Shown here in pieces: positions 1 to 64,000 of a stretch of 64,000 bases of DNA. This stretch comes from Anaerolineales bacterium (GTDB taxonomy: Bacteria; Chloroflexota; Anaerolineae; Aggregatilineales; UBA2796): NCBI GenBank assembly GCA_015075625.1, contig JABTTZ010000001.1, positions 186,001 through 250,000 of the forward strand. Reading direction: 5' to 3'. The number at the start of each line of letters is the position of its first letter. Within the stretch, counting starts at the first letter, position 1. The position numbers were made by a program, and so were the translations under genes. The notes beneath the pieces were generated by a model. The model ran no database searches. It was not told where the DNA came from and saw nothing but the letters and a program-made list of their open reading frames with translations.

Positions 1-317
1 TATTCGCTTGGGGTCAACGTTGCCAGCACATCCCACGCCCGTACAAGCTGCTCCATAATGCGCGAGACTCGCGCCATCATTTTGAAGGCGGGTGGAAGGT
101 CATCGGCTTTGATCTGTTCGCGGGCGCCACGCAGTTCATGGATCATCAACGTCATCCATAATTCGCTGGTTTGGTGCTGGATGATGAACAGCAGTTCATT
201 GTGATCGGAACTGAGCGGGTGTTGGGCGCTGAGAAGGGCATCCAGACCGAGGTAATCGCCATAACTCATCTCGCCGCTGAAATCTAATTTTGCGCCATCG
301 GTGTCGTGGGTGGTCAT
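1..317 (-). CDS. kynA: Tryptophan 2,3-dioxygenase, N-terminal part (cut by window edge)
   Basis: Heme enzyme that opens the indole ring of tryptophan to N-formylkynurenine, the first step of the kynurenine route. The ATG is at 317-315 and the frame stays open for 105 codons to the left edge, so the C-terminal part lies outside the window. The visible part has the family's N-terminal signature: [18 protein letters not shown] (residues 17-34), then [14 protein letters not shown], where His48 corresponds to the active-site histidine of known dioxygenases, and an [10 protein letters not shown] helix. It is the last minus-strand gene after leuC, the terpene synthase and leuD, 171 bp downstream of leuD. 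Family assignment is by recognised motif; the heme ligand is not in view. Confidence 0.88.
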
Positions 318-488
318 ATTACGAATGATCCTTGATAAACGTTATAAACGCGGGCTTTTTATGTTCTTGCCCCTCTCCCCCTTCTCCCAGAAAGGGGACT
401 GAGGGGGCGACACGACCTCATAGACGATACGAACAGCCCGCTCATCCCCTACTTTTAACCGATAGGGAGAGGATAGGGTTTTCGGCGG

Positions 489-1097
489 TTAGGCTGTGGT
501 GACGACGCGCCCGGCGTGGGCAGCTTCGTAGGCAGCGATCTTGTCCTCTTGCTTATGAATGTACCCCAATTGATCAACGCCATCCAAGAGGCAGCGGCGG
601 GCAAAGCCATCAATCGGGAATCCCACGGCCCGCCCGTCAGGGAGGGTGATTGTCTGCGCTTCCAGATCAACATAAACGCTGGTTTGAGGGTCTTCCGCGG
701 CAAGGGTGATCAACTGCTGGTGCGTCTCAGGATCGACCTGAATGGGGAGCAAGCCGTTTTTGAGGGCGTTGTTGCGGAAAATATCGGCAAAGTACGTGCT
801 GATCACCGCCTTAAACCCATAGCCGGTGAGCGCCCAAACGGCGTGTTCGCGGGAACTGCCGCAGCCAAAGTTGTGTCCGGCGATGAGGACACTTGCCCCC
901 GCCGCTTCTGGTTGGTTTAAGGGGAAATCCGCACGGGGCGACCCGTCCGCCTCATAGCGCCAATCGGAAAAAAGGGATGCACCCAAGCCCTGTGCGCTTG
1001 TCGTTTTTAGAAAGCGGGCGGGGATAATCTGATCGGTATCCGTGTTTTCGATGGGCAGGGCGACAATTTTGCCGCTAAAGGGGGTCAGTGCGTCCAT
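489..1097 (-). CDS. leuD: 3-isopropylmalate dehydratase small subunit
   Basis: Small subunit of isopropylmalate isomerase, which with LeuC converts 2- to 3-isopropylmalate in leucine synthesis. The 202-residue product has the usual family length. It starts [12 protein letters not shown] and carries the swivelling-domain motifs [26 protein letters not shown] and [14 protein letters not shown]. The reading frame is open further upstream, but that extension has no family similarity, so the ATG at 1097-1095 is chosen; no strong ribosome site precedes it. The partner gene leuC is normally adjacent. Here the two are separated by a terpene synthase gene on the same strand. Confidence 0.95.
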
Positions 1098-1239
1098 AGG
1101 TGATTCGTACTTTCTCAGAGGTTCGTTCGATAGCTGTATGGGGAAAACTTTAACGGGTTTTGGCGCAAGATACCATTGTGCAATTGCCAGAGGCAGAAAA
1201 AGAGGGAAAACGCAAAAAACGGTGAGGGGATACACACAC

Positions 1240-1275
1240 AGGGATGCTCTAACCAGATAGACTGGGCGCATCCCT
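1240..1275 (-). terminator. Hairpin between terpene synthase and leuD
   Basis: Perfect 8-bp inverted repeat, AGGGATGC at 1240-1247 and GCATCCCT at 1268-1275, starting 25 nt after the terpene synthase stop on the minus strand. No T-run follows, so it may be an RNA stabiliser or a weak terminator and not a classical intrinsic terminator. Confidence 0.35.
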
Positions 1276-1299
1276 ATGAATGGTTGTAAGCGATTCGCT

Positions 1300-2478
1300 C
1301 TAGGTAGGGTTAGTAGCGCCGTATTCTTCGGGGAGAGGCTGCCCACTCCGCAGCCGTTTTGTATAGCCACGCCGTTCGCGCCATCCCTGATCGGTTTGGA
1401 CAAAAATCGAGTTTGGGCGCTGGTAGCGGTTTGTGTCTAGTTCCCAAAACCACGAGGCGAGGGCAACGGAATACGCCTGACGGATATAGGATTCCACAGC
1501 GGGGCGTATTTCGGGGGAAAGTTTTGGTAGGATAGCTTGCAGCATCGTGCAAACGCGCTGAAACTCATGACAGGCATCGTTCATGTAGGAGAGGCTGGCG
1601 ACAATGGCATCTTCAAAGGAAATCTCGCGCTGTTCCATCATCACCGGAATCAGGTTGAATTCCTCCGCGTGATCGATCACTTCTTTTTCAAAGGAAAAGA
1701 ACTCATTGGCAATGCCGCCAATGAAGGCGCAGAGGTATTCCAAACGTTCACACTGCGCACGCACAGAAGCGGGTAGCGCCTCACGGCGTAGGTATAACCC
1801 CGTTGCAAACTCCATGTACCATGTCGTCACGAACATGCCGGAAATGTCGTTGCGTAGATCGATGAATTCACTAATCGTCAGATGCTTTCCGCGCACACTG
1901 CTGTTTTGATCGGTGACGGCATCCTTGAGGTGTTCCTTAAGGGCAACCATAAAGCACCGTATCCAATCTGGATCACCCTGTTCGCGGAGATCGTCTAGGA
2001 GATCGCGGGTGGCATTAACCACACCAAAAGCTGAGGGAGCAGTAGGAAGCGGATTCGCCCAACCACAAATCAGGGCAAAAAGCTCCTCCATCATACGTTT
2101 GCCGCGCAGTTTGGCGGCGGGGGCGAGTTCCTTTTGTAGTTCGTTGCTGATGGTGTCGTCAATGTAGAAAAGGATGAGATACGTTTTGTCGATGGCGGCA
2201 AGGCGGCGGCTGTCTGTCGTTTCAGGGTGAAGGTAAGCGCCCATCGTATTCGTATGGTCGCTGTAATCCTCCAACCAAATCCCGTGAGACCGCGCCCATA
2301 CTTCTACGGCTTGCTCTACGGCTACGGCGTGTGGATTGCGCTGGAAGGTTTTCGACCAGCGGGCAATCGTCATCAGCGAGAGATCGAGCCGTGGGCAGTC
2401 ATCGTGGGCAATGCAGGCTTGTAAGGCACGGTATTCGACAAACAGACGTTCGAGGTGAGTCGCCAAGGTACGTAACAT
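1300..2478 (-). CDS. Class I terpene synthase (terpene cyclase family)
   Basis: Likely a soluble metal-dependent terpene cyclase that ionises a prenyl diphosphate. From the ATG at 2478-2476 the product has 392 residues. ATG follows AAAGGGA by about 6 nt; the open frame upstream is AT-rich and holds a promoter, so it is not coding. Visible signatures are an aspartate-rich motif [10 protein letters not shown] (Asp107, Asp108), an NSE-type second metal motif NEFFSFEKE (Asn258, Ser262, Glu266, with Glu259 where Asp is usual) and the C-terminal Arg351-Tyr352 pair in WELDTNRYQ. Length and motif spacing match bacterial class I synthases. Substrate and product cannot be told from sequence, and no prenyltransferase or P450 lies nearby. 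It sits between leuC and leuD on the same strand. Confidence 0.87.
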
Positions 2479-2530
2479 GGCAGTCCCTTTCGCAGCACAT
2501 ATCGAACTTCTGTACTTGTAGCACCTCTTT

Positions 2531-2559
2531 ATTATCTTCATAAATATAACTTTTGTCAA
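2531..2559 (-). promoter_or_regulatory. Predicted sigma-70-type promoter for the terpene synthase
   Basis: On the minus strand a perfect -35 TTGACA (2559-2554), a 17-bp spacer and a -10 GATAAT (2536-2531) lie about 50 bp before the terpene synthase ATG, in a locally AT-rich stretch. A second TTGACA lies just upstream at 2567-2562. This suggests transcription independent of leuC. Confidence 0.6.
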
Positions 2560-2671
2560 TATGTCAAAAGTGTGTTCCAAAATAATAACAGAGATGGTGA
2601 ACGAAACAGACGCAGATATGAAATCGTTATAGATAACCCTGAGAGATCGCCACACAGGGGCTATTACAAAT

Positions 2672-2812
2672 AGACCTTACGCAGTTGAAGATGTTTACCG
2701 TGTATTCATGGAAAGGGGAAGTTTGAGGGGGAAGCCCCCTCAAAAAATAGATACCCCCCTTTTTGTACTGGGAGAAGGGAGGTAGGGGGACGAGGGCAAG
2801 TGCGTAACGCCT
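2672..2812. repeat. MITE-like repeat, family 1 (copy A)
   Basis: A 141-bp element with imperfect terminal inverted repeats, AGACCTTACGCA at the left and TGCGTAACGCCT at the right. It contains an internal hairpin (TTTGAGGGGG/CCCCCTCAAA). It closely matches copies at 50335-50736 and 55059-55215. It fills most of the 406-bp gap between the terpene synthase and leuC. The rest of that gap is the terpene synthase promoter and a C-rich stretch (about 2836-2880) shared with other intergenic regions. No clear target duplication remains. Confidence 0.65.
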
Positions 2813-2884
2813 AAAGGTATTGAGATGTGGGATTCAGAACCCCTATCCCCCCCTGCCCCTTTCCCTGTACACAGGGAAAAGGAG

Positions 2885-4312
<1,428 letters not shown>

Positions 4313-4522
4313 CTGCTCTGCCTCTTGCTAAATCAATTAGGGTTGGTTGTTGATGCGATTCGGCAATCATAGCGCGTTTGAGGGGGAAAATTCAATTGTG
4401 CAGGGGACAAAACAAAAAATCCCGCGCCTTTTTCTGGGTGTGGGCGTTTTCTCTGTGAACGCTGGGCAAAGGTAATGAAACCGTGAGGATTCCCGCACTC
4501 TGATCGGGTATGATTCTGAATC

Positions 4523-6478
4523 ATGATTACGGTAGATTCCCTCATCGGCTTTCTGAAGCAGATCAACGAAGTGCTGACCGCCGCTACGGTGATTGTCGCC
4601 TTCTCGATGCTGCTGTACCACATCACGCACGGCTTTCATGACCGTGTAACGCGCACCTCGGCGCTGCTGCTCGCCTGCGTCACGATCATTTATGTGGGTG
4701 ATGTGTTCGTCAACATCAGCCGCAACCCCGCCAGCACCGAAAACTGGCTGCGTTTTGAGTGGCTTGGTTTGGGTTTTGCGCCGCCTGCGCTGTTTCATCT
4801 TTCCGATGCGCTTCTCTCTACTACGGGGCTGCGCTCACGCGGACGGCGGCGGCGGGTGGTGCGCCTGCTCTATCTGATTGGCGCGACGTTTGTTTTTGCC
4901 GCCGCCTTTACCGATCTGATCGTGCGCGATCTGGTCATGCGCCCCGCTGCGCTCATGCAGCCCGGAGCGCTCTTTGAGTTGTATGTTATTTTCTTTGTTA
5001 GCGTGTCTAGTTTCGCGCTGAACAACGTCCTTCGCGCCCGCCGCCGCTGCCTTACCCGCGCCACCCGCCGCCGCATGAGCTACCTTCTGTTCGCCCTAAT
5101 CACCCCCGTTGCCGGAATTTTCCCCTACACCCTGCTGTTTAATCAGCCTGCTGAGGCACACCCGCTCTTGCTGTGGGCGTTGATCAATATCGGGAATTTT
5201 GGGATCGTCCTCATGCTGGCGCTTATGGCGTACCCGCTCTCCTTTTTCGGGGTGCGCAAGCCAGACCGCGTGATCAAAGCGGACTTGCTCAGTTTTATGC
5301 TGCGCGGTCCGGTGACGGGGATCGCCGTCTTGGTGGTAATTATGTTCGTCCCCCGCCTAAATGGAATCGGCGTACCGGGTGTGGAATTCATGCCTTTTGT
5401 AGCGGTGACGGTGGTCTTGGCGCTGCAATGGTCGTATACCGTCCTCATCCCATGGCTAGAGCGCGTTCTTATCTATGCGGGCGATGTGGAAAATGTGAGC
5501 CGCTTGAAAGATCTTAGCGATCACCTTCTGACACAGACCGACGCCGTGCAGTTGTTAGAGGCGAACCTCGCCGCCATTTGCGATTACCTCCGCGTGCCAA
5601 GCGCGTTTATCGTCACCTTCAATGGCGAAGGGGCAAAGCTGGCGCAGACGGTGGGATCGCTGACGCCGACCACAGAGCAACTGAGCGCCCCAGAATTTTT
5701 GACCATTGCCCGCAACGGGACGGGGACAGCCTTCAAACTGACGGCGTGGCAGTCGTTTTGGCTGACGACCCTTTATGCGGGCGAAAATGCCCGCCCGGCA
5801 GGGGTGTTGGGCATTTGGGCGCGTTCGCCGCTGCTCGATTTGCGCCCCGATGAAGAAACCCTCTACAAAACGCTCATCGGGCGGATTGCCCGTGTTTTAA
5901 ACGACATCCGGCTGCAAGAGGAACTCGTCGCCCGCGTGGATGATCTGTTGGAAGATACAGAGAATGTAGCCGCTGGCAGCCTGCGCCTTGATTACATAGG
6001 GGCAGTGGCTCAACTTGCCGCCCAAACAAGACAAAACAGTGTGGATCAGCCGGATTTTCCCGATCTGATCCGCGATGCCCTGCGTGATTATTGGGGCGGG
6101 GCGCGGCTTACCGATGACCGTCTGACCAACTTGAAACTTGTTGAGCAGTTGTTGCCCGATAATGAGGGAAAACCAGCCCAAGCCGTCCGCGCCATGCTGA
6201 CAAAGGCGATTGAGCGGCTGCGCCCCGAAGGTCAGCGCAGCCTGACACTCCCCGAGTGGACGCTCTATAATGTGGTGGAGATGCGTTTTGTGCAGGGGAA
6301 AAAGGTGCGCGATGTGGCACGGCAGCTATCACGCGGGGAGGCGGATATTTACCGCAAGCAAAAGATCGCCATTGATCAGATTGCCCAAACCATTGCCGAG
6401 ATGGAACGCGCCGCGTTGCAGGACTCGCCATTACCCCCCATGCCTCTTGAGGCAAGCCCCTCTCGGATGACCTCATGA
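4523..6478 (+). CDS. Membrane sensor: N-terminal 7TM-like region, GAF-like middle, C-terminal HTH-like domain
   Basis: A 651-residue integral membrane protein. About the first 320 residues contain roughly eight hydrophobic helices resembling the 7TM sensor region found on some histidine kinases. Residues about 335-470 look like a cytoplasmic GAF-type domain (a regulatory ligand-binding fold). The C-terminal third has no kinase H- or N-box. Instead, a segment around residues 575-630 (EWTLYNVVEMRF...KKVRDVARQLSRGEADIYRKQK) reads like a sigma-region-4 or winged-helix type domain. Known domain types suggest membrane sensing linked to DNA binding or protein interaction, but the function is inferred. 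Its stop codon overlaps the tsaE start (ATGA), so the two are probably translationally coupled. Confidence 0.6.
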   Translation: MITVDSLIGFLKQINEVLTAATVIVAFSMLLYHITHGFHDRVTRTSALLLACVTIIYVGDVFVNISRNPASTENWLRFEWLGLGFAPPALFHLSDALLSTTGLRSRGRRRRVVRLLYLIGATFVFAAAFTDLIVRDLVMRPAALMQPGALFELYVIFFVSVSSFALNNVLRARRRCLTRATRRRMSYLLFALITPVAGIFPYTLLFNQPAEAHPLLLWALINIGNFGIVLMLALMAYPLSFFGVRKPDRVIKADLLSFMLRGPVTGIAVLVVIMFVPRLNGIGVPGVEFMPFVAVTVVLALQWSYTVLIPWLERVLIYAGDVENVSRLKDLSDHLLTQTDAVQLLEANLAAICDYLRVPSAFIVTFNGEGAKLAQTVGSLTPTTEQLSAPEFLTIARNGTGTAFKLTAWQSFWLTTLYAGENARPAGVLGIWARSPLLDLRPDEETLYKTLIGRIARVLNDIRLQEELVARVDDLLEDTENVAAGSLRLDYIGAVAQLAAQTRQNSVDQPDFPDLIRDALRDYWGGARLTDDRLTNLKLVEQLLPDNEGKPAQAVRAMLTKAIERLRPEGQRSLTLPEWTLYNVVEMRFVQGKKVRDVARQLSRGEADIYRKQKIAIDQIAQTIAEMERAALQDSPLPPMPLEASPSRMTS

Positions 6479-6981
6479 TCCCTCCGCCAGTAGAAACGCT
6501 TCTCTTAAACAGCGCCTCTCGCGAGGCAACACTGGCAATCGGGGTGCAGATCGGGCGGCTTCTCAGCGGTGGGGAGGTGATCTGTCTTTCTGGTGATCTG
6601 GGCGCGGGGAAAACGGCACTCGCTGTGGGTATTGGCGCGGGGTGGGGCGTCAGCGAGGCTGTTCACAGCCCGACCTTCGTCTTTGTTCACGAGCATCGGC
6701 GGGCAAGCGGCGAGCGTTTATACCATATTGACGCTTATCGTCTGCGCGGGGTGGACGATGCCGAGAGCATTGGCTTGGAGGATATTATTGGTGGGGATGA
6801 TCCTGTTCTCCTTGAATGGGCAGAGCGAGTCGCCGTGCTGATCCCATCGGAGGCGCTCTGGATTCGCCTTGAGGCTCAGGCAGAGTCCCCCGACGAGCGA
6901 GCGATCACCCTTTCGGCAAGCGTCGGGCGCGGGTTGTTCCTTCTGCGGCGTTTGGCTGAGACACACAGTGACAAGGGCTGA
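6475..6981 (+). CDS. tsaE: tRNA threonylcarbamoyladenosine biosynthesis ATPase TsaE
   Basis: P-loop ATPase that works with TsaB and TsaD in making t6A at position 37 of ANN-decoding tRNAs. The 168 residues include Walker A GDLGAGKT (40-47), the family segment HSPTFVFVHEH and the HIDAYRLRG motif, followed by LEWAERV. The ATG overlaps the preceding gene's TGA by 4 bp, an unusual partner for tsaE. tsaB and tsaD are not in the window. Confidence 0.93.
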   Translation: MIPPPVETLLLNSASREATLAIGVQIGRLLSGGEVICLSGDLGAGKTALAVGIGAGWGVSEAVHSPTFVFVHEHRRASGERLYHIDAYRLRGVDDAESIGLEDIIGGDDPVLLEWAERVAVLIPSEALWIRLEAQAESPDERAITLSASVGRGLFLLRRLAETHSDKG

Positions 6982-7085
6982 GGCGAAAAATGAGTGTTTT
7001 GTATCGAAATGCTTTCGGTTGGGTTATCATGTGCGGTTGAAGGTCTCTTTCTCGCACACTGCTCTTTACATTGAAGGTTTTTGGT

Positions 7086-7748
7086 ATGGGTCTGCCTTAT
7101 TCGCGTCGTTCACGTCGTTCGTTATCCTTGTGGCAGTTGATTCTGATGGTGGCGGGCGTTGTCCTAATCGTCGTTTCTGCCCAACAACTTCTCAGTCAGG
7201 TAGGGTCGGTCATACCCACCACCAGCCCAACCCTCTCACCGGGGGTTACCCCCACCCTTCCCACCAGTTTGGCGCGGACGGATGTCCTGCCCACTCCCAC
7301 CGTTGATCACAGCGTCCCCCCGCGCTACCTTGTGTTTCCGGCTGCTTCGCTCACCAGCCGGATCATTGAGGCAATCCGCACCGATACAACATGGGAAACC
7401 CGCTATCTGGGTGATTCGGTGGGGCATTTGGAAGGGACAAGCTGGTTCGATAACGAGCAGGGCAATATCGTCCTTGCCGGACATGTCGAAAGCGCCACCG
7501 GAGCGCCCGGACCGTTCGCCTTCCTCTTTAAGGTGAACAAAGACGATCTGGTGATTCTGCAAGAGGGGGCGGTGAGCAAATACTACCGCGTCACCGAGAT
7601 CATCCAGGCTAAACCGGATGATGTCTACCTGACGGAGCAAAACGGCTCAGGGCGGCTGACGATGATCACCTGTACGGAGTACGACTACAAAGAGCGGACA
7701 TACAATGGGCGGTTGGTGGTCATTGCCGAGCCGCTGACGACGAATTAG
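7086..7748 (+). CDS. Sortase (class D/E-like transpeptidase)
   Basis: Cysteine transpeptidase expected to anchor surface proteins or act on the envelope. It has 220 residues from the ATG at 7086, preceded 8 nt upstream by GAAGG; an in-frame TTG 15 bp upstream is less likely. Residues 15-37 form an N-terminal membrane anchor, followed by a Thr/Pro-rich linker (42-72). The catalytic domain has the His of NIVLAGHVE (His133), the Cys of LTMITCTEYD (Cys196) and a nearby Arg (Arg204 or Arg209). No LPXTG-type sorting signal was noticed among the window's proteins, so its substrates are unknown. Confidence 0.9.
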   Translation: MGLPYSRRSRRSLSLWQLILMVAGVVLIVVSAQQLLSQVGSVIPTTSPTLSPGVTPTLPTSLARTDVLPTPTVDHSVPPRYLVFPAASLTSRIIEAIRTDTTWETRYLGDSVGHLEGTSWFDNEQGNIVLAGHVESATGAPGPFAFLFKVNKDDLVILQEGAVSKYYRVTEIIQAKPDDVYLTEQNGSGRLTMITCTEYDYKERTYNGRLVVIAEPLTTN

Positions 7749-7903
7749 GTTCTGAACCAATGAACCAAAACATCAACACAGCCTAACTGTTTGGGGAGCA
7801 AATCCAATCCGCCTCGTCACCCTCGTTCCCTTGCCTTGCCTTGAGGCTGAGGGACAGGGATAACCTAGTTTCAATAAGAATTGAATCCAAAGAATTGACT
7901 CTT

Positions 7904-9187
7904 ATGCACCGACTTCGCGGGCTGTTCGCCGGCATGGATCGGCGGATGTTGCTGTTTTTGTTGCACACCGCCCTTTTGCAACTGGCAGTTTATGGGATCA
8001 CCGATGTGATCTTGAACTTTTATTTCGTCAGCCTCGGCTACGGATCAGATACCATCGGTATTTTGCAAGGCTTGGGGCGCGTCGGGGGGACAATCACCGG
8101 CATTCCACTGGGCATTGTCGCAGACCGGATGGGGGCGCGTCGCTTGACAATTCTCTGTGCCTTAGGGGTTGGGGCGAGTTATCTTCCGCTCATCTTCTTG
8201 CCCACTTTGCCCATGCTTGTTCTGAGCCGCTTTTTGTTTGGGGCGTTTTTTAATGCCATGTTCCTGGCTGGCGTGCCGCTCATTGCCCAACTGGTGGAAG
8301 CGCGTTACCGCACCCGCGCCTTTGCCACGTACCAGATCGTCGGCTTGACCGGAACATCTTTTGGGACAGCGTTGGGCGGCTTTTTGCCCTCGATTGTGGC
8401 ACGCTTATTCCCCACCGTCGTGCAAAGCGCAACCCTGCCGCCAGAGCAAACGATCTTTGCCTATGCTGGGGCGCTTTTTGCTGCGGGGCTTTTCAGCGCC
8501 CTCAGCGTGCTTCCCCTTCTGTTGTTTGCCGAGCCGGAAACCGCCGCCCAAACACGGGCGATCCAAAAGGCGAAAACAGGCGAAGACCAACCGCGCACCT
8601 TTACCCGCACCAACCTGTGGCGCATGACCTACCTTTCGCTGCCGATGATCACCTTTGGAATTACGGCGGGCATGACCTTTCCCTTCTATAACCTCTTTTT
8701 GCGGACGCGCTTTCACCAATCCGATGAGGTGGTGGGGACACTCCTCGGCGTGGCGTGGCTGATCATGGGGGCATCCAGTGTCCTCACCCCGCTGTGGGAT
8801 AAGCGCTTCGGGCGGGTGCGGGCGGCACTGATCCTGATGGGCATGGCAGCAGTGGCGTTTTTTGTCATGTCGGGGGCGGCGGTCTTGGCGGTGGGCGTCA
8901 TTGCCCTTTATTTTGCCGTCTCCCTACGGAACATGATCGTGCCGCTTTACCAACCGCTCTTTATCGAAAGTTTTCCGCCTTCCATGCGCAACATTGCCAG
9001 CGGGCTGAACTCCGTCCTGTGGAATGGGGGGTGGTTTCTCTCTAGCGCGGTCAGCGGGGCGCTCTTGCGCAATCACGGCTTTGGGTTGCTCTATGCCCTT
9101 GTGGGGGTGGGGGTTGCCACGACAGGCATCAGCATCTACCTGATCTTTCGCAACCGACCAACGAATGTCAGTCTGGAAATGGGGTAA
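7904..9187 (+). CDS. Major facilitator superfamily transporter
   Basis: A polytopic inner-membrane permease of 427 residues with about 12 hydrophobic helices. The loop after helix 2 reads GIPLGIVADRMGARR, the MFS motif-A region (typically GxxxDRxGRR). A central cytoplasmic loop of about 30 charged residues splits the two halves, as is usual for the fold. The ATG at 7904 is chosen; a TTG at 7841 would add 21 residues without hydrophobic character. The start is uncertain because the ribosome site is weak. The substrate cannot be inferred. It is followed after 3 bp by the WD40 gene, so the two are probably co-transcribed. Confidence 0.85.
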   Translation: MHRLRGLFAGMDRRMLLFLLHTALLQLAVYGITDVILNFYFVSLGYGSDTIGILQGLGRVGGTITGIPLGIVADRMGARRLTILCALGVGASYLPLIFLPTLPMLVLSRFLFGAFFNAMFLAGVPLIAQLVEARYRTRAFATYQIVGLTGTSFGTALGGFLPSIVARLFPTVVQSATLPPEQTIFAYAGALFAAGLFSALSVLPLLLFAEPETAAQTRAIQKAKTGEDQPRTFTRTNLWRMTYLSLPMITFGITAGMTFPFYNLFLRTRFHQSDEVVGTLLGVAWLIMGASSVLTPLWDKRFGRVRAALILMGMAAVAFFVMSGAAVLAVGVIALYFAVSLRNMIVPLYQPLFIESFPPSMRNIASGLNSVLWNGGWFLSSAVSGALLRNHGFGLLYALVGVGVATTGISIYLIFRNRPTNVSLEMG

Positions 9188-9190
9188 ACC

Positions 9191-10555
9191 ATGAATCATC
9201 GCGGGAGTGGGGTTGGTTTCGGGGGGATGATTGCCCTGATCGTGATCGCCTTGATCCTCGGCGGGCGTACCGCCCCCTCGCGTCCCGCGCAAGCCGAGAC
9301 GCGCACTCCATCGCTAACCGCCTCCTCCACCGCCCCGCTAAGCGCCACCGAGATGGAGGCGACGCTGAACGCGGCAATCGAGGCACGCTTCACCGAGACG
9401 GCATTCGTCCGACGGACGGTGGATTACCAAACGGCAACGGCGCAGTTCTTGGCGACGGTAAACCTTCGCTTCAATCGAGCGCTCACGGCGACGGCACTTG
9501 CTCCGGCGCGGACGCTCGCTGCCTTGCAGGGGTTGGCGCTGCTCTCGTTGGCAACCATCGAACAAATTACTCAAGTGGGCAGCTACCGAACCGTTTTCGC
9601 TGTGAATGCGCTCAGCCTTAGCCCCGATGGGATGATCCTCGCTATGGTCAGCAACACGGAGACGGGCGTCCGTCTTGTGGAGGTCAGTTCCGGGCGGGAG
9701 ATCAACGCGCTCTTGCCCCTTTCGGTTGCCACCCCCACCCCCACAACGGTGATTCTCAGCACCCTGACGCCGACACCGACGCCCATCCCCACCATTGAAG
9801 GACCGGTGGGCATGTACAGTGTTTCCTTCAGTCCGGGCGAGACTGCCGATGGCGTCCGTATTGCGGGCGGCAATGCCTTAGGCAACATTTACGTGTGGGA
9901 TGCGATCACCGGTGAGGAACTGCTCTTTCTGCCCGGTCATGCCGGAATCGTCTTTACGCTTGCCTTCAGCCCCGATGGGTCGATCTTGGCATCGGGGAGC
10001 GCCGATGGGACGGTGCGCCTCTGGGATGTGGCGACGGGTCGCCCGTTAGGGCGCTTAGTGGGGCATAACAGCGCGGTGAGCAGCCTTGCCTTCAGCCCCG
10101 ATGGATCGCTGTTGGCGTCGGGAGCGCTTGGCGGGCGTGCCGTCCGCCTTTGGACGGTGCGAACGGGACAGCCAGCGGGTCTGCTGCAAGGGCATACGGG
10201 TGGTGTGCTAAGTGTTGCCTTCAGCCCCGATGGGACACGCCTTGCCAGCGGCAGCCGCGATGGGACGATTCGCCTCTGGGATAGTGATCTGCGGCAGAAA
10301 ACGCCTCTGTTTGTCTTGCCTGCCCCCAATGGAGTGACCCATCTCAGCTTTAGCCCCGACGGGACGATCTTAGCGGCGGGGGGCATCGCCCCAACGGTGA
10401 CCCTCTACGATCCCTTTGAGGGGCGCGTTGCCGCTGTTTTGGATGGGCATATCGGCGGGGTGACGGCACTCGGTTTTAGCCCCGATGGGACGCGCCTTGC
10501 CGCTGTCGGGCTGGATCGCATCATACGCTATTGGGGAGTCCGGCTGGTGCAGTGA
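9191..10555 (+). CDS. Secreted or anchored WD40-repeat protein
   Basis: A 454-residue protein with an N-terminal hydrophobic segment (residues 10-27; signal anchor) and about 110 residues of Ala/Thr-rich linker. A beta-propeller built from WD40 repeats follows. Repeats read like AFSPDGSILASGSADGTVRLWD and recur about seven times; one blade is interrupted by a Thr/Pro-rich insert (near 175-200). Such propellers act as protein-interaction platforms; no enzymatic domain is present. It starts 3 bp after the MFS gene stop, implying one operon, and its stop abuts the convergent HD-domain gene. Confidence 0.85.
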   Translation: MNHRGSGVGFGGMIALIVIALILGGRTAPSRPAQAETRTPSLTASSTAPLSATEMEATLNAAIEARFTETAFVRRTVDYQTATAQFLATVNLRFNRALTATALAPARTLAALQGLALLSLATIEQITQVGSYRTVFAVNALSLSPDGMILAMVSNTETGVRLVEVSSGREINALLPLSVATPTPTTVILSTLTPTPTPIPTIEGPVGMYSVSFSPGETADGVRIAGGNALGNIYVWDAITGEELLFLPGHAGIVFTLAFSPDGSILASGSADGTVRLWDVATGRPLGRLVGHNSAVSSLAFSPDGSLLASGALGGRAVRLWTVRTGQPAGLLQGHTGGVLSVAFSPDGTRLASGSRDGTIRLWDSDLRQKTPLFVLPAPNGVTHLSFSPDGTILAAGGIAPTVTLYDPFEGRVAAVLDGHIGGVTALGFSPDGTRLAAVGLDRIIRYWGVRLVQ

Positions 10556-11206
10556 TCACGACTGCTCTTTTTCTTTTGCACCTTTTTGGGCTGCGTCTTT
10601 TTCCAGCGCCTCGTTGAGCAGCGCCCGCATCAAGGCGATATGCCGTTCCTTTGCCGCGCCATTGCGGGCAATAGCCGGCGCGGTGAAGTAGTGATGCGCC
10701 TCCATAAAATCGATCTGAATCTGATACCACATCGCATCGCTGATGGGGCTGTTGAAGGTCTCAAGCTCACGCCGTAAATCGGCGCTGCGCGAAAGAAAGG
10801 CTGCCGACCCAAGCGAATCCAAATCGGCATCGGCTAAGATTTCCCCCAAAACATCCTTGGGGCGGTGGGGAAGGCGCGTTGCCATGATGATTGTCCCAAT
10901 CGCCTCGGTTTGGACAACATTGTAGCCAAAATCGGGCAGTGCTTCACGGCAGATGAACACGCTGTGCATTTCGTGTTCAAGGCGGCTGTGCAGATAGCCC
11001 AGATCGTGAAAGTATGCCGCTGTCCGCAGCAGCATGAGGCGCTCGCCCTCGACATTTAAGGCATTTGCCAGCACCGCCACCGCCGCTGCCACTTCATCGC
11101 GGGTATGCCCCAGATGGTGATAGGTCAGACGTGGGTCAAGCTCGTTTGCCAGCCGTTCCAGTGCATATGCCCTGGCGCCCTCGAAATTCGGTGTGTGGAT
11201 GGTCAT
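10556..11206 (-). CDS. HD-domain metal-dependent phosphohydrolase
   Basis: A 216-residue protein with the HD superfamily metal-binding pattern: YHHLGHTRDEV (His30/His31), the His67-Asp68 pair in AAYFHDLGY, and Asp in ADADLDSLG (126-130). Such proteins usually hydrolyse phosphate monoesters or diesters of nucleotides. The substrate cannot be assigned here. Lengths and motifs resemble small stand-alone HD proteins and not RelA/SpoT. Its stop codon is directly adjacent to the stop of the convergent WD40 gene. The start ATG is at 11206-11204. Confidence 0.85.
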   Translation of the reverse strand: MTIHTPNFEGARAYALERLANELDPRLTYHHLGHTRDEVAAAVAVLANALNVEGERLMLLRTAAYFHDLGYLHSRLEHEMHSVFICREALPDFGYNVVQTEAIGTIIMATRLPHRPKDVLGEILADADLDSLGSAAFLSRSADLRRELETFNSPISDAMWYQIQIDFMEAHHYFTAPAIARNGAAKERHIALMRALLNEALEKDAAQKGAKEKEQS

Positions 11207-11369
11207 GACCGCTTTGCTCGTTTATGTTCGACAGTAGGCTATTGTATGCCGAAACGGATTGTGCGTGAGAGCCACCACCCCTCACCTCTCTCTAACCAAT
11301 GATGCAGACTCCCCCAGAACCCCGCAATCCTCATCCCCCTCAATCTGCCCCTTTGGAGTGCAGCCAAAA

Positions 11370-11423
11370 GCGATCCCGCCGCTAAAGCAGCGAACTGAAA
11401 GCAGCCACCCCTACGCGGCTTGG
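11370..11423 (-). repeat. REP-like palindromic unit (copy 1) in a 392-bp intergenic region
   Basis: About 54 bp with the core CCGCCGCTAAAGCAGCG followed by CTGAAAG and CCACCCCT, homologous to 29973-30024 and 40279-40331. It is flanked (11424-11530) by C-rich, self-complementary sequence of the same general type as other gaps in the window. No gene is seen between 11207 and 11598. Confidence 0.55.
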
Positions 11424-11598
11424 AACCCCTGACCCCCACTCTGTAAACAGAGAGAGGAAATCTCTCCCCCTTTCCCTGTGTACGGGAAAAGGCGGCTGCT
11501 GTGCAGTAACCGGGGGGATAGGGTTTCTGAACCCCAAACCTCACTACCTTTTCATGTCACATGAGATGTATCATTGATTCTCTAGGGTAGCCCACAGA

Positions 11599-13299
11599 CT
11601 ACGGCACACGGTAGATTGCTATCATCCCAATGCGCTGAATAGGCGTCGTCAACCCGACCACCTCAAGGCAGGCTGTGCGGCTCGTTGCCCCCGTCGTCTC
11701 GCTAGAGGCATCTGCCGCCCGTAGAAGGACATAGCGCACGTTGTAGCGCTCCAAGACGGTGCGGCAGGCTTCCGGTGGCATAGGCATACAGGTTGGTTCG
11801 TCATGATCCGACGTTTTGGGTGGGCAGTAGATTCCCTCCAACCACCCCTTGACCCACACCAACTTCTCGGCGGCGCGAAGCGTCTCATAGGGATGACTAT
11901 AGACCACTTTCAGATCGCTGTAGACGGGGATGTACAAACTGACCCTCGGCGAGGCAAGGACAATCTCTCCGGCGTTGCCGTTCGCCGCCAACCATGCGAT
12001 TGCCTGCGCCTCGTCACGGTAGATGAGTAGCGATCCCTCTAGTCCCTGTTCGGGCTGAAGAATCCCCACCAACGGAAGCCCCCACACCAGGATGTTTGAG
12101 GGAATCATAAAGACGATCAGGGCGATCAGGGTTGCCCCACGCCAGCGTGCCGGAATGCGCGTAAACCAGTAATCGCGTAGGGCGCGGACAGCGAAATAAC
12201 TGATGGGGATGAACAGCCCAATGGCAAGGCGGCGCTGTAAATTAAAGGGGGCATACAACAGGGCAGCGTTCACGATCAGCCAGGTGACCATAAAGCGATC
12301 CCCATCCCGTTCAAAGCGACGGAACGCCCGCCAGATGCTAGGGATGCCGACCAAGAGCGGCAGCCCAAAGCCGAGGATGTAGTTAATCACCCCCGGTGAG
12401 GGGGTTTGGTTTTGCTCGTTCCAAAGGCGCATCGCCTCATTAGTGGAAAGGATTGCCACATAATAAATGAGAAAAGGGAGGGCGGGAAGAATGAACAGCA
12501 GCGCCCAATTGATCTCGCGGAGGGGAACGCCTCGCCCGCGAATGGTCAGAACGGCACTATACGCGCCGAGCGTTGCCGCCATAGGCAGCCACGCTTGGGG
12601 TTGGATCACAATTAGGATGAGAGCGATCATGATGAGCGTGCCGCCGCCGTTGGTCAGGGTTGGCTGCTCGTCGTGACCGGGACGAAAGACGCGCACAAAC
12701 ACAGCCGCCGCGATCATGATCAGAGCAATCGAGAAGGCAAAATGGGCATTCACCAACGCTGCGTGGAAGGGAATCGATTCAGGGATGGTGAAATCGGTGG
12801 CGGGCGCGGTACGGGCGGCAGTGAGCAGCAGCCCCAACCAGCCCAAACCAGACCCCATGCCCATAATGGCAAAAAAGAGCCGTCGTTCACGTTTCCGTGT
12901 CCAGATCGTCGCGCCGAGGTGGTACATCGCCAGATACATGAAAAACGCCCCAACCAGCCGCGTCAATTGGTAGATGACGATGGGCGACATACTTAACAGG
13001 CGGGCGATCTGCCCCAAAAACACATAATAGACTTGGATCAGCGCCGGGGCGTGTGGTTCAGAGGTGTGGGGGAGGCTCATCAGCCAGTTACCATTGATTC
13101 CCTGCCGTATCTTGGCAAGGTAGGTAGCGGCATCCAGCGGGTTATAGAGGACTCCCGTAAAGGCATAACTACCTTCTGTCTGCACTCCGTTCAACGCCCA
13201 AAGGTAGGGCAAGAGCGAGAGGGTGACCAGAAGTCCGCCAACGATGATAACCCACCGCCACTCACCACGGGAGACAGGTGCCGATGTTGTCCGATCCAT
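11599..13299 (-). CDS. Polytopic membrane protein, possible GT-C-like glycosyltransferase
   Basis: A 566-residue protein with 12 or more hydrophobic helices starting at residue 18, a large loop after the first helix, and a soluble C-terminal part (about 430-566). The ATG follows GGGAG. The topology (long first loop, many helices, C-terminal globular domain) resembles GT-C glycosyltransferases that use lipid-linked sugars. No unambiguous catalytic motif was recognised, so this is only an inference. It is transcribed away from the NACHT-HEAT gene across a 196-bp divergent region. Confidence 0.5.
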   Translation of the reverse strand: MDRTTSAPVSRGEWRWVIIVGGLLVTLSLLPYLWALNGVQTEGSYAFTGVLYNPLDAATYLAKIRQGINGNWLMSLPHTSEPHAPALIQVYYVFLGQIARLLSMSPIVIYQLTRLVGAFFMYLAMYHLGATIWTRKRERRLFFAIMGMGSGLGWLGLLLTAARTAPATDFTIPESIPFHAALVNAHFAFSIALIMIAAAVFVRVFRPGHDEQPTLTNGGGTLIMIALILIVIQPQAWLPMAATLGAYSAVLTIRGRGVPLREINWALLFILPALPFLIYYVAILSTNEAMRLWNEQNQTPSPGVINYILGFGLPLLVGIPSIWRAFRRFERDGDRFMVTWLIVNAALLYAPFNLQRRLAIGLFIPISYFAVRALRDYWFTRIPARWRGATLIALIVFMIPSNILVWGLPLVGILQPEQGLEGSLLIYRDEAQAIAWLAANGNAGEIVLASPRVSLYIPVYSDLKVVYSHPYETLRAAEKLVWVKGWLEGIYCPPKTSDHDEPTCMPMPPEACRTVLERYNVRYVLLRAADASSETTGATSRTACLEVVGLTTPIQRIGMIAIYRVP

Positions 13300-13495
13300 G
13301 TAATGTCACTCCCGATGAATCGCCTAAATTTTTCGCTTGCGCTCACGCTTGCCACATTTGTGGTACTATTGACTTTCGTTCGGCGCGGCTACAGTGATTG
13401 TACCCAAGTTTGGATTCCTGAGTACGCCATCGCACCTACTCGGTCTATTGTGATATGTTGATTTCTTCGGTGATATTTTTAGGTGGGGGAACGGT

Positions 13496-16099
13496 ATGAG
13501 TTTCAACATTGGCTCATTTCTGATTGGGTTTCTATCCGCCACCGTCATGGGCTTCATCCTTTACCGCCTGCGAGATCGGATTGTTGCCCTGCGCCGCACG
13601 GCAGAGTCACGGGTGGGGCAAACCCGCGAGTTCATCTCCAACAGCGCCGAAGGGCGTTATTACGAATTCATCACCAAACGGTTGAACGCCGCCCACCTTG
13701 CCGGCGATCACATTGCCCTTGCCGAACTCTACGTTGAACCGCGTTTTCTTGCCGCCCCTCCTCCCGCCGATCCGAATGCCGAGCGGATCGATAGTATTTT
13801 TCATGCCATTCCAGTCATTCACGATCTTCCCGCCTCCTACGCGCCGTATAACATTGAGGCGATGGGCATCAACGATTTACGTGCTGGCGAACGCCAGATT
13901 GCCCTGTTGGGGCTGCCCGGTTCGGGGCGCAGCACCGCCCTTGCCGTCTTAGGGTTGGTTGCCAGCGGAGCGATTGACCTCCCTGAGCTTGATCTTTTGG
14001 AAGATGAAACCTTTGAAACCGAGGTGAAAGACCTCCCCCCCGCCGAACGGGAGAAACGGATCAAGGCACGGAAAGAACTGCAAGACCGCGCCCTGAAGCA
14101 GATCAAGGATGAACAGCGCGGGGCGGGTGGGGAAACGCCCGCTGCCCTGATTCCCTCGTGGCGGGAATTTATACCCATTTACATCCACCTCAGCGAGATT
14201 GACCTGCGCCCAGAAGTGTTGGGCATTGGCGCGGACGGCAAAAAGGCGGCACGGGCGCTTGACCCCGCTGAACCGCTCGTCTTGGCAATGCAGCGCAGCG
14301 CGGGCGGGGTTGTTGCCAGTACCCTTCCCCGCGTCATCTATTCACGGCTGACAGCAGGCAAGGCGCTGGTCATGTTCGATGGCTTTGACGAACTCAGTGA
14401 GGCGGATCGCCCTGCGGTGATAGCGTGGCTGTCTGGTTTCCTCAGCATCTATCGGGCCAATTTCATCGTGGTGACTGCTGGTGTGGGCGGTTACGATACA
14501 CTGGCGAATATCGGCTTTACTCCCCTTTATCTGCGGGCGTGGCAAGATACCGATTACACCGCGCTTGTGGGGCATTGGGCAACGGGCTGGACGCAGATTG
14601 GCAAACAGGGGCGGAAGGCTGCAGCCATTCCTGCCGAAAAGATCGTTCGTCGTGCCGAGGCGAACAACCGCGCCCGCCTGCCGCTGGATGTCTCCCTCAA
14701 AGCGTGGGCAGCCTTTGCTGATGATGAAAAAGAGGTGGGGCGGCGCGGCTGGTACGATTTTTATGCGCGGCATTTCGCCGCCGAACTGCGCCCCTATTTT
14801 GAGAAACTAGCGGCGGCAAGCCTTGAGGCGAACGGTGCTCCGCTGACACACGCCCAGATCAAAGAGATGATCACTGCCGCTGTCACGGGCGCGGACGGCA
14901 AACCGACGGCGAACCCCGATGATCTAACGAACAAACTGATCAAGAGTGTCCTTTTGAGGGCGCTGCCGGGGGATCGCTATGCCTTTGCCCATCCGCTGAT
15001 CGCCGCCTTCCTCGCCAGCGAAACACTGCAAGAAACGACCCTTGCAGCGGCGGCGGGCAAGCCCGCGTGGGAAATTGCCATGCCCTTTGCGGCGGCGCGA
15101 CTCAATTTTGAGGCGGTTGCCCAAGCACGCCTTTTGGATACGAATTATGACCTTCTCTATACAGGCGTCTTTAGCCTTGTCCCCTGCCTGATCGACTCCC
15201 CCGCCAGCGCCCAATGGAAAGGGACGGTTTTTAAACAGCTTGGGGCAGCGCTCCTCCAGCCAAGCCAGTTTCCGGCAATTCGCGAACGGGCGATGGCGGC
15301 GCTGGTCAGTTCGCGGGATAAGGGTGTCTTATTTGTTCTGCGCGAAGGGCTGAAAACCCCCCTCCCCGTGATTCGGCGGTTGTGCTGTGTGGGCTTAGGG
15401 GCGCTTGGCGAGCCAGACGGCGTGCGCGAAATTTCCCCCGCCCTTAACGACAGCGATCCCGATGTCCAGTTGGCAGCAGGCATGGCATTGGCGGCAATTG
15501 GCACGCCGGGCGCTCTGGAAACGATGCTTCAGGGGTTATTGACGGGCGATCCCCAACTGCGGCGGGCGGTGGCAGAGGCGCTGGCGGCGCTCCCTGATGT
15601 GGGACACCCCACCCTGCGCGATGCGATTGTCAGTTCCGAACTCGATGTGCGGCGGGCGGCGGTCTACGGCGTAGCGCGGATCAAGAAAGCGTGGGCGTTG
15701 GCGCTGCTGTATAAGACGATGCTGGAAGATGGAGAGTGGGTTGTCCGCAACGCCGCCCAACAAGCCTGGGGCGAGGCGCAGCGCCCGGATCGGATCAGCA
15801 TCCACACCCACCCGCAGCCCGATCAGATTGCGTGGTTGGTCAGTTGGGCGGCGGATCGGGGCGAGGGCGTTCCGGTGGGACCAAACGGGCGGCAAGTTCT
15901 TGTACGGGCGCTCCAAGAGGGCGATCCGGTGCTGCGTGCCGCCGCCGCCAAAACGCTTGGCACGCTGGGGCATCATTCGGCGCTGAAGGCGCTCTACACC
16001 GCTCTGCGCGACCCCGATGAAGGGGTACGTACCGCCGCCTATGATTCGCTGGCGGCGCTGCAAACCCGCTTAGGGATGAAGTTGCCAGCGTTGAATTGA
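13496..16099 (+). CDS. Membrane-anchored NACHT-type STAND NTPase with HEAT repeats
   Basis: An 867-residue protein. Residues 6-24 form a single N-terminal membrane helix. Residues about 130-480 form a NACHT/STAND P-loop domain with Walker A-like GLPGSGRST (139-147) and Walker B ALVMFDGFDEL. The C-terminal part (about 590-860) consists of HEAT-like repeats (VRRAAVYGVARI, VLRAAAAKTLGTLG). STAND proteins are signal-dependent switches; in bacteria many act in defence or regulation. Notably, the Walker A lysine position is Arg145 (codon CGC), which could reduce ATP turnover. The ATG lies just after a GGTGGGGGAA purine stretch. The downstream small gene begins 41 bp after its stop. Confidence 0.8.
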   Translation: MSFNIGSFLIGFLSATVMGFILYRLRDRIVALRRTAESRVGQTREFISNSAEGRYYEFITKRLNAAHLAGDHIALAELYVEPRFLAAPPPADPNAERIDSIFHAIPVIHDLPASYAPYNIEAMGINDLRAGERQIALLGLPGSGRSTALAVLGLVASGAIDLPELDLLEDETFETEVKDLPPAEREKRIKARKELQDRALKQIKDEQRGAGGETPAALIPSWREFIPIYIHLSEIDLRPEVLGIGADGKKAARALDPAEPLVLAMQRSAGGVVASTLPRVIYSRLTAGKALVMFDGFDELSEADRPAVIAWLSGFLSIYRANFIVVTAGVGGYDTLANIGFTPLYLRAWQDTDYTALVGHWATGWTQIGKQGRKAAAIPAEKIVRRAEANNRARLPLDVSLKAWAAFADDEKEVGRRGWYDFYARHFAAELRPYFEKLAAASLEANGAPLTHAQIKEMITAAVTGADGKPTANPDDLTNKLIKSVLLRALPGDRYAFAHPLIAAFLASETLQETTLAAAAGKPAWEIAMPFAAARLNFEAVAQARLLDTNYDLLYTGVFSLVPCLIDSPASAQWKGTVFKQLGAALLQPSQFPAIRERAMAALVSSRDKGVLFVLREGLKTPLPVIRRLCCVGLGALGEPDGVREISPALNDSDPDVQLAAGMALAAIGTPGALETMLQGLLTGDPQLRRAVAEALAALPDVGHPTLRDAIVSSELDVRRAAVYGVARIKKAWALALLYKTMLEDGEWVVRNAAQQAWGEAQRPDRISIHTHPQPDQIAWLVSWAADRGEGVPVGPNGRQVLVRALQEGDPVLRAAAAKTLGTLGHHSALKALYTALRDPDEGVRTAAYDSLAALQTRLGMKLPALN

Positions 16100-16140
16100 T
16101 AGGATTTTTCTGAACCAGTCTGGAAAGGACTACCGCCGCT

Positions 16141-16647
16141 ATGGGCGCACCGTTAGGACCCACCCAAGTTGATCTTGATATTGCCATCTTCACGGCGGGC
16201 TTTCATTACCGCGCCAAGCTGCCAACGTTGGGCGTCTTTATGACCTTCCTCAATGACGACCAACGCCCGAACCTCATCTTGCGAGAGGTGGAAGGGATCG
16301 GCGTGAATGCCAGCAACCCAGCGGCACATCTGAAAACGAATGAACTGTTCGTCAGTAAGCGTGCGTGTCAGGCGGTTGCCTTGCCCACCCCCCCAAGCGG
16401 CATTCAACTACTCCCCCGTACTGAGCCGTTGGCGCTCTATACGTCCCATTACTGCATCATCGGGAAATTCCATATGGGTCCCGACGCTCAGGTGACGGAC
16501 TTTTCGGAGGCGTACCTATCAATGTTCATTCCGGCGACGGATGCCCGCATCTACCCCCTACTGGATGCCCGCCCGGGTCTGGTGGATGCCGCGCCGTATA
16601 TTTTCGTTCACAAATCGCAGGTGATTGCTTACCACATCTTCCAATAG
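16141..16647 (+). CDS. Conserved-looking small hypothetical protein
   Basis: A 168-residue soluble protein that I do not recognise. It has mixed alpha/beta character with an NDDQRPNLILREVEG segment and a C-terminal IFVHKSQVIAYHIF strand. AAAGGA lies about 13 nt before the ATG. It follows the NACHT-HEAT gene by 41 bp on the same strand, which suggests co-transcription. Its last 90 bp overlap tail-to-tail with the minus-strand gene 16558-16917; both frames are plausible. Confidence 0.6.
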   Translation: MGAPLGPTQVDLDIAIFTAGFHYRAKLPTLGVFMTFLNDDQRPNLILREVEGIGVNASNPAAHLKTNELFVSKRACQAVALPTPPSGIQLLPRTEPLALYTSHYCIIGKFHMGPDAQVTDFSEAYLSMFIPATDARIYPLLDARPGLVDAAPYIFVHKSQVIAYHIFQ

Positions 16648-16917
16648 ACGGACGTTCCCATCCCCCGGACGGGGTGTGGTGATGAGGGTTGGCTGCGGGG
16701 TGAAGGGGGGGGTGGTGGGGGTGCGGCTGGCTGCTTGGCGGGTCTGAGCGCGGGCGGTGTTTTGGGGGTTGAATAAATCGGCATCTGCCCCAAGCGAGAA
16801 AAACAGACAGGTAAACAAGGCAAAAAAGACAAATAAGAGTCCTGCCACACGCTCCGGCGGGATGGATTGTGAGTGTTTGGCTGGTTGTGGCGGCGTAATA
16901 TCCGAGGGGGCGTACAT
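16558..16917 (-). CDS. Small single-pass protein with Thr/Pro-rich tail
   Basis: 119 residues: a short N-terminal region, a hydrophobic segment at about 25-43 (VAGLLFVFFALFTCLFFSLG), then a Thr/Pro/Gln-rich tail typical of exported stalks in this genome. The ATG at 16917-16915 is preceded by GAGGAC, a credible ribosome site. It lies downstream of metK with a strong hairpin between. It overlaps the plus-strand gene 16141-16647 by 90 bp at the 3' ends. No domain was recognised. Confidence 0.5.
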   Translation of the reverse strand: MYAPSDITPPQPAKHSQSIPPERVAGLLFVFFALFTCLFFSLGADADLFNPQNTARAQTRQAASRTPTTPPFTPQPTLITTPRPGDGNVRLLEDVVSNHLRFVNENIRRGIHQTRAGIQ

Positions 16918-16950
16918 GATTCAGCGTCCTCGTTGCTTGGCTGAGGGAGT

Positions 16951-16979
16951 GTGGGGCGATCTCAGGGAGATCGCCCCAC
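16951..16979 (-). terminator. Strong hairpin downstream of metK
   Basis: Perfect 13-bp stem, GTGGGGCGATCTC at 16951-16963 and its complement at 16967-16979, with a 3-nt loop, 21 bp past the metK stop. On the minus strand no T-run follows, so it may be a Rho-assisted terminator or an RNA-stabilising hairpin. Confidence 0.5.
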
Positions 16980-16999
16980 TGCTTTACGAACAGCGCGAG

Positions 17000-18190
17000 C
17001 TACAAGCCCGCATCGGCACGAAGTGCGGCTGCCTTGTCGGTGCGTTCCCACGAAACATTCAGATCGTCGCGCCCAAAGTGACCGTAAGCCGCCGTCGGCT
17101 TGAAGATCGGCTTGCGCAGGTCAAGGTCACGGATGATTGCCGCCGGACGAAGATCAAAGTGCTTCTTGATCAACGCCAAGATCAAATCATCAGAGACTTT
17201 CCCCGTCCCATAGGTTTCCACCGCCAGGGAGAGCGGGTGCGCCACCCCAATGGCATAGGATACCTGAAGTTCAAAGCGCTCTGCCAAGCCCGCCGCAACG
17301 ATGTTCTTTGCCACATAGCGTGCCATATACGCCGCCGAGCGATCCACTTTTGTGGCGTCTTTGCCGCTGAACGCGCCGCCGCCATGCCGCGCCACGCCGC
17401 CGTAGGTATCCACGATGATCTTGCGTCCAGTCAAGCCCGCATCACCCAACGGACCACCGGTAACAAAACGTCCGGTGGGATTGACGAAGATTTTCGTCTG
17501 CTCATCAAACAGTTCCGCCGGAAGCGTCGGACGGATCACGCAGTCAATAACCGCCTCACGGATTTGCTCTTGGCTAATCTCCGGCGCGTGCTGTGTGGAA
17601 ATGAGGACGGTATCGACGCGCTTTGCCTTGCCATGCACATATTCCACCGTGACCTGCGATTTTCCATCGGGGCGCAGCCAGGGCAAAACACCGCTCTTGC
17701 GGTTCACCGAGAGCGAACGCGCCAAGCGGTGGGCTAGGGAGATGGAAAGCGGCATCAATTCCGCCGTTTCGTTGCAGGCAAAGCCGATCATCATGCCCTG
17801 ATCGCCCGCGCCAATGGCGTCGATCTCATCATCGGAGAGTTCTTTCGCCTCTTTTGCCTTGTCCACGCCCATGGCAATATCGCTGGACTGCTCTTTGATG
17901 GAGACCATCACCCCGCAGGTGTCGGCGTCGAAGCCAAATTTGCCGCGTGTGTAGCCAATCTCGCGGACGACATCGCGGGCAATGGTCGAAATATCGACAT
18001 AGGCATCGGTGGTGATCTCGCCAATGACGACGATCAAGCCTGTGGTTGTGGCGGTTTCGCAGGCGACGCGAGAGAGCGGGTCTTTCGCCAACAGCGCGTC
18101 CAGTACGGCATCGCTGATCTGATCGCACATTTTGTCGGGATGCCCCTCTGTCACCGATTCAGAGGTGTAGAAAAGTTGGGGCGACGACAT
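17000..18190 (-). CDS. metK: S-adenosylmethionine synthetase
   Basis: Forms SAM from methionine and ATP. The product has 396 residues from the ATG at 18190-18188, giving the usual N-terminus [20 protein letters not shown]. An in-frame ATG at 18232 would add 14 unrelated residues. Family motifs are [17 protein letters not shown] (ATP binding) and GGGAFSGKD. The gene is preceded by a SAM-I riboswitch, so product feedback on its own expression is expected. The nine bases just upstream of the ATG are complementary to a segment of the leader (18303-18311). Confidence 0.96.
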
Positions 18191-18327
18191 GAAGGTGTTA
18201 TTGCTGCTCACGGGTAATTCTTCGATCCTCATTGCTGGTCATATCGGACATAAGGAATGGCTGCGACATATCACCCGCGCTTCGCTGATCCAGCACGGAG
18301 AAAACACCTTCGGGTATACCTGACGGG

Positions 18328-18338
18328 GAAACCGCAGC
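18328..18338 (-). promoter_or_regulatory. Possible expression-platform strand of the metK leader
   Basis: The leader segment GCTGCGGTTTC (18338-18328 on the minus strand) is a perfect 11-nt complement of GAAACCGCAGC inside the SAM-I aptamer (18435-18425). Pairing would break the ligand-bound fold, so the two structures are mutually exclusive. This is inferred from complementarity only. Confidence 0.5.
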
Positions 18339-18366
18339 CGGATGATTCCTTTTGCGGTGCTGCCGC

Positions 18367-18469
18367 CTCTCATCTTCCAGAAAAAAACTGTCGGAGTTAG
18401 CACCATCCCGACGCTTCGGGGGTTGCTGCGGTTTCAACGAGCCGTTCTCTCCACCGCTCTGGATAAGAG
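18367..18469 (-). ncRNA. SAM-I (S-box) riboswitch aptamer
   Basis: Reading on the minus strand the leader shows the S-box consensus: CTCTTATCCAGAG, GGTGGAGAGAACGGC, GAAACCGCAGCAACC and GATGGTGCTAACTCCGACAG, closed by GATGAGAG. The ends CTCTTATC (18469-18462) and GATGAGAG (18374-18367) form an 8-bp P1 with one G-T pair. It sits about 180 nt before the metK start, where such riboswitches are expected, and should repress metK when SAM is abundant. Confidence 0.93.
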
Positions 18470-18649
18470 TTGCAGAAGGTGATACATCGATTTGAGCGCC
18501 GAATGGTATCACGGTGGGCGAAGAATGTCAATTCAGTTTAGACACGCCACCTTACCGCCTTGCCCTCATCCTGCCTGCCCTGCTGCTCTTTATAGCCCTT
18601 TTTCACGATTGGTACACTTCCGATGGTTATCCCTAAGGTCAAAATGGTC

Positions 18650-18655
18650 TATAAT
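18650..18655 (+). promoter_or_regulatory. Predicted -10 element for the histidine kinase gene
   Basis: A perfect TATAAT lies 72 bp before the kinase ATG, with a weak -35 candidate TTATCC at 18627-18632 (17-bp spacer). The wider gap 18233-18726 holds the metK leader and this divergent promoter. Confidence 0.45.
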
Positions 18656-18726
18656 TTTGTCTAATAAGAACAGCACACAACGCCGGAAACTTCAAAGACA
18701 CCCGAACGCGGGGAAAGTGAATCCCG

Positions 18727-19992
18727 ATGACAACGGCTTCCCAACCACATGACCTGACACGACAAAATGCCATTTTGAGTCGGCTGCTGGATGTCAGTCT
18801 TGTGTTGAACCTCAATGTTGCCCTCAAACCTATTCTTGGCTACATCTTGGATGCTGTCTGCGAGATTACCGAATGTGAAGCAGCGTCGATCTTGCTTTAC
18901 AACCGCAACAACGACGAACTTCGCTTTGCCGCCTCCAACACGCCCGGCAGCAGCATCGAGGATTTGCAAAAAATTCCCGTCCCCATGAGCGGTAGCATCG
19001 CCGGACAGATCGTGCGGGAGAACCGCCCGATCATCATTCAAAATGCCGCTGACGATGCCCGCATTTACCGCTCTGTCGATGAATCGATTGGCTTTCGGAC
19101 GCAGATGCTGCTTGGTGTCCCCATGCATGTGCGCGGCAATGTGATCGGCGTCGTGGAGGCGCTCAACCGCCGCAGCGGGGAATGGACGCAAGACAACCTC
19201 ACCCATCTGACGATTCTCGCCTCTCACGCCGCCGTTGCCATCAGCAATGCCCGCCAAACCGAGGCGCTCCGCAAAGCCAACGAGGAACTCAGCAAACTGG
19301 ACAAAATCAAGAACGATTTCATCGCCATTGCCTCCCACGAACTGCGCACCCCGCTGAGCGTGATTCTCGGCTATGCCAGTTTCCTGAAGGACGAAGCACA
19401 AGGCGAGGCAAGCGATCACGCCGCTGCTGTGTTGAACAGCGCCCTCCACTTGCGCAATCTGATTGAGGACATGACGAACCTCCGTTATTTGCAGATCGGC
19501 AAGATCGAACTGGCGATGGAACATGCCGCCATTGGAACACTGATGCAGGCGGCGCATAACGATTTGAAATCTCTTGCCGAAGCAAAAGAACACCGCCTTG
19601 AGATCGATCTCGGCAATACCAATGTCCTTGTCTATATGGATCGGACAAAGGTTGCCATGGCGATTATCAACCTCCTGAACAACGCCATCAAATTCACCCC
19701 CAACAAAGGGACGATCCGCCTTTATGCCGAGCCGCACGGCGAGGAAATTTGGGTGCGCGTGTCCGATAATGGCATTGGGCTGCCCGCTGATCAATTGGAA
19801 AAAGTGTTTGAGGAATTTCACCAAGTTGCCGACCACATGACCCGCAAACACAATGGGATGGGCTTGGGGTTGAGCATTGCACGCGGCTTTGCCGAAGCCC
19901 ATCATGGGCGCGTTTGGGCAGAGAGCGCCGGCGTGGGCAAGGGCGCAACTTTCACAATGGCGCTTCCGATCAAAGGAAAAGAGTCATCCTAA
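18727..19992 (+). CDS. Soluble GAF-domain sensor histidine kinase
   Basis: A two-component kinase of 421 residues without membrane helices. Residues about 20-175 form a GAF domain, followed by a coiled linker (176-195). The dimerisation/phosphoacceptor domain carries the H-box IASHELRTPL (His204). The ATPase part has the N-box NLLNNAIKFTP, the G1 box VSDNGIGLP, the F-box VFEEFHQV and the G2 box GMGLGLSIA, so it looks catalytically complete. No response regulator is adjacent, so it is an orphan kinase here. The ATG at 18727 lies 2 bp after a GGGGAAAGTGAATCCCG stretch. Confidence 0.93.
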   Translation: MTTASQPHDLTRQNAILSRLLDVSLVLNLNVALKPILGYILDAVCEITECEAASILLYNRNNDELRFAASNTPGSSIEDLQKIPVPMSGSIAGQIVRENRPIIIQNAADDARIYRSVDESIGFRTQMLLGVPMHVRGNVIGVVEALNRRSGEWTQDNLTHLTILASHAAVAISNARQTEALRKANEELSKLDKIKNDFIAIASHELRTPLSVILGYASFLKDEAQGEASDHAAAVLNSALHLRNLIEDMTNLRYLQIGKIELAMEHAAIGTLMQAAHNDLKSLAEAKEHRLEIDLGNTNVLVYMDRTKVAMAIINLLNNAIKFTPNKGTIRLYAEPHGEEIWVRVSDNGIGLPADQLEKVFEEFHQVADHMTRKHNGMGLGLSIARGFAEAHHGRVWAESAGVGKGATFTMALPIKGKESS

Positions 19993-20146
19993 CATCAACC
20001 ATCATCTGAATACCTTTGGAACATCACCCTACCCAGGCAGCAGCACGCTGATGAGCGTTCGCTTGTGCGCCTTGCCCTCTCCCCTATTCCAAAGTTCGTA
20101 AAATTGTGATACTCTACACAAAGTCTCTGGGCGGAAGGAATACAGG

Positions 20147-21733
20147 GTGACGTTTCAACCCGGACAATCAACAAAACTGCGACGTGGTGGGGTACTCATT
20201 GGGGCGCGGCGCATTTGGCGGGAAAACCGCCGCAAGCGCCTACAAGCACCACCGCCCACCTTGCGCAATCGGATTCTGGACGGCATCCCCGGCGCTCTGA
20301 TGTGGGTGAGCTTTATCCTCGTCATCGCTGGTACAGTCTTTGCCCCGGTGGTCGTGTTCACGGTGGCTGCCTCGATTGGCGCATACATGGCACTACGTAT
20401 GGCGGCGGCAGGGGTCGCCAACCTCCTCGGCGTGCGCCATATCCGCCGTTGGGAGGCAACCGATTGGCGGGCGCAGTACCTCCGCCAACGGCGGGCAGAC
20501 AGCCTCCGTTGGGAGGACGTTCGCCATCTGGTCATTATCCCCAACTACAAAGAAGACATTACCGTTTTACGGGCAACCCTCGAACGCTTGGCGGCGTCCC
20601 CCCTTGCCCGCGAACAGATCATCATTGCCTTAGCAATGGAGGCAAGCGACCCCAACGCCGCCAGCACCGCCGCCACACTCCGTACCGAGTTTGAGGGGCG
20701 CTTTCTCGCCATTCATGCCACCCTTCACCCGCGTGGGATCGTTGGCGAGGTGGCGGGCAAGTCCTCCAATGTGGCGTGGGCGGCAAAGCACGTCCAAAAA
20801 ATGCTCTGCGAAGATACGGGCATGTGCCTTGATCACACAGTGATCACCGTCAGCGACGCCGACTCAATCCTTCACCCCCGTTACCTTGAGGCGCTCACCT
20901 GCCAATTTGCCACCACCTCTCACCGCATGAGCGCCATTTGGCAAGCGCCCATCCGCTATAATGGGAATGTGTGGGATGTTCACCCCGCCCTTGCCATTGT
21001 GCAAGCATATTCGGCGGCGTGGGAGTTGGCATACCTCGCTGGCTCATGGTGGCAAGGACTGCCCATCTCCACCTATTCCCTCAGCCTGCGCTTGGCGCAT
21101 GATGTGGGCTATTGGGATACCGATGTGATCGCTGAAGACTGGCACATGTTCATCAAGTGCTACTTTGGGCGCAAGGGCTTGCTCCAAATTGAACCGATTT
21201 ACTTGCCCTTCTCCGCCTATTCGGTGACGGGCGATGGCTTCATCGACTCCTGCCGGAATCGCTACAACCAAACGCTCCGCCATGCGTGGGGGGCGAAAGA
21301 GATGGGCTACACGATCCGTCTGATGATGGAACGTCCCATCCCCTTTCATCGGGCGCTGCGGGTGTTCTTGCGCGTCTCCCACGATAACCTCATGGCGGGC
21401 GCTGGCTGGATGATTATGACGGTGGGGACACAACTTCCCCTCATCTTGAATCCCGGGTTGTTCTTAGGACGGATTTTCTCCCCAGAATTCCTGATCATTC
21501 AGGGGGCGCTCGTCACAGTAGCAGCCATGGGGATGCTCTTTTATTGGATCGACCTGAAGATGCGCCCGCCGCGCTCTCACCCCTGGCGGCTTGGTGAGGT
21601 TGTTTTGACTGGAGGGAGTTTCATTGCCCTCGGTATCTTGGTCTTGATCCTCGTTGCTCTACCGGCAATTGAGGCGCAGACGCGGCTGATGCTCGGCGTA
21701 TCGTTGGAATACAAAGTGGCACGGAAAGTCTAA
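20147..21733 (+). CDS. Membrane glycosyltransferase family 2 (processive-type)
   Basis: A 528-residue membrane glycosyltransferase, probably using a nucleotide sugar for polysaccharide or glycolipid assembly. It starts with GTG at 20147, 7 nt after GGAAGGA. Two N-terminal helices (about 48-90) precede a GT2 catalytic domain: HLVIIPNYKED, the metal-binding SDADS, the acidic catalytic IAEDWHMF and RNRYNQTLRH (QxxRW-like region). Two or more C-terminal helices follow (about 420-515). The product cannot be assigned. A hairpin lies just after the stop. Confidence 0.85.
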   Translation: MTFQPGQSTKLRRGGVLIGARRIWRENRRKRLQAPPPTLRNRILDGIPGALMWVSFILVIAGTVFAPVVVFTVAASIGAYMALRMAAAGVANLLGVRHIRRWEATDWRAQYLRQRRADSLRWEDVRHLVIIPNYKEDITVLRATLERLAASPLAREQIIIALAMEASDPNAASTAATLRTEFEGRFLAIHATLHPRGIVGEVAGKSSNVAWAAKHVQKMLCEDTGMCLDHTVITVSDADSILHPRYLEALTCQFATTSHRMSAIWQAPIRYNGNVWDVHPALAIVQAYSAAWELAYLAGSWWQGLPISTYSLSLRLAHDVGYWDTDVIAEDWHMFIKCYFGRKGLLQIEPIYLPFSAYSVTGDGFIDSCRNRYNQTLRHAWGAKEMGYTIRLMMERPIPFHRALRVFLRVSHDNLMAGAGWMIMTVGTQLPLILNPGLFLGRIFSPEFLIIQGALVTVAAMGMLFYWIDLKMRPPRSHPWRLGEVVLTGGSFIALGILVLILVALPAIEAQTRLMLGVSLEYKVARKV

Positions 21734-21751
21734 CCCCGCCTTGTTCGTATT

Positions 21752-21773
21752 GGGCAGCCCGATAAGGCTGCCC
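21752..21773 (+). terminator. Hairpin after the GT2 gene
   Basis: GGGCAGCC (21752-21759) pairs with GGCTGCCC (21766-21773) around a 6-nt loop, 18 bp after the stop codon. There is no marked T-run. Confidence 0.45.
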
Positions 21774-21875
21774 TGTCAGAATGCCCCTCAATGTCTTGCC
21801 CCATAAACTATCAGGGCGGAGGGGCGTATCCTTCGTACCATCTACCATCATCAAGGGAGTAGAAATAAGAAAGCT

Positions 21876-22076
21876 ATGGATAGCGAAATCCCAACGGAAG
21901 TCCTTGCCGAAACAGAAAATTACAGCGTGTGGATGTCCCAAGAGCCAGATGGTGAAGTCCAGTACCACCTTGAGGTGGGGACGGGCAATGTCACCATCCA
22001 TTTTTATCAGGAAGAATGGGATGAGTTCCTTGAACTGTTGAAGCCTCTGACAGGGGCAAAACAGCCCAAAAAGTAA
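21876..22076 (+). CDS. Small acidic hypothetical protein
   Basis: A 66-residue protein, MDSEIPTEVLAETENYSVWM at the start, acidic and rich in aromatic residues, with a strand-like core and an EEWDEFLELLK helix near the end. A purine-rich stretch (AAGGGAG, then AAGAAAG) precedes the ATG. It stands alone between two hairpins (21752-21773 and 22088-22109). No family was recognised; the length, codon choice and ribosome site argue for a real gene. Confidence 0.65.
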   Translation: MDSEIPTEVLAETENYSVWMSQEPDGEVQYHLEVGTGNVTIHFYQEEWDEFLELLKPLTGAKQPKK

Positions 22077-22087
22077 ATCCAGTAGGC

Positions 22088-22109
22088 GTAGTCCCTCTTA
22101 GGGGACTAC
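22088..22109 (+). terminator. Hairpin after the small acidic gene
   Basis: GTAGTCCC (22088-22095) pairs with GGGACTAC (22102-22109) around a TCTTAG loop, 12 bp after the stop codon. No T-run follows. Confidence 0.45.
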
Positions 22110-22142
22110 CCTCCTAGACACATCAGACGCACCATCAGCCTC

Positions 22143-22970
22143 ATGCCTCACCCGGATACCCTCACTGAAATGCTCCGCCACCTACCTCCTAGTGGGGAGC
22201 GACTCCATTTGATTCACCTCGGTGATGCCGACTCTGCCGCATTTTTTAGCCAGTCCCGTCCCGATCTGCATATCACACAGACCCCTCCCCTCCTTACTTT
22301 TGAACCAACGAGTGCCGACGCCCTCATCGCCTTCAACCGCGCCGATACCCTCACCGCCGACAATCCCCCTTTTTTAGCGCAGACGAGGACGGTGCTGCGC
22401 CCCGGCGGGCGGTTGATCCTTCTCGATCAGGATAGGGAGGATCACTTTACAAGGATTGTCGGCGTGTTAGAGGAGGCGGGCTTCGTCCGCGTCCTTGCCG
22501 AGCGCCTTCCGAAGGGGGCGGGAATTCTGGCACGGGGGGAAGTTCCCTACCCAAACCTGACGACTCTGGAACGGATTGCCCTGAGCGCCGAACGTGGGGG
22601 GGAGGCTCTCCCCAATCGGCAGAGGGAGTATCTGTATCTGTTCCTCTTGATCCGGCAGACGCCCAACAAGCCAGCGTGGGCGCTCACCCCCGCCGATACA
22701 CTCCGTTGGGAGGCGATCACGGCGGCGGACGGGGGCGGTGCGGCGGTGCTGCTCACCTTTACCTCACTCCCCAAAGCCGTTCAATTCATGCAAGCGGCGG
22801 TGAAGGCAGGCGCAATCCGCGATGTGAACAAGATCGCCAAGTTCTCCTCGGAAGTAGCGGCGGTATGGACACTCCCGCACATGGTGAACCCAACCTTTGA
22901 GGTTGCTCGCTATGCGTTCACCGCCCCCTATGGCATTGATCCTGCCAGCGCCATCAGCGGGGAGGAATAA
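22143..22970 (+). CDS. Methyltransferase-like protein of unknown function
   Basis: A 275-residue soluble protein. The N-terminal half resembles the end of a class I SAM-dependent methyltransferase fold (FLAQTRTVLRPGGRLILLDQD, residues about 76-96). The glycine-rich SAM-binding motif is not evident: the position reads LIHLGDADSAAFF. It may therefore be a degenerate relative. The C-terminal 110 residues (AAVLLTFTSLPKAVQFMQAA) form a separate domain that I do not recognise. No ribosome site is obvious. It overlaps the convergent GT4 gene by 17 bp. Confidence 0.5.
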   Translation: MPHPDTLTEMLRHLPPSGERLHLIHLGDADSAAFFSQSRPDLHITQTPPLLTFEPTSADALIAFNRADTLTADNPPFLAQTRTVLRPGGRLILLDQDREDHFTRIVGVLEEAGFVRVLAERLPKGAGILARGEVPYPNLTTLERIALSAERGGEALPNRQREYLYLFLLIRQTPNKPAWALTPADTLRWEAITAADGGGAAVLLTFTSLPKAVQFMQAAVKAGAIRDVNKIAKFSSEVAAVWTLPHMVNPTFEVARYAFTAPYGIDPASAISGEE

Positions 22971-24108
22971 GCTCCGCAAGAATCGCCTCTGCCCGCGCCC
23001 CATACGCCACCCACCCGCCAAGCCCTGCTACCTTTGCCTGTCCCGCCGCGCCCATTGCTCGGCGTTCCTCAGCATGATCGCGCAGATAGACCGCTCGCGC
23101 CCGCAGCGCTAAGGGGTCACGAATGGGGACAATGAATCCCTCCCGCCCATCCTCAATGAGCATCCCCACCGCGCCGGTGTTCGCCGTCCCAATCACGGGC
23201 AACCCGCACGCCATCGCTTGGGGGACAACCATCCCAAAGCCATCTTCAAGGGAGGCAATGGCGAACACATCGGCGGCGCGGTAGTGATCGACAAGCGCAG
23301 CTTGGGAGACATTCGGGATATGGGTGAATTGACCTCCATAGCGCCGCACGATCGGACGCATCTCGGCATCAATCCCCCCCACCAAAACGAGATCAATTCC
23401 AGGCTGCCCACACAGCCCCTCAAGCAGATCGGGGATTCCCTTACGAAGGCTCACCGCGCCAGCATAGATCACTCGTAAGGGGGCGTTGTTTGGGCGGGGC
23501 ATCCTCCCTGTTGGCGTGAAACGTGCCAGATCAACCCCCAACGGGTTGACGACAACCTTCCCCGCTGCAACACCCTGATCGAGGAAGGTTTGGCGGGCGA
23601 ACGCCGAGAGGGTAACGACCCGATCTGCAAGGGCATACTCCGCCAATTCGCGGCGCACCGCCCACGCCGGAACGGACGTCCGCGCCGCCGGAAGCCCTTG
23701 CCGCGCATATTCCGCGCTCAAAATAGCACGCTGCGTGACGATATGTGCCGATCCACGCTCTAGAATCGTTCGCACGCCGCGCCGTTGCGCCGCCAGAAAG
23801 GTTGCCCACGCCGTCTGCGAAAGGGCGATGAGGGCATCGGCAGGGGGCAGCACCCGCGCTGTCCAGCGGTCATGGGTTGTCACCGAAAGGCGGCTCAGGC
23901 GCTTGCTGAGGCGCGTCAATCCCGCCCGCACAAGGGCGAGTTCAAGCGTTGGGAGGTAGGGAAGGGTTTGGGCAAGGGGGCGCAGTTCGGAATCAAGGCG
24001 CTGGCGAGGGTAGCCCGTTAGCAGAGTGACGCTATGCCCGCGTCGGGCAAGCTCCCGCGCCAAGTCAAAGAGGTGGAAACGCCCAACGGCAGAAACGGTG
24101 ATCTTCAG
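22954..24108 (-). CDS. Glycosyltransferase family 4 (GT-B fold)
   Basis: Cytoplasmic nucleotide-sugar-dependent glycosyltransferase. The conserved GT4 N-terminus KITVSAVGRFHLFDLA is in frame upstream of the first TTG (24063). The start is therefore placed at CTG 24108-24106, 8 nt after AAGG, giving 384 residues; no ATG, GTG or TTG covers this region. The donor-binding half shows RVIYAGAVSLRKGIPDLLEG and the E-x7-E type segment EDGFGMVVPQAMACGLPVIGT. It starts just after the FAD oxidase stop, so translational coupling is likely. The acceptor sugar is unknown. Confidence 0.85.
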   Translation of the reverse strand: MKITVSAVGRFHLFDLARELARRGHSVTLLTGYPRQRLDSELRPLAQTLPYLPTLELALVRAGLTRLSKRLSRLSVTTHDRWTARVLPPADALIALSQTAWATFLAAQRRGVRTILERGSAHIVTQRAILSAEYARQGLPAARTSVPAWAVRRELAEYALADRVVTLSAFARQTFLDQGVAAGKVVVNPLGVDLARFTPTGRMPRPNNAPLRVIYAGAVSLRKGIPDLLEGLCGQPGIDLVLVGGIDAEMRPIVRRYGGQFTHIPNVSQAALVDHYRAADVFAIASLEDGFGMVVPQAMACGLPVIGTANTGAVGMLIEDGREGFIVPIRDPLALRARAVYLRDHAEERRAMGAAGQAKVAGLGGWVAYGARAEAILAELIPPR

Positions 24109-24119
24109 GGGGTGAGCCT

Positions 24120-25268
24120 TCAGCGTCCGTCTAACCGCGCACTATCCACGACGCCCGCCCGAACGCCCTTTAAGAGGCGCTCCACCGCCCGCTCTGCGGT
24201 TGCCGCCCCCAACGCCAAGCCATGCCCAGTGAAGCCCACCGCAAAGCCTACGTTCGGTTTCTCTGGCAAAACTCCCACCAGCGGCAGCCCATCAAGGCTG
24301 AAGCCCATAATCCCCGCCCACCGGCGCTCTATCGGCGCATCGACCTCTGGAAAGCGCTCCTTCAGATACGCCTCTAGGGTGCGCTGGACGGGGTCAGTGG
24401 TGCGGTCATCGGTGGTGTCGTTTTCAAGCGGCTTGTTCTGTTTGCGCCCGCCGCCAATCAACAAGCGTCCGTCGAAGGTCTCCCGATAGTACATATACCC
24501 ATAATCACTGTAGCCGCAGGTGGGGAGTACGGACTCCTTCAGGGGGGCGGTGGCGAGGACTTGCCCCCGTGTGGGGATCACTTTCCCCACAAAATAAGGT
24601 TCAATGAGGGCGGAATAAGCGTTCGTGCAGAGCATCACATGGCGGGCGTGGAAGCGATAGAGCCGTGAATAGACCCAAACCGAATCGGGCGACTCTTGGT
24701 GGATGGCGTAAACTTCGTTGTTGGTGACCATCTCCGCGCCGGATTCGGCAAAGACGGCTTGCGCCAGCCTCACCGGATGCACCGCCCCATCGAAGGGCTG
24801 CCGAATGGCGGCGTGATACCCGCGCTGAAGGGGATCGCTGCTCAGGTACTCAATCGGGATACCATCGCGTTCCATCATGCGGGCGGCGATGAGCAGATCG
24901 GCGGCTTCGTCCTCGCTTTCTGCCAGCAGCAGCGATCCGCTGTTGGTAAGGGGGACGGCGTGCCGTTCGGCAAAGAATCGCCAATAGGTGTGTGTTTTTT
25001 GGGAGATGTCCCAAATCTCCCGCGTGGCAGCGTGACCGTGCTTATCAATGGCGTGATGATAATAGGTATCCGGTCCGGTGATCATAAAGCCGGCGTTGCG
25101 TCCGCTTGCGCCGAGAGCAATATCACGCATTTCGGTGATCACGACGCCCCGCCCCATTTGGGCGGCAAAATAAGCAACCGTACAGCCGATGATCCCCCCG
25201 CCAATGACCAGAAAATCAACCTCACGGATGGGCTGCGTGTCATCGGCGTGCCAAATGGAGACAGTCAT
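24120..25268 (-). CDS. FAD-dependent amine/amino-acid oxidase (DAO family)
   Basis: A 382-residue flavoprotein. The FAD-binding N-terminal fold reads VDFLVIGGGIIGCTVAYFAAQ, a GxGxxG dinucleotide motif (about 22-27), followed by GASGRNAGF. The C-terminal part has RRWAGIMGFSLDGLPLVG and FTGHGLALG, typical of the DAO family (glycine, sarcosine or gamma-glutamylputrescine oxidases). The substrate is unresolved; GASGRNAGF resembles GASGRNGGQ of PuuB-like enzymes. It lies 105 bp after recR and immediately before the GT4 gene on the minus strand. Confidence 0.87.
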   Translation of the reverse strand: MTVSIWHADDTQPIREVDFLVIGGGIIGCTVAYFAAQMGRGVVITEMRDIALGASGRNAGFMITGPDTYYHHAIDKHGHAATREIWDISQKTHTYWRFFAERHAVPLTNSGSLLLAESEDEAADLLIAARMMERDGIPIEYLSSDPLQRGYHAAIRQPFDGAVHPVRLAQAVFAESGAEMVTNNEVYAIHQESPDSVWVYSRLYRFHARHVMLCTNAYSALIEPYFVGKVIPTRGQVLATAPLKESVLPTCGYSDYGYMYYRETFDGRLLIGGGRKQNKPLENDTTDDRTTDPVQRTLEAYLKERFPEVDAPIERRWAGIMGFSLDGLPLVGVLPEKPNVGFAVGFTGHGLALGAATAERAVERLLKGVRAGVVDSARLDGR

Positions 25269-25373
25269 AGTGTGCAGTATCCTTGCTGACTCACTGAGGT
25301 TACGCGGGTACCCTCACTCCCCCTTACCGTTACAGCGATGCGCCTCGGCAAAATCAAGGTCATCTTAGGCATT

Positions 25374-25982
25374 CTATAGGTTTTGTCGCCCTTCCAGAGC
25401 CCGCATCAGAGTTGCGGCGTCGGCATGTTCCAAGTCCGATCCGGTGGAAAGCCCGCGTGCAAGGCGCGTCACCTTCACCGTGAGCGACGCCCGCCCCAAT
25501 TCATCGCGAATGAACTGCGCTGTGGCGTCCCCTTCCATGCCTGGGTTCGTGGCGAGGATGATCTCGGTAATCATCCCCTCTTTCACCCGCCCGATCAACT
25601 CTTTGATCTTCAAATTCTCGGCAAAAATCCCTTCACGCGGGCTGAGGACGCCGTGCAAGACATGGTAACGCCCCTGAAAAACACCCGCCCGCTCTAATGC
25701 CAGCACATCGAGGGGTTCTTCAACGACGGCAACTAGCTTTCCATCGCGGCGTTCATCGGTGCAGATGGGGCAGGTTTCGTCCTCGGTGATGTTGAAACAG
25801 ACCTTGCACAGGCGTGTTTTCGCCTTCAGGTCGGTGATTGCGGTGGAAAGCGCTGAGGCGAGGTCTTCCGGCGAACGGAGCAGGAAATAGGTGAGCCGTG
25901 AGGCGGTTTTCGGTCCTATCCCCGGCAGACGGGAAAAGGAATCGATCAGACGGGTGACGGATTCAGGGATGGCTTTCGACAT
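25374..25982 (-). CDS. recR: Recombination mediator protein RecR
   Basis: DNA-binding clamp that works with RecF/RecO to load RecA on gapped DNA. It has 202 residues from the ATG at 25982; a GTG two codons upstream is possible. Domain order is helix-hairpin-helix RLPGIGPKTASRL, the four-cysteine zinc motif (CKVC...CPIC, about 55-72), and a Toprim domain (LVAVVEEPLDVLALE, YHVLHGVLSPREG), then a C-terminal Walker-like region. It follows dnaX and ybaB, the classic conserved gene order. Confidence 0.96.
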   Translation of the reverse strand: MSKAIPESVTRLIDSFSRLPGIGPKTASRLTYFLLRSPEDLASALSTAITDLKAKTRLCKVCFNITEDETCPICTDERRDGKLVAVVEEPLDVLALERAGVFQGRYHVLHGVLSPREGIFAENLKIKELIGRVKEGMITEIILATNPGMEGDATAQFIRDELGRASLTVKVTRLARGLSTGSDLEHADAATLMRALEGRQNL

Positions 25983-26097
25983 GATCACTTTGGCTTTGAT
26001 GGGTTGCTAATCACAAACAGATCGTCACACCTCAGCACACATTGCGGGCGCATGACGATGCGCCCGCCAGCCGCACGGGGAGTAAAGAAGGCGCGTC

Positions 26098-26487
26098 TTA
26101 GCCGCCGAGCAAACCGCCCAAGCCGCCCAGAACATCATTCACGCCGCCGGAAACCGCTTCCATCCGTTCGGCAGCGCGTTTCTGACTTTCCTCAATTGCC
26201 TGATTCACGGCGACCACCAGCAAATCTTGAAGGTCGGTGCGCCATTCGGGGTCGTTGGTGTCCAGCGCCTCTGGATTGATGGTGATCGACTGGATGCGCT
26301 GATGCCCGCTGATAACAATGGTCACTGCGCCGCCGCCTGCCTTCACCTCAAGCGTTTCGTTGGCAAGCGCCTCTTGTGCTTTTGCCATGTCTTCCTGCAT
26401 TTTTTGCAGTTGCTTCATCATCCCGCCCATCGAGCCGCCACCGCCCATCCCAGGACCGCCAAAGCCGCCGCTGCGTCGTTTTGTCAT
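26098..26487 (-). CDS. ybaB: YbaB/EbfC nucleoid-associated protein
   Basis: A small DNA-binding protein of 129 residues, usually dimeric. After a Gly/Met-rich N-terminal stretch (8-24) it shows the family's coiled helix MMKQLQKMQEDMAKAQEAL and a central sheet VTIVISGHQRIQSITINPE, then a helix with AVNQAIEESQKRAAERM. It lies 8 bp after dnaX and 115 bp before recR, the order seen in many bacteria. The glycine-rich ends are longer than in E. coli. Confidence 0.94.
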   Translation of the reverse strand: MTKRRSGGFGGPGMGGGGSMGGMMKQLQKMQEDMAKAQEALANETLEVKAGGGAVTIVISGHQRIQSITINPEALDTNDPEWRTDLQDLLVVAVNQAIEESQKRAAERMEAVSGGVNDVLGGLGGLLGG

Positions 26488-26495
26488 GAGTTTTG

Positions 26496-28076
26496 TTATG
26501 ATCCTCCCTCTGAATCATCTACACGGGTTACTTTTCCCCCGGTCTTTAGTTCGTTAGCAATCACCGGGTCGTATTTGATTGTATCATCAACCTTGCTGGC
26601 TTGCGTCCCCTGCTGAATGATTCTCACTTGCAAGGGCGTTTTCAGCACCCCACTGATGATCTTCGCCAATATGGGAACGTCCTTTGCCAAGCGCGTATGC
26701 GCCCACGATTCGCGCACCCGAAGGATAACCGTACTTCCCTCCACCCCATGCGGCGTGGCTTGCGCCTCCATGATGCGGATCATCGGCAGGTTTTCCGTCG
26801 CCTGCACGTAATGGAGGATTGCTTTCCAGTGATTCTGGATCAGGGTCAAGGTCACGGCGCCGTTGGGGGGTGGTTCGCTGGGTAGCTGTGTTTCCATCAG
26901 GTTAAGCGGTGGAGCAGCGTTTTCGGGACGGCGAAGCGTGGCGGTGGGCGGTGCTGCCCGTTCAGGGCGGGGGGCGGGGGGAGCGTTTTCCTCAAAGGAG
27001 CGTGTACTTTCCACAAGCGCCAGTTCCAGCGGAAGCTGCGGCTGCCAACCCGATTTCATCTCGTAGAGGGCGCTGTTGAAGGCGCGTACTGCCCGCAGCA
27101 GCGCCCCCCGCCCGATTTGGGCGGCAAGGGTGGCGAGTGTCTCGCGCATATCCTCACTGGTTTCAACCAAATCAGGTCCGCCCGTCTGAACAAGAAGGAT
27201 GTTCCGCAAATAGTCGACGATCTGCCGTCCAAACTGTCCGGGATCAGCGCCTTCCTCCACTGCCCGGTGCAAGAGGGCTAAGCCCCCTGCCGCGTCTTGC
27301 GCCACAATCGCCTGAGCAAGCCGCCCCACCATCCGAATGCCCGCCGTTCCCAAGACACGCTCTGCATAATCAAGGGTGATCATCTCGGTTGGGTCAGCGA
27401 TCAGTTGATCGAGCAAGCTGATGCTGTCGCGAACGCTCCCCGTCCCTTGTCCGGCGATGAGTTCCAAAACCGCCCGTTCGACATTCACGCCCTCTGTCTC
27501 GGCAATCTCACCAAGCCGATTTGCCACCTCCTGCGTGGAGACGCGCCGAAACTCAAAGATCAGCGAGCGGCTTTTGATCGTCGGCGGCACTTTATCCAGT
27601 TCGGTGGTGGCTAGGATAAAAATGGCGTGGTCGGGCGGTTCTTCCAACGTCTTTAAGAGCGCATCGAACGCCGCACCGGAAAAACGATGCACTTCGTCAA
27701 TGATATAAACTTTGTAGCGCCCTTCATTAGGGGAGAAGGCAATTTTGTTGCGCAGTTCGCGCACATCGTCCACCCCGTTGTTGCTGGCGGCATCGATCTC
27801 AATCAAATCCATAAAGCGCCCCTCGTTGATCGCCGTGCAGTGATCACAGTCATCGCAGGGGCGGCTGGCAAGGTCGGGATGGAGGCAGTTCACGGCTTTG
27901 GCAAGGATGCGTGCCATCGTCGTTTTGCCCGTCCCACGCGGTCCGTTAAAGAGGTAAGCGTGCCGGATTCGCTCCCCAATCAGCGCGTTGCGAAGCGTAT
28001 GCGTGATGTGTTCCTGTCCAATCACATGCTCAAACATGCGTGGACGCCATTTCAAGTAAAGCGCCTGTTCGGGCAA
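26496..28076 (-). CDS. dnaX: DNA polymerase III subunit gamma/tau
   Basis: Clamp-loader ATPase of the replicase, 526 residues. It starts with TTG (28076-28074) about 6 nt after GAGGAA, giving the family N-terminus MPEQALYLKWRPRMFEHVIG. It has Walker A GPRGTGKT (45-52), the zinc module with Cys64, Cys74, Cys77 and Cys80, Walker B/DExH-type IIDEVHRFS (Asp127) and sensor ILATTELDKVPPTIKSR. The C-terminal region (about 370-526) is proline-rich and then globular, as in tau. No clear slippery heptamer for gamma formation was identified. It heads the dnaX-ybaB-recR cluster. Confidence 0.96.
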   Translation of the reverse strand: MPEQALYLKWRPRMFEHVIGQEHITHTLRNALIGERIRHAYLFNGPRGTGKTTMARILAKAVNCLHPDLASRPCDDCDHCTAINEGRFMDLIEIDAASNNGVDDVRELRNKIAFSPNEGRYKVYIIDEVHRFSGAAFDALLKTLEEPPDHAIFILATTELDKVPPTIKSRSLIFEFRRVSTQEVANRLGEIAETEGVNVERAVLELIAGQGTGSVRDSISLLDQLIADPTEMITLDYAERVLGTAGIRMVGRLAQAIVAQDAAGGLALLHRAVEEGADPGQFGRQIVDYLRNILLVQTGGPDLVETSEDMRETLATLAAQIGRGALLRAVRAFNSALYEMKSGWQPQLPLELALVESTRSFEENAPPAPRPERAAPPTATLRRPENAAPPLNLMETQLPSEPPPNGAVTLTLIQNHWKAILHYVQATENLPMIRIMEAQATPHGVEGSTVILRVRESWAHTRLAKDVPILAKIISGVLKTPLQVRIIQQGTQASKVDDTIKYDPVIANELKTGGKVTRVDDSEGGS

Positions 28077-28143
28077 GGGAAATTCCTCGTTCGCTGGTCA
28101 TTTCTATTGTAACATAGAACAAGCGTTTTAGGGACGACGATCC

Positions 28144-29550
28144 TTAGAGGCGATAAGCATCTTTTGCCAAGCCATAGGCACAGGCATACGCCATGCTCTG
28201 TGCCTCGTCCTCATCAATCATCCCCCGTACCAGCAGCCCAGAGAGCCACTCACAGACCGCCCGCCGCCAGAGATCGTGACGGGCGGGGATGCTCAAAAAG
28301 GCGCGGGTGTCGTCGTTAAAGCCGGTGGTATTGGGGAGTCCAGCCGTTTCAATGACCTGCGCAAAGTACCGCTGCATCCCGTTCCAACTATCATGAAACC
28401 ACCAGGGGGGACCGAGCCGGAGCGCCGGATAATGTCCGGCAAGGGGGGCAAGCTCGCGGCTGTAGGTCGCTTCATCAAGGGTGAACAGAATCAAGGTCAG
28501 ATGGCGATCATTCCCCACATAATCGAGGAGTGGTTTCAGGTTACGGGTGAATTCCGCCGCAAGGGGTATATCCGCACCGCGATCCCGCCCAAAGCGCCGA
28601 AAGACCTCGGCATTGTGGTTGCGATGGACGCCGACATGAAGCTGCATCACCAGACCATCTTCGCGGCTCATGCCCGCCATCTCAATGAGCATATGTCCGG
28701 TGAACCGTGCCGCGTCCTCCGCCCCTGCCTCCCCGCGTAGGGCGCGTTCAAAAATCGCCTCTGCTTGTGCCTTGCTAAGCCGCTCTGTATAGGGGGTCGT
28801 CGCGCCATGATCGGTTGCTGTCGCCCCCCGTTCCTTGAAAAATGCCCGTCGCTCGGCAAGGGCGCGGTGGAAGGCGTCATAGGTGTGGATGGTGATCCCG
28901 CTGAGGGCGCTCAGGCGGTCTACCTCCTCCCGCCAGCCGGCACTTTCAAGGTTCAGCAGCGCATCCGGACGAAAGGTGGGTAGGATGCGCCCCAACCATC
29001 CCGATGCCCGAATCCGGTCATGGTCTGCCAGCGTATCCGTCGCCGCGTCCGTCGTACACAGCACCTCAATGGCGAACTGCTCATAGAGTTGGCGAGGCGA
29101 GAAGGCAGGGTCGCTCAGCCGTGCGCTGATCTGATCGTGGACACTCGCGGCGTTGGCGGGGGTCAGTGTGTCGCTGATCCCGAATACGTCTTCAAGGGCA
29201 TAGCGCAGCCAAAGCGCCGTTGGTGTCCCGCGAAAGCAATGCCAATGGTCGGCAAAGCACTGCCATATGGCACGCGGATCGCCTTCGATGGGTGTGCCAT
29301 CGGCGCTTGGAATGCCAAGCTGTTCCAGCGGCACGCCAACGGCGTAAAGCATCCGCAGAATGTAGTGATCGGGGGTGATCAAGAGGTTTGTTGGTGAGCC
29401 GAAGCGGTAATCGGGATCGCTGAACAGGCGCGGATCGATATGTCCATGTGGGCAGATCAGAGGGAGGGGGGCTATCCCTGTATAGAGGGCAAGCGCCAGT
29501 GATTTTTGCGCCGGGTCAGGGGAAAAATAGCGATCGGTGCGGAGCGGCAT
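28144..29550 (-). CDS. uxaC: Glucuronate (uronate) isomerase
   Basis: Interconverts D-glucuronate and D-fructuronate (or galacturonate and tagaturonate) in uronate breakdown; amidohydrolase-related TIM barrel. The 468 residues match the usual length. Signatures include LICPHGHIDPRLF with metal-binding His residues, LQLHVGVHRNHN and GPPWWFHDSWNGM. No other hexuronate catabolic gene was recognised in the window, so it is isolated. The ATG is at 29550-29548. Confidence 0.93.
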   Translation of the reverse strand: MPLRTDRYFSPDPAQKSLALALYTGIAPLPLICPHGHIDPRLFSDPDYRFGSPTNLLITPDHYILRMLYAVGVPLEQLGIPSADGTPIEGDPRAIWQCFADHWHCFRGTPTALWLRYALEDVFGISDTLTPANAASVHDQISARLSDPAFSPRQLYEQFAIEVLCTTDAATDTLADHDRIRASGWLGRILPTFRPDALLNLESAGWREEVDRLSALSGITIHTYDAFHRALAERRAFFKERGATATDHGATTPYTERLSKAQAEAIFERALRGEAGAEDAARFTGHMLIEMAGMSREDGLVMQLHVGVHRNHNAEVFRRFGRDRGADIPLAAEFTRNLKPLLDYVGNDRHLTLILFTLDEATYSRELAPLAGHYPALRLGPPWWFHDSWNGMQRYFAQVIETAGLPNTTGFNDDTRAFLSIPARHDLWRRAVCEWLSGLLVRGMIDEDEAQSMAYACAYGLAKDAYRL

Positions 29551-29658
29551 AATGGGTAAAGTCTTTCTGTTGCTGTCATTTTAAGAATAGCTACGAACGA
29601 ACATGAACCAAAAAAGTACGTTTCCCGATTGTCTAAAATAACCTACACTATGTCATAT

Positions 29659-29729
29659 AGGAGCTACACACTTGCCCTTATCCCCTTCTCGATGAATAAG
29701 GGGTAAACACGTTCAACTGCGTAGGTCCT
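29659..29729. repeat. MITE-like repeat, family 1 (short copy D)
   Basis: A 71-bp element with ends AGGAGCTACACA and TGCGTAGGTCCT, flanked by the 7-bp direct repeat GTCATAT (29652-29658 and 29731-29737, one extra A at the right). The gap 29551-30045 has no gene: this element, a REP-like unit at 29973-30024 and otherwise unrecognised sequence. Confidence 0.6.
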
Positions 29730-29972
29730 AGTCATATTCTAAAAAGGCAGTCATTTTGTGGGAAGGTTGGATCGTGAATAGATGCGGCGTCCAGATCATT
29801 TTAGGTGGGCTTGGCTTGCTCTTGTCCGCGGAGTAGGTCACTTTTGATGATTTGCTCCATGACGCCTACCCAACGGGTTGGCAGTGGGGGACGATGCGGG
29901 GCAGCCCCCGCCGCGCTACGGCTGATCATCACGTTGGGGTTTAAAACAGACGCTCGATGCCGTGTTTGCCTC

Positions 29973-30024
29973 CCAAGCCCCGCAGGGGTGGTTACTTTCA
30001 GCCCGCTGCTTTAGCGGCGGGCGA
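29973..30024 (+). repeat. REP-like palindromic unit (copy 2)
   Basis: Homologous, in inverted orientation, to 11370-11423. It carries CCGCTGCTTTAGCGGCGG and the GGGGTGG...CTTTCAGC arm, just before the 3' end of the VWA gene. Confidence 0.55.
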
Positions 30025-30045
30025 TACTCCTCACGGACAGAAAAA

Positions 30046-31434
30046 TCAGCCATCCGCCATGATTTTATCAATGGCGCTGACCAACTGAGCAAGGTTTGCT
30101 ACCTGAAAGACACCCTGACTGATCGGCGCGTAATCAAGCATGTCGCTATCGCCTGTCCCCCACTGGGCGGGGGGTTCGGGGTTAAACCACAAGACACGCC
30201 GCGCCCGCCGGCTAAGCGTCTGGGCAAGGTCAAGGCGCGGGTCGTTGTAATTGTTGCGCCCATCGCCCACGAAGATCACTGTCGTCCGCCCATCGATGGA
30301 ATCGAGCTTATCGTTGAAGAAGGTGTTGAGGGCATTCCCTAAATCGGTGTTGTAATGACCGGGCGGGTTGTCGTTCAGGACGTTCTGGACGGCAATTTCG
30401 GGACGTCCCACATTGAAATAGTGGCTGATCTCGGTCAGATCGTTGATGAAGATGAAACTGCGCGTCTTTGCCACCTGATCTTGCAGTTCGTAGATCATCG
30501 TCAGCATGAATTCGGAGCAGTAGCGCATCGAGGTGGAAATATCGCAGACGATCACCAAGCGCGGCTTGACCTTCCGCGAGCGGTAGTGAAGTTCGAGCGG
30601 TGTCCCCCCATAGCGGAGGTTGTGACGGATCGTCCCTTTGGGGTCGGGGTTGCCCTCGCGGTCTTTCTTTTGGCGCAGCGAGGCGCGGCTGCGCAAGCGG
30701 GCGGCAAGGCGTTTCACCTCGTCGCGCAGCGCATCTGCCTCCTCTGGGCTTAGGTAGCGAAAGGGTGTGTTCATCAGGTCTTGCGGTTCGGGGCGTTCCG
30801 GGGGCTGCTCTGCCATGTTGCGGGCAATGCTGCTGCCCACGTAGCGGCGAAGCTGCTCATTGAGGGCGTCGCTGTTGCCCTCCATCATCGCCATGATCTC
30901 CTCGATGCTCTCCTCGCTCATGCCCATCTCGCGCAGTTGTTCTTCCAGCATTTCGAGCAATTCGCGGAGGTCGTTCATCCCCAACGCCCGCCCCATCTGA
31001 CGTTGGTAGAATCCCTGCTGGTAGGGGCTTTCGGCGTTGCCCATGCCCATTTGTTGTGCCAGTTGGTCCAGATCGCCCTGATCGAAACTCTGCCCTTGCA
31101 TCAACTGTTGAAGCAGTTGTTGAAGTGCCTCTTTATCGCCAGAGAGCGCCTGCAATGCCTGTTGGAGCATCTCTTGTTGTTCGGGGCTGAGTTCTTGCTC
31201 CATGTTGAACATGGGCGGCGCAGCGGTATCGAAAAAGAGGGGGAAGAAGTGATCGAAGGTGGGAATGTCTTTCGATTCCTTGACGAGCGTCGCCCGCATT
31301 GCCGACTGGAAATCCCCGCGATCCCCGACGCCAATTACATCGACGGCGTGCATTGAATCGTTCGTCTCGGCAATCGAAATGCGGACACCAGCAGCACGTA
31401 ACGTGCGGATGAATTCGACCAAACGCTTATCCAT
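30046..31434 (-). CDS. VWA-domain protein, CoxE-like
   Basis: A 462-residue cytoplasmic protein. The first half is rich in Gln, Glu and Met (about 85-200, helical). The C-terminal half is a von Willebrand A domain with a metal-site DISTSM (MIDAS DxSxS) near residue 297, a Thr in TDLGNAL, and a strand ending VIFVGDGRNNYNDP. This combination matches CoxE-like proteins, which usually pair with a MoxR-type AAA+ ATPase in metalloenzyme maturation. No such ATPase is adjacent. A molybdenum hydroxylase lies at 55988-58921, but linkage is speculative. Start ATG after AAGGA. Confidence 0.8.
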   Translation of the reverse strand: MDKRLVEFIRTLRAAGVRISIAETNDSMHAVDVIGVGDRGDFQSAMRATLVKESKDIPTFDHFFPLFFDTAAPPMFNMEQELSPEQQEMLQQALQALSGDKEALQQLLQQLMQGQSFDQGDLDQLAQQMGMGNAESPYQQGFYQRQMGRALGMNDLRELLEMLEEQLREMGMSEESIEEIMAMMEGNSDALNEQLRRYVGSSIARNMAEQPPERPEPQDLMNTPFRYLSPEEADALRDEVKRLAARLRSRASLRQKKDREGNPDPKGTIRHNLRYGGTPLELHYRSRKVKPRLVIVCDISTSMRYCSEFMLTMIYELQDQVAKTRSFIFINDLTEISHYFNVGRPEIAVQNVLNDNPPGHYNTDLGNALNTFFNDKLDSIDGRTTVIFVGDGRNNYNDPRLDLAQTLSRRARRVLWFNPEPPAQWGTGDSDMLDYAPISQGVFQVANLAQLVSAIDKIMADG

Positions 31435-31485
31435 AGGGAGATTCCTTCCCTAAATCATGTACGGGCAGTGGGCAGTTTACCGTTC

Positions 31486-32271
31486 TTAATCGTCCATCAA
31501 AGCGGCTTCTCGTTCGCGGAGCGCCTCAATGCGGTTTTGCAAGCGGACGCGATGCCACAGCAAAACAACAGCAAAGGTGCAGAACCAGATCATTGCCACG
31601 CTGACGGTTGTTCCCATCAGATTATCGCCCTGAAACTGGAATCCGCCACTTGCCATCGGGTTTTGGACGCCGCCTGTCGTCACCTCTGGGTGAAGTGTGT
31701 CCGTCCGAATACGGGGAATCAGGTACACATAGACGACGCTGATGAAGGCAAGCATCCCATACACGGCGGCGAATCGCGCCCGCCGATCCGGGTCGTCCAT
31801 CGCCCCGCGCAAGACGAGGTAAGCGAGGTAGAGCAGGACCATGACCCCCATTGCGTTCAGGCGCGGATCAGCCGTCCACCACACGTTCCAAATCGGACGC
31901 GCCCATACCGACCCAGTAACCAGCGTCACAATCATCAGCGGCAAGCCAACCTCTACACTAGAGAGGGCGAGGCGATCCCATTTTGCCTTCCGCGTATAAA
32001 GGTAAAGCGCTCCAGCGATCACGGTGATCAGAAAGACCACCGCCCCGCCGGCATAGGCAGACACATGGATGTAGAAAATACGTTGGACATGCCCCTGATT
32101 GATCTCTGTGCCAGCGTAGAAAAACACCATGTAGAGCATAGCAAAGATGCCCACACCAAGCGCCGCCGTCAGCCCCCACAAAAGGCGCGTTCGCCACAAG
32201 GGGTACTGTGTGGGGCGGGCGCTTGTTGGTGGGGTGTAAAGGGTAGACGTTGCTTGCCCAAGAACAGCCAT
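31486..32271 (-). CDS. ccmC: Cytochrome c assembly membrane protein, CcmC-like
   Basis: A 261-residue protein with about six membrane helices of the heme-handling CcmC/CcsA superfamily. The WWD-type signature appears as IWNVWWTADPRLNAM between helices, and periplasmic-side histidines are in GHVQRIFYIHV and DTLHPEV. Known CcmC proteins deliver heme to CcmE during cytochrome c maturation. No ccmA, ccmB, ccmE or ccmF lies beside it, so it is isolated here. An extended -10 promoter precedes it and GGAGA lies before the ATG. Confidence 0.85.
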   Translation of the reverse strand: MAVLGQATSTLYTPPTSARPTQYPLWRTRLLWGLTAALGVGIFAMLYMVFFYAGTEINQGHVQRIFYIHVSAYAGGAVVFLITVIAGALYLYTRKAKWDRLALSSVEVGLPLMIVTLVTGSVWARPIWNVWWTADPRLNAMGVMVLLYLAYLVLRGAMDDPDRRARFAAVYGMLAFISVVYVYLIPRIRTDTLHPEVTTGGVQNPMASGGFQFQGDNLMGTTVSVAMIWFCTFAVVLLWHRVRLQNRIEALREREAALMDD

Positions 32272-32317
32272 GTCGGAAATCTCCGTAAATCTTATAGACG
32301 GGTGTAGATTTTATAGA

Positions 32318-32326
32318 ATTATAACA
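32318..32326 (-). promoter_or_regulatory. Extended -10 promoter for the ccmC-like gene
   Basis: The minus strand reads TGTTATAAT (32326-32318), an extended -10 (TGn plus perfect TATAAT), about 47 bp before the ccmC ATG. No good -35 is required or seen. Confidence 0.5.
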
Positions 32327-32407
32327 ACGATCAACGCGGCGGGGGTGGTCAAGCCCTCCCCGCGCCTTTCGCCGCGGGCGCTAACGTGGAATGGAGAGGA
32401 AGCCCCC

Positions 32408-33160
32408 TTACCCTCCTATCAACGCCTGATACACGCCCACTTGGGCGCTGACAAACGCGGCGCTGCCTTCTTCGCGGGGGCGGGGGAGGGTGATCGGAAT
32501 ATCGGCTTTGATGCGCCCGGGTCTGGTGGTCAGGACGAGGACGCGATCCGCCAGCGTCACTGCCTCGGTCACATCATGGGTGATGAACAGGATCGTTGTC
32601 CCCATCTCTGCCCAGACGCCCAGTAACCAACGCTGCATCTCCCGCCGTGTAAGCGCATCCAGCGCCCCAAAGGGTTCGTCCAAAAGCAACACCGAACGTC
32701 CTATCAGGTACGTTCGGAGCAGCGCCGCCCGCTGGCGCATCCCCCCCGAAAGTCGCGCCGGATACGCCTCGGCAAAGCCTGCCAAGCCAAAACGCGGCAG
32801 CAGTTCCCGCGCCTGTTGGCGTGCTGTGTTTTTGTCCACGCCCGCGATCTCTGCACCGAGGGTAGCATTCCCCAAGACCGTCCGCCAGGGGAGCAAGAGA
32901 TCGCGCTGTGGCATATAGCCAACGCGCCCCGGCACGCCGTCAATCCGTTCCTCGCCAAGCCAAATTGCCCCCTGATCCGGGCGGATCAGTCCGGTGATCA
33001 GGTTGAAGATTGTGCTTTTGCCGCTCCCGCTCGGTCCGATTAAACAGGTGAACGTCCCGCCCCCAATGGCAAACGTGCAGTTTTCAAGGGCGGGGATGGG
33101 GGCTGCCCCGTCGTAAAACGTTTTCGTGATCTGCTCTAGCCGGAGCGTCACAAGACTCAC
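32408..33160 (-). CDS. ABC transporter ATP-binding protein (nitrate/sulfonate/thiamine-precursor type)
   Basis: ATPase subunit of an importer, 250 residues. Walker A GPSGSGKST, Q-loop GYMPQRDLLLPW, signature LSGGMRQR, Walker B VLLLDEPFGALD and switch His in ITHDVTEA are all intact. The PQRDLLLPW wording and overall length are typical of SsuB/TauB/ThiZ-like ATPases, so substrate could be a sulfonate, nitrate or pyrimidine. No permease or binding protein is adjacent. It starts with GTG overlapping the previous gene's TGA (GTGA), so it is translationally coupled to the L,D-transpeptidase gene, an odd pairing. Confidence 0.9.
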   Translation of the reverse strand: MSLVTLRLEQITKTFYDGAAPIPALENCTFAIGGGTFTCLIGPSGSGKSTIFNLITGLIRPDQGAIWLGEERIDGVPGRVGYMPQRDLLLPWRTVLGNATLGAEIAGVDKNTARQQARELLPRFGLAGFAEAYPARLSGGMRQRAALLRTYLIGRSVLLLDEPFGALDALTRREMQRWLLGVWAEMGTTILFITHDVTEAVTLADRVLVLTTRPGRIKADIPITLPRPREEGSAAFVSAQVGVYQALIGG

Positions 33161-34284
33161 TGCCCGCGAATCACGCCGCTGCCATACGTCCCCGAACTGT
33201 AGACGAGAACATGATTGGTGATCTCGCCCGTCTCTTTATCGGGGGGGGCGGCTTTGAACCACTGGTAAAGCCAGCGTGCATCGCTGATCGTCACATTGAC
33301 ACAGCCATGACTCGTCCGGTAGCCAAAGACATCGTGCCAATACGTCCCGTGTAGGCTGATGCTGTTGTTGAAATACATCACCCAGGGAACGCTCTGCAAG
33401 GCATATGCCTGTGGCGCACCCGTCGCCCCAGACATCCCATCGCGTTCTAACCTTGCCCATACTTTGTAAACGCCCTCTGGCGTATCAAATTTGGGAACGC
33501 CTGTCGAAACCAGCGTGGCAAAGACGGGCGTATCATCCTCATAGGCAACCAAAACCTGCTCATAAAGGTCAATGGCAACCCACCGTCCGCTGATGCCTGC
33601 CGGACGCTCGGCTTTGATCACCTTGCCAACGAAGGTTTGTTTCACCCATTGGTTTGGTCCAATCATGTACCAGCGCCAGCCTTCGGCATCTACCGCCACG
33701 CTGAAGATGTTCACCAGTTCGTAGCGTTTCATAAAGCGCCCTGTTGTTTTATCCGGTTTGCCGCCGGGGACGCTGGAGACGTAGACGTTGCTCTTATCGA
33801 GGATAAAGGCAAAGGGGTGTTTCAGCCCGTCGCTGATCTCCACGCCAGTGAAGTAGGAAGGACTGGCGGGCTGTGCCTTTTCCTTGCTCACCCAGCGCCC
33901 ATCTTGGGTTTTCAACCAGCCCTCGATACTCTCATCGATGATGTTCACCCAATTGAAACCCGCCGGAATTTCGCCAATGACATTCCCGCCGGGGGCGTCA
34001 AAGGTGGCGGTTGGCTCTGGACCGACCTTCCAAAAGTTGTACAGGCTGAGTGTGGCGCTATCTACCTGAATTTTCTTCGTATTTGGCGGGGTGGGGAACG
34101 CCTTGATCATCGCTTCACAGGCGGGGGAAAGCGCCGCACCGCTAATGTCCTTCGCGCAGACCTCCGGGTTATAGACGCCCGTCCCACCCTGTGCGTTAGC
34201 CGGAAAAAGAGGCATGGCAGCAGCCGCGAGAACCAATAGAATGAGGGGTACAGCTTTACGATACACAGTTGACAAAGTCACCAT
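33157..34284 (-). CDS. Exported L,D-transpeptidase (YkuD family)
   Basis: Peptidoglycan cross-linking or anchoring enzyme, 375 residues from the ATG at 34284 (a GTG at 34299 is possible; AGGGA lies next to that GTG). An N-terminal signal peptide (about 10-31, ending NAQ) is followed by a repeat-bearing region (35-240) and the catalytic YkuD domain. The latter contains SISLHGTYWHDVFG and the active-site block SHGCVNVTISDARWLYQW, with the nucleophile Cys in SHGCVN. The stop overlaps the ABC ATPase start by 4 bp. Confidence 0.9.
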   Translation of the reverse strand: MVTLSTVYRKAVPLILLVLAAAAMPLFPANAQGGTGVYNPEVCAKDISGAALSPACEAMIKAFPTPPNTKKIQVDSATLSLYNFWKVGPEPTATFDAPGGNVIGEIPAGFNWVNIIDESIEGWLKTQDGRWVSKEKAQPASPSYFTGVEISDGLKHPFAFILDKSNVYVSSVPGGKPDKTTGRFMKRYELVNIFSVAVDAEGWRWYMIGPNQWVKQTFVGKVIKAERPAGISGRWVAIDLYEQVLVAYEDDTPVFATLVSTGVPKFDTPEGVYKVWARLERDGMSGATGAPQAYALQSVPWVMYFNNSISLHGTYWHDVFGYRTSHGCVNVTISDARWLYQWFKAAPPDKETGEITNHVLVYSSGTYGSGVIRGQ

Positions 34285-34371
34285 CGCTGAGGATAACACT
34301 CCCTAAGAACAACCATCACTTATCGCGCTAAGTCTACGAAATATTGCCGCAGAATCAACCCTACGAATGAC

Positions 34372-35256
34372 CTACGGATGTTCGCTGCGGGGGAAGGCTG
34401 GCGCCCCACCCAGAATGCGGTTCAGTTCGCCCATCAGCAGCCCCGTCCGTTCATCGCGCAGAAGGGGGAGACGAGTACGCACGCGGCGGAGTTCATTCAA
34501 ATCCACCGTTTGGATGAGCAAGGCGGGTTCGTGCAGAGGCGCTTCAAGGATCACCTCCCCGTCGGGGTCAATGACCGTACTCCCCCCCCAGAAATTGAGT
34601 CCATCCTCATAGCCGACGCGGTTACAGTGGAAAATATAATCGGTGAACAGCGAACCATATGCCATATTGACGAGTTTCACCCACCGCGCCGAACTGAGCC
34701 GGTCTGCCATGCTTAAGCCGCGTCCGGGGCTGGCGCTGTGAAACAGCAGCACATCGGCGCGATCCAGCCATAACAAATAGGGGGGCGAGGCGTGCCAGAA
34801 ATCCTCGCAGATGAGCATTCCCAAGCGCCCAAAGCGCGTATCAAAGGCACGCACAGTATCGCCCCACGCAAAGTAACGCCCCTCGTCAAACATGGTGTAG
34901 GTGGGCAGGTACACCTTGTGATGAACGTGGACGACTTTCCCGCCAGAGAGGTACGCCGCCGCAATGAAGTAGCGCGAGCGGACGTCCATATCGACAAAGC
35001 CGACCATGATATCCATGTTCATTTTTGCCGAGGCATCGAGAAGCCTCCGAAAGGTAGGGTTTTCGGCGGTGGGGGTTAGCGCCACCTCATAAACTAAATC
35101 CTGCAGGTTATAGCCCGTGAGAGAGAGTTCGGGAAAAAGCAGCAGATCGACACCGTGCGCCTTTGCCGCCTCCATGTATTCCAAATGGACATTTAGGTTG
35201 TGCGCCACATCCCCAATCTTGGGGGCAATCTGTGCTAAACCAACCGTGATATTCAT
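34372..35256 (-). CDS. Carbon-nitrogen hydrolase (nitrilase superfamily)
   Basis: A 294-residue amidase-type enzyme with the complete Glu-Lys-Cys triad: FPELSLTGY (Glu), HHKVYLPTY (Lys) and LGMLICEDFWH (Cys). The LSLTGYNLQDL and YLPTYTMFDEGRYFAWG segments resemble the glutaminase domain of NAD+ synthetases. The synthetase domain is absent, so it could serve a separate synthetase or act alone. GGAGGA 5 nt before the ATG at 35256 fixes the start; the longer open frame is non-coding. Confidence 0.88.
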   Translation of the reverse strand: MNITVGLAQIAPKIGDVAHNLNVHLEYMEAAKAHGVDLLLFPELSLTGYNLQDLVYEVALTPTAENPTFRRLLDASAKMNMDIMVGFVDMDVRSRYFIAAAYLSGGKVVHVHHKVYLPTYTMFDEGRYFAWGDTVRAFDTRFGRLGMLICEDFWHASPPYLLWLDRADVLLFHSASPGRGLSMADRLSSARWVKLVNMAYGSLFTDYIFHCNRVGYEDGLNFWGGSTVIDPDGEVILEAPLHEPALLIQTVDLNELRRVRTRLPLLRDERTGLLMGELNRILGGAPAFPRSEHP

Positions 35257-35324
35257 CAATCCTCCACCTGTAGGAACGCCCCTGGGCGTCCGCCCCGTCC
35301 CTTTATCCCGACCCCTCGCCAGCA

Positions 35325-35457
35325 CTAGTAGTTCATCAAAAAGGTAACCATAAAAAGAGACAGCCCTCGCCCACAGAATTTCTCCCCTTTCTCCGCGTGC
35401 GGGGAAAGGGGGCAGGGGATAGGGGGTCTTCTAGAAATCTTCTTGACGAACCACTAG
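35325..35457. repeat. CTAG-bounded inverted-repeat element touching a stop codon
   Basis: 133 bp bounded by CTAG on both sides. The ends CTAGTAGTTCATCAA and (inverted) CTAGTGGTTCGTCAA match at 12 of 15 positions. The interior is C/G-rich intergenic repeat sequence. Its right CTAG (35454-35457) contains the TAG stop codon of the FAH-family gene. Confidence 0.55.
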
Positions 35458-36299
35458 GTTAAACGGAATTTCAACGTGCGGCAGAGGTTTTCCACCCGTC
35501 CAACGCCCTCTACCTCACAGACGACGGTATCGCCATCCTTCAGGGCGATGGGCGGCTTACGGTATGCCCCCACGCCATCGGGCGTTCCGGTCAAAATCAC
35601 ATCCCCCGCCTGAAGGGTGAACGCTTGCGAGATGTACGAAATGAGTGTCTTAACATCGAAAATCATCTCGTTGGTGCGGCTGTTTTGGCGCGTTTCGCCG
35701 TTCACCGTCGTGCGCAAGGCAAGCGCTTGCGGGTCGGGAATCTCATCAGCAGTTGTCAGCCACGCCCCCATCGGGCAAAAGGTGTCCATTCCCTTCGCCC
35801 GCGTCCACTGCCCATCCCCTTTTTGCAGGTCACGGGCGGTCACATCGTTGACGACAAGATAGCCGTAAACATAATTCGTCACTGATTCGGGGGCGACTAA
35901 GCGGCACGTTTTTCCGATCACAACGGCAAGTTCCACTTCGTAATCGACAAAGGTGGCAACCTCTGTATCCCATTGGATGAGCGCCCCTGTAGGAATCACA
36001 CTGCTAGGCATCTTTGTGAACAGAAGTGGCTTAGTCGGGGGTGTTCCGTTCTGCTCGCGGATGTGATCCATGTAGTTTTGCCCAACGGCGATGATCTTCC
36101 CCGGTTGGGGGATAGGCGCTTGAAAGGTGAGCGCAGTTTCGGCAATGGGCGTCCCAATCCCAAAGGCGCCTTCGGCAAAGGGTCGTCCGCGCTCAATTAA
36201 TTCGATCATCGAGGTAACTCCGTTCAAGCGGCGCACCTCCTCGCCCACTTTGCCAATGATGAAGGATGCTCCGTTGTAGGTTGCGGTTGCCAGTTTCAT
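35454..36299 (-). CDS. Fumarylacetoacetate hydrolase family protein
   Basis: A 281-residue enzyme of the FAH superfamily, which cleaves or isomerises beta-diketo and related acids using a divalent metal. Characteristic segments are IIAVGQNYMDHIREQNG, DYEVELAVVIGK (metal-binding Glu residues), GYLVVNDVTARDLQ and ILTGTPDGVGAYRKP. The start MKLATATYNG at ATG 36299 fits related proteins; the upstream open frame does not. The exact substrate is unknown. The stop codon coincides with the border of the CTAG element. Confidence 0.92.
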   Translation of the reverse strand: MKLATATYNGASFIIGKVGEEVRRLNGVTSMIELIERGRPFAEGAFGIGTPIAETALTFQAPIPQPGKIIAVGQNYMDHIREQNGTPPTKPLLFTKMPSSVIPTGALIQWDTEVATFVDYEVELAVVIGKTCRLVAPESVTNYVYGYLVVNDVTARDLQKGDGQWTRAKGMDTFCPMGAWLTTADEIPDPQALALRTTVNGETRQNSRTNEMIFDVKTLISYISQAFTLQAGDVILTGTPDGVGAYRKPPIALKDGDTVVCEVEGVGRVENLCRTLKFRLT

Positions 36300-36348
36300 A
36301 GATCGTTGTGTGTCTATCTTTCTGTTGAATCGGGTCTGTTCATCGTAA

Positions 36349-38208
36349 TCACTTGATTGGCGGCGCTTCTGGTAGCTGAATTTCCTGAACCAGCGTTGGG
36401 TCAAATGCCGTCACGGTCTCAATGGTGCAGGAGTCGGGAATCGGGCGGTTGTTCACCACCGAACTCGGCTGTGTCGGATTATATAAGTTGTAGACCTGCC
36501 GCGAAATTTCCCCAAAGACGGGAAACGATTCATCATAGAGCAGCCATTTCCGGTTGCGGAGCGTGATCGCCACAATGTAATCGCCGCCGGGGGTGAAGAA
36601 AATCCCCGCGTCGCTGTGGACTTCATCTGCCCAGCCGACTTTGTGCGCCACCGAAATCGAAGGCGGCACACCGGCTTCGAGCATCGCCCCGATTTTGTAC
36701 GAGCGCATGATGCGGATCATCCGGCGGCAGTCATTTTGGTCAATCTCATCGGGGTAGGTTGCCCTCAGCGGTCCATCACCCGTCAGAGCGCACGTGTAGA
36801 TGGCGGAGAGCAGCCAACCCATGTCTTCCGGCGTCGTCTGGTTGGATGGGTCGGGGTCGGTTTGTGTGGCGTCACCCGGAATGGGCGGTGGCGCAAAGGG
36901 CTGTTCGGTGGGCGTTGCCCCCACCGGACGTACATTCGTTAGAAAGGAACGGGCAAGGAAGGTGTTCTTCAGCCCCAAGCCCTGCATCGTCTGGGTGACA
37001 AACTGCGTCCCTGCATATTCATCGCCGCTGCCAATCATCGCCAACACTTTGTTGGAAGAAAGGTTCTCGCTGCACGCGATCATCTCCGGTAGAAGCTGCG
37101 CCTGCTGCGGATCGGGGATATTGAAGCGGCGGAAAAAGGCGACCATCACCGGGATTTTCATCAGGCTGACGCCGCTGTAGACTACGTTTGCGTTCAGCGA
37201 GAGCGCCTCGCCAGAGGTGAGATCGAGCAAGAATACCGACCCCTGTTTGGGGCTGTTGGGAAGGTAGCCCTGTGCCACGAGATAATCGTAGACTTGGTTG
37301 CCCATGGCGTTTAGCGCGGGCGAGGCGCCGACGGGCTGCCCCGTCCATGGCGAGATGGCGGCAACGACTTTGTTCGGCGTCGCCGTCAGGGTCGGGTAGC
37401 CAAAGTTCGTCTCGCTGGTGGCAGGGACATTGTTCAAATCGCCCGTGACGGTGACCAAATCCCGATTCACCCATGCCCGCCCGCTGGCAACGCCCGCATA
37501 GGCAATCTCCAGCCAGGGGACTTGGCTGTGGCGGCGAAGAACGGCGTACTTTTCGCCTTTTTTGATCTCCCCCACGCGCTGCGCCTCAAGGTAGGGGGCG
37601 AAGCGGATGTTCGCGATTTCAATCGCCTCGGCATAGACGGCGGAGGCAGAGGGCGGTAGTGAAGGAGACGGGGTAGGCGTGCTGGTTGGTGTACTTGTCG
37701 GCGCGTTCAGCAGCGCTGGATCAAGCGTGGGGACATTGAGATCAGGTGTTGCCGAAACGATCACGACGGGCGCGGTGGCGGCGTTTGTCAGATCAAGCGT
37801 GGGCGGCAATGTGGAGGGGAGGACAAAGGCAGTGGCAGTGGGGTTGGTATTCCCTGTGTTCGCGCCGGGTGTGATGATCAGATCGCTGTAGGGGACGCTT
37901 TCAATGTTTCCCCGAACTTGAACCAGATCGCGGAACACCCAACCTTGATGGTCTGGTAGTTGAAGCAGATACCAGGGGAAACGGGCGCTGCGCCCGATGA
38001 TGGGGTATGCCGTCCCTGCGGCAATCTCGCCAACAACGGGGTATTCAATGGCGGGACCCGCCCGAAGGTTCGCCTTGCCATAGGCTTCCGCCGTCACGCC
38101 CTGGGCGCGGGCGGCAGTGGCAAGAACAATGCTGAGCAAGACGATCCACAGAATAAGGATCGCTCGTCGCAGCGCCCGTGCCGAGAGTTGTAGAGCGTGT
38201 CCGTTCAC
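36349..38208 (-). CDS. Exported SH3-domain protein with class A beta-lactamase-like domain
   Basis: A 619-residue protein. Residues about 13-35 form a signal peptide ending ARAQ. Two SH3b-type domains follow (about 38-110 and 190-260), separated by a Thr/Pro-rich linker. The C-terminal domain has a serine beta-lactamase/PBP layout: SLMK (Ser348, Lys351), SSN (384-386) and HKVGW in place of KTG. It could be a peptidoglycan-binding serine hydrolase. Whether it hydrolyses beta-lactams is unclear, since the KTG motif is altered. Expected location is the cell envelope. Confidence 0.83.
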   Translation of the reverse strand: MNGHALQLSARALRRAILILWIVLLSIVLATAARAQGVTAEAYGKANLRAGPAIEYPVVGEIAAGTAYPIIGRSARFPWYLLQLPDHQGWVFRDLVQVRGNIESVPYSDLIITPGANTGNTNPTATAFVLPSTLPPTLDLTNAATAPVVIVSATPDLNVPTLDPALLNAPTSTPTSTPTPSPSLPPSASAVYAEAIEIANIRFAPYLEAQRVGEIKKGEKYAVLRRHSQVPWLEIAYAGVASGRAWVNRDLVTVTGDLNNVPATSETNFGYPTLTATPNKVVAAISPWTGQPVGASPALNAMGNQVYDYLVAQGYLPNSPKQGSVFLLDLTSGEALSLNANVVYSGVSLMKIPVMVAFFRRFNIPDPQQAQLLPEMIACSENLSSNKVLAMIGSGDEYAGTQFVTQTMQGLGLKNTFLARSFLTNVRPVGATPTEQPFAPPPIPGDATQTDPDPSNQTTPEDMGWLLSAIYTCALTGDGPLRATYPDEIDQNDCRRMIRIMRSYKIGAMLEAGVPPSISVAHKVGWADEVHSDAGIFFTPGGDYIVAITLRNRKWLLYDESFPVFGEISRQVYNLYNPTQPSSVVNNRPIPDSCTIETVTAFDPTLVQEIQLPEAPPIK

Positions 38209-38214
38209 CAGATG

Positions 38215-38396
38215 CTAGTCCTGACCTTCCTGATGACATTCGGCGTATAGTAACGCGGCTTGCGCACTTTTGCATGAGAACACCGTGAAGGCGTAGGGAT
38301 AGCGGCGGAAAATGAGCAACCCCTTTATCGAATTTTGATTCGATAAGGGGGCGGGGGATAGGGGTTCTTCTGGAAATCACTGTGGTCAGGAACTAG
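38215..38396. repeat. CTAG-bounded inverted-repeat element
   Basis: 182 bp with ends CTAGTCCTGACC and (inverted) CTAGTTCCTGACC, differing by one inserted base. It begins 7 bp upstream of the SH3/beta-lactamase-like gene start and contains C/G-rich intergenic repeat sequence with an internal palindrome around ATCGAATTTTGATTCGAT. Confidence 0.5.
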
Positions 38397-38423
38397 GGGG
38401 ATGAGGGCAAGTGCGTAACGCCT
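38390..38423. repeat. Right-end fragment of the family 1 repeat
   Basis: GGGGGATGAGGGCAAG followed by TGCGTAACGCCT matches the right end of copies A-C; the left end is absent. It directly joins the CTAG element. The rest of the 38209-38590 gap has two small hairpins. Confidence 0.45.
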
Positions 38424-38536
38424 ACAGCATTTTTCAACGAGATTGACCCCTTAGTGGTTGACAGCCCCGCTTATCGCAATACACTTACCGATGGGCCAGG
38501 CGGTGGTGATCAAGGGGTAAACGAACAACGCCCGCC

Positions 38537-38570
38537 CTTCTTGTAAGAAGGCTGGTTGCAGCTCAACCAG
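38537..38570 (-). terminator. Tandem small hairpins after gene 38591-39190
   Basis: CTTCTT/AAGAAG (38537-38550) and CTGGTTG/CAACCAG (38552-38570) lie 20-54 bp past the stop on the minus strand. No T-run is seen, so the function is uncertain. Confidence 0.3.
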
Positions 38571-38590
38571 TGAGGGTACTGCAATAAGGT

Positions 38591-39190
38591 TTAAAAACTG
38601 AGACTGCGCAAAAACGCCTCAAAGTAGGGACGGTTTGCCTCATACTTTGCCGCTTCTGTCAGAAAGGTGATCACCACCGCTTGGTTTTCCCGCAAGACGA
38701 CAATATCCGTCGCCCGCACGGTGATCGGTTCTGCCTGGGAAAAGGGGTTTGCCTCCACCGAGGCGTAGGCATACTCCATACGAATACTTCTCTGTCCATT
38801 CGGGAGCGTGAATGGCTCCCGTGCCAGAGAGCGGTAACCGGGCAGCCGCCGCGCCCGATCAATATCGAGTAAATTCAAAATGTCACTGGGGCGTGCGCCA
38901 CTCCCCGTTGGCAAAAGCGCTACCTGAATCGTCGTCTTGAAGGGGAGCGATTTCGGGTCTTGAGCGCGTAAGACAAACTCTGCCCCGCCCTCTGTTAGAA
39001 GCCACTGGGCAGGGTAGCGGGCAGTGATTCCCACTTGGCGGTTGATGAAAGGGTAAGTTGCCCCAACAAGGCTGTTTTTGTAAAACACGCCCAAGATCAC
39101 CCCGCCAACAGCAACCAAGATGGTCAGATAGCTTGCCCATCGTTGGGAAAAGCTCAGTTGCCGCTCGTCCTGTTCAAGGATGCGGCTCAT
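38591..39190 (-). CDS. Hypothetical single-pass membrane protein
   Basis: 199 residues: a short cytoplasmic N-terminus, a helix at about 21-38 (YLTILVAVGGVILGVFY), then an extracytoplasmic domain that starts near VGITARYPAQWLL. That pattern resembles proteins with a PsbP/DUF-type beta fold in which a YP-x-W motif opens the domain. No catalytic motif was seen. Its ATG overlaps the stop of the upstream PrsW-like gene by 4 bp, so the two form an operon. Confidence 0.65.
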   Translation of the reverse strand: MSRILEQDERQLSFSQRWASYLTILVAVGGVILGVFYKNSLVGATYPFINRQVGITARYPAQWLLTEGGAEFVLRAQDPKSLPFKTTIQVALLPTGSGARPSDILNLLDIDRARRLPGYRSLAREPFTLPNGQRSIRMEYAYASVEANPFSQAEPITVRATDIVVLRENQAVVITFLTEAAKYEANRPYFEAFLRSLSF

Positions 39191-40092
39191 CGCTCAAACT
39201 CCGGGCGGGCGCGGTGGCTTTCACGGTTATCCGCGCTCCGAATCAGGAAATTCATCACGCTGTAGAGCAAGACAACGATAAAAATTGCCATCGCCAAACC
39301 AAAAGGCGCATTGTTGCCCGTTGCAGCCGTGCTGACCCCGCCGACGATCAACCCCCCGCGCATGACGACGGCAAGTCCGGCGAAGAAGGCAGCCGCAATC
39401 AACCCCAATGGGACGAGGAAGATCGACCCTGTTTCCCGCCGCAGCGCCACCAAACAGTAGCCCAAGATGGTGCTGATCGCCACATGGGGAAGGACAATCT
39501 CCGTAATCCGCAGGGCATAGCCATCTGGGGTAAGGTCATTTCTCAGCACAAAATCAATGGCGATCACCGTTGCATAGCCTAACGCCGTCGCCATAGCGTA
39601 GGCAATTCCGTCGAGACGGGTGCGGAAAACATCAGGAAACACCGTGTACCGCATCGCCGCATATTTCAGGAATTCTTGAGTGATGCCCAGACAAAGCGTG
39701 TAGCCAATGACGCGGGAGAACCCCGCCGCATTTGGCAGCCATTCTTCAACGGCAAAGAGCCGTTCCGTGATCGGTAAGCCAATCCCGCTGGCGCACAGCC
39801 CCCCCACAAGCATCACCGTCAACAGTCGTTCGCGGGGTTGGATCGCCCGCTGTTCGGCGCGGAAAGAGATCAGATACCACAAAACAAGCGGCAGCAGGGC
39901 GAAGCCAAGCCCAAACATCTGCCGTCCATCGGCATTCAGGCGGAACGGCAAGGCGCGAAAGACGATGATCGTGGCAATGGCTGCCCCAATCAAAAGAAAT
40001 GCCTCCGTCCATGCCGTCCGCCATACGGGACGGTATAAGCGTGCCTCATCATCGGCGCGGCGGGGGCGAATCGAGATTGGACGTTGGGACAT
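39187..40092 (-). CDS. PrsW-like intramembrane protease family protein
   Basis: A 301-residue protein with about eight hydrophobic segments. The order of features resembles PrsW/CPBP-type membrane proteases: an acidic TQEFLKYAAMRY segment, RLDGIAYAMATALGYATV and a later PHVAISTILGYC with a conserved His. PrsW proteins cleave membrane substrates such as anti-sigma factors. The second Glu of the classical EExxK is Gln-Glu here (QEFLK), so activity is uncertain. It is followed by an overlapping gene for a single-pass protein that could be its partner. Confidence 0.6.
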   Translation of the reverse strand: MSQRPISIRPRRADDEARLYRPVWRTAWTEAFLLIGAAIATIIVFRALPFRLNADGRQMFGLGFALLPLVLWYLISFRAEQRAIQPRERLLTVMLVGGLCASGIGLPITERLFAVEEWLPNAAGFSRVIGYTLCLGITQEFLKYAAMRYTVFPDVFRTRLDGIAYAMATALGYATVIAIDFVLRNDLTPDGYALRITEIVLPHVAISTILGYCLVALRRETGSIFLVPLGLIAAAFFAGLAVVMRGGLIVGGVSTAATGNNAPFGLAMAIFIVVLLYSVMNFLIRSADNRESHRARPEFER

Positions 40093-40168
40093 AGCCGTCT
40101 CAGATGGTCTTTTTAGATAGTCTTGTGATCATGACACAGGTTATTTTGTGGGACGATTATAACGTGCG

Positions 40169-40384
40169 CTAGGTTCTGTTGACGTTTTTAGTTCAGAACC
40201 CCTAACCACCCTGCCTCCGTAGACAGGGAAAGGGGGAGAGAGTCCCTCTCTCTGTTTACGAGGTAGGGGTTAGGGGTTCCAAGCCTCGAAGGGGTGGATG
40301 CTTTCAGCCCGCCGCGAAAGCGGCGGACGCTCACGCACGGCGCTGGGCGCAATGCTTGCGCCCAGCGCTGTCAACAGAACCTAG
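40169..40384. repeat. CTAG-bounded element with perfect 15-bp inverted repeats
   Basis: 216 bp with perfect 15-bp ends CTAGGTTCTGTTGAC and GTCAACAGAACCTAG. Inside is a second inverted pair, GAACCCCTAACC (40196-40207) and GGTTAGGGGTTC (40268-40279), and REP-like copy 3 (40279-40331). No coding capacity was recognised. It fills most of the 393-bp gap upstream of the DUF4062-STAND gene. Confidence 0.6.
40279..40331 (+). repeat. REP-like palindromic unit (copy 3)
   Basis: Homologous to 29973-30024 and, inverted, to 11370-11423; core CCGCCGCGAAAGCGGCGG. It lies inside the CTAG-bounded element. Confidence 0.55.
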
Positions 40385-40485
40385 TTTTCGTGGATCGAAC
40401 TCAGCCACGTTATACTAAACACCATCTCATTTTTTCATTGCCTGTTGTGATTTATCATGCGGATACCACAGAAAATTACCCGTCT

Positions 40486-43400
40486 ATGAGCGATCTTAAA
40501 GTCCTTATCTCTGCCACCAGCCGCGATCTTGCCGATCACCGAAAAACCGTTGTAGAGGCGATTGAACGTTTGGGTATGATGCCCCTTTTCGCTGACCTTG
40601 AAGGGAGCAAGAACGCCGTCGCCGACGCCTACGCGCAGGTGGATGAGGCGGATATTTATGTTGGCATTATCGGGGTGCGCTATGGCTTTGTCCCGCGCCA
40701 GAACAACACTGCCGAACGCTCTGTTGGGGAGTTGCAATACCGCCGTGCCGCCGGGCGTGGGATTCCCATGCTGGTCTTTCTCAGCTATGACGACGCCACA
40801 ACGACAGTCAAAACGGGGGAGTTGGAAGCAATCAGCGCCTCGGCTGCCCGCTTTCGCCGCCGTCTACAGGCATTCCGCACCGAGATCATGACAGCCGCTC
40901 ATGGCATCTCACGCTTTCACTCTGTGCGCGATGTTGCCGAGGCAGTCATCCCCCTTTTGGAAAAGGGACGGGAGATTGCCCTTCTAAAAAAAGCCACAAT
41001 GAGTCCCCTGATGGGCGGGTATATCTCCCCAGAAGAAACCCATACCAAGCCGCTCCTCTTACATTTGCGGGCGGTTATGTCCGAAGAGACACCCAACGCC
41101 GCCTCCGCCATTCGTAAGCCAGAGATCGACCCAGGCAAGGAAATGCTCCCCCCCTCAGAACTCGTTAGCGTCCCCCTGATTACTGCCACCGAACCCCCGG
41201 CACAGCCCCCCCCGCCAGAGGTTAGCATCACCAGTCCAACAGAGGACGATTCAACGCCACAGCCCTACGATCTGACGGCACTGCTCACCCCGATGGGCTG
41301 CCATCCAGCAGCAAGCACTGCCATTCCCAAACTTCCTACGCCCTTTCTTCCCCATGCCTATGCGGAGACGGGGGCATTCTTTGGTCGGGAATCAGCCGCC
41401 GCCGCCTTGAATGAATGGGCGCTCTCGCCCAATCACCCCATGTTGGTCTTAACGGGGAGCGGCGGGATGGGCAAAACGGTTACGGCTTGGCGGGTTTGCC
41501 AATGGGCAGCAACCTCGGCACATTTTGTGGGGGTCATTTGGTGGCGCGTTTCCGAATCGGATGGATCGTTGGCAAACTTCATCCGGCGCACACTGGCGTA
41601 TATCACCGAACAGCCGCTTGAGGTGGTGAACCAAATGAGCGCCGCTGAGCGGGAAAAAGCCCTGCTTGCCGCCCTGAAAAAGCGCTCATTATTGCTTGTT
41701 TTGGATGGGGTGGAACGCTGGTTAAGCGCCTACTTCAAATTGGATGCGGCGTACTTCACCGAGGCGCAAAAAAATCAGATCGATGGCACACCGATTGATT
41801 CTCCGCTGTGGGCAACAAGCGATCCGGCGATTGGGTTTTTCCTAGCGCAGCTTGCTCTTTGCGCCCCTTCAAAAGTGCTGATCACCTCACGGATGATGGT
41901 CAAAACCCTTGCTCCACTGCCCAATGTGCGCGAATTAAAATTAGAGGGCTTGAAACCCGACGATGGGGCAACCTTCCTTGATTTTGTGGGAGTGAAGGGC
42001 GGCGATGGTATAGAGGTGTCACGCGCTTTGGGGGGAAATCCCCTTATGCTGCGCCTTGTTGCCGGGCAGATCATCCATGATCTCAATGGCGATCTTGCTC
42101 TTTGGCAAAGCCGTTACGGGGTCTATTTGACGAATTTGGAGATGACAGCCCGCCGCCCCGTCATTTTGGAGCAGATCACCCGTGAGTTGCCCGCTGACGA
42201 AAAAGCCGTCCTTCAACAGATGAGCGTTTTTCGTACCCCCGTTCATTTTGCGGCAATCTACACCGCCTCGCCCTTTGCTCCCCCGCCGCCGCCCAAGATG
42301 AATGCCCCTCGCCGTTGGCAGGCAGATTATGCCGAGGCAAAGACCATTTGGGATGCCAACCAAGAAAAACTCCGTCTGCGCGAAGCAGAGTTAGAGACGA
42401 CGATGCCCCGCCTGATTGCTGCCCTGCGGGGGTTGGCGCAGCGGCGGCTTCTGACATGGAACACCCTCACCAACCGCCTTGAACTTCATCCCATCGTGCG
42501 TGGAGAGGTCTTTGGGTGGCTCTCTCTAGAGGAACGGGCGCTGGCGTTTGAACGGGCGATACTCTATTACGAGCGCCTGCCGGTTGAAGGAACGATGCGC
42601 GATATTAGCGATCTGCACCCCGCCTTAGAAATCTACAATGCCTTGATCAACACCGGGCGCTTAGATGCCGCCGCCGAACGCTATCGGGCGAATCTGGGCA
42701 AGGCGATGATCGTCCAACTGACCTCGCCCTACCAAACGATTGAACTCTTGCGCCCGCTGTTCCCTGAGGGCTTCCGCAAACTTCCGGCGTTGAAAGCCGG
42801 CAAAGATCGAGGCTATTTCACGAACGAGATGGCGCTTATGTTTGGCTATATCGGGCAGACGAGCGATGCACTGGCACTGCTTGGCTTGACCATTGGCACA
42901 TTCTTAGAAGAACACGACGCACCCAGTCTAAACGCGGCACTGATCCATTATGCCGGGCTTCTCCGTGACGAACACCGCATGGCGGCAAAAGTCCATACCT
43001 TTGAACTCGCCCGCGATCTCTCCGAGGCGTTGGGGGATATGGAAACCCTCGCCATCAGTCACCTCTTTTTGCTCAAGAGCTATGTCGATAATGGGCAGTG
43101 GGAGAGCGCCGAGGCAAGCTACCGCGCCTTTAACGATATTCCCGCTCAACACCGCAGCCCCGGACGCCAAGCGACGGCTGAGCGTGTCTATGCGAAGATG
43201 TTGATCTGCAAAGGGGAAGACGCCACCATGGCGCTCAGCTTGGCGTGGGAACTTGCCATGCAGAGCAAATCGATCACCGAGCAGCGGGCGATTCACGCCC
43301 TTTGGGGGGAATCGGCATTGCAGCAGGGACGCCCCGACGCCGCCGAACGATTTTTCCGCGCCGCATTAGAACTCTCCCCCCATCCGGGCGGGTCGGCAGC

Positions 43401-43761
43401 AATTTACCTCGGCGGGTTGGCACGGGCGCTGGCAGACTTACGCCGCTTTGACGAGGCGCGGGCGGCGCTGGCGCGGGGGGCAACGCCTTCTACCGCCGCC
43501 CATGCGCTGATCGCCCTCGGAGAAAAAGAAAAGGCACGCCTCGCCGCCTTAGAGGGCTACCGCAGCGCATGGGCAGATGGTGTTCCCTTTACCTTTTGGT
43601 GGGAGCTAGACCTCTCGCGCAAGGCGCTGGCAAAGCTCGATATGGCAGAGCCACACTTACCGCCCTTTGATCCGCTCTCTGTCGCGCCGATTCCCCATGA
43701 GGATGGGATTCGGCTGTTTGTCGATACATTGCGGGCAAGCAGAGCAGGATCAGCATCCTAA
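40486..43761 (+). CDS. DUF4062 / NB-ARC-type STAND NTPase / TPR protein
   Basis: A 1091-residue cytoplasmic protein from the ATG at 40486, where MSDLKVLISATSRDL gives the standard DUF4062 start; the open frame further upstream runs into a repeat element. Domains: DUF4062 (1-160), a Pro-rich linker (200-290), a STAND NTPase with Walker A GSGGMGKT (324-331), Walker B LLLVLDGVE (Asp407), VLITSRMM and the GGNPL motif, and a long TPR-like helical C-terminus (about 700-1091). STAND proteins with N-terminal effector-like modules act as NLR-like switches, many in antiphage defence. The role here is inferred. It is 33 bp ahead of the carbamoyltransferase gene. Confidence 0.87.
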   Translation: MSDLKVLISATSRDLADHRKTVVEAIERLGMMPLFADLEGSKNAVADAYAQVDEADIYVGIIGVRYGFVPRQNNTAERSVGELQYRRAAGRGIPMLVFLSYDDATTTVKTGELEAISASAARFRRRLQAFRTEIMTAAHGISRFHSVRDVAEAVIPLLEKGREIALLKKATMSPLMGGYISPEETHTKPLLLHLRAVMSEETPNAASAIRKPEIDPGKEMLPPSELVSVPLITATEPPAQPPPPEVSITSPTEDDSTPQPYDLTALLTPMGCHPAASTAIPKLPTPFLPHAYAETGAFFGRESAAAALNEWALSPNHPMLVLTGSGGMGKTVTAWRVCQWAATSAHFVGVIWWRVSESDGSLANFIRRTLAYITEQPLEVVNQMSAAEREKALLAALKKRSLLLVLDGVERWLSAYFKLDAAYFTEAQKNQIDGTPIDSPLWATSDPAIGFFLAQLALCAPSKVLITSRMMVKTLAPLPNVRELKLEGLKPDDGATFLDFVGVKGGDGIEVSRALGGNPLMLRLVAGQIIHDLNGDLALWQSRYGVYLTNLEMTARRPVILEQITRELPADEKAVLQQMSVFRTPVHFAAIYTASPFAPPPPPKMNAPRRWQADYAEAKTIWDANQEKLRLREAELETTMPRLIAALRGLAQRRLLTWNTLTNRLELHPIVRGEVFGWLSLEERALAFERAILYYERLPVEGTMRDISDLHPALEIYNALINTGRLDAAAERYRANLGKAMIVQLTSPYQTIELLRPLFPEGFRKLPALKAGKDRGYFTNEMALMFGYIGQTSDALALLGLTIGTFLEEHDAPSLNAALIHYAGLLRDEHRMAAKVHTFELARDLSEALGDMETLAISHLFLLKSYVDNGQWESAEASYRAFNDIPAQHRSPGRQATAERVYAKMLICKGEDATMALSLAWELAMQSKSITEQRAIHALWGESALQQGRPDAAERFFRAALELSPHPGGSAAIYLGGLARALADLRRFDEARAALARGATPSTAAHALIALGEKEKARLAALEGYRSAWADGVPFTFWWELDLSRKALAKLDMAEPHLPPFDPLSVAPIPHEDGIRLFVDTLRASRAGSAS

Positions 43762-43794
43762 CCACACAAACCATAGACAACATACCGGAGTCAC

Positions 43795-45522
43795 ATGTAT
43801 ATCCTCGGAATCAATGCCTTTCATGGTGGGGCGTCTGCTTGCCTTATCAAGGACGGGCAGCTTATCGCTGCTGCTGAAGAAGAACGTTTCAACCGCATCA
43901 AATATTGGGCGGGCTTTCCCGTTGAGGCAATTCGCTACGTTCTCACTGAAGGGGGCATCACCCCCGCCGATCTTGATCATGTGGGGATTTCCCGCAAACC
44001 TAACGCCCGTCTGTTCAAAATGGCGCTCTATGCCTTCCGCCGCCGCCCTAGCCTGAACCTCGTCACGGATCGGCTGCGAAATGTCCTCAAGGTCACCTCC
44101 CTCAAGGCAGTCTTTGCCGAACATGTGGGGGTCAGCCAAGAGTCACTCCACGCTGAGTTTCACAATGTGGAGCATCACCGGGCACACATGGCGTCGGCGT
44201 TCTTCGTCTCCCCCTTTGACGATGCGGCGATCCTCAGCATTGACGGCGCGGGCGATTTCGTCACGACGATGTGGGGGACGGGGAAGGGAAACAGCCTAGA
44301 GGTGGCGGGGGAAATTAACTTTCCTCACTCGCTCGGCATTTTTTATACGGCGATCAGCCAATGGCTTGGCTTCCAAAAATACGGCGATGAAGGTAAGGTC
44401 ATGGGCTTAGCCCCCTATGGCAACCCAGATCGTTACCTAAACGCGATGCGCAAACTCGTCCGGCTGCACCGCGATGGGACGTTCGACCTCGATCTGGATT
44501 ACTTCATCCACCATGCTGAAGGGGCGGCAATGACGTGGGCGAGCGGCGAACCCACCATCGGGATGATGTTCTCGCCCAAGCTGATCGACCTGCTTGGCGA
44601 GCCGCGTGTGCCACGTTCGGAGATCACCCAGAACCATCACGATGTGGCGGCGGCGCTCCAACTCATGCTGGAGGAGGCAGAGTTTGCCATCGTCCGCAAG
44701 CTGGCACAGGAGACGGGCAAGAAGGCGCTCTGCATGGCGGGCGGCGTGGCGCTGAACAGTGCCTTCAACGGAAAAATTCTCCCCCAGACTGAATTCACCG
44801 ATATTTCCATCCATCCGGCGGCGGGCGACGCGGGGACATCCCTCGGCGTCTGTTACTACATTTACCATCAGCTTTTGGGCAAGCCACGTACCTTCGTCAT
44901 GCACAACGCCTACACCGGATCGCGCTACGACAACGGGGCGATTCAGGCGGTATTGGATGGGAAAAGCGTGAAGTACGAGGTCTTGGAGGAAAGCGCCCTT
45001 GTCAAGCGGGCGGCGGAGATCGTCGCTGAGGGAAACGTTATGGGCTGGTTTCAGGGACGAATGGAGTGGGGTCCGCGGGCGTTGGGTGCGCGGAGCATCA
45101 TTGCTGACCCCCGCCGGACGGACATGAAGGACATCCTGAACGCCCGCATCAAGCACCGTGAGGCGTTCCGTCCCTTTGCCCCCTCCATTCTCTTGGAACG
45201 CACAGGCGAGTATTTCGACCAAGACTACCCCGATCCGTTTATGATCAAGGTCTATGGTGTGCGCCCTGAAAAGCAGGCGGAAATCCCCGCCGTAACGCAC
45301 GTAGACGGCACAGGGCGCTTGCAGACGGTGGAACAGACGTATACCCCGCTCTACCATGCGCTAATCCACGCCTTTGGGGAGCGGACGGGGACGCCCGTCG
45401 TGCTGAATACCTCGTTCAATGAAAATGAACCCATCGTTCGCACGCCGAAGGAGGCGCTCGATTGCTTCCTGCGGACGCGGATGGACGCGCTGGTGATGGG
45501 GAACTATGTGGTGGTGAAGTAG
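43795..45522 (+). CDS. NodU/CmcH-family carbamoyltransferase
   Basis: A 575-residue enzyme transferring a carbamoyl group from carbamoyl phosphate to a hydroxyl on a sugar, antibiotic or nodulation-factor-like acceptor. The N-terminal ASKHA-fold part shows YILGINAFHGGASACLI, EHHRAHMASAFF with metal-ligand His residues and LSIDGAGD. The C-terminal part has FQGRMEWGPRALGARSII and HREAFRPFAPS. Acceptor unknown. It follows the STAND gene closely, but nothing in its sequence ties it to defence; nearby glycosyltransferases suggest glycan decoration. Confidence 0.92.
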   Translation: MYILGINAFHGGASACLIKDGQLIAAAEEERFNRIKYWAGFPVEAIRYVLTEGGITPADLDHVGISRKPNARLFKMALYAFRRRPSLNLVTDRLRNVLKVTSLKAVFAEHVGVSQESLHAEFHNVEHHRAHMASAFFVSPFDDAAILSIDGAGDFVTTMWGTGKGNSLEVAGEINFPHSLGIFYTAISQWLGFQKYGDEGKVMGLAPYGNPDRYLNAMRKLVRLHRDGTFDLDLDYFIHHAEGAAMTWASGEPTIGMMFSPKLIDLLGEPRVPRSEITQNHHDVAAALQLMLEEAEFAIVRKLAQETGKKALCMAGGVALNSAFNGKILPQTEFTDISIHPAAGDAGTSLGVCYYIYHQLLGKPRTFVMHNAYTGSRYDNGAIQAVLDGKSVKYEVLEESALVKRAAEIVAEGNVMGWFQGRMEWGPRALGARSIIADPRRTDMKDILNARIKHREAFRPFAPSILLERTGEYFDQDYPDPFMIKVYGVRPEKQAEIPAVTHVDGTGRLQTVEQTYTPLYHALIHAFGERTGTPVVLNTSFNENEPIVRTPKEALDCFLRTRMDALVMGNYVVVK

Positions 45523-45659
45523 GGGCGCTCTACCCCACAGGTAATTTTGTAGCCTTTGTCCTTTGTGGCAAGATAGGTCACCCTTCTATACCATAGAGAT
45601 AATCCAGAACGCCCGCTGTTCGCATCCACACGGGGCATAAGGTACGCGCCCCTACAGGG

Positions 45660-47813
45660 CTAGGGGCGGGGCGTCCGCGTTGGGGGCGGCGGGGTAGTGA
45701 TGCTCCCCACCGACGTACTTGTTTTCGAGGGCGTCAGCGTCCGCGACGGGGTAAACGTCACGGTGATTGTCGGTGTCACGCTAGGTGTAATTGTCGGTGA
45801 GGGCGTCCGCGTTGGGCTTGGGCTAGGCGTCACCGTCCGGCTGGGTGTCAGGCTGGAGGTGGGCGTTGGGCTGAAGGTGCGCGTTGGCGTTGGCGTGCGT
45901 GAGGGGGTGAATGTCCGGCTCGGCGTGATCGTTGGCGAAGGCGTCACCGTTGCTGTGTGTGTCGCCGTCGGGGTGAAGGTGTGTGTCGGCGTATTCGTCG
46001 GCGTGAAGGTCGGCGTCGCCGTTGGGGTGAAGGACGCCGTGTGCATCGCCGTTGCGGTGAAGGTTACCGTCGGGGTCGCCGTGAAGGTAGGAGTGTGCGT
46101 GGGGGTGAAGGTTGCCGTGAAGGTGGGCGTAAACGTTGGGGTAAACGTCGGCGTATAGGTGGGTGTGGGGGGAGGGGTGATTGTTGGTGTGGGTGTGGGC
46201 GTCGGTGGCACTTCGCCCTCGCCGGCTAGAATAACATCCATCGGGGCAAACCCTTCGCACTGCACCCCATCGACGCGAATCCACTGTTCGCCGTTGTTTG
46301 CCGAGTTTACCCGCAGCCAACCGCCCGTCGGGTCGCGTCGATCCGGGGAGAGCGCCGCCCCCACACCCACCTTTTGAATGGTGGGGTAAATCGTGTCGGG
46401 CCCGCGGTAGGTGTCTACTTCTGCCGTTGTTCGGCAGATGGGATCGCTGAGCGGAACGGTGTACGCTTGGCGCACCTCAACATCATCATCACCGAGGGCA
46501 ACAATGCTGACTTCTAAGGGCGTCAGCGCCGTTCCCCCAAAGGTGGCGCTGTCTTTTGCCTTGTAAACACCCGTCTCAGCCGTCCCAGTGAAGGCATTCA
46601 CCCCCTCAACACGGACGCTCTTGGCGCTGCTCACCTCCCACGAAAGGCGAACCTCCCCGCGCACAAAACGAATCAGGGTGGCGGGTTGGGCAGCGACACT
46701 CGTGATCTGAGCGGCGCGGGGGCGGGTGAGCAGGGCAAGGATAATCACCGCCAATGCCGTGATCAGCAGCCCGCCGAGGATTAATGGCGCAGTTGCCGTC
46801 CGCCCTTTGACAAACACACCGGGAACACTGGCAATAAATTTAGAGACATCTCCCGCTTGGGCAACAACGGCAAAGGGAGTCTCTGCCTCAAGGCGCTTCC
46901 CCCGTACCGCTTGGGCGGTCACCGTAAGTTGGCGACGCTCACCGGGAGGGAGCGTTATGGTCGATGTTCCGCCAAAGTTCAGCGCAACCCCCCCATTGGG
47001 AGATTCAGCACGCAAGGAAATCGTCAGCGCAGCGCTGCCTTGATTGTGCAGGTAGAGGGTGAAGGGTTTGTTTTTCTCCACCCGGAAGGGGTTCAACGCC
47101 ATGCCAAAGCCGCTGTAGGCAAGCATCTTCAAAACCATCGTCGCCTGAAGGGGTGGCGCGTCTCCGGCTGCCTTCGAGCGCACCGAGATGGTCACCGGAT
47201 ACTCGCCTGGGGTGCTGTCTGGGCGGCGTGCCGGCTTGATGTTCATCGTTACAATCGTCTGATTCGAGGGCGGAATTTCGAGTTCCGTCCGGTCAAGGCT
47301 GTACCACTCGCGGGAGATGCCCACCACCTCCACGATATAGCGATCCACCTCGAAGCCGTTATTTTTGATCGTCAGCGATGCCTGCACCCGCGCCCCGGGC
47401 GTCACGGGCATCCCCGGACCATCAAGGGTAATGACATAATTTTGTCCGGCGATTTCGCTCTGTTCCGTCTTTGGCTGAATCGGCTGAGTGGTGCTATCGG
47501 CTTGAGGCGTCAGCGGCTGAAAAATGGCGCGAATGTCGCCAATCTGGATTTCCTCACCGCCACGCAGATGAAATGGTTCATTCGCTTTCAGCCGAACGCC
47601 GTCCACATAAGTCCCATTCACCGATTCGAGATCGCGCAGATAAACCTGATTGTTCTCATAGGTCAGGCTGATGTGATAGCGAGAGATCGAGGTCGCATCC
47701 AGCATAATATCGTTGCCGGATGAGCGCCCCACCGCAATGGAGGCTTTCTCAAGCTGGTAATTCTCCGAGGGACCATCAGGCCAGAAAATATCGAGCCTAC
47801 CGTATGCCGCCAT
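45660..47813 (-). CDS. FHA-domain membrane protein with long Thr/Pro stalk
   Basis: A 717-residue protein. The FHA phosphothreonine-binding domain spans about 22-98, with GRSSGND (Gly29, Arg30), SRYH (44-47) and NGTYVDG (66-72). Two Ig/CARDB-like beta regions follow (about 120-330), then one membrane helix (341-363), another beta region, an SH3-like part (about 455-525) and a C-terminal stalk of about 180 residues made of T-P-x-x repeats (537-717). If the FHA domain is cytoplasmic, the beta regions before the helix are too, and the stalk is outside. No kinase is adjacent. Partner unknown. Confidence 0.83.
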   Translation of the reverse strand: MAAYGRLDIFWPDGPSENYQLEKASIAVGRSSGNDIMLDATSISRYHISLTYENNQVYLRDLESVNGTYVDGVRLKANEPFHLRGGEEIQIGDIRAIFQPLTPQADSTTQPIQPKTEQSEIAGQNYVITLDGPGMPVTPGARVQASLTIKNNGFEVDRYIVEVVGISREWYSLDRTELEIPPSNQTIVTMNIKPARRPDSTPGEYPVTISVRSKAAGDAPPLQATMVLKMLAYSGFGMALNPFRVEKNKPFTLYLHNQGSAALTISLRAESPNGGVALNFGGTSTITLPPGERRQLTVTAQAVRGKRLEAETPFAVVAQAGDVSKFIASVPGVFVKGRTATAPLILGGLLITALAVIILALLTRPRAAQITSVAAQPATLIRFVRGEVRLSWEVSSAKSVRVEGVNAFTGTAETGVYKAKDSATFGGTALTPLEVSIVALGDDDVEVRQAYTVPLSDPICRTTAEVDTYRGPDTIYPTIQKVGVGAALSPDRRDPTGGWLRVNSANNGEQWIRVDGVQCEGFAPMDVILAGEGEVPPTPTPTPTITPPPTPTYTPTFTPTFTPTFTATFTPTHTPTFTATPTVTFTATAMHTASFTPTATPTFTPTNTPTHTFTPTATHTATVTPSPTITPSRTFTPSRTPTPTRTFSPTPTSSLTPSRTVTPSPSPTRTPSPTITPSVTPTITVTFTPSRTLTPSKTSTSVGSITTPPPPTRTPRP
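45663..46205. repeat. Low-complexity Thr/Pro-coding repeat DNA
   Basis: The 3' part of the FHA gene consists of degenerate GGCGT/GGGGT-type units on the plus strand (ACxCCx on the coding strand), encoding TPT-like repeats. Strand composition is highly asymmetric compared with neighbouring genes. Confidence 0.8.
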
Positions 47814-47918
47814 GCGTTATGTTCCTCCCCTTCGCGGTAGGAAGTGTAGCACGGGGGTGAGATTCGGGCAATTCGGGTGAGATTGCTATCCGCGCCCACC
47901 ACTCCGCTGGGTGTTTGC

Positions 47919-48500
47919 TCATGACGAAAAATATCCCAATGCCAACATGATCCGCGTTTCCACATCCTTAGGGGCGTCACGCGGAATGGCTTGCAGCGCC
48001 GTCTGTGCTTCAACGATGCTGTAGCCAAGCGAGGTGAGCGCGGCGATCACATCGGCGTCTGTGTCGCTGATCGCCGCAAGCTGTTCGGTGTAGCTGGCAG
48101 GGCGGAGCTTCCCCTTCAGTTCAAAAACGATCTTCTCCGCCGTCTTCTTTCCAATCCCCGGCACGCGGGTCAGAATCCCCGCTTCCTCACGGGTCACGGC
48201 GCTTCGCAGTTGCTCCATCGAGAGTGTGCCGAGGATCGCTATCGCCGTCCGTGCGCCGACCCCACTGACAGAGAGAAGCACCTCAAACAGCGCCCGTTCT
48301 TCCTCAGCAATAAAACCATAGAGCGAGAGATCATCCTCTCGTACAATCAGATGGGTAAACAGCGTCACCACCTCCCCCGTCCCGTGAACGGTTTCAAGGA
48401 CGGTCTTGGGGACGCGGATACTCAGCCCCACTCCCCCTACCATGACGACGATCACCCCATCGCCCAGTTTTGCTACCTGCCCAATCACGCGGTCAATCAT
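47919..48500 (-). CDS. ruvA: Holliday junction DNA helicase subunit RuvA
   Basis: Binds Holliday junctions and loads the RuvB motor. It has 193 residues: an N-terminal OB-fold (MIDRVIGQVAKL... to about 65), two helix-hairpin-helix motifs (LLSVSGVGARTAIAILG and LTRVPGIGKKTAEKIVFELK), and a C-terminal RuvB-binding helical domain (DVIAALTSLGYSIVEAQTAL). ruvB and ruvC are not adjacent. Start ATG at 48500-48498. Confidence 0.96.
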   Translation of the reverse strand: MIDRVIGQVAKLGDGVIVVMVGGVGLSIRVPKTVLETVHGTGEVVTLFTHLIVREDDLSLYGFIAEEERALFEVLLSVSGVGARTAIAILGTLSMEQLRSAVTREEAGILTRVPGIGKKTAEKIVFELKGKLRPASYTEQLAAISDTDADVIAALTSLGYSIVEAQTALQAIPRDAPKDVETRIMLALGYFSS

Positions 48501-48615
48501 GTACGCACCTCTGGCAACATTCTACCCCGCCTACCCCTTTCTTTTGGGATTCTGACCAAAGTGCAGCCCAAAGAGGAAGCAATTTGACCTTTCTGTTCGT
48601 AGAACAACTTGCTTG

Positions 48616-48624
48616 TGCTATAAT
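48616..48624 (+). promoter_or_regulatory. Extended -10 promoter upstream of 48666
   Basis: TGCTATAAT (TGn plus perfect TATAAT) 42 bp before the ATG. A TTGACC at 48584 is too far away to serve as its -35. Confidence 0.5.
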
Positions 48625-48665
48625 TCACCAAATTGGCTACTGCTCGTCACTGGAGTTTGCCCACT

Positions 48666-49082
48666 ATGCGTAATTTCCAAACTCTGGACACCTCGCACAA
48701 CAGCACGGATAACGTGGAATTCTTTACGAAGGCAGCGGATGATGATCAACCCCGCCTTGCGCTTCGCCGTGAGGGGATTTATATCACAATCTCCGCCAGC
48801 TATGGTCCGATGGAAGTCGCTTTGCGCCCTCGCTACGAAGAATTCGTTCGGGCGCTCTCAAAATTGAGTGTGGTTGAAGGACTGCACACCACCCGGCAAG
48901 TTGGCACGGGGCAGGCACACCTTGCTCTTGGTCTCACCGCAGAGGATGATCTTCTCCTCCGTCTGACGATTGTCGCTGACGCCACAGGGCATATCAGCCT
49001 GAATCTCCGCCTAACGAAACCAGCGCGGGATACGCTCTACAGTTGGCTAAATGTCCCTGTCAACGGCAGCAAAGCAGGGTAA
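48666..49082 (+). CDS. Hypothetical protein
   Basis: 138 residues from ATG 48666 (GGAG 10 nt upstream). A soluble protein with beta-rich character in the middle (GIYITISASYGPMEVAL) and DDLLLRLTIVADATGHISL. A short C-terminal helical end follows. No family was recognised. It has its own predicted promoter and a strong hairpin 11 bp after the stop, so it is probably monocistronic. Confidence 0.7.
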   Translation: MRNFQTLDTSHNSTDNVEFFTKAADDDQPRLALRREGIYITISASYGPMEVALRPRYEEFVRALSKLSVVEGLHTTRQVGTGQAHLALGLTAEDDLLLRLTIVADATGHISLNLRLTKPARDTLYSWLNVPVNGSKAG

Positions 49083-49093
49083 AACACTCGTTA

Positions 49094-49126
49094 TTGTAGG
49101 GCGCTCTTAAGAGTGTCCCTACAATC
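49094..49126 (+). terminator. Strong hairpin after gene 48666-49082
   Basis: ATTGTAGGG (49094-49102) and CCCTACAAT (49118-49126) flank an inner CGCTCTT/AAGAGTG stem, giving about 16 pairs with one bulge. No T-run follows. Confidence 0.5.
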
Positions 49127-49228
49127 CCCGCTTTCGATGTGCCATTCCCCGCAACGATTCGTTACAATTTCTCTTATGCCTATTTTCAAAATTCGGTCAC
49201 CCCGCATTAAAAAGTAAAAGGATTCCTC

Positions 49229-50287
49229 ATGAGCGACACCAACCACACATTGCGCGAACGGGCAATGAAAGCCCTTAGCACCGTTATCGAGCCAGAACTG
49301 CACAAAGATATTGTCAGCCTAAATATGGTGCGCAACCTAGAGATCAGAGATGGCATTGCCCATTTTACGATCATGCTGACAACGCCTGCCTGTCCGTTGA
49401 AGGATGTCATGTATAAAGCCTCCGAAGTTGCTCTTAAAAAAGTCCCCGGCATCAGCGGCTTAGAGGTGAAATGGGACGCCGAAGTGCCGAAAGATAAGCG
49501 CGTTCACGGTTTGATCCCCATGCGCAATGTGATTGCTGTTGGCAGTGGCAAAGGGGGCGTCGGCAAAACAACCGTCAGTGTCAACCTTGCCGTTTCGTTG
49601 GCAAAGGAAGGGGCGCGGGTCGGCTTGATGGATGCCGATATTCTGACGCCCAACGTCCCCATTATGTTGGGGCTGACCTCTGGGCGTCCGATGGTGCAGG
49701 ATGGAAAAATCCTCCCCTTCGATGTCTATGGCATCAAGGCGATCAGCATGGGCTTCATGATTGAGCCGGAAAAAGCGATGGTATGGCGCGGACCGATGCT
49801 TAACAGCGCCATTCGCCAATTCTTTAACGACGTTCTATGGGGCGATGATATTGATTATATGATTGTCGATTTGCCCCCCGGCACGGGCGATGCCCCGCTC
49901 AGCTTGGCGCAGGCTGTCCCCCTGACGGGCGCGGTAATCGTCTCCCAACCGCAGGATGTGGCGACGGGCGATGCCGTCCGCAGCATCAGCATGTACGAGC
50001 AGCTAAACGTACCCATCCTCGGCATTATAGAGAATATGGCGGGCGATCTCTTTGGATCAGGCGGCGGCGAGGCGCTGGCAAAACGGAAAAACCTCCCCTT
50101 CTTGGGGCGTGTTCCTCTCGATGTAGAGGTGCGGAAAGGGGGTGATTTAGGGCGTCCGGTGGTCGTCTCTCACCCTGATTCGGCAAGTGCGCAAGCGTTC
50201 CGCGATATTGCCCGCGCCACCGCTGCGCGGATCAGCGTCCAGCAGATGCTCCATGCCGATGTGATTCCCTTGAATATCATCGGCTAA
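49229..50287 (+). CDS. mrp: Mrp/ApbC-family Fe-S carrier P-loop ATPase
   Basis: A 352-residue protein thought to deliver Fe-S clusters. Residues 1-90 form a MIP18/DUF59 domain (TTPACPLKD with one Cys). The NTPase domain has GSGKGGVGKTT (Lys108 and Lys113), LMDADILTPNVP and DYMIVDLPPGTGDA. The CxxC motif that many Mrp proteins carry after IIENM is replaced by AGDLFGSGGGEALA, so the usual cluster-bridging cysteines are missing. AAGGA precedes the ATG. Confidence 0.93.
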   Translation: MSDTNHTLRERAMKALSTVIEPELHKDIVSLNMVRNLEIRDGIAHFTIMLTTPACPLKDVMYKASEVALKKVPGISGLEVKWDAEVPKDKRVHGLIPMRNVIAVGSGKGGVGKTTVSVNLAVSLAKEGARVGLMDADILTPNVPIMLGLTSGRPMVQDGKILPFDVYGIKAISMGFMIEPEKAMVWRGPMLNSAIRQFFNDVLWGDDIDYMIVDLPPGTGDAPLSLAQAVPLTGAVIVSQPQDVATGDAVRSISMYEQLNVPILGIIENMAGDLFGSGGGEALAKRKNLPFLGRVPLDVEVRKGGDLGRPVVVSHPDSASAQAFRDIARATAARISVQQMLHADVIPLNIIG

Positions 50288-50334
50288 TTGCCGCTACAGG
50301 GCGTGTGAGGGGCGCTGCCCCTCACAACCCTTAT

Positions 50335-50736
50335 AGGACTTACGCAGTTGAATGTGTTTCCCCTGTATTCATTGAAAGGGGGAGTTTGAGGGGAAGCCCC
50401 TCAAAAAGATGATTCCCCCCTCTTCCCACGAGGGGATTTGAGTGGGCGACAGCAGCTTTTTCGCTTATCCCCTATGACCCGCCTTCGGTGTGTACCTGCT
50501 CCGCCCTCATGCGGGCAAAGGGGGAATCGAGACTGTGAAGATAACCCTCTCACACGATCCACTCTGGGGGTGTAGGGAACACCCCCACAAAACAATCCCC
50601 CTTCTCTCCCACATCGTGGGAGAGAAGGGGGCAGGGGGATGAGAGGACTATTGCCATCGTTTATGAGCTAGTGTCGTCCCTCACCCCACGCAGTGGGAGA
50701 AGGAGCTAGGGGGTGAGGGCAGCTGCATAACTCCTA
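50335..50736. repeat. MITE-like repeat, family 1 (long composite copy B)
   Basis: 402 bp, from AGGACTTACGCA at the left to TGCATAACTCCT(A) at the right, flanked by the direct repeat CCTTAT (50329-50334 and 50737-50742). Internal hairpins include a perfect 16-bp stem with a 3-nt loop at 50597-50631 and GGGGGTGT/ACACCCCC. The extra length suggests two or more fused units. No other feature was seen in the 479-bp gap. Confidence 0.6.
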
Positions 50737-50766
50737 CCTTATTTTCCCTTCCCCCTCTCAAGTTGC

Positions 50767-52149
50767 TCACTCTGGGAAGATTTTGCCCGGATTTAAAATC
50801 CCGTTCGGATCAAGCACATCTTTGATCTGTTTCATCACCGCCAATGCCCCACCGTGTTGTTCGACCATGAATTGGCGTTTGCCAATCCCAACGCCATGCT
50901 CGCCCGTCGCCGTCCCCTCCAGCGCCAGCGCCCGCCGCACAATGAGGGCGTTCGCTTCCTCTACGCGGGCATAATCATCGGCGTTCTCTGCATGATGAAC
51001 AATATTGATGTGGAGGTTGCCATCTCCGGCATGACCAAATTTGTACCCAATCAATCCATACTCTTGAATGGTTTTCTCCGCATACGCCACCAATTCAGGG
51101 TAGCGCGAAATCGGCACGCAGACATCCAATATCTTCTGAGCAAGGTTGGGGTGCAGACGCAGCAGTGACTCATAGGTATGGTGGCGAATCTCCCACAGTT
51201 TGTTGCGTTCTGTTGTCCCTTGCGCACTGGTGAACTGCTGTGCGCCGTTCGCTTTGCAAATCTCCAGTGCGGTAATCAACCCTTCGGTGTCATCGCCACC
51301 AATGAACTCCATGATTACCATTGGGGCAATGGCATAATTTAAGCCTTTGTCTTGGTTCAGCGCCGCCACCGTCTCTGAATCCAAAAATTCGAGGGCAGAG
51401 GGTTCTAAGCCCGCCCCGACAATTTCCACCACCGTTTGGATCGCCGCGCCAACATTGCTGAAAGACGCCATGACCGCGCTGTAATCTGCCGGAATAGGAA
51501 AGAGCTTCAGCGTTGCCGCCGTAATCAACCCCAGTGTCCCTTCCGAGCCAACAAAAAGGTGGAGCAAGTCGTAGCCGCTGGAATCCTTCCGGGCGCGGCT
51601 GCCCACATGAATCACCTCCCCATCCGCCTTGACCACCTCCAAGCGCAGAACGTTATCCTTTGTCGCCCCATATTTAATGGTCTTAATCCCGCTGGCATTG
51701 TTGGCGATCATCCCCCCAATGGTGGCGTTGGCGCCCGGCTCAGGGGTAAAAAATAAGCCATGTTGGGCAAGACTTTTGTTTAACTCAAGGCGGGTGATCC
51801 CCGGCTGCACATCCACCTGAAAATCGTCCGGGCGGATGGTGATTATCTGATTCATCCGCCCAAAGTTGATCAAAATGCCGCCACAGACGGGGATCGAATT
51901 CCCCTCAAGGCTTGTTCCCGCCCCCCACGCCGTAACCGCTAAGCGCTGGGCGTTTGCATAGGCGGCAATCTGGCTGACTTCCTCTGTTGTGGCTGGCGAA
52001 AGAACGATCTCTGGGGTGTGCCGAGGGTGAAAGGACTGATCGCGGGCATGAAGGGTACGATCCGCCTGCCGTGTACTGGCATATTCTGCCCCAACAAATG
52101 CCGTTAGCACACTGATGTGTTCAGTCGTCAGGCGAGAAAAGGTTGGCAT
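50767..52149 (-). CDS. FAD-linked oxidase, GlcD / D-lactate dehydrogenase type
   Basis: A 460-residue flavoenzyme of the VAO/PCMH family, oxidising an alpha-hydroxy acid such as D-lactate or glycolate. The FAD-binding part shows TAWGAGTSLEGN, FTPEPGANATIGGMIANNASG and LHLFVGSEGTLGLIT. The C-terminal cap has GHAGDGNLHINIVHH and the ending ATGEHGVGIGKRQFM with metal-binding His. The ATG at 52149 follows GAGGGAA; upstream frame is non-coding. No glcE/glcF-type partner was seen. Confidence 0.93.
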   Translation of the reverse strand: MPTFSRLTTEHISVLTAFVGAEYASTRQADRTLHARDQSFHPRHTPEIVLSPATTEEVSQIAAYANAQRLAVTAWGAGTSLEGNSIPVCGGILINFGRMNQIITIRPDDFQVDVQPGITRLELNKSLAQHGLFFTPEPGANATIGGMIANNASGIKTIKYGATKDNVLRLEVVKADGEVIHVGSRARKDSSGYDLLHLFVGSEGTLGLITAATLKLFPIPADYSAVMASFSNVGAAIQTVVEIVGAGLEPSALEFLDSETVAALNQDKGLNYAIAPMVIMEFIGGDDTEGLITALEICKANGAQQFTSAQGTTERNKLWEIRHHTYESLLRLHPNLAQKILDVCVPISRYPELVAYAEKTIQEYGLIGYKFGHAGDGNLHINIVHHAENADDYARVEEANALIVRRALALEGTATGEHGVGIGKRQFMVEQHGGALAVMKQIKDVLDPNGILNPGKIFPE

Positions 52150-52235
52150 GGATTGGTTTTCCCTCGAGCGGTGGAGAAACCCCATCCTCACTCTTTTCAC
52201 CAAACTAAAAAGAGAGAGGAATGGGAGAATTCCGT

Positions 52236-53498
52236 TTATCCCTTAATCGATTCGTATACCTTTTGAGTTGCTTTAGAGGGGGCTAGTTTGAGGTTCTTAT
52301 CCAGTATGGTACTCAGGACTCTGAATTGGGTAAGAGCTTGCTCACGCTCGCCACGTTCATTATAGAATTTCATCAGATCGCGGTGAATATCTTCCCGCTC
52401 TGGCACTTCCTGCAACGCTCGCAAGTAAACACTGATTGCCTGATCTTTATCCCCGTGTTCCGCATAGGCACGCCCTAAGCCAATGAGCGCATCGGCATAC
52501 AAGCCACGCAGCACCTCACGGCGTTTGATCATCCAAGGCATGTCATATCTATTGAGGTAGTGTGAACGGTACAGACGAATCGCGGGATACCAGGCTTCGG
52601 GGTCAGAGGAGGCGTTCAGTTTGTTCGTTTCGACTGTTTTCTCAAAGGTTGCCACATCATAATGAACCACCATTTGATCGGATGGTCGATAAAACCCACT
52701 ACTGTACGCCGTTAATTCATAGCCGAGGCGCTCACTTATTTTTCGTTTTGTAACATGGAATACATTGGTAGCTTCTTTCACTGGCAGTGTGGGCCAGAAT
52801 GTTTCAAAAACACTCCCCCTTGTAACAAGAGGATTATCTATGAAGTAATGAAAAAGGTTTCTTGGCAGCGGTCCATCCCATGTATTCATGGGTAATCCAT
52901 TTACAAAGACAGACCCACCAGCCAGCGAATAAACTTCCAAATGAGGTTGATTGAGCGTCTTTGGGGCGAAGATTCTTCCCGCCAACTCATCACCTATCAC
53001 AAGGACATGGTTGGAGGCAACCAGCGGCATCCATGTGGCATAAGCGATATGCCGCCCATTCACAATCAATTGTGTTCCTTGGGGAAGGTTTGGCACAAAA
53101 TAATGGAAAAACGCCGTGACATCCTCATCAAAGGGCAGAAAGTCCAGATTATCAAGGATAATCCGGCGCGGTTTCGGTTTAGCCTTCCCTAGATCGGCTA
53201 TCAAGCTTTCGGCAATTGTTTGTGGGGCGGTTCGGGCTGATTCTGCGGCTTGGATGGCTTGTGTGCCAAAGCGTGGTGAATAGGTCTGGCACGCCTCACT
53301 AAAACCTTTTACAAAACTAGAGAGCGTGCTGTGTTCACTATCAAGGGCAACGTAGTAGGTTGCCACATCGGAGTTCATAATCGCCGCGAGAATAAGATTC
53401 TTATTCCGTATACGGGGGGCGATGAAGGCAGCCTTATAGTCATCTAGGTTATCGAGAATTGATCGTAAATAGGTGTCATTGGGAGGAATGGTATACAT
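52236..53498 (-). CDS. BTAD/SARP-like regulator with degenerate STAND ATPase region
   Basis: A 420-residue protein. The N-terminal 200 residues resemble the MalT/LuxR-type STAND region: an AFIAPRI start, TYYVALDSEHSTLSSFVKGF and a Walker B-like RRIILDNLDFLP. No glycine-rich Walker A precedes it (the position reads IRNKNLILAAI). Residues about 240-300 may be a winged-helix segment, and about 320-415 form a bacterial transcriptional activator domain with TPR-like helices (YADALIGLGRAYAEHGDKDQAISVYLRAL). Likely a regulator that no longer binds ATP in the usual way. Base use is more AT-rich than its neighbours. Confidence 0.65.
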   Translation of the reverse strand: MYTIPPNDTYLRSILDNLDDYKAAFIAPRIRNKNLILAAIMNSDVATYYVALDSEHSTLSSFVKGFSEACQTYSPRFGTQAIQAAESARTAPQTIAESLIADLGKAKPKPRRIILDNLDFLPFDEDVTAFFHYFVPNLPQGTQLIVNGRHIAYATWMPLVASNHVLVIGDELAGRIFAPKTLNQPHLEVYSLAGGSVFVNGLPMNTWDGPLPRNLFHYFIDNPLVTRGSVFETFWPTLPVKEATNVFHVTKRKISERLGYELTAYSSGFYRPSDQMVVHYDVATFEKTVETNKLNASSDPEAWYPAIRLYRSHYLNRYDMPWMIKRREVLRGLYADALIGLGRAYAEHGDKDQAISVYLRALQEVPEREDIHRDLMKFYNERGEREQALTQFRVLSTILDKNLKLAPSKATQKVYESIKG

Positions 53499-53542
53499 GA
53501 GTAGCTTCCTTTAGGGATTAAAAGGGTATTTGTGTGCTTTGG

Positions 53543-54904
53543 TTAGACGATATGACGACGAATTTCGTCCGGGCATTCTGTGCGGGAGACGGTCATTTCT
53601 TCTTTGGTGGCGAGGTTTTTTAGTTTGACCATCCCTCCGTTTAGCTCGCTGCTGCCCATGAGCGCCACAAGGGGAATCCCTTTTTTCGCCGCATAGGTGA
53701 ACTGGTCGCCTAGTTTTGCCTTGCCGCCAAGGTAGAGTTCGACACGCAATCCAGCACGGCGCAGTTCCATGGCAAGTGCCGCTGACTCTCTACGGGTGTC
53801 GGGAAACACAGCCACCATGACCTGCACAATGGTGCTGTTCAGGTGCGCTGGATACAAATTGCGTTTATCCATGAGGTAAATGAGGCGTTCAATGCCGAGG
53901 CTGATTCCCACTGTGGGGAGCGATTCCTTGCGAAACAAACCAATCAAATCATCGTACCGACCTCCACCACTCACACTTCCTACACGTTCTTCGCTATCGC
54001 CCGACATGAGAACAGTTTCACAAATGGTCGAGGTGTAATAGCTTAAGCCCCGTACCATAGACGGATCAAACTCCACAACGGCATCGGCAGCGCCTGTTGT
54101 TTGCAACAGTTCAAACAGCGTTGTAAGGTCTGCCAACCCTTCCTCGGCGCTTGGATACCCCGCCAGTTGTTCGCGGAGCGCAGCGATTTTCCGCAAGCCA
54201 ATACCAATCCCAAGCAGTTCACCCGGACGGGCTTCCTTCAAGATGGCGATGATTTTCGCGGCAACCTCTGCCGAAATGCCTTGTTTTAAGAGATCTGCCT
54301 GAACGCCCTCCAGCCCAATTTTGTCGGCTTTATCGATAGATCGATACAAATTGGCGAGGGCGTCGCCCTCTAAGCCAGCGTAGTGACCTATCCCTGTGAG
54401 AAGTTTCCGATTATTTATTTTGATTGCATAATCGGGAAATCCCAAGCGAGACATCGCCATATCAACAATACCGATAATTTCCGCATCGGCATCCATCGTC
54501 CCTATGCCAACAATGTCAGCATCACATTGGAGGAACTCCCGATACCTTCCCCGTTGAGGCGTTTCGCCACGCCAGACGGGGGCGATTTGGTAACGCCGGA
54601 AGGGAAGGCGTAAATCGTTCTCGTGTTGGGCAAAGGCACGGGCAAGTGGTACGGTTAGATCGTAACGAAGGGCAAGTTCTTCCTCGCCACCGGGGTGCCC
54701 GGCGTAGTAAATCAATCGTTCGGCGTCTGCCCCGTACTTCCCCTGAAGAACCTCTTTGAGTTCCATGACGGGGGTCTGAAAAGGTTCATAGCCAAACGAT
54801 TCAAAAACAGCGGCAATTGTTGAGATAACATACTGTCGCCGTATCATTTGTAAGGGTAAAAAATCACGCATTCCTGAAGGAAGGCGAGCGGTGATCCGTT
54901 GCAC
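53543..54904 (-). CDS. hisS: Histidyl-tRNA synthetase
   Basis: Charges tRNA-His; class II synthetase of 453 residues. Motif 2 region RYQIAPVWRGETPQRGRYREFLQCDADIVG, histidine-specific LVRGLSYYT-like segment (MVRGLSYYTSTICE), motif 3 GISLGIERL and a C-terminal anticodon-binding domain (TIVQVMVAVFPDTRRES) are present. The ATG is at 54904-54902. A possible extended -10 (TGCTAGAAT, 54978-54970) precedes it; no T-box was seen in the short leader. Confidence 0.96.
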   Translation of the reverse strand: MQRITARLPSGMRDFLPLQMIRRQYVISTIAAVFESFGYEPFQTPVMELKEVLQGKYGADAERLIYYAGHPGGEEELALRYDLTVPLARAFAQHENDLRLPFRRYQIAPVWRGETPQRGRYREFLQCDADIVGIGTMDADAEIIGIVDMAMSRLGFPDYAIKINNRKLLTGIGHYAGLEGDALANLYRSIDKADKIGLEGVQADLLKQGISAEVAAKIIAILKEARPGELLGIGIGLRKIAALREQLAGYPSAEEGLADLTTLFELLQTTGAADAVVEFDPSMVRGLSYYTSTICETVLMSGDSEERVGSVSGGGRYDDLIGLFRKESLPTVGISLGIERLIYLMDKRNLYPAHLNSTIVQVMVAVFPDTRRESAALAMELRRAGLRVELYLGGKAKLGDQFTYAAKKGIPLVALMGSSELNGGMVKLKNLATKEEMTVSRTECPDEIRRHIV

Positions 54905-55058
54905 TTATCTAGACCTGCTCTTTGCTGAATATCAGACATCTCTCTATCATGGTAGAGGTTATGTAATACATTCTAGCAGAGATTTTCTAAATTGGACACG
55001 CGAACTTAACAAAGGTTTATAAAGGACTTCGATGGAAACTAGTTAACCTCATACAAGT

Positions 55059-55215
55059 AGGACTTACGCAGGTGAACGTGTTTACCTTGTATTCATCGAA
55101 AGGGGAAGTTTGAGAGGGAAGCCCCCTCAAAAATGGATTCCCCCTTCTCCCACTGGAAGAGCAGGTACACGCCGAAGGCGGGTCGCAGGGGGATGAGGGC
55201 ACGTGCGTAACTCCT
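55059..55215. repeat. MITE-like repeat, family 1 (copy C)
   Basis: 157 bp with ends AGGACTTACGCA and TGCGTAACTCCT (11 of 12 positions complementary), flanked by the 5-bp direct repeat CAAGT (55054-55058 and 55216-55220). It closely resembles copies A and B, with the same TTTGAGAGGG/CCCCCTCAAA hairpin. It occupies the hisS-DUF2344 gap. Confidence 0.7.
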
Positions 55216-55300
55216 CAAGTCATGAATGTAAGCGCCTACCCACTCTCGTTTAGGGTCGTTATCGTAGCGCTCGAAACGCTGCATGAACAGGACGTGTCGT

Positions 55301-55987
55301 GTGACCGAAGTAACCCGTCTCCGTTTACGGATTACCTTCCATAAGGAAGGTGCGCTCAAGTATATTGGGCATTTAGATTTAGCGAAAATTTGGGAGCGCG
55401 TCCTACGGCGGGCGCAAATCCACCTTGCCTATTCACAAGGGTTTAATGCCCGTCCCAAGATGCAGTTTGCCTCCCCACTGTCATTGGGCTGCACCAGTGA
55501 AGCAGAACTGATCGATGTCTGGTTAGAGGGGGGTAGCCTCACCCCAGAGGAAATCACCGCCATTGCCCAGAAATTGGCTACCGTTAGCCCTGTTGGGTTG
55601 GTCATTCGCCGCACCGAAAGCGTCCCAGAGCGAACGCCAGCGCTCCCTACACTGGTGCGACGGGCGCATTACACGGCAACCCTCGAAGCACCGCAGCCCG
55701 ATCTTACTTTGCGAGTTAGCACGCTCATGGCGCAACCCACCATCCTCCGCACTCGGAAGGAAAAGACTTATGATCTGCGCCCCTTGATTGTTGCCCTTCA
55801 CGCCGTCGATGATCGCCACCTGACGATGATCTTGGCGGCGCAGGAACACGCCGGCGTCGGGCGTCCTGATGAGGTGTTGGAAGCGTTGGGGTTTGATCCG
55901 TTGTCGGCAGCGCTGCACCGCACGGCATTGGAACTGGACACCAGCCTTACCACCCTCAGCCCCTCTCCGGCGTTAGAGCAAGAATGA
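55301..55987 (+). CDS. DUF2344 protein (TIGR03936 radical-SAM-linked family)
   Basis: A 228-residue soluble protein. GTG at 55301 is chosen because AGGA lies 8 nt upstream; the ATG at 55283 lacks a ribosome site. The N-terminus shows the family pattern KYIGHLDLAKIWERVLRRA, then YSQGFNARPKMQFASPLSLG. The family is often fused to or encoded beside a radical-SAM protein; none is adjacent here. Function is unproven in the family. Its stop abuts the convergent molybdenum hydroxylase gene. Confidence 0.88.
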   Translation: MTEVTRLRLRITFHKEGALKYIGHLDLAKIWERVLRRAQIHLAYSQGFNARPKMQFASPLSLGCTSEAELIDVWLEGGSLTPEEITAIAQKLATVSPVGLVIRRTESVPERTPALPTLVRRAHYTATLEAPQPDLTLRVSTLMAQPTILRTRKEKTYDLRPLIVALHAVDDRHLTMILAAQEHAGVGRPDEVLEALGFDPLSAALHRTALELDTSLTTLSPSPALEQE

Positions 55988-58921
55988 TCAGCGCGTCCCG
56001 TTGATCGCCCGCCACACCTTTTCTGGGGTGAACGGAATATCATGAATCCACACCCCCACTGCGTCACGAATCGCGCTTGCCAATGCCGGAGCAACGCCAT
56101 CTTTGGGGATTTCCGCCACCGCCTTCGCCCCATACGGACCCGTCGGCTCGTAGGTTTCCACAAAGATCACGCGGGTATCGGGCATTTCGTCTGCCTGGTA
56201 TACGTGATAATCCCCAAAGCGTGTCGCCAGCGGGACGCCCTTTCCGTCGTAGATCATTTCTTCGCAATGCCCGTAGCCAAGCGCCTGTGTCATGCCCCCT
56301 TCCACCTGCCCGGCAGCGGTGATCGGGTTGATGGCGATCCCACAATCAACGGCAAAGACAAGCTGCGTCACCGTCACTTGCCCCGTTCGGGTGTCCACCT
56401 CGACCTCGACAAACTGGGCGGCAAAGGGCGGCGGCGAGGCATACGACATATGGCTTGCCGTCCCCATGATCTGGTGCTGCTCATCCTGATGAAGCGAGCG
56501 CAAGGCAACCTGTTCCAGCGTCACGCTTGAGCCACCCGGCGCATAGACGCGCTCATCCGCCAACCACAGTGACTCTGGATCGGCGGCGTTGAGCATCTTT
56601 GCCGCTACCTTTTGAATTTGCCCCCGAACCTGTTCCGCCGCCCGCATTGCCGCCCCACCGCTGATGTAGGTCGTGCTGCTGGCATATGCCCCCGTATCAA
56701 AAGGCGTCATGTCCGTATCACTCGAATACATAATCACCTTGCTGAGTGGGACGCCCAATGTCTCAGCGACGATCTGGGCGATCACCGTGTCCGACCCCGT
56801 GCCGAGATCGGTTGCTCCCACAAGGACATTGAACGATCCATCATCGTTCATCTTGATGCTCGCCGCGCCCATATCCAGTCCGGCAATCGCCGTCCCATGC
56901 ATACAGACTGCCATCCCCACCCCGCGCTTGATCGCCCCCTCACCCGGGTTGCGGCGTTTGGCGTGCCAGTCAATCGCCTTTGCTCCCAAATTGACACATT
57001 CCGCTAATGCCGAGGTGAGGACGGTCTGGGCAAACCCTTCGCGTCCCTCGCCAAGCGCCTGCGCCAAAAGCAGCGGATCGCCCACCCGCACCCAATTCTT
57101 CGCTTTGAATTCAAGGACATCCATCCCCAACCGTTCGGCAATCTGCTCCATGTGAATTTCGAGGGCAAAGAGGGACTGCGGCGCACCATAGCCGCGATAT
57201 GCCCCAGGCGTGGGGATGTTCGTGTAGACGACATCACATTCAAATTTTAGGTAGGGCGCTTTGTAGGTGGAAAGCCCCCGCAGCCCGGAGACAGTCTGTA
57301 CAGTCAGCCCGTGCGTCCCATACGCCCCCGTATTCCCCAAGATGTAAAGTTCCTGACCGGTCAGCAGCCCATCTTTCGTCACCCCCGATTTGTAGCGGAG
57401 GATTTGCGGGTGGCGGCTGCGAGCGCTGGTGAATTCTTGGGCGCGGCTGTATTCAAAGCGCACCGGACGCCCCGTTGCCAGCGTCAGATGGGCGCATAGG
57501 TCTTCGATCAGCATCTCTTGCTTGCCGCCAAACCCCCCCCCAATACGCGGCTTGATCACCCGAATACGGGCGACGGGCAAGCCAATCAGCGGGGCAACCA
57601 TCCGCCGCACATGAAAGGGAACTTGCGTACTCGTGCGGATCACCAAGCGTTCGTCCTCGTCCCAATAGGTGATGCAAATATGCGGCTCAATCGAACTCTG
57701 CTGCACCTGATGAACGCGGTATTCCCCTTCCAGAATGTAATCGGCGGCAGCCCATGCGCTTGGCTCATCACCGACAACGGCATGAACCTGACATACGAGA
57801 TTCCGTGCGGCGTCTTTGATCCCAATCGCGTCCGGCTCGTCATGGATCAGCGGCGCTCCTACCCGGAAGGACTCTTCGGGGTCAAAGACCGCTGGCAGAA
57901 CTTCCCATTCCACCTCAATGGCGTCAAGTGCCTGCTGGCATAATTCCGGCGACTCGGCGGCGACCACTGCCACCCGATCCCCAACATGCCGCACCTTGTG
58001 ATCCAAACTGACCTGATCATAGGGAGGCGGGTTGGGGTAGCTCTGTCCGCCGCTGGCATAAATGACTCGCCGCACGTCTTTGTAGGTGAGGACGGCATGA
58101 ACGCCGGGAATCGCTTTCGCCTTGCTTGTCTCAATATGAGTGATGCGGGCGTGCGCGTGCGGGCTGGTCAGCAGCGCCCCATAGAGCATCCCGCGCATCT
58201 CTACATCGTCGGTAAAGACAGGGCGCCCCATCGCCAATTTCACCCCATCGACCTTCGGTTCCGGTTTCCCGACAATGCTCGTTGGTTTTCCCTCTGCCGG
58301 AGCGACAACAATCGGTTTGATGCGGGTTTGCAGGTCGCCTCCCCCCTCGAACCCCTCACCAGAGGGGATATCGCCGGCGCGGGGAGTGAACAACCCAGGC
58401 GGTGCACTGAACACGCGATCCACATCCACTTCGTCATTTACAGGTGGGACGCTCTCACCGCGCATGGTAGCAGCAGCCCGCAGGATTGCCTGAACGGGCT
58501 TGACATACCCCGTACAGCGGCACAGCACACCGGCAATCGCCTCGCGCACCTCGCCCTCATTGGGCGTTCGGTTTTCTTGCAAAAGAGCATGGGCGCAAAG
58601 GATTTGGGCAGGGGTGCAGTACCCACATTGGATCGCCCCCGTCTCGACAAACGCCTCGTGGAGGGGTGTCATCTCGCTACCCTTCACCCCGAACGATTCA
58701 AGAGTCGTGATCCGTTTTCCGGCGGCAGCGGCGGCAAGGGTGATGCAGGTGGGCGTTGGCTTGCCCTCAATGAGGACGACGCACGCCCCACACTCGCCTG
58801 TCTCGCAGCCGTGTTTGACACTGTAGAGCGGCTGGCGGCGAAGGGCGCTGAGCAGCGTCTCGTTGGGTTGGACTCGCCAAGTGACCGCTTCGTTATTCAG
58901 GGTAAGGTGAATTTCAGCCAT
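55988..58921 (-). CDS. Fused [2Fe-2S]/molybdopterin hydroxylase (xanthine dehydrogenase/aldehyde oxidoreductase family)
   Basis: A 977-residue single chain. The N-terminal plant-type [2Fe-2S] domain has Cys39, Cys44, Cys47 and Cys59; the second helical [2Fe-2S] domain has Cys99, Cys102, Cys134 and Cys136. After a linker (145-225), the molybdopterin-binding part follows, with GGGFGGKQEMLIED, AYRGYGAPQS and the catalytic Glu in YGAKAVAEIP. The FAD subunit is absent, as in Mop-type aldehyde oxidoreductases. Substrate unknown (aldehyde, purine or related). No partner gene is seen nearby. Confidence 0.9.
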   Translation of the reverse strand: MAEIHLTLNNEAVTWRVQPNETLLSALRRQPLYSVKHGCETGECGACVVLIEGKPTPTCITLAAAAAGKRITTLESFGVKGSEMTPLHEAFVETGAIQCGYCTPAQILCAHALLQENRTPNEGEVREAIAGVLCRCTGYVKPVQAILRAAATMRGESVPPVNDEVDVDRVFSAPPGLFTPRAGDIPSGEGFEGGGDLQTRIKPIVVAPAEGKPTSIVGKPEPKVDGVKLAMGRPVFTDDVEMRGMLYGALLTSPHAHARITHIETSKAKAIPGVHAVLTYKDVRRVIYASGGQSYPNPPPYDQVSLDHKVRHVGDRVAVVAAESPELCQQALDAIEVEWEVLPAVFDPEESFRVGAPLIHDEPDAIGIKDAARNLVCQVHAVVGDEPSAWAAADYILEGEYRVHQVQQSSIEPHICITYWDEDERLVIRTSTQVPFHVRRMVAPLIGLPVARIRVIKPRIGGGFGGKQEMLIEDLCAHLTLATGRPVRFEYSRAQEFTSARSRHPQILRYKSGVTKDGLLTGQELYILGNTGAYGTHGLTVQTVSGLRGLSTYKAPYLKFECDVVYTNIPTPGAYRGYGAPQSLFALEIHMEQIAERLGMDVLEFKAKNWVRVGDPLLLAQALGEGREGFAQTVLTSALAECVNLGAKAIDWHAKRRNPGEGAIKRGVGMAVCMHGTAIAGLDMGAASIKMNDDGSFNVLVGATDLGTGSDTVIAQIVAETLGVPLSKVIMYSSDTDMTPFDTGAYASSTTYISGGAAMRAAEQVRGQIQKVAAKMLNAADPESLWLADERVYAPGGSSVTLEQVALRSLHQDEQHQIMGTASHMSYASPPPFAAQFVEVEVDTRTGQVTVTQLVFAVDCGIAINPITAAGQVEGGMTQALGYGHCEEMIYDGKGVPLATRFGDYHVYQADEMPDTRVIFVETYEPTGPYGAKAVAEIPKDGVAPALASAIRDAVGVWIHDIPFTPEKVWRAINGTR

Positions 58922-59184
58922 ACATCCCCCTACTTCTACACTTCCACGCCCAGCATGAGCAGTTTATCAGCTTGTCACAGTATATCAAGGCACGATCTAA
59001 GGTATAGCTGCGGGCAGGCCTCATTGTGTTGTACGATAAACAGACAGATAAAACGCACCCTAATCCCAGAAAAATACTCCATCCTCACTATTTAGCCGTA
59101 GAGAGCAGTGTGCCGTGTATTCTGTCTCTCCAACGCCAAATCTTGAACTATCCCCCCCCGCATTTACCCTCGATCAGCCGGCAG

Positions 59185-59964
59185 TCACCCTGCTGGCGTC
59201 GCCGTTGGCGTCACGAGAGGCGTTGTCGTAGGGAGGAGCGTCCCCGGCGTCTTGGTAGCCGCTGTCGGTAAAAATTTAACGCTATCCAAAATGGCTTGGA
59301 GCGCGGCACGGGCGTCATTGTACGCTGTGATCGGCTCAATGTAGGCATAAAAGAGGTAGCTTCGCCCATACTGGCTGACGCCGACGAACCAGCCTGCCGT
59401 CTCTGGCTCACCCTGACACTGGCTGACGTTGAAGAACGTCCCCACCCCCTCCACCCCGCCCACCTTGAACGTCCGCTGCCCGGACGTGCCAACGTTGCAG
59501 GTAATATCAACAAGCGTCCCTTGCAAAAGCCGTAAGCCATCTGACCAAAGCATCTCGTTACGGAGCGTCTCTGGGGCGGCGCTGGTGGGGTCGCCCGTGC
59601 GGGGGGGGGCGGCAATCTGCGGGAAGCCCCACAGGACGACAATCGTCCCCGTCCCGTTTGCCAGCACGCCACGATAAATGGCAACATTCATCCGCACCTC
59701 ATCAAGGGCAGTGCGAATGGGGACGCGCCCATAGGCGGCTTGCCACCCCTCAGGGAGCGTCAGCGTCAGTTGCGGAGCGCCGCCCGCTTCCACCGGCACA
59801 ACGGTGGGGGCGGCGGTGGGGGCGGGTGTGGTGGGAATTGCCAAAAGGGGCGAGGTCGGTGTTGGCGCTTGAGCGGTTAGTGCGCTGTGCGGGGTCAGGA
59901 CGAATACCGCTACGCAGAGGGCAAGGCTTGTGAATAAGGTTAGGCGTTTGATCAGGTGGTTCAT
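59185..59964 (-). CDS. Secreted hypothetical protein with Thr/Pro-rich ends
   Basis: 259 residues. An N-terminal signal peptide (about 5-32, ending LTAQ) is followed by a Thr/Pro-rich stretch (34-58) and a globular domain with LTLTLPEGWQAAYGR and a NVAIYRG strand. A second Thr/Pro stretch follows at the C-terminus. The domain resembles small extracytoplasmic modules that start LPxGW (PsbP-like), similar in layout to 38591-39190. No catalytic motif was recognised. Confidence 0.65.
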   Translation of the reverse strand: MNHLIKRLTLFTSLALCVAVFVLTPHSALTAQAPTPTSPLLAIPTTPAPTAAPTVVPVEAGGAPQLTLTLPEGWQAAYGRVPIRTALDEVRMNVAIYRGVLANGTGTIVVLWGFPQIAAPPRTGDPTSAAPETLRNEMLWSDGLRLLQGTLVDITCNVGTSGQRTFKVGGVEGVGTFFNVSQCQGEPETAGWFVGVSQYGRSYLFYAYIEPITAYNDARAALQAILDSVKFLPTAATKTPGTLLPTTTPLVTPTATPAG

Positions 59965-60018
59965 AGCGGGAAAGTATATCCCAGATGATGATCTCTACCG
60001 CATTTTCCACATTTCACC

Positions 60019-60047
60019 TTGAAGACTGGCACATTTTCAGTTACGAT
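60019..60047 (+). promoter_or_regulatory. Predicted promoter upstream of rplI
   Basis: TTGAAG (60019-60024), a 17-bp spacer and TACGAT (60042-60047), 70 bp before the rplI ATG. Confidence 0.4.
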
Positions 60048-60117
60048 TCCCCGACGCACCGAACACAGCGCGTCGCCTTGCGGCGCTCAAGCCCGACTTT
60101 AGAAGGATGCCCGACTC

Positions 60118-60657
60118 ATGAAAGTCATTTTGACCCAATATGTCTATAAGCACGGCGTCGCTGGCGAGATCGTCAACGTTGCCGATGGCTTTGCCCGCAA
60201 CTGGCTGATCCCGCGCAAGCTTGCCCTTCCGGCGACGAAAGCGAACATCGAGAAAATGGCGGAACTTCGTGCCAAAGCCCTTGAAAACCGCGCTGTAATC
60301 AGCCAACAGATCAACGAAGCCTCGGCAAAGATGAACGGTTTAGAGATCGTTTTTGGAATGCGTGCCGGCACAAACAACAAGCTCTACGGCTCAATCACCA
60401 GCCAGATGATCAAGGAAAAGATTCAAGAACTGAGCGGGGTCGATATTAACCGTCGCCGCATCAGTGACCGCAACATCCGCGAACTGGGGCGGTTCGATGT
60501 CCCCGTGCGGATGGGCGATGTCTCGCCAGTGGTTCATGTGACGGTGGTGCGCGAAGAAGAACTGAATGACTTCATCGCTCGCCGTAAGGCAGAAGCCGCC
60601 GCCGCCACCGAAAGTGCGGAAGCGCCCGCCGAGGACGGCGAAGCGGCTGCCCAATAA
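60118..60657 (+). CDS. rplI: Ribosomal protein L9
   Basis: Large-subunit protein binding 23S rRNA. It has 179 residues, longer than the usual ~150. The N-terminal domain MKVILTQYVYKHGVAGEIVNVADGFARNWL contains the conserved KHG and DG-ARN pattern; a connecting helix and the C-terminal domain follow, with GSITSQMIKEKI. The last 30 residues are an Ala/Glu-rich tail. It is not beside rpsF, ssb or rpsR, and is followed at 50 bp by a RodZ-like gene. Confidence 0.95.
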   Translation: MKVILTQYVYKHGVAGEIVNVADGFARNWLIPRKLALPATKANIEKMAELRAKALENRAVISQQINEASAKMNGLEIVFGMRAGTNNKLYGSITSQMIKEKIQELSGVDINRRRISDRNIRELGRFDVPVRMGDVSPVVHVTVVREEELNDFIARRKAEAAAATESAEAPAEDGEAAAQ

Positions 60658-60707
60658 CACCCCGATCATGCGAATGACCTGAACGCGGAGGGAGAGTCTC
60701 GCCCACC

Positions 60708-61652
60708 ATGTCCGATATTCTCAGCATCGGCACGGAACTCAAAATTGCACGGGAAGGGCGTACCCTCTCACTCCGTCAGGTTGAGCAGAAGATTCATATT
60801 CGTGCCAAATTTTTGGAGGCGTTGGAGAACGGTCAGCTTGACCTGCTGCCAGCGTCCGTCCAAACGCGGGGCTTCCTCCGCAGCTACGCAAAGTTCCTCG
60901 GCTATGATGGCGATCTGTTCGTCCAGCGTTGGGATGAAGCGGTCATGGGGCAATCCCGCCGCCGCCGCGCTGTGCGCGTCGATACGGGCTACACCCCCGC
61001 CCTCCCCCCACAGCGCACGGGGGCAACCGGCGCGATCCGCGTCACGGGCAGCTATGCCGCTTACGGCAGCACAGAGAAACCACGCCGCAGCCTTCTTGTG
61101 CTGGTGGGAATCGGGCTGATTGCCGCCGCCTTGTTTGGGGGTATTGTCGTTGCCGCCGTCCTTGCCCTAAATAACGCCAACCGCCCCGATGCGGGCATTT
61201 TGGGGCAAGTGCCAACGCTCCCGCCCACCCCGACGCTCACCCCTGACCCCATCACCCTGACGCCTCAACCGCCTACCCCCACCCCCGCCCCCGACGCCCC
61301 GCCGATCAAAGGGGCAACCTTTGAGGATGTCTCGCTTCAGTTGACGATCCTCGCCCGAACGTGGCTGCGGGTGACAGTCGATGGGGTGGTTGTTTATCAG
61401 GGGATGCCCGCCCCGAATACCGTGCTGCAATACAAAGGGCGAACCGTGACCATTCGGGCGGCAAATGCCATTGGCTTACGCGCCGTCGTCAATGGGCAAG
61501 ACCTTGGTATTTTGGGCGTGCGCGGGCAGATTGTAGAGGAAACCTTCACCCCCAACGCCCCGCTTGGCGAAGCGCCGCCAGCCCTCCCCACTTCAGTCGC
61601 GCCCGCCACGCCAGCAGGGACACCCACCTTTGACCCCGCAGCGCGGGGGTAG
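60708..61652 (+). CDS. RodZ-like HTH membrane protein
   Basis: 314 residues: an N-terminal helix-turn-helix domain (about 8-75, LKIAREGRTLSLRQVEQK then QTRGFLRSYAKFLG) of the RodZ type, a basic linker, one membrane helix (about 127-150), a Thr/Pro-rich stretch (165-200) and a C-terminal DUF4115-type beta domain (LQLTILARTWLRVTVDG). RodZ proteins link MreB to the wall machinery; whether mreB exists here is not known from the window. A second Thr/Pro tail ends it. Confidence 0.87.
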   Translation: MSDILSIGTELKIAREGRTLSLRQVEQKIHIRAKFLEALENGQLDLLPASVQTRGFLRSYAKFLGYDGDLFVQRWDEAVMGQSRRRRAVRVDTGYTPALPPQRTGATGAIRVTGSYAAYGSTEKPRRSLLVLVGIGLIAAALFGGIVVAAVLALNNANRPDAGILGQVPTLPPTPTLTPDPITLTPQPPTPTPAPDAPPIKGATFEDVSLQLTILARTWLRVTVDGVVVYQGMPAPNTVLQYKGRTVTIRAANAIGLRAVVNGQDLGILGVRGQIVEETFTPNAPLGEAPPALPTSVAPATPAGTPTFDPAARG

Positions 61653-61790
61653 GGAAACGATCCTAAGTATCACCACATTGAAAAAGCGGGGTAGACACAG
61701 ACACCCACAGACAGCCCCACCCCCTAACCCCCTCAACCCTAAATGGCGGGGGGGATTGGGGTTCTTCTAGAAATCACTCTGCCATCCTAC

Positions 61791-63311
61791 CTAATTCGGC
61801 AGCCCGTAGAAACACGATGTGCCGTAACTGCGCCCCATCTCCACCCGAAAATCGGCGGTTGCGTTCGGATCGGGCTGATCGATGACGAGTTCCTTTGAGA
61901 CACGCAGCGCCTTACGGAGCGCCTCCAAACTTTGCGGCTTCGCCCCGCCGGTGTAGTCAAAAATCACTGTGTCGCTGCGGTTGGCAAAGCCTTCCGATCC
62001 CAACATCCGTACCCGAAACCCCTCCCACGAGAGACGATCCGCCGCCACTTGATCGTAGCCCTTGTAAGCTAACCCGGCGGCAATCTCCACAACGGGGCTT
62101 TCGCCGCTCATGCGGTTGCGCGGCGGGAGAATCAAGTTTTGGATGATCGTGTGGATCGCCTCTTGGTTGGGAATCCACGCGAAGGAGCCTTCGCCTGTGG
62201 TATACCATTCTGTCATATGGACATTCTGGACGAGGGAGAGGCGCTGCACGTTTGCCGGATCGATGGAGAGCGCCAAAGGGACAAGTCCGAGGATGTCGCC
62301 AGCGGTCATATCCGTATCAAGGATGTTCAGCAGTTCGGGCAAGAGGACGGTTGCCTGTTCTACCAAGCCCGTTGTCCGCGCCTGCCGCCAGATCGCCCGC
62401 AACACCTCCATCTGCCGCCGCCCTCGGTCAATATCGCTGCTGCTGCCCCGCGCCCGAACATACCACAGCGCCATGTAGGGATCAAGCGTGTGCATCCCGA
62501 TATTGAGCGTATAGACCTCGTAGCTTTCGGGGAGGGTGTAATCGAGTTCGGGCGATTTCAGGCGGTTGCCCTGTACAGCACAATCGACGGAGATGTTCAG
62601 CCCGCCGAGTTTGAAGATGAGCGCTTGAAACTTCACAAAGTCCACGCGGGCGTAAAAATCGATACGCAGCCCAAAGTTATAGCGCATCGTCTCTTTCATC
62701 ATCTTGATTCCTTCGCCCGCCCCAAAGCGCCGGTTGCCCTCGTTGACAATCGTATTGATTTTGCGCATCGTGTCGTTGGGGGCATAGACAAAGAGATCAC
62801 GGGGGAAATGGAGCATCGAAACCGTCCCCGTTGTGCGGTTGACCGAGACGACGATGATTACATCCGTCCGCGCCACCGCCCCATCGGTGATTGTGTCACT
62901 CCCCAAAAGGAGGATGTTCAGCACATCGTCACCGCTGCCGACAGGCGTCGCTATCGGGTAGGGAATCGCCGTGACGGGCGTTAGGGCGGGGGTTTCATAC
63001 GTCCCCATGATCACCAACGTTGGTTCGGGCGTCTTGGAGGGTGTTGGCGTCCGAGAGGGGGTGAACGTTTGTGAGGGGGTGAAGGTTGCCGTTGGGGTGG
63101 GGGTCAGCGTTGCCGTTGGGGGCAGCGGCGTTGGGCTAGGGCGTTTTGTGTTTGTGGGCGGCGGTGGCGGCAGGGTGTTCGTCCCCCCCGCTTGGGCGGC
63201 GGCGGTGGAAAGCGCGTTTGGCGTTAGGTGCGCTATAAACAGAGCGCTGAAAGCGAGGCACAGGGTTAAGCACAGGCTCAGCCTGAGCGCGGAACGGCGT
63301 CGGATGATCAT
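61791..63311 (-). CDS. LytR-CpsA-Psr (LCP) family transferase
   Basis: 506 residues from ATG 63311. It has a signal anchor (about 7-34), a Thr/Pro-rich stalk (47-95) and an LCP domain that attaches glycopolymers to peptidoglycan. Conserved features are LNILLLGSDT, VARTDVIIVVSVN with Arg and Asp residues, MLHFPRDLFVYAP and YVRARGSSSDIDRGRRQ. The C-terminal region adds an LytR_C-type domain (FRVRMLGSEGFANRS, about 430-506). Expected location is the outer face of the membrane. Confidence 0.9.
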   Translation of the reverse strand: MIIRRRSALRLSLCLTLCLAFSALFIAHLTPNALSTAAAQAGGTNTLPPPPPTNTKRPSPTPLPPTATLTPTPTATFTPSQTFTPSRTPTPSKTPEPTLVIMGTYETPALTPVTAIPYPIATPVGSGDDVLNILLLGSDTITDGAVARTDVIIVVSVNRTTGTVSMLHFPRDLFVYAPNDTMRKINTIVNEGNRRFGAGEGIKMMKETMRYNFGLRIDFYARVDFVKFQALIFKLGGLNISVDCAVQGNRLKSPELDYTLPESYEVYTLNIGMHTLDPYMALWYVRARGSSSDIDRGRRQMEVLRAIWRQARTTGLVEQATVLLPELLNILDTDMTAGDILGLVPLALSIDPANVQRLSLVQNVHMTEWYTTGEGSFAWIPNQEAIHTIIQNLILPPRNRMSGESPVVEIAAGLAYKGYDQVAADRLSWEGFRVRMLGSEGFANRSDTVIFDYTGGAKPQSLEALRKALRVSKELVIDQPDPNATADFRVEMGRSYGTSCFYGLPN

Positions 63312-63443
63312 CGAATGGTGTACTCTATCATTGACACGGTGGGCAGCAAAACGCGCCAAGTATACCAGATGGCGCAGCGGGGCGATCAACGATTGCCCTA
63401 TGACGGACGCCTCCCTCCCCGCTCAAGATTAACATCCCCTCAT

Positions 63444-63472
63444 TTGCCTGATCGTTCGTGCGCGGCTAAACT
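63444..63472 (+). promoter_or_regulatory. Predicted promoter for the right-edge gene
   Basis: TTGCCT (63444-63449) and TAAACT (63467-63472) with a 17-bp spacer, 86 bp before the GTG. Confidence 0.35.
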
Positions 63473-63557
63473 ACAGACGTTCTCGTTGCGCGGACGACCC
63501 CCGGATAGCTCTCCGACTCGAATTTTCCCCGTGCAACCCATCAGGAGGAACAGAAAC

Positions 63558-64000
63558 GTGAGCCAACGCGACACGTTCATGAAACGCACACTTTATACAC
63601 TGCTTGCTAGTGTCCTCGTTGTGGGGGCGCTCCTCAGTGTCTCACCTAGTCAAGGACAAGGCGGTAATACGCGCAAGATTGCCATTGGCGATCAGGTGCG
63701 GGATACGCTGAACGCCCAAAATTTTGCCCGCATCTTCGCCTTTGATGGGCAGATCGGTCTCCCCGTGACGGTCACGGTGACGACAGATGCGGCGGGCTTG
63801 GGTCTGGCATTGATCCTGACCGACTCGGACGGAAACACCGTCGGACAGTCCGCGCCTGATACGGCGACGCCCGGCACGGTGAGCCTTTCCAACATCGTCC
63901 TCAACGATATACGTCCCTATTTCATCACCGTCTTACGGGCAAGCGGCGTAGAGGGGACGGCGGCGGGCGAATTTTTGCTCACCCTCAGCAGCGCTGCTGT
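63558..64000 (+). CDS. Secreted protein with PPC-like beta domain (cut by window edge)
   Basis: The GTG at 63558 lies 8 nt after AGGAGGA. The visible 147 codons encode a signal peptide (about 8-32, KRTLYTLLASVLVVGALLSV core) and a beta-rich domain starting at IAIGDQVRDTLNAQNFARIF. Its pattern (IGDQVRDTL at the start, then TVTTDAAGLGLALILTDSDG) resembles pre-peptidase C-terminal-type domains of secreted proteins. The gene runs off the right edge, so overall function cannot be judged. Confidence 0.75.
   Translation, partial: MSQRDTFMKRTLYTLLASVLVVGALLSVSPSQGQGGNTRKIAIGDQVRDTLNAQNFARIFAFDGQIGLPVTVTVTTDAAGLGLALILTDSDGNTVGQSAPDTATPGTVSLSNIVLNDIRPYFITVLRASGVEGTAAGEFLLTLSSAA

Follow-up and report, generated by a model that had tools for sequence, protein, structure and literature searches.

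The Copies in the Window and Their Genome

The window, i.e., the whole stretch of 64,000 nucleotides analyzed here, contains the focal MITE in an intergenic position, with open reading frames at 53543-54904 (-) and 55283-55987 (+) on either side. This element and its relatives in the window, listed in Table 1, are short (73-403 bp), multi-copy, and have inverted ends. An earlier note on this DNA had described four copies and one half-copy with such ends, and all five places are present as described; as it had also stated, none of the copies was seen to contain a transposase gene. The ends, previously given as AGGA(C/G)TTACGCA, are indeed shared and inverted, but the true repeat extends one base further at either side (TAGG...CCTA; TAGGACTTACGCAGTTG), a boundary read from lined-up copies with clear duplications. 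Two of the three direct repeats that had been reported are in register, although shorter than claimed, i.e., CCTTA rather than CCTTAT and GTCATA rather than GTCATAT. The third, CAAGT at the focal copy, is not in register: since this copy ends in C and not A, the CAAGT fits only with a repeat starting at AGG. At the borders of the copy at 2671..2813, where a target duplication was looked for, none is left.

Table 1. Coordinates of the MITE copies in the window and of their flanking repeats
Feature	Position	Strand	Remarks
Focal MITE	55058..55216	+	159 bp, termini TAGGACTTACGCAGGTGA...GCACGTGCGTAACTCCTC
CAAGT, left reported duplication	55054..55058	.	Overlaps first base (T) of canonical terminal repeat; out of register
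CAAGT, right reported duplication	55216..55220	.	Begins on terminal base, C where A is usual
Long MITE copy	50334..50736	+	403 bp; ends and left half of the MITE
Target-site duplication CCTTA, left, of 403-bp copy	50329..50333	.	
Target-site duplication CCTTA, right, of 403-bp copy	50737..50741	.	
Short MITE copy	29658..29730	-	73 bp, internal deletion; orientation from ...TTCAACTGCGTAGGTCCTA end at right
Target-site duplication GTCATA, left, of 73-bp copy	29652..29657	.	
Target-site duplication GTCATA, right, of 73-bp copy	29731..29736	.	
MITE copy	2671..2813	+	143 bp
Right-end MITE fragment GGGGGATGAGGGCAAGTGCGTAACGCCTA	38390..38424	+	Fused to unrelated dispersed repeat; MITE right end = 38412-38424

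The 403-bp copy appears to be inflated by a second dispersed repeat nested inside it. This other repeat (CCCGCCTTCGGTGTGTA...GGGGGTGTAGGGAACACCCCCAC...AATCCCCCTTCTCTC) was observed at window positions 50440-50650, seemingly nested in the long copy, and in the right flank of locus L061. Another dispersed repeat, starting CAGCATTTTTCAACGAGATTGACCCC and present at window positions 38425-38500 and at loci L010 and L017, is twice joined directly to a MITE right end. Elsewhere in the window there is a SAM riboswitch at 18367-18469 (-; 89.4 bits).

In the window alone, a search with the 12-mer allowing two mismatches was not significant (11 found versus 5.6 expected); the significance of the family comes instead from genome-wide counts and long alignments. 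The genome (4.68 Mb in five contigs, 98.5% complete) contains 26 exact occurrences of AGGACTTACGCA versus none of the reversed control, and blastn with positions 55059-55215 found 42 places, including the query itself, at E < 1e-18 (the best 40 of 207 candidates being scored). When all lists were merged, there were about 69 distinct MITE places genome-wide. The consensus element, of approximately 140-160 bp, runs from TAGGACTTACGCAGTTGAACGTGTTTACCCTGTATTCATCGAAAGGGG through an inner palindrome (GAGGGGG-AAG-CCCCCTC) and a second palindrome (CCCCCTTCTCCCA-CTGGGAGAAGGGGG) to GGGGGATGAGGGCAACTGCGTAACGTCTA.

Several further observations were made in the same genome. In the inner palindrome, the spacer of 3 bp is found both ways round (AAG in 22 copies, CTT in 17), as if the centre flips. 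Two inverted MITE copies lie 2.4 kb apart, inside larger inverted flanks (G000:C3:154492-157058; loci L049 and L054), and enclose the gene for a FAD-dependent oxidoreductase. A second family of MITEs is also present, with CTCACCTTACGCA...TGCGTAAGGTGAG as its termini (L041 1261-1404, L005 420-563, L276 4474-4618, and L047, end 1639) and with apparent duplications of 6-7 bp. Several of its copies have an interior of the TAGGAC family, as if the terminal bases had been exchanged; a transposase for this second family was not found. A search of plasmids with the MITE gave nothing of note.

Distribution of the Ends and Evidence for Insertion

The exact 18-mer TAGGACTTACGCAGTTGA gave at least 120 matches in a scan of GTDB genomes. 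Among the matches listed were Chloroflexota, Cyanobacteria, Methanosarcina, Methanothrix, and Desulfobacterota, as well as Poribacteria, Myxococcota, Hymenobacter, Thioploca, a planctomycete, and others. Nearly all of those with two recognisable ends measured 72-195 bp; they have these ends in common, and their interiors are mostly unrelated. Within the order, a congener (37 MITE ends) and one genome of another family each carry about 30-40 ends, whereas most other genomes have no such ends.

When all of the fetched loci were considered, exact duplications of 5-8 bp flanked 94 of 165 distinct elements, compared with about one per shuffled set; 66 of these duplications were of 5 bp and 22 of 6 bp. 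A separate cyanobacterial sample gave duplications of at least 5 bp in 24 of 33 elements. The earlier note had also called for empty sites in relatives, and one was obtained, although for a relative of the element rather than for the copies in the window. A Methanosarcina MITE (118 bp, duplication AGAGA) was set against 31 Methanosarcina genomes, and in one of them (G257) the locus is uninterrupted at 86% identity, lacking the MITE and one copy of the duplication to within 1 bp; this difference is attributable to divergence. For the window's own genome a single site, a kinase/regulator insertion, was tried, and no ortholog was found in the congener.

These results bear on a rival reading, in which the copies are not mobile elements but are retained because they function as RNA hairpins or as regulatory repeats of the REP type. 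Their inner palindromes are strong, with folding z-scores of about -2.9, as such a role would lead one to expect. However, there was no Rfam match on the MITEs, the ends are kept while the interiors are unrelated between genomes, and insertion is shown by the target duplications and the empty site, making this reading very unlikely. Use as a hairpin is nevertheless compatible with mobility, and the host might use single copies.

Insertion Sequences with the Same Ends

A Desulfobacteraceae genome full of 103-bp MITEs yielded, through a search for DDE_Tnp_1 genes, a 1055-bp IS with ends TAGGAGTTACGCAGTTGA and TAGGAGTTACGCAGTTGG. Its 340-aa transposase belongs to IS701_2 (NCBIfam NF049921), scoring 368 bits against a cut-off of 250. 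Of 18 MITE-bearing genomes that were searched, 13 contained relatives; G011 and G050 in this set are evidently a single genome that entered twice. Two Methanosarcina have complete ISs with the same ends (duplications ATTAC and TAAGTA), and others with the full MITE ends occur in Desulfobacteraceae, Gloeocapsa, Dehalococcoidia, and Anaerolineae. Those from Hymenobacter (CTATC, GACTT), Thioploca (CATAT), and Anaerolineae (AGATA) have TAGGACTTACGCA but different distal bases. The partner ISs are 1051-1174 bp long, with target-site duplications of 5-6 bp, and what they have in common with the MITEs is, as far as seen, confined to the terminal repeats. Their transposases have conserved acidic residues at what are presumably the three catalytic positions, and the motifs DDST, FDSWYA, and WxIExxHRxxKQ are retained in most aligned members. 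The ISs with GTTG ends fall mostly in one clade and those of the window's genome in another; the main GTTG clade does not include L328 and L329, two distant ISs whose ends are GTTG or related.

Among 199 genomes of the class, 14 of the 28 with such ends also had IS701_2 (at E 1e-15), a co-occurrence above chance (Fisher p = 9e-7, a value uncorrected for the shared ancestry of the genomes); the reversed pattern, used as a control, was never found in these 199 genomes.

Because the copies have no transposase, the earlier note had held that one must be encoded elsewhere, and matching ends do occur on ISAba11 and on IS701_2-encoding ISs of many phyla. The predicted IS exists, however, in other genomes: the ends match a resident autonomous IS in Desulfobacteraceae, Methanosarcina, and Dehalococcoidia, but not in the window's genome, where no IS was found whose ends equal those of the MITEs exactly or over their full length. 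The congener has none at all, despite its 37 MITE ends. A resident matching IS is not required for MITE status, and orphan MITEs are known.

Could the MITEs instead be cross-mobilised by the IS701_2 elements that are resident (1058 bp, ends TAGGACTTTCGCTT), so that no lost IS is needed? Their transposases are of the same family, the two agree at most of the 12 outermost end positions, and a frame of 333 aa is uninterrupted in at least one copy. Yet the differing end bases (TTACGCAGTTG versus TTTCGCTT) are consistent within each set, and the resident copies, about eight in number and all with TAGGACTTTCGCTT ends, are few and belong to a different clade, stops interrupting most of them; the intact one has VADSV where others have VDDSV. 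Judged from these sequences, cross-mobilisation is unlikely.

The length of the duplications would also fit a transposase of the IS1634 family (5-6 bp), and IS1634-type genes (PF14104) occur in several MITE-bearing genomes. However, the window's genome has none, the high-copy IS1634-type elements of Methanosarcina spelaei lack matching ends, and near one such gene the MITE only adjoins it. No DUF4277 transposase with the MITE ends was found in these genomes; as a general partner, IS1634 is refuted, and that it mobilises the MITEs at all is hardly credible. An IS5-family IS beside a truncated MITE (L012 ~1537-2405; G000:C2 ~924156-925024; NF033580) was rejected, having other ends (GAGGGTGTTATGCACTTT).

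We consider it very probable that the copies are MITEs mobilised in trans by a transposase of the ISAba11 group (NCBIfam IS701_2), with duplications of 5-6 bp. The MITEs would keep only the terminal inverted repeats (~17-18 bp) around a non-coding, palindrome-rich interior. The DDE transposase of the group, encoded by ISs of ~1.05-1.2 kb, would bind these ends in trans and excise or copy the MITEs, inserting them with a stagger of 5-6 bp that would give rise to the duplications. Because the resident IS701_2 copies represent another branch with TAGGACTTTCGCTT ends, we infer that transposition in the window's genome was due to an IS with GTTG-type ends, since lost or never long resident, and the MITEs of this genome look like elements orphaned by such a lost or transient IS. 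The family is genuine, but of an ordinary kind, with helper ISs that are widespread and little noticed. This assignment names the transposase group behind a type of MITE that ranges from Chloroflexota and Cyanobacteria to methanogenic archaea, and the 18-bp signature lets such repeats be annotated and told apart from regulatory repeats.

Element Lengths and Known Systems

MITE families with unrelated interiors cluster at lengths of 83-84, 92-94, and 116-117 bp. Among 36 families of up to 130 bp, 19 were at 82-84, 92-94, or 115-117 bp, and only 0.7% of null sets, smoothed by a construction of our own, were as concentrated. A scan for periodicity gave a peak at 11.1 bp (R = 0.50), a value of R reached by none of 5000 smoothed null sets, and the first sample alone gave R = 0.58 at 11.05 bp. 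Cyanobacterial elements added later, found with a search pattern that admitted only 67-127 bp, peak at 93 bp, which comes close to the phase of the first sample (~94.5) without matching it exactly. The clustering possibly reflects helical phasing, and we treat it as a lead rather than a result. More specifically, we tentatively propose, at rather less than an even chance, that the lengths are discrete and independent of the interior (~72, 84, 93, 105, 117, and 128 bp, a step of ~11 bp), because pairing by the transposase requires both ends to lie on one side of a tightly bent helix. On this view the interiors would be arbitrary spacer DNA that has arisen many times over in archaea and bacteria. 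If so, the discrete lengths would be a natural series on the permitted closeness and helical phase of two transposon ends.

A literature search for the end sequence gave no relevant match, and in the portions available, the literature on IS701 with MITE, or on ISAba11 with MITE, is sparse and states no link. As defined in 2008, the IS701 family has a duplication of exactly 4 bp and a size of 1400-1550 bp (PMC2266710). The partner ISs, with duplications of 5-6 bp and lengths of ~1.05-1.2 kb, differ in both respects, so that they belong to IS701 only in the wider, present-day NCBIfam sense.

With regard to other MITEs, MITEAba12 of Acinetobacter is likewise short and non-autonomous, with terminal repeats matching those of an IS and with target duplications (PMC6382973). 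Unlike the MITEs of the window, it has a resident partner, ISAba12, and duplications of 9 bp, and it is of near-constant length (111-114 bp) within the Moraxellaceae (PMC6382973). The MITEs of Anabaena sp. 90 (PMC3542288) are many and palindromic, have no matching resident IS, and are likewise orphaned; the available part of that report names no partner family, and our likeness is one of description, not of termini.

The closest named element to the partner ISs is ISAba11. The ISAba11 group (ISAba11, ISPna6; NF049921, transpos_IS701_2) has identical 13-bp termini (TAGGACTTACGCA) and a 5-bp duplication, and its ISs of ~1.05-1.2 kb encode the same transposase family as the partner ISs. A copy annotated as ISAba11 (1101 bp) has TAGGACTTACGCA at both ends and lies within a CATAT duplication, and ISPna6 has the same ends. 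ISAba11 differs from the elements in the window, which have no transposase, and distally the terminal repeat reads TTGA in ISAba11 versus GTTG(A) in the MITEs of the window. Its protein is 36% identical to the partner transposase of Desulfobacteraceae.
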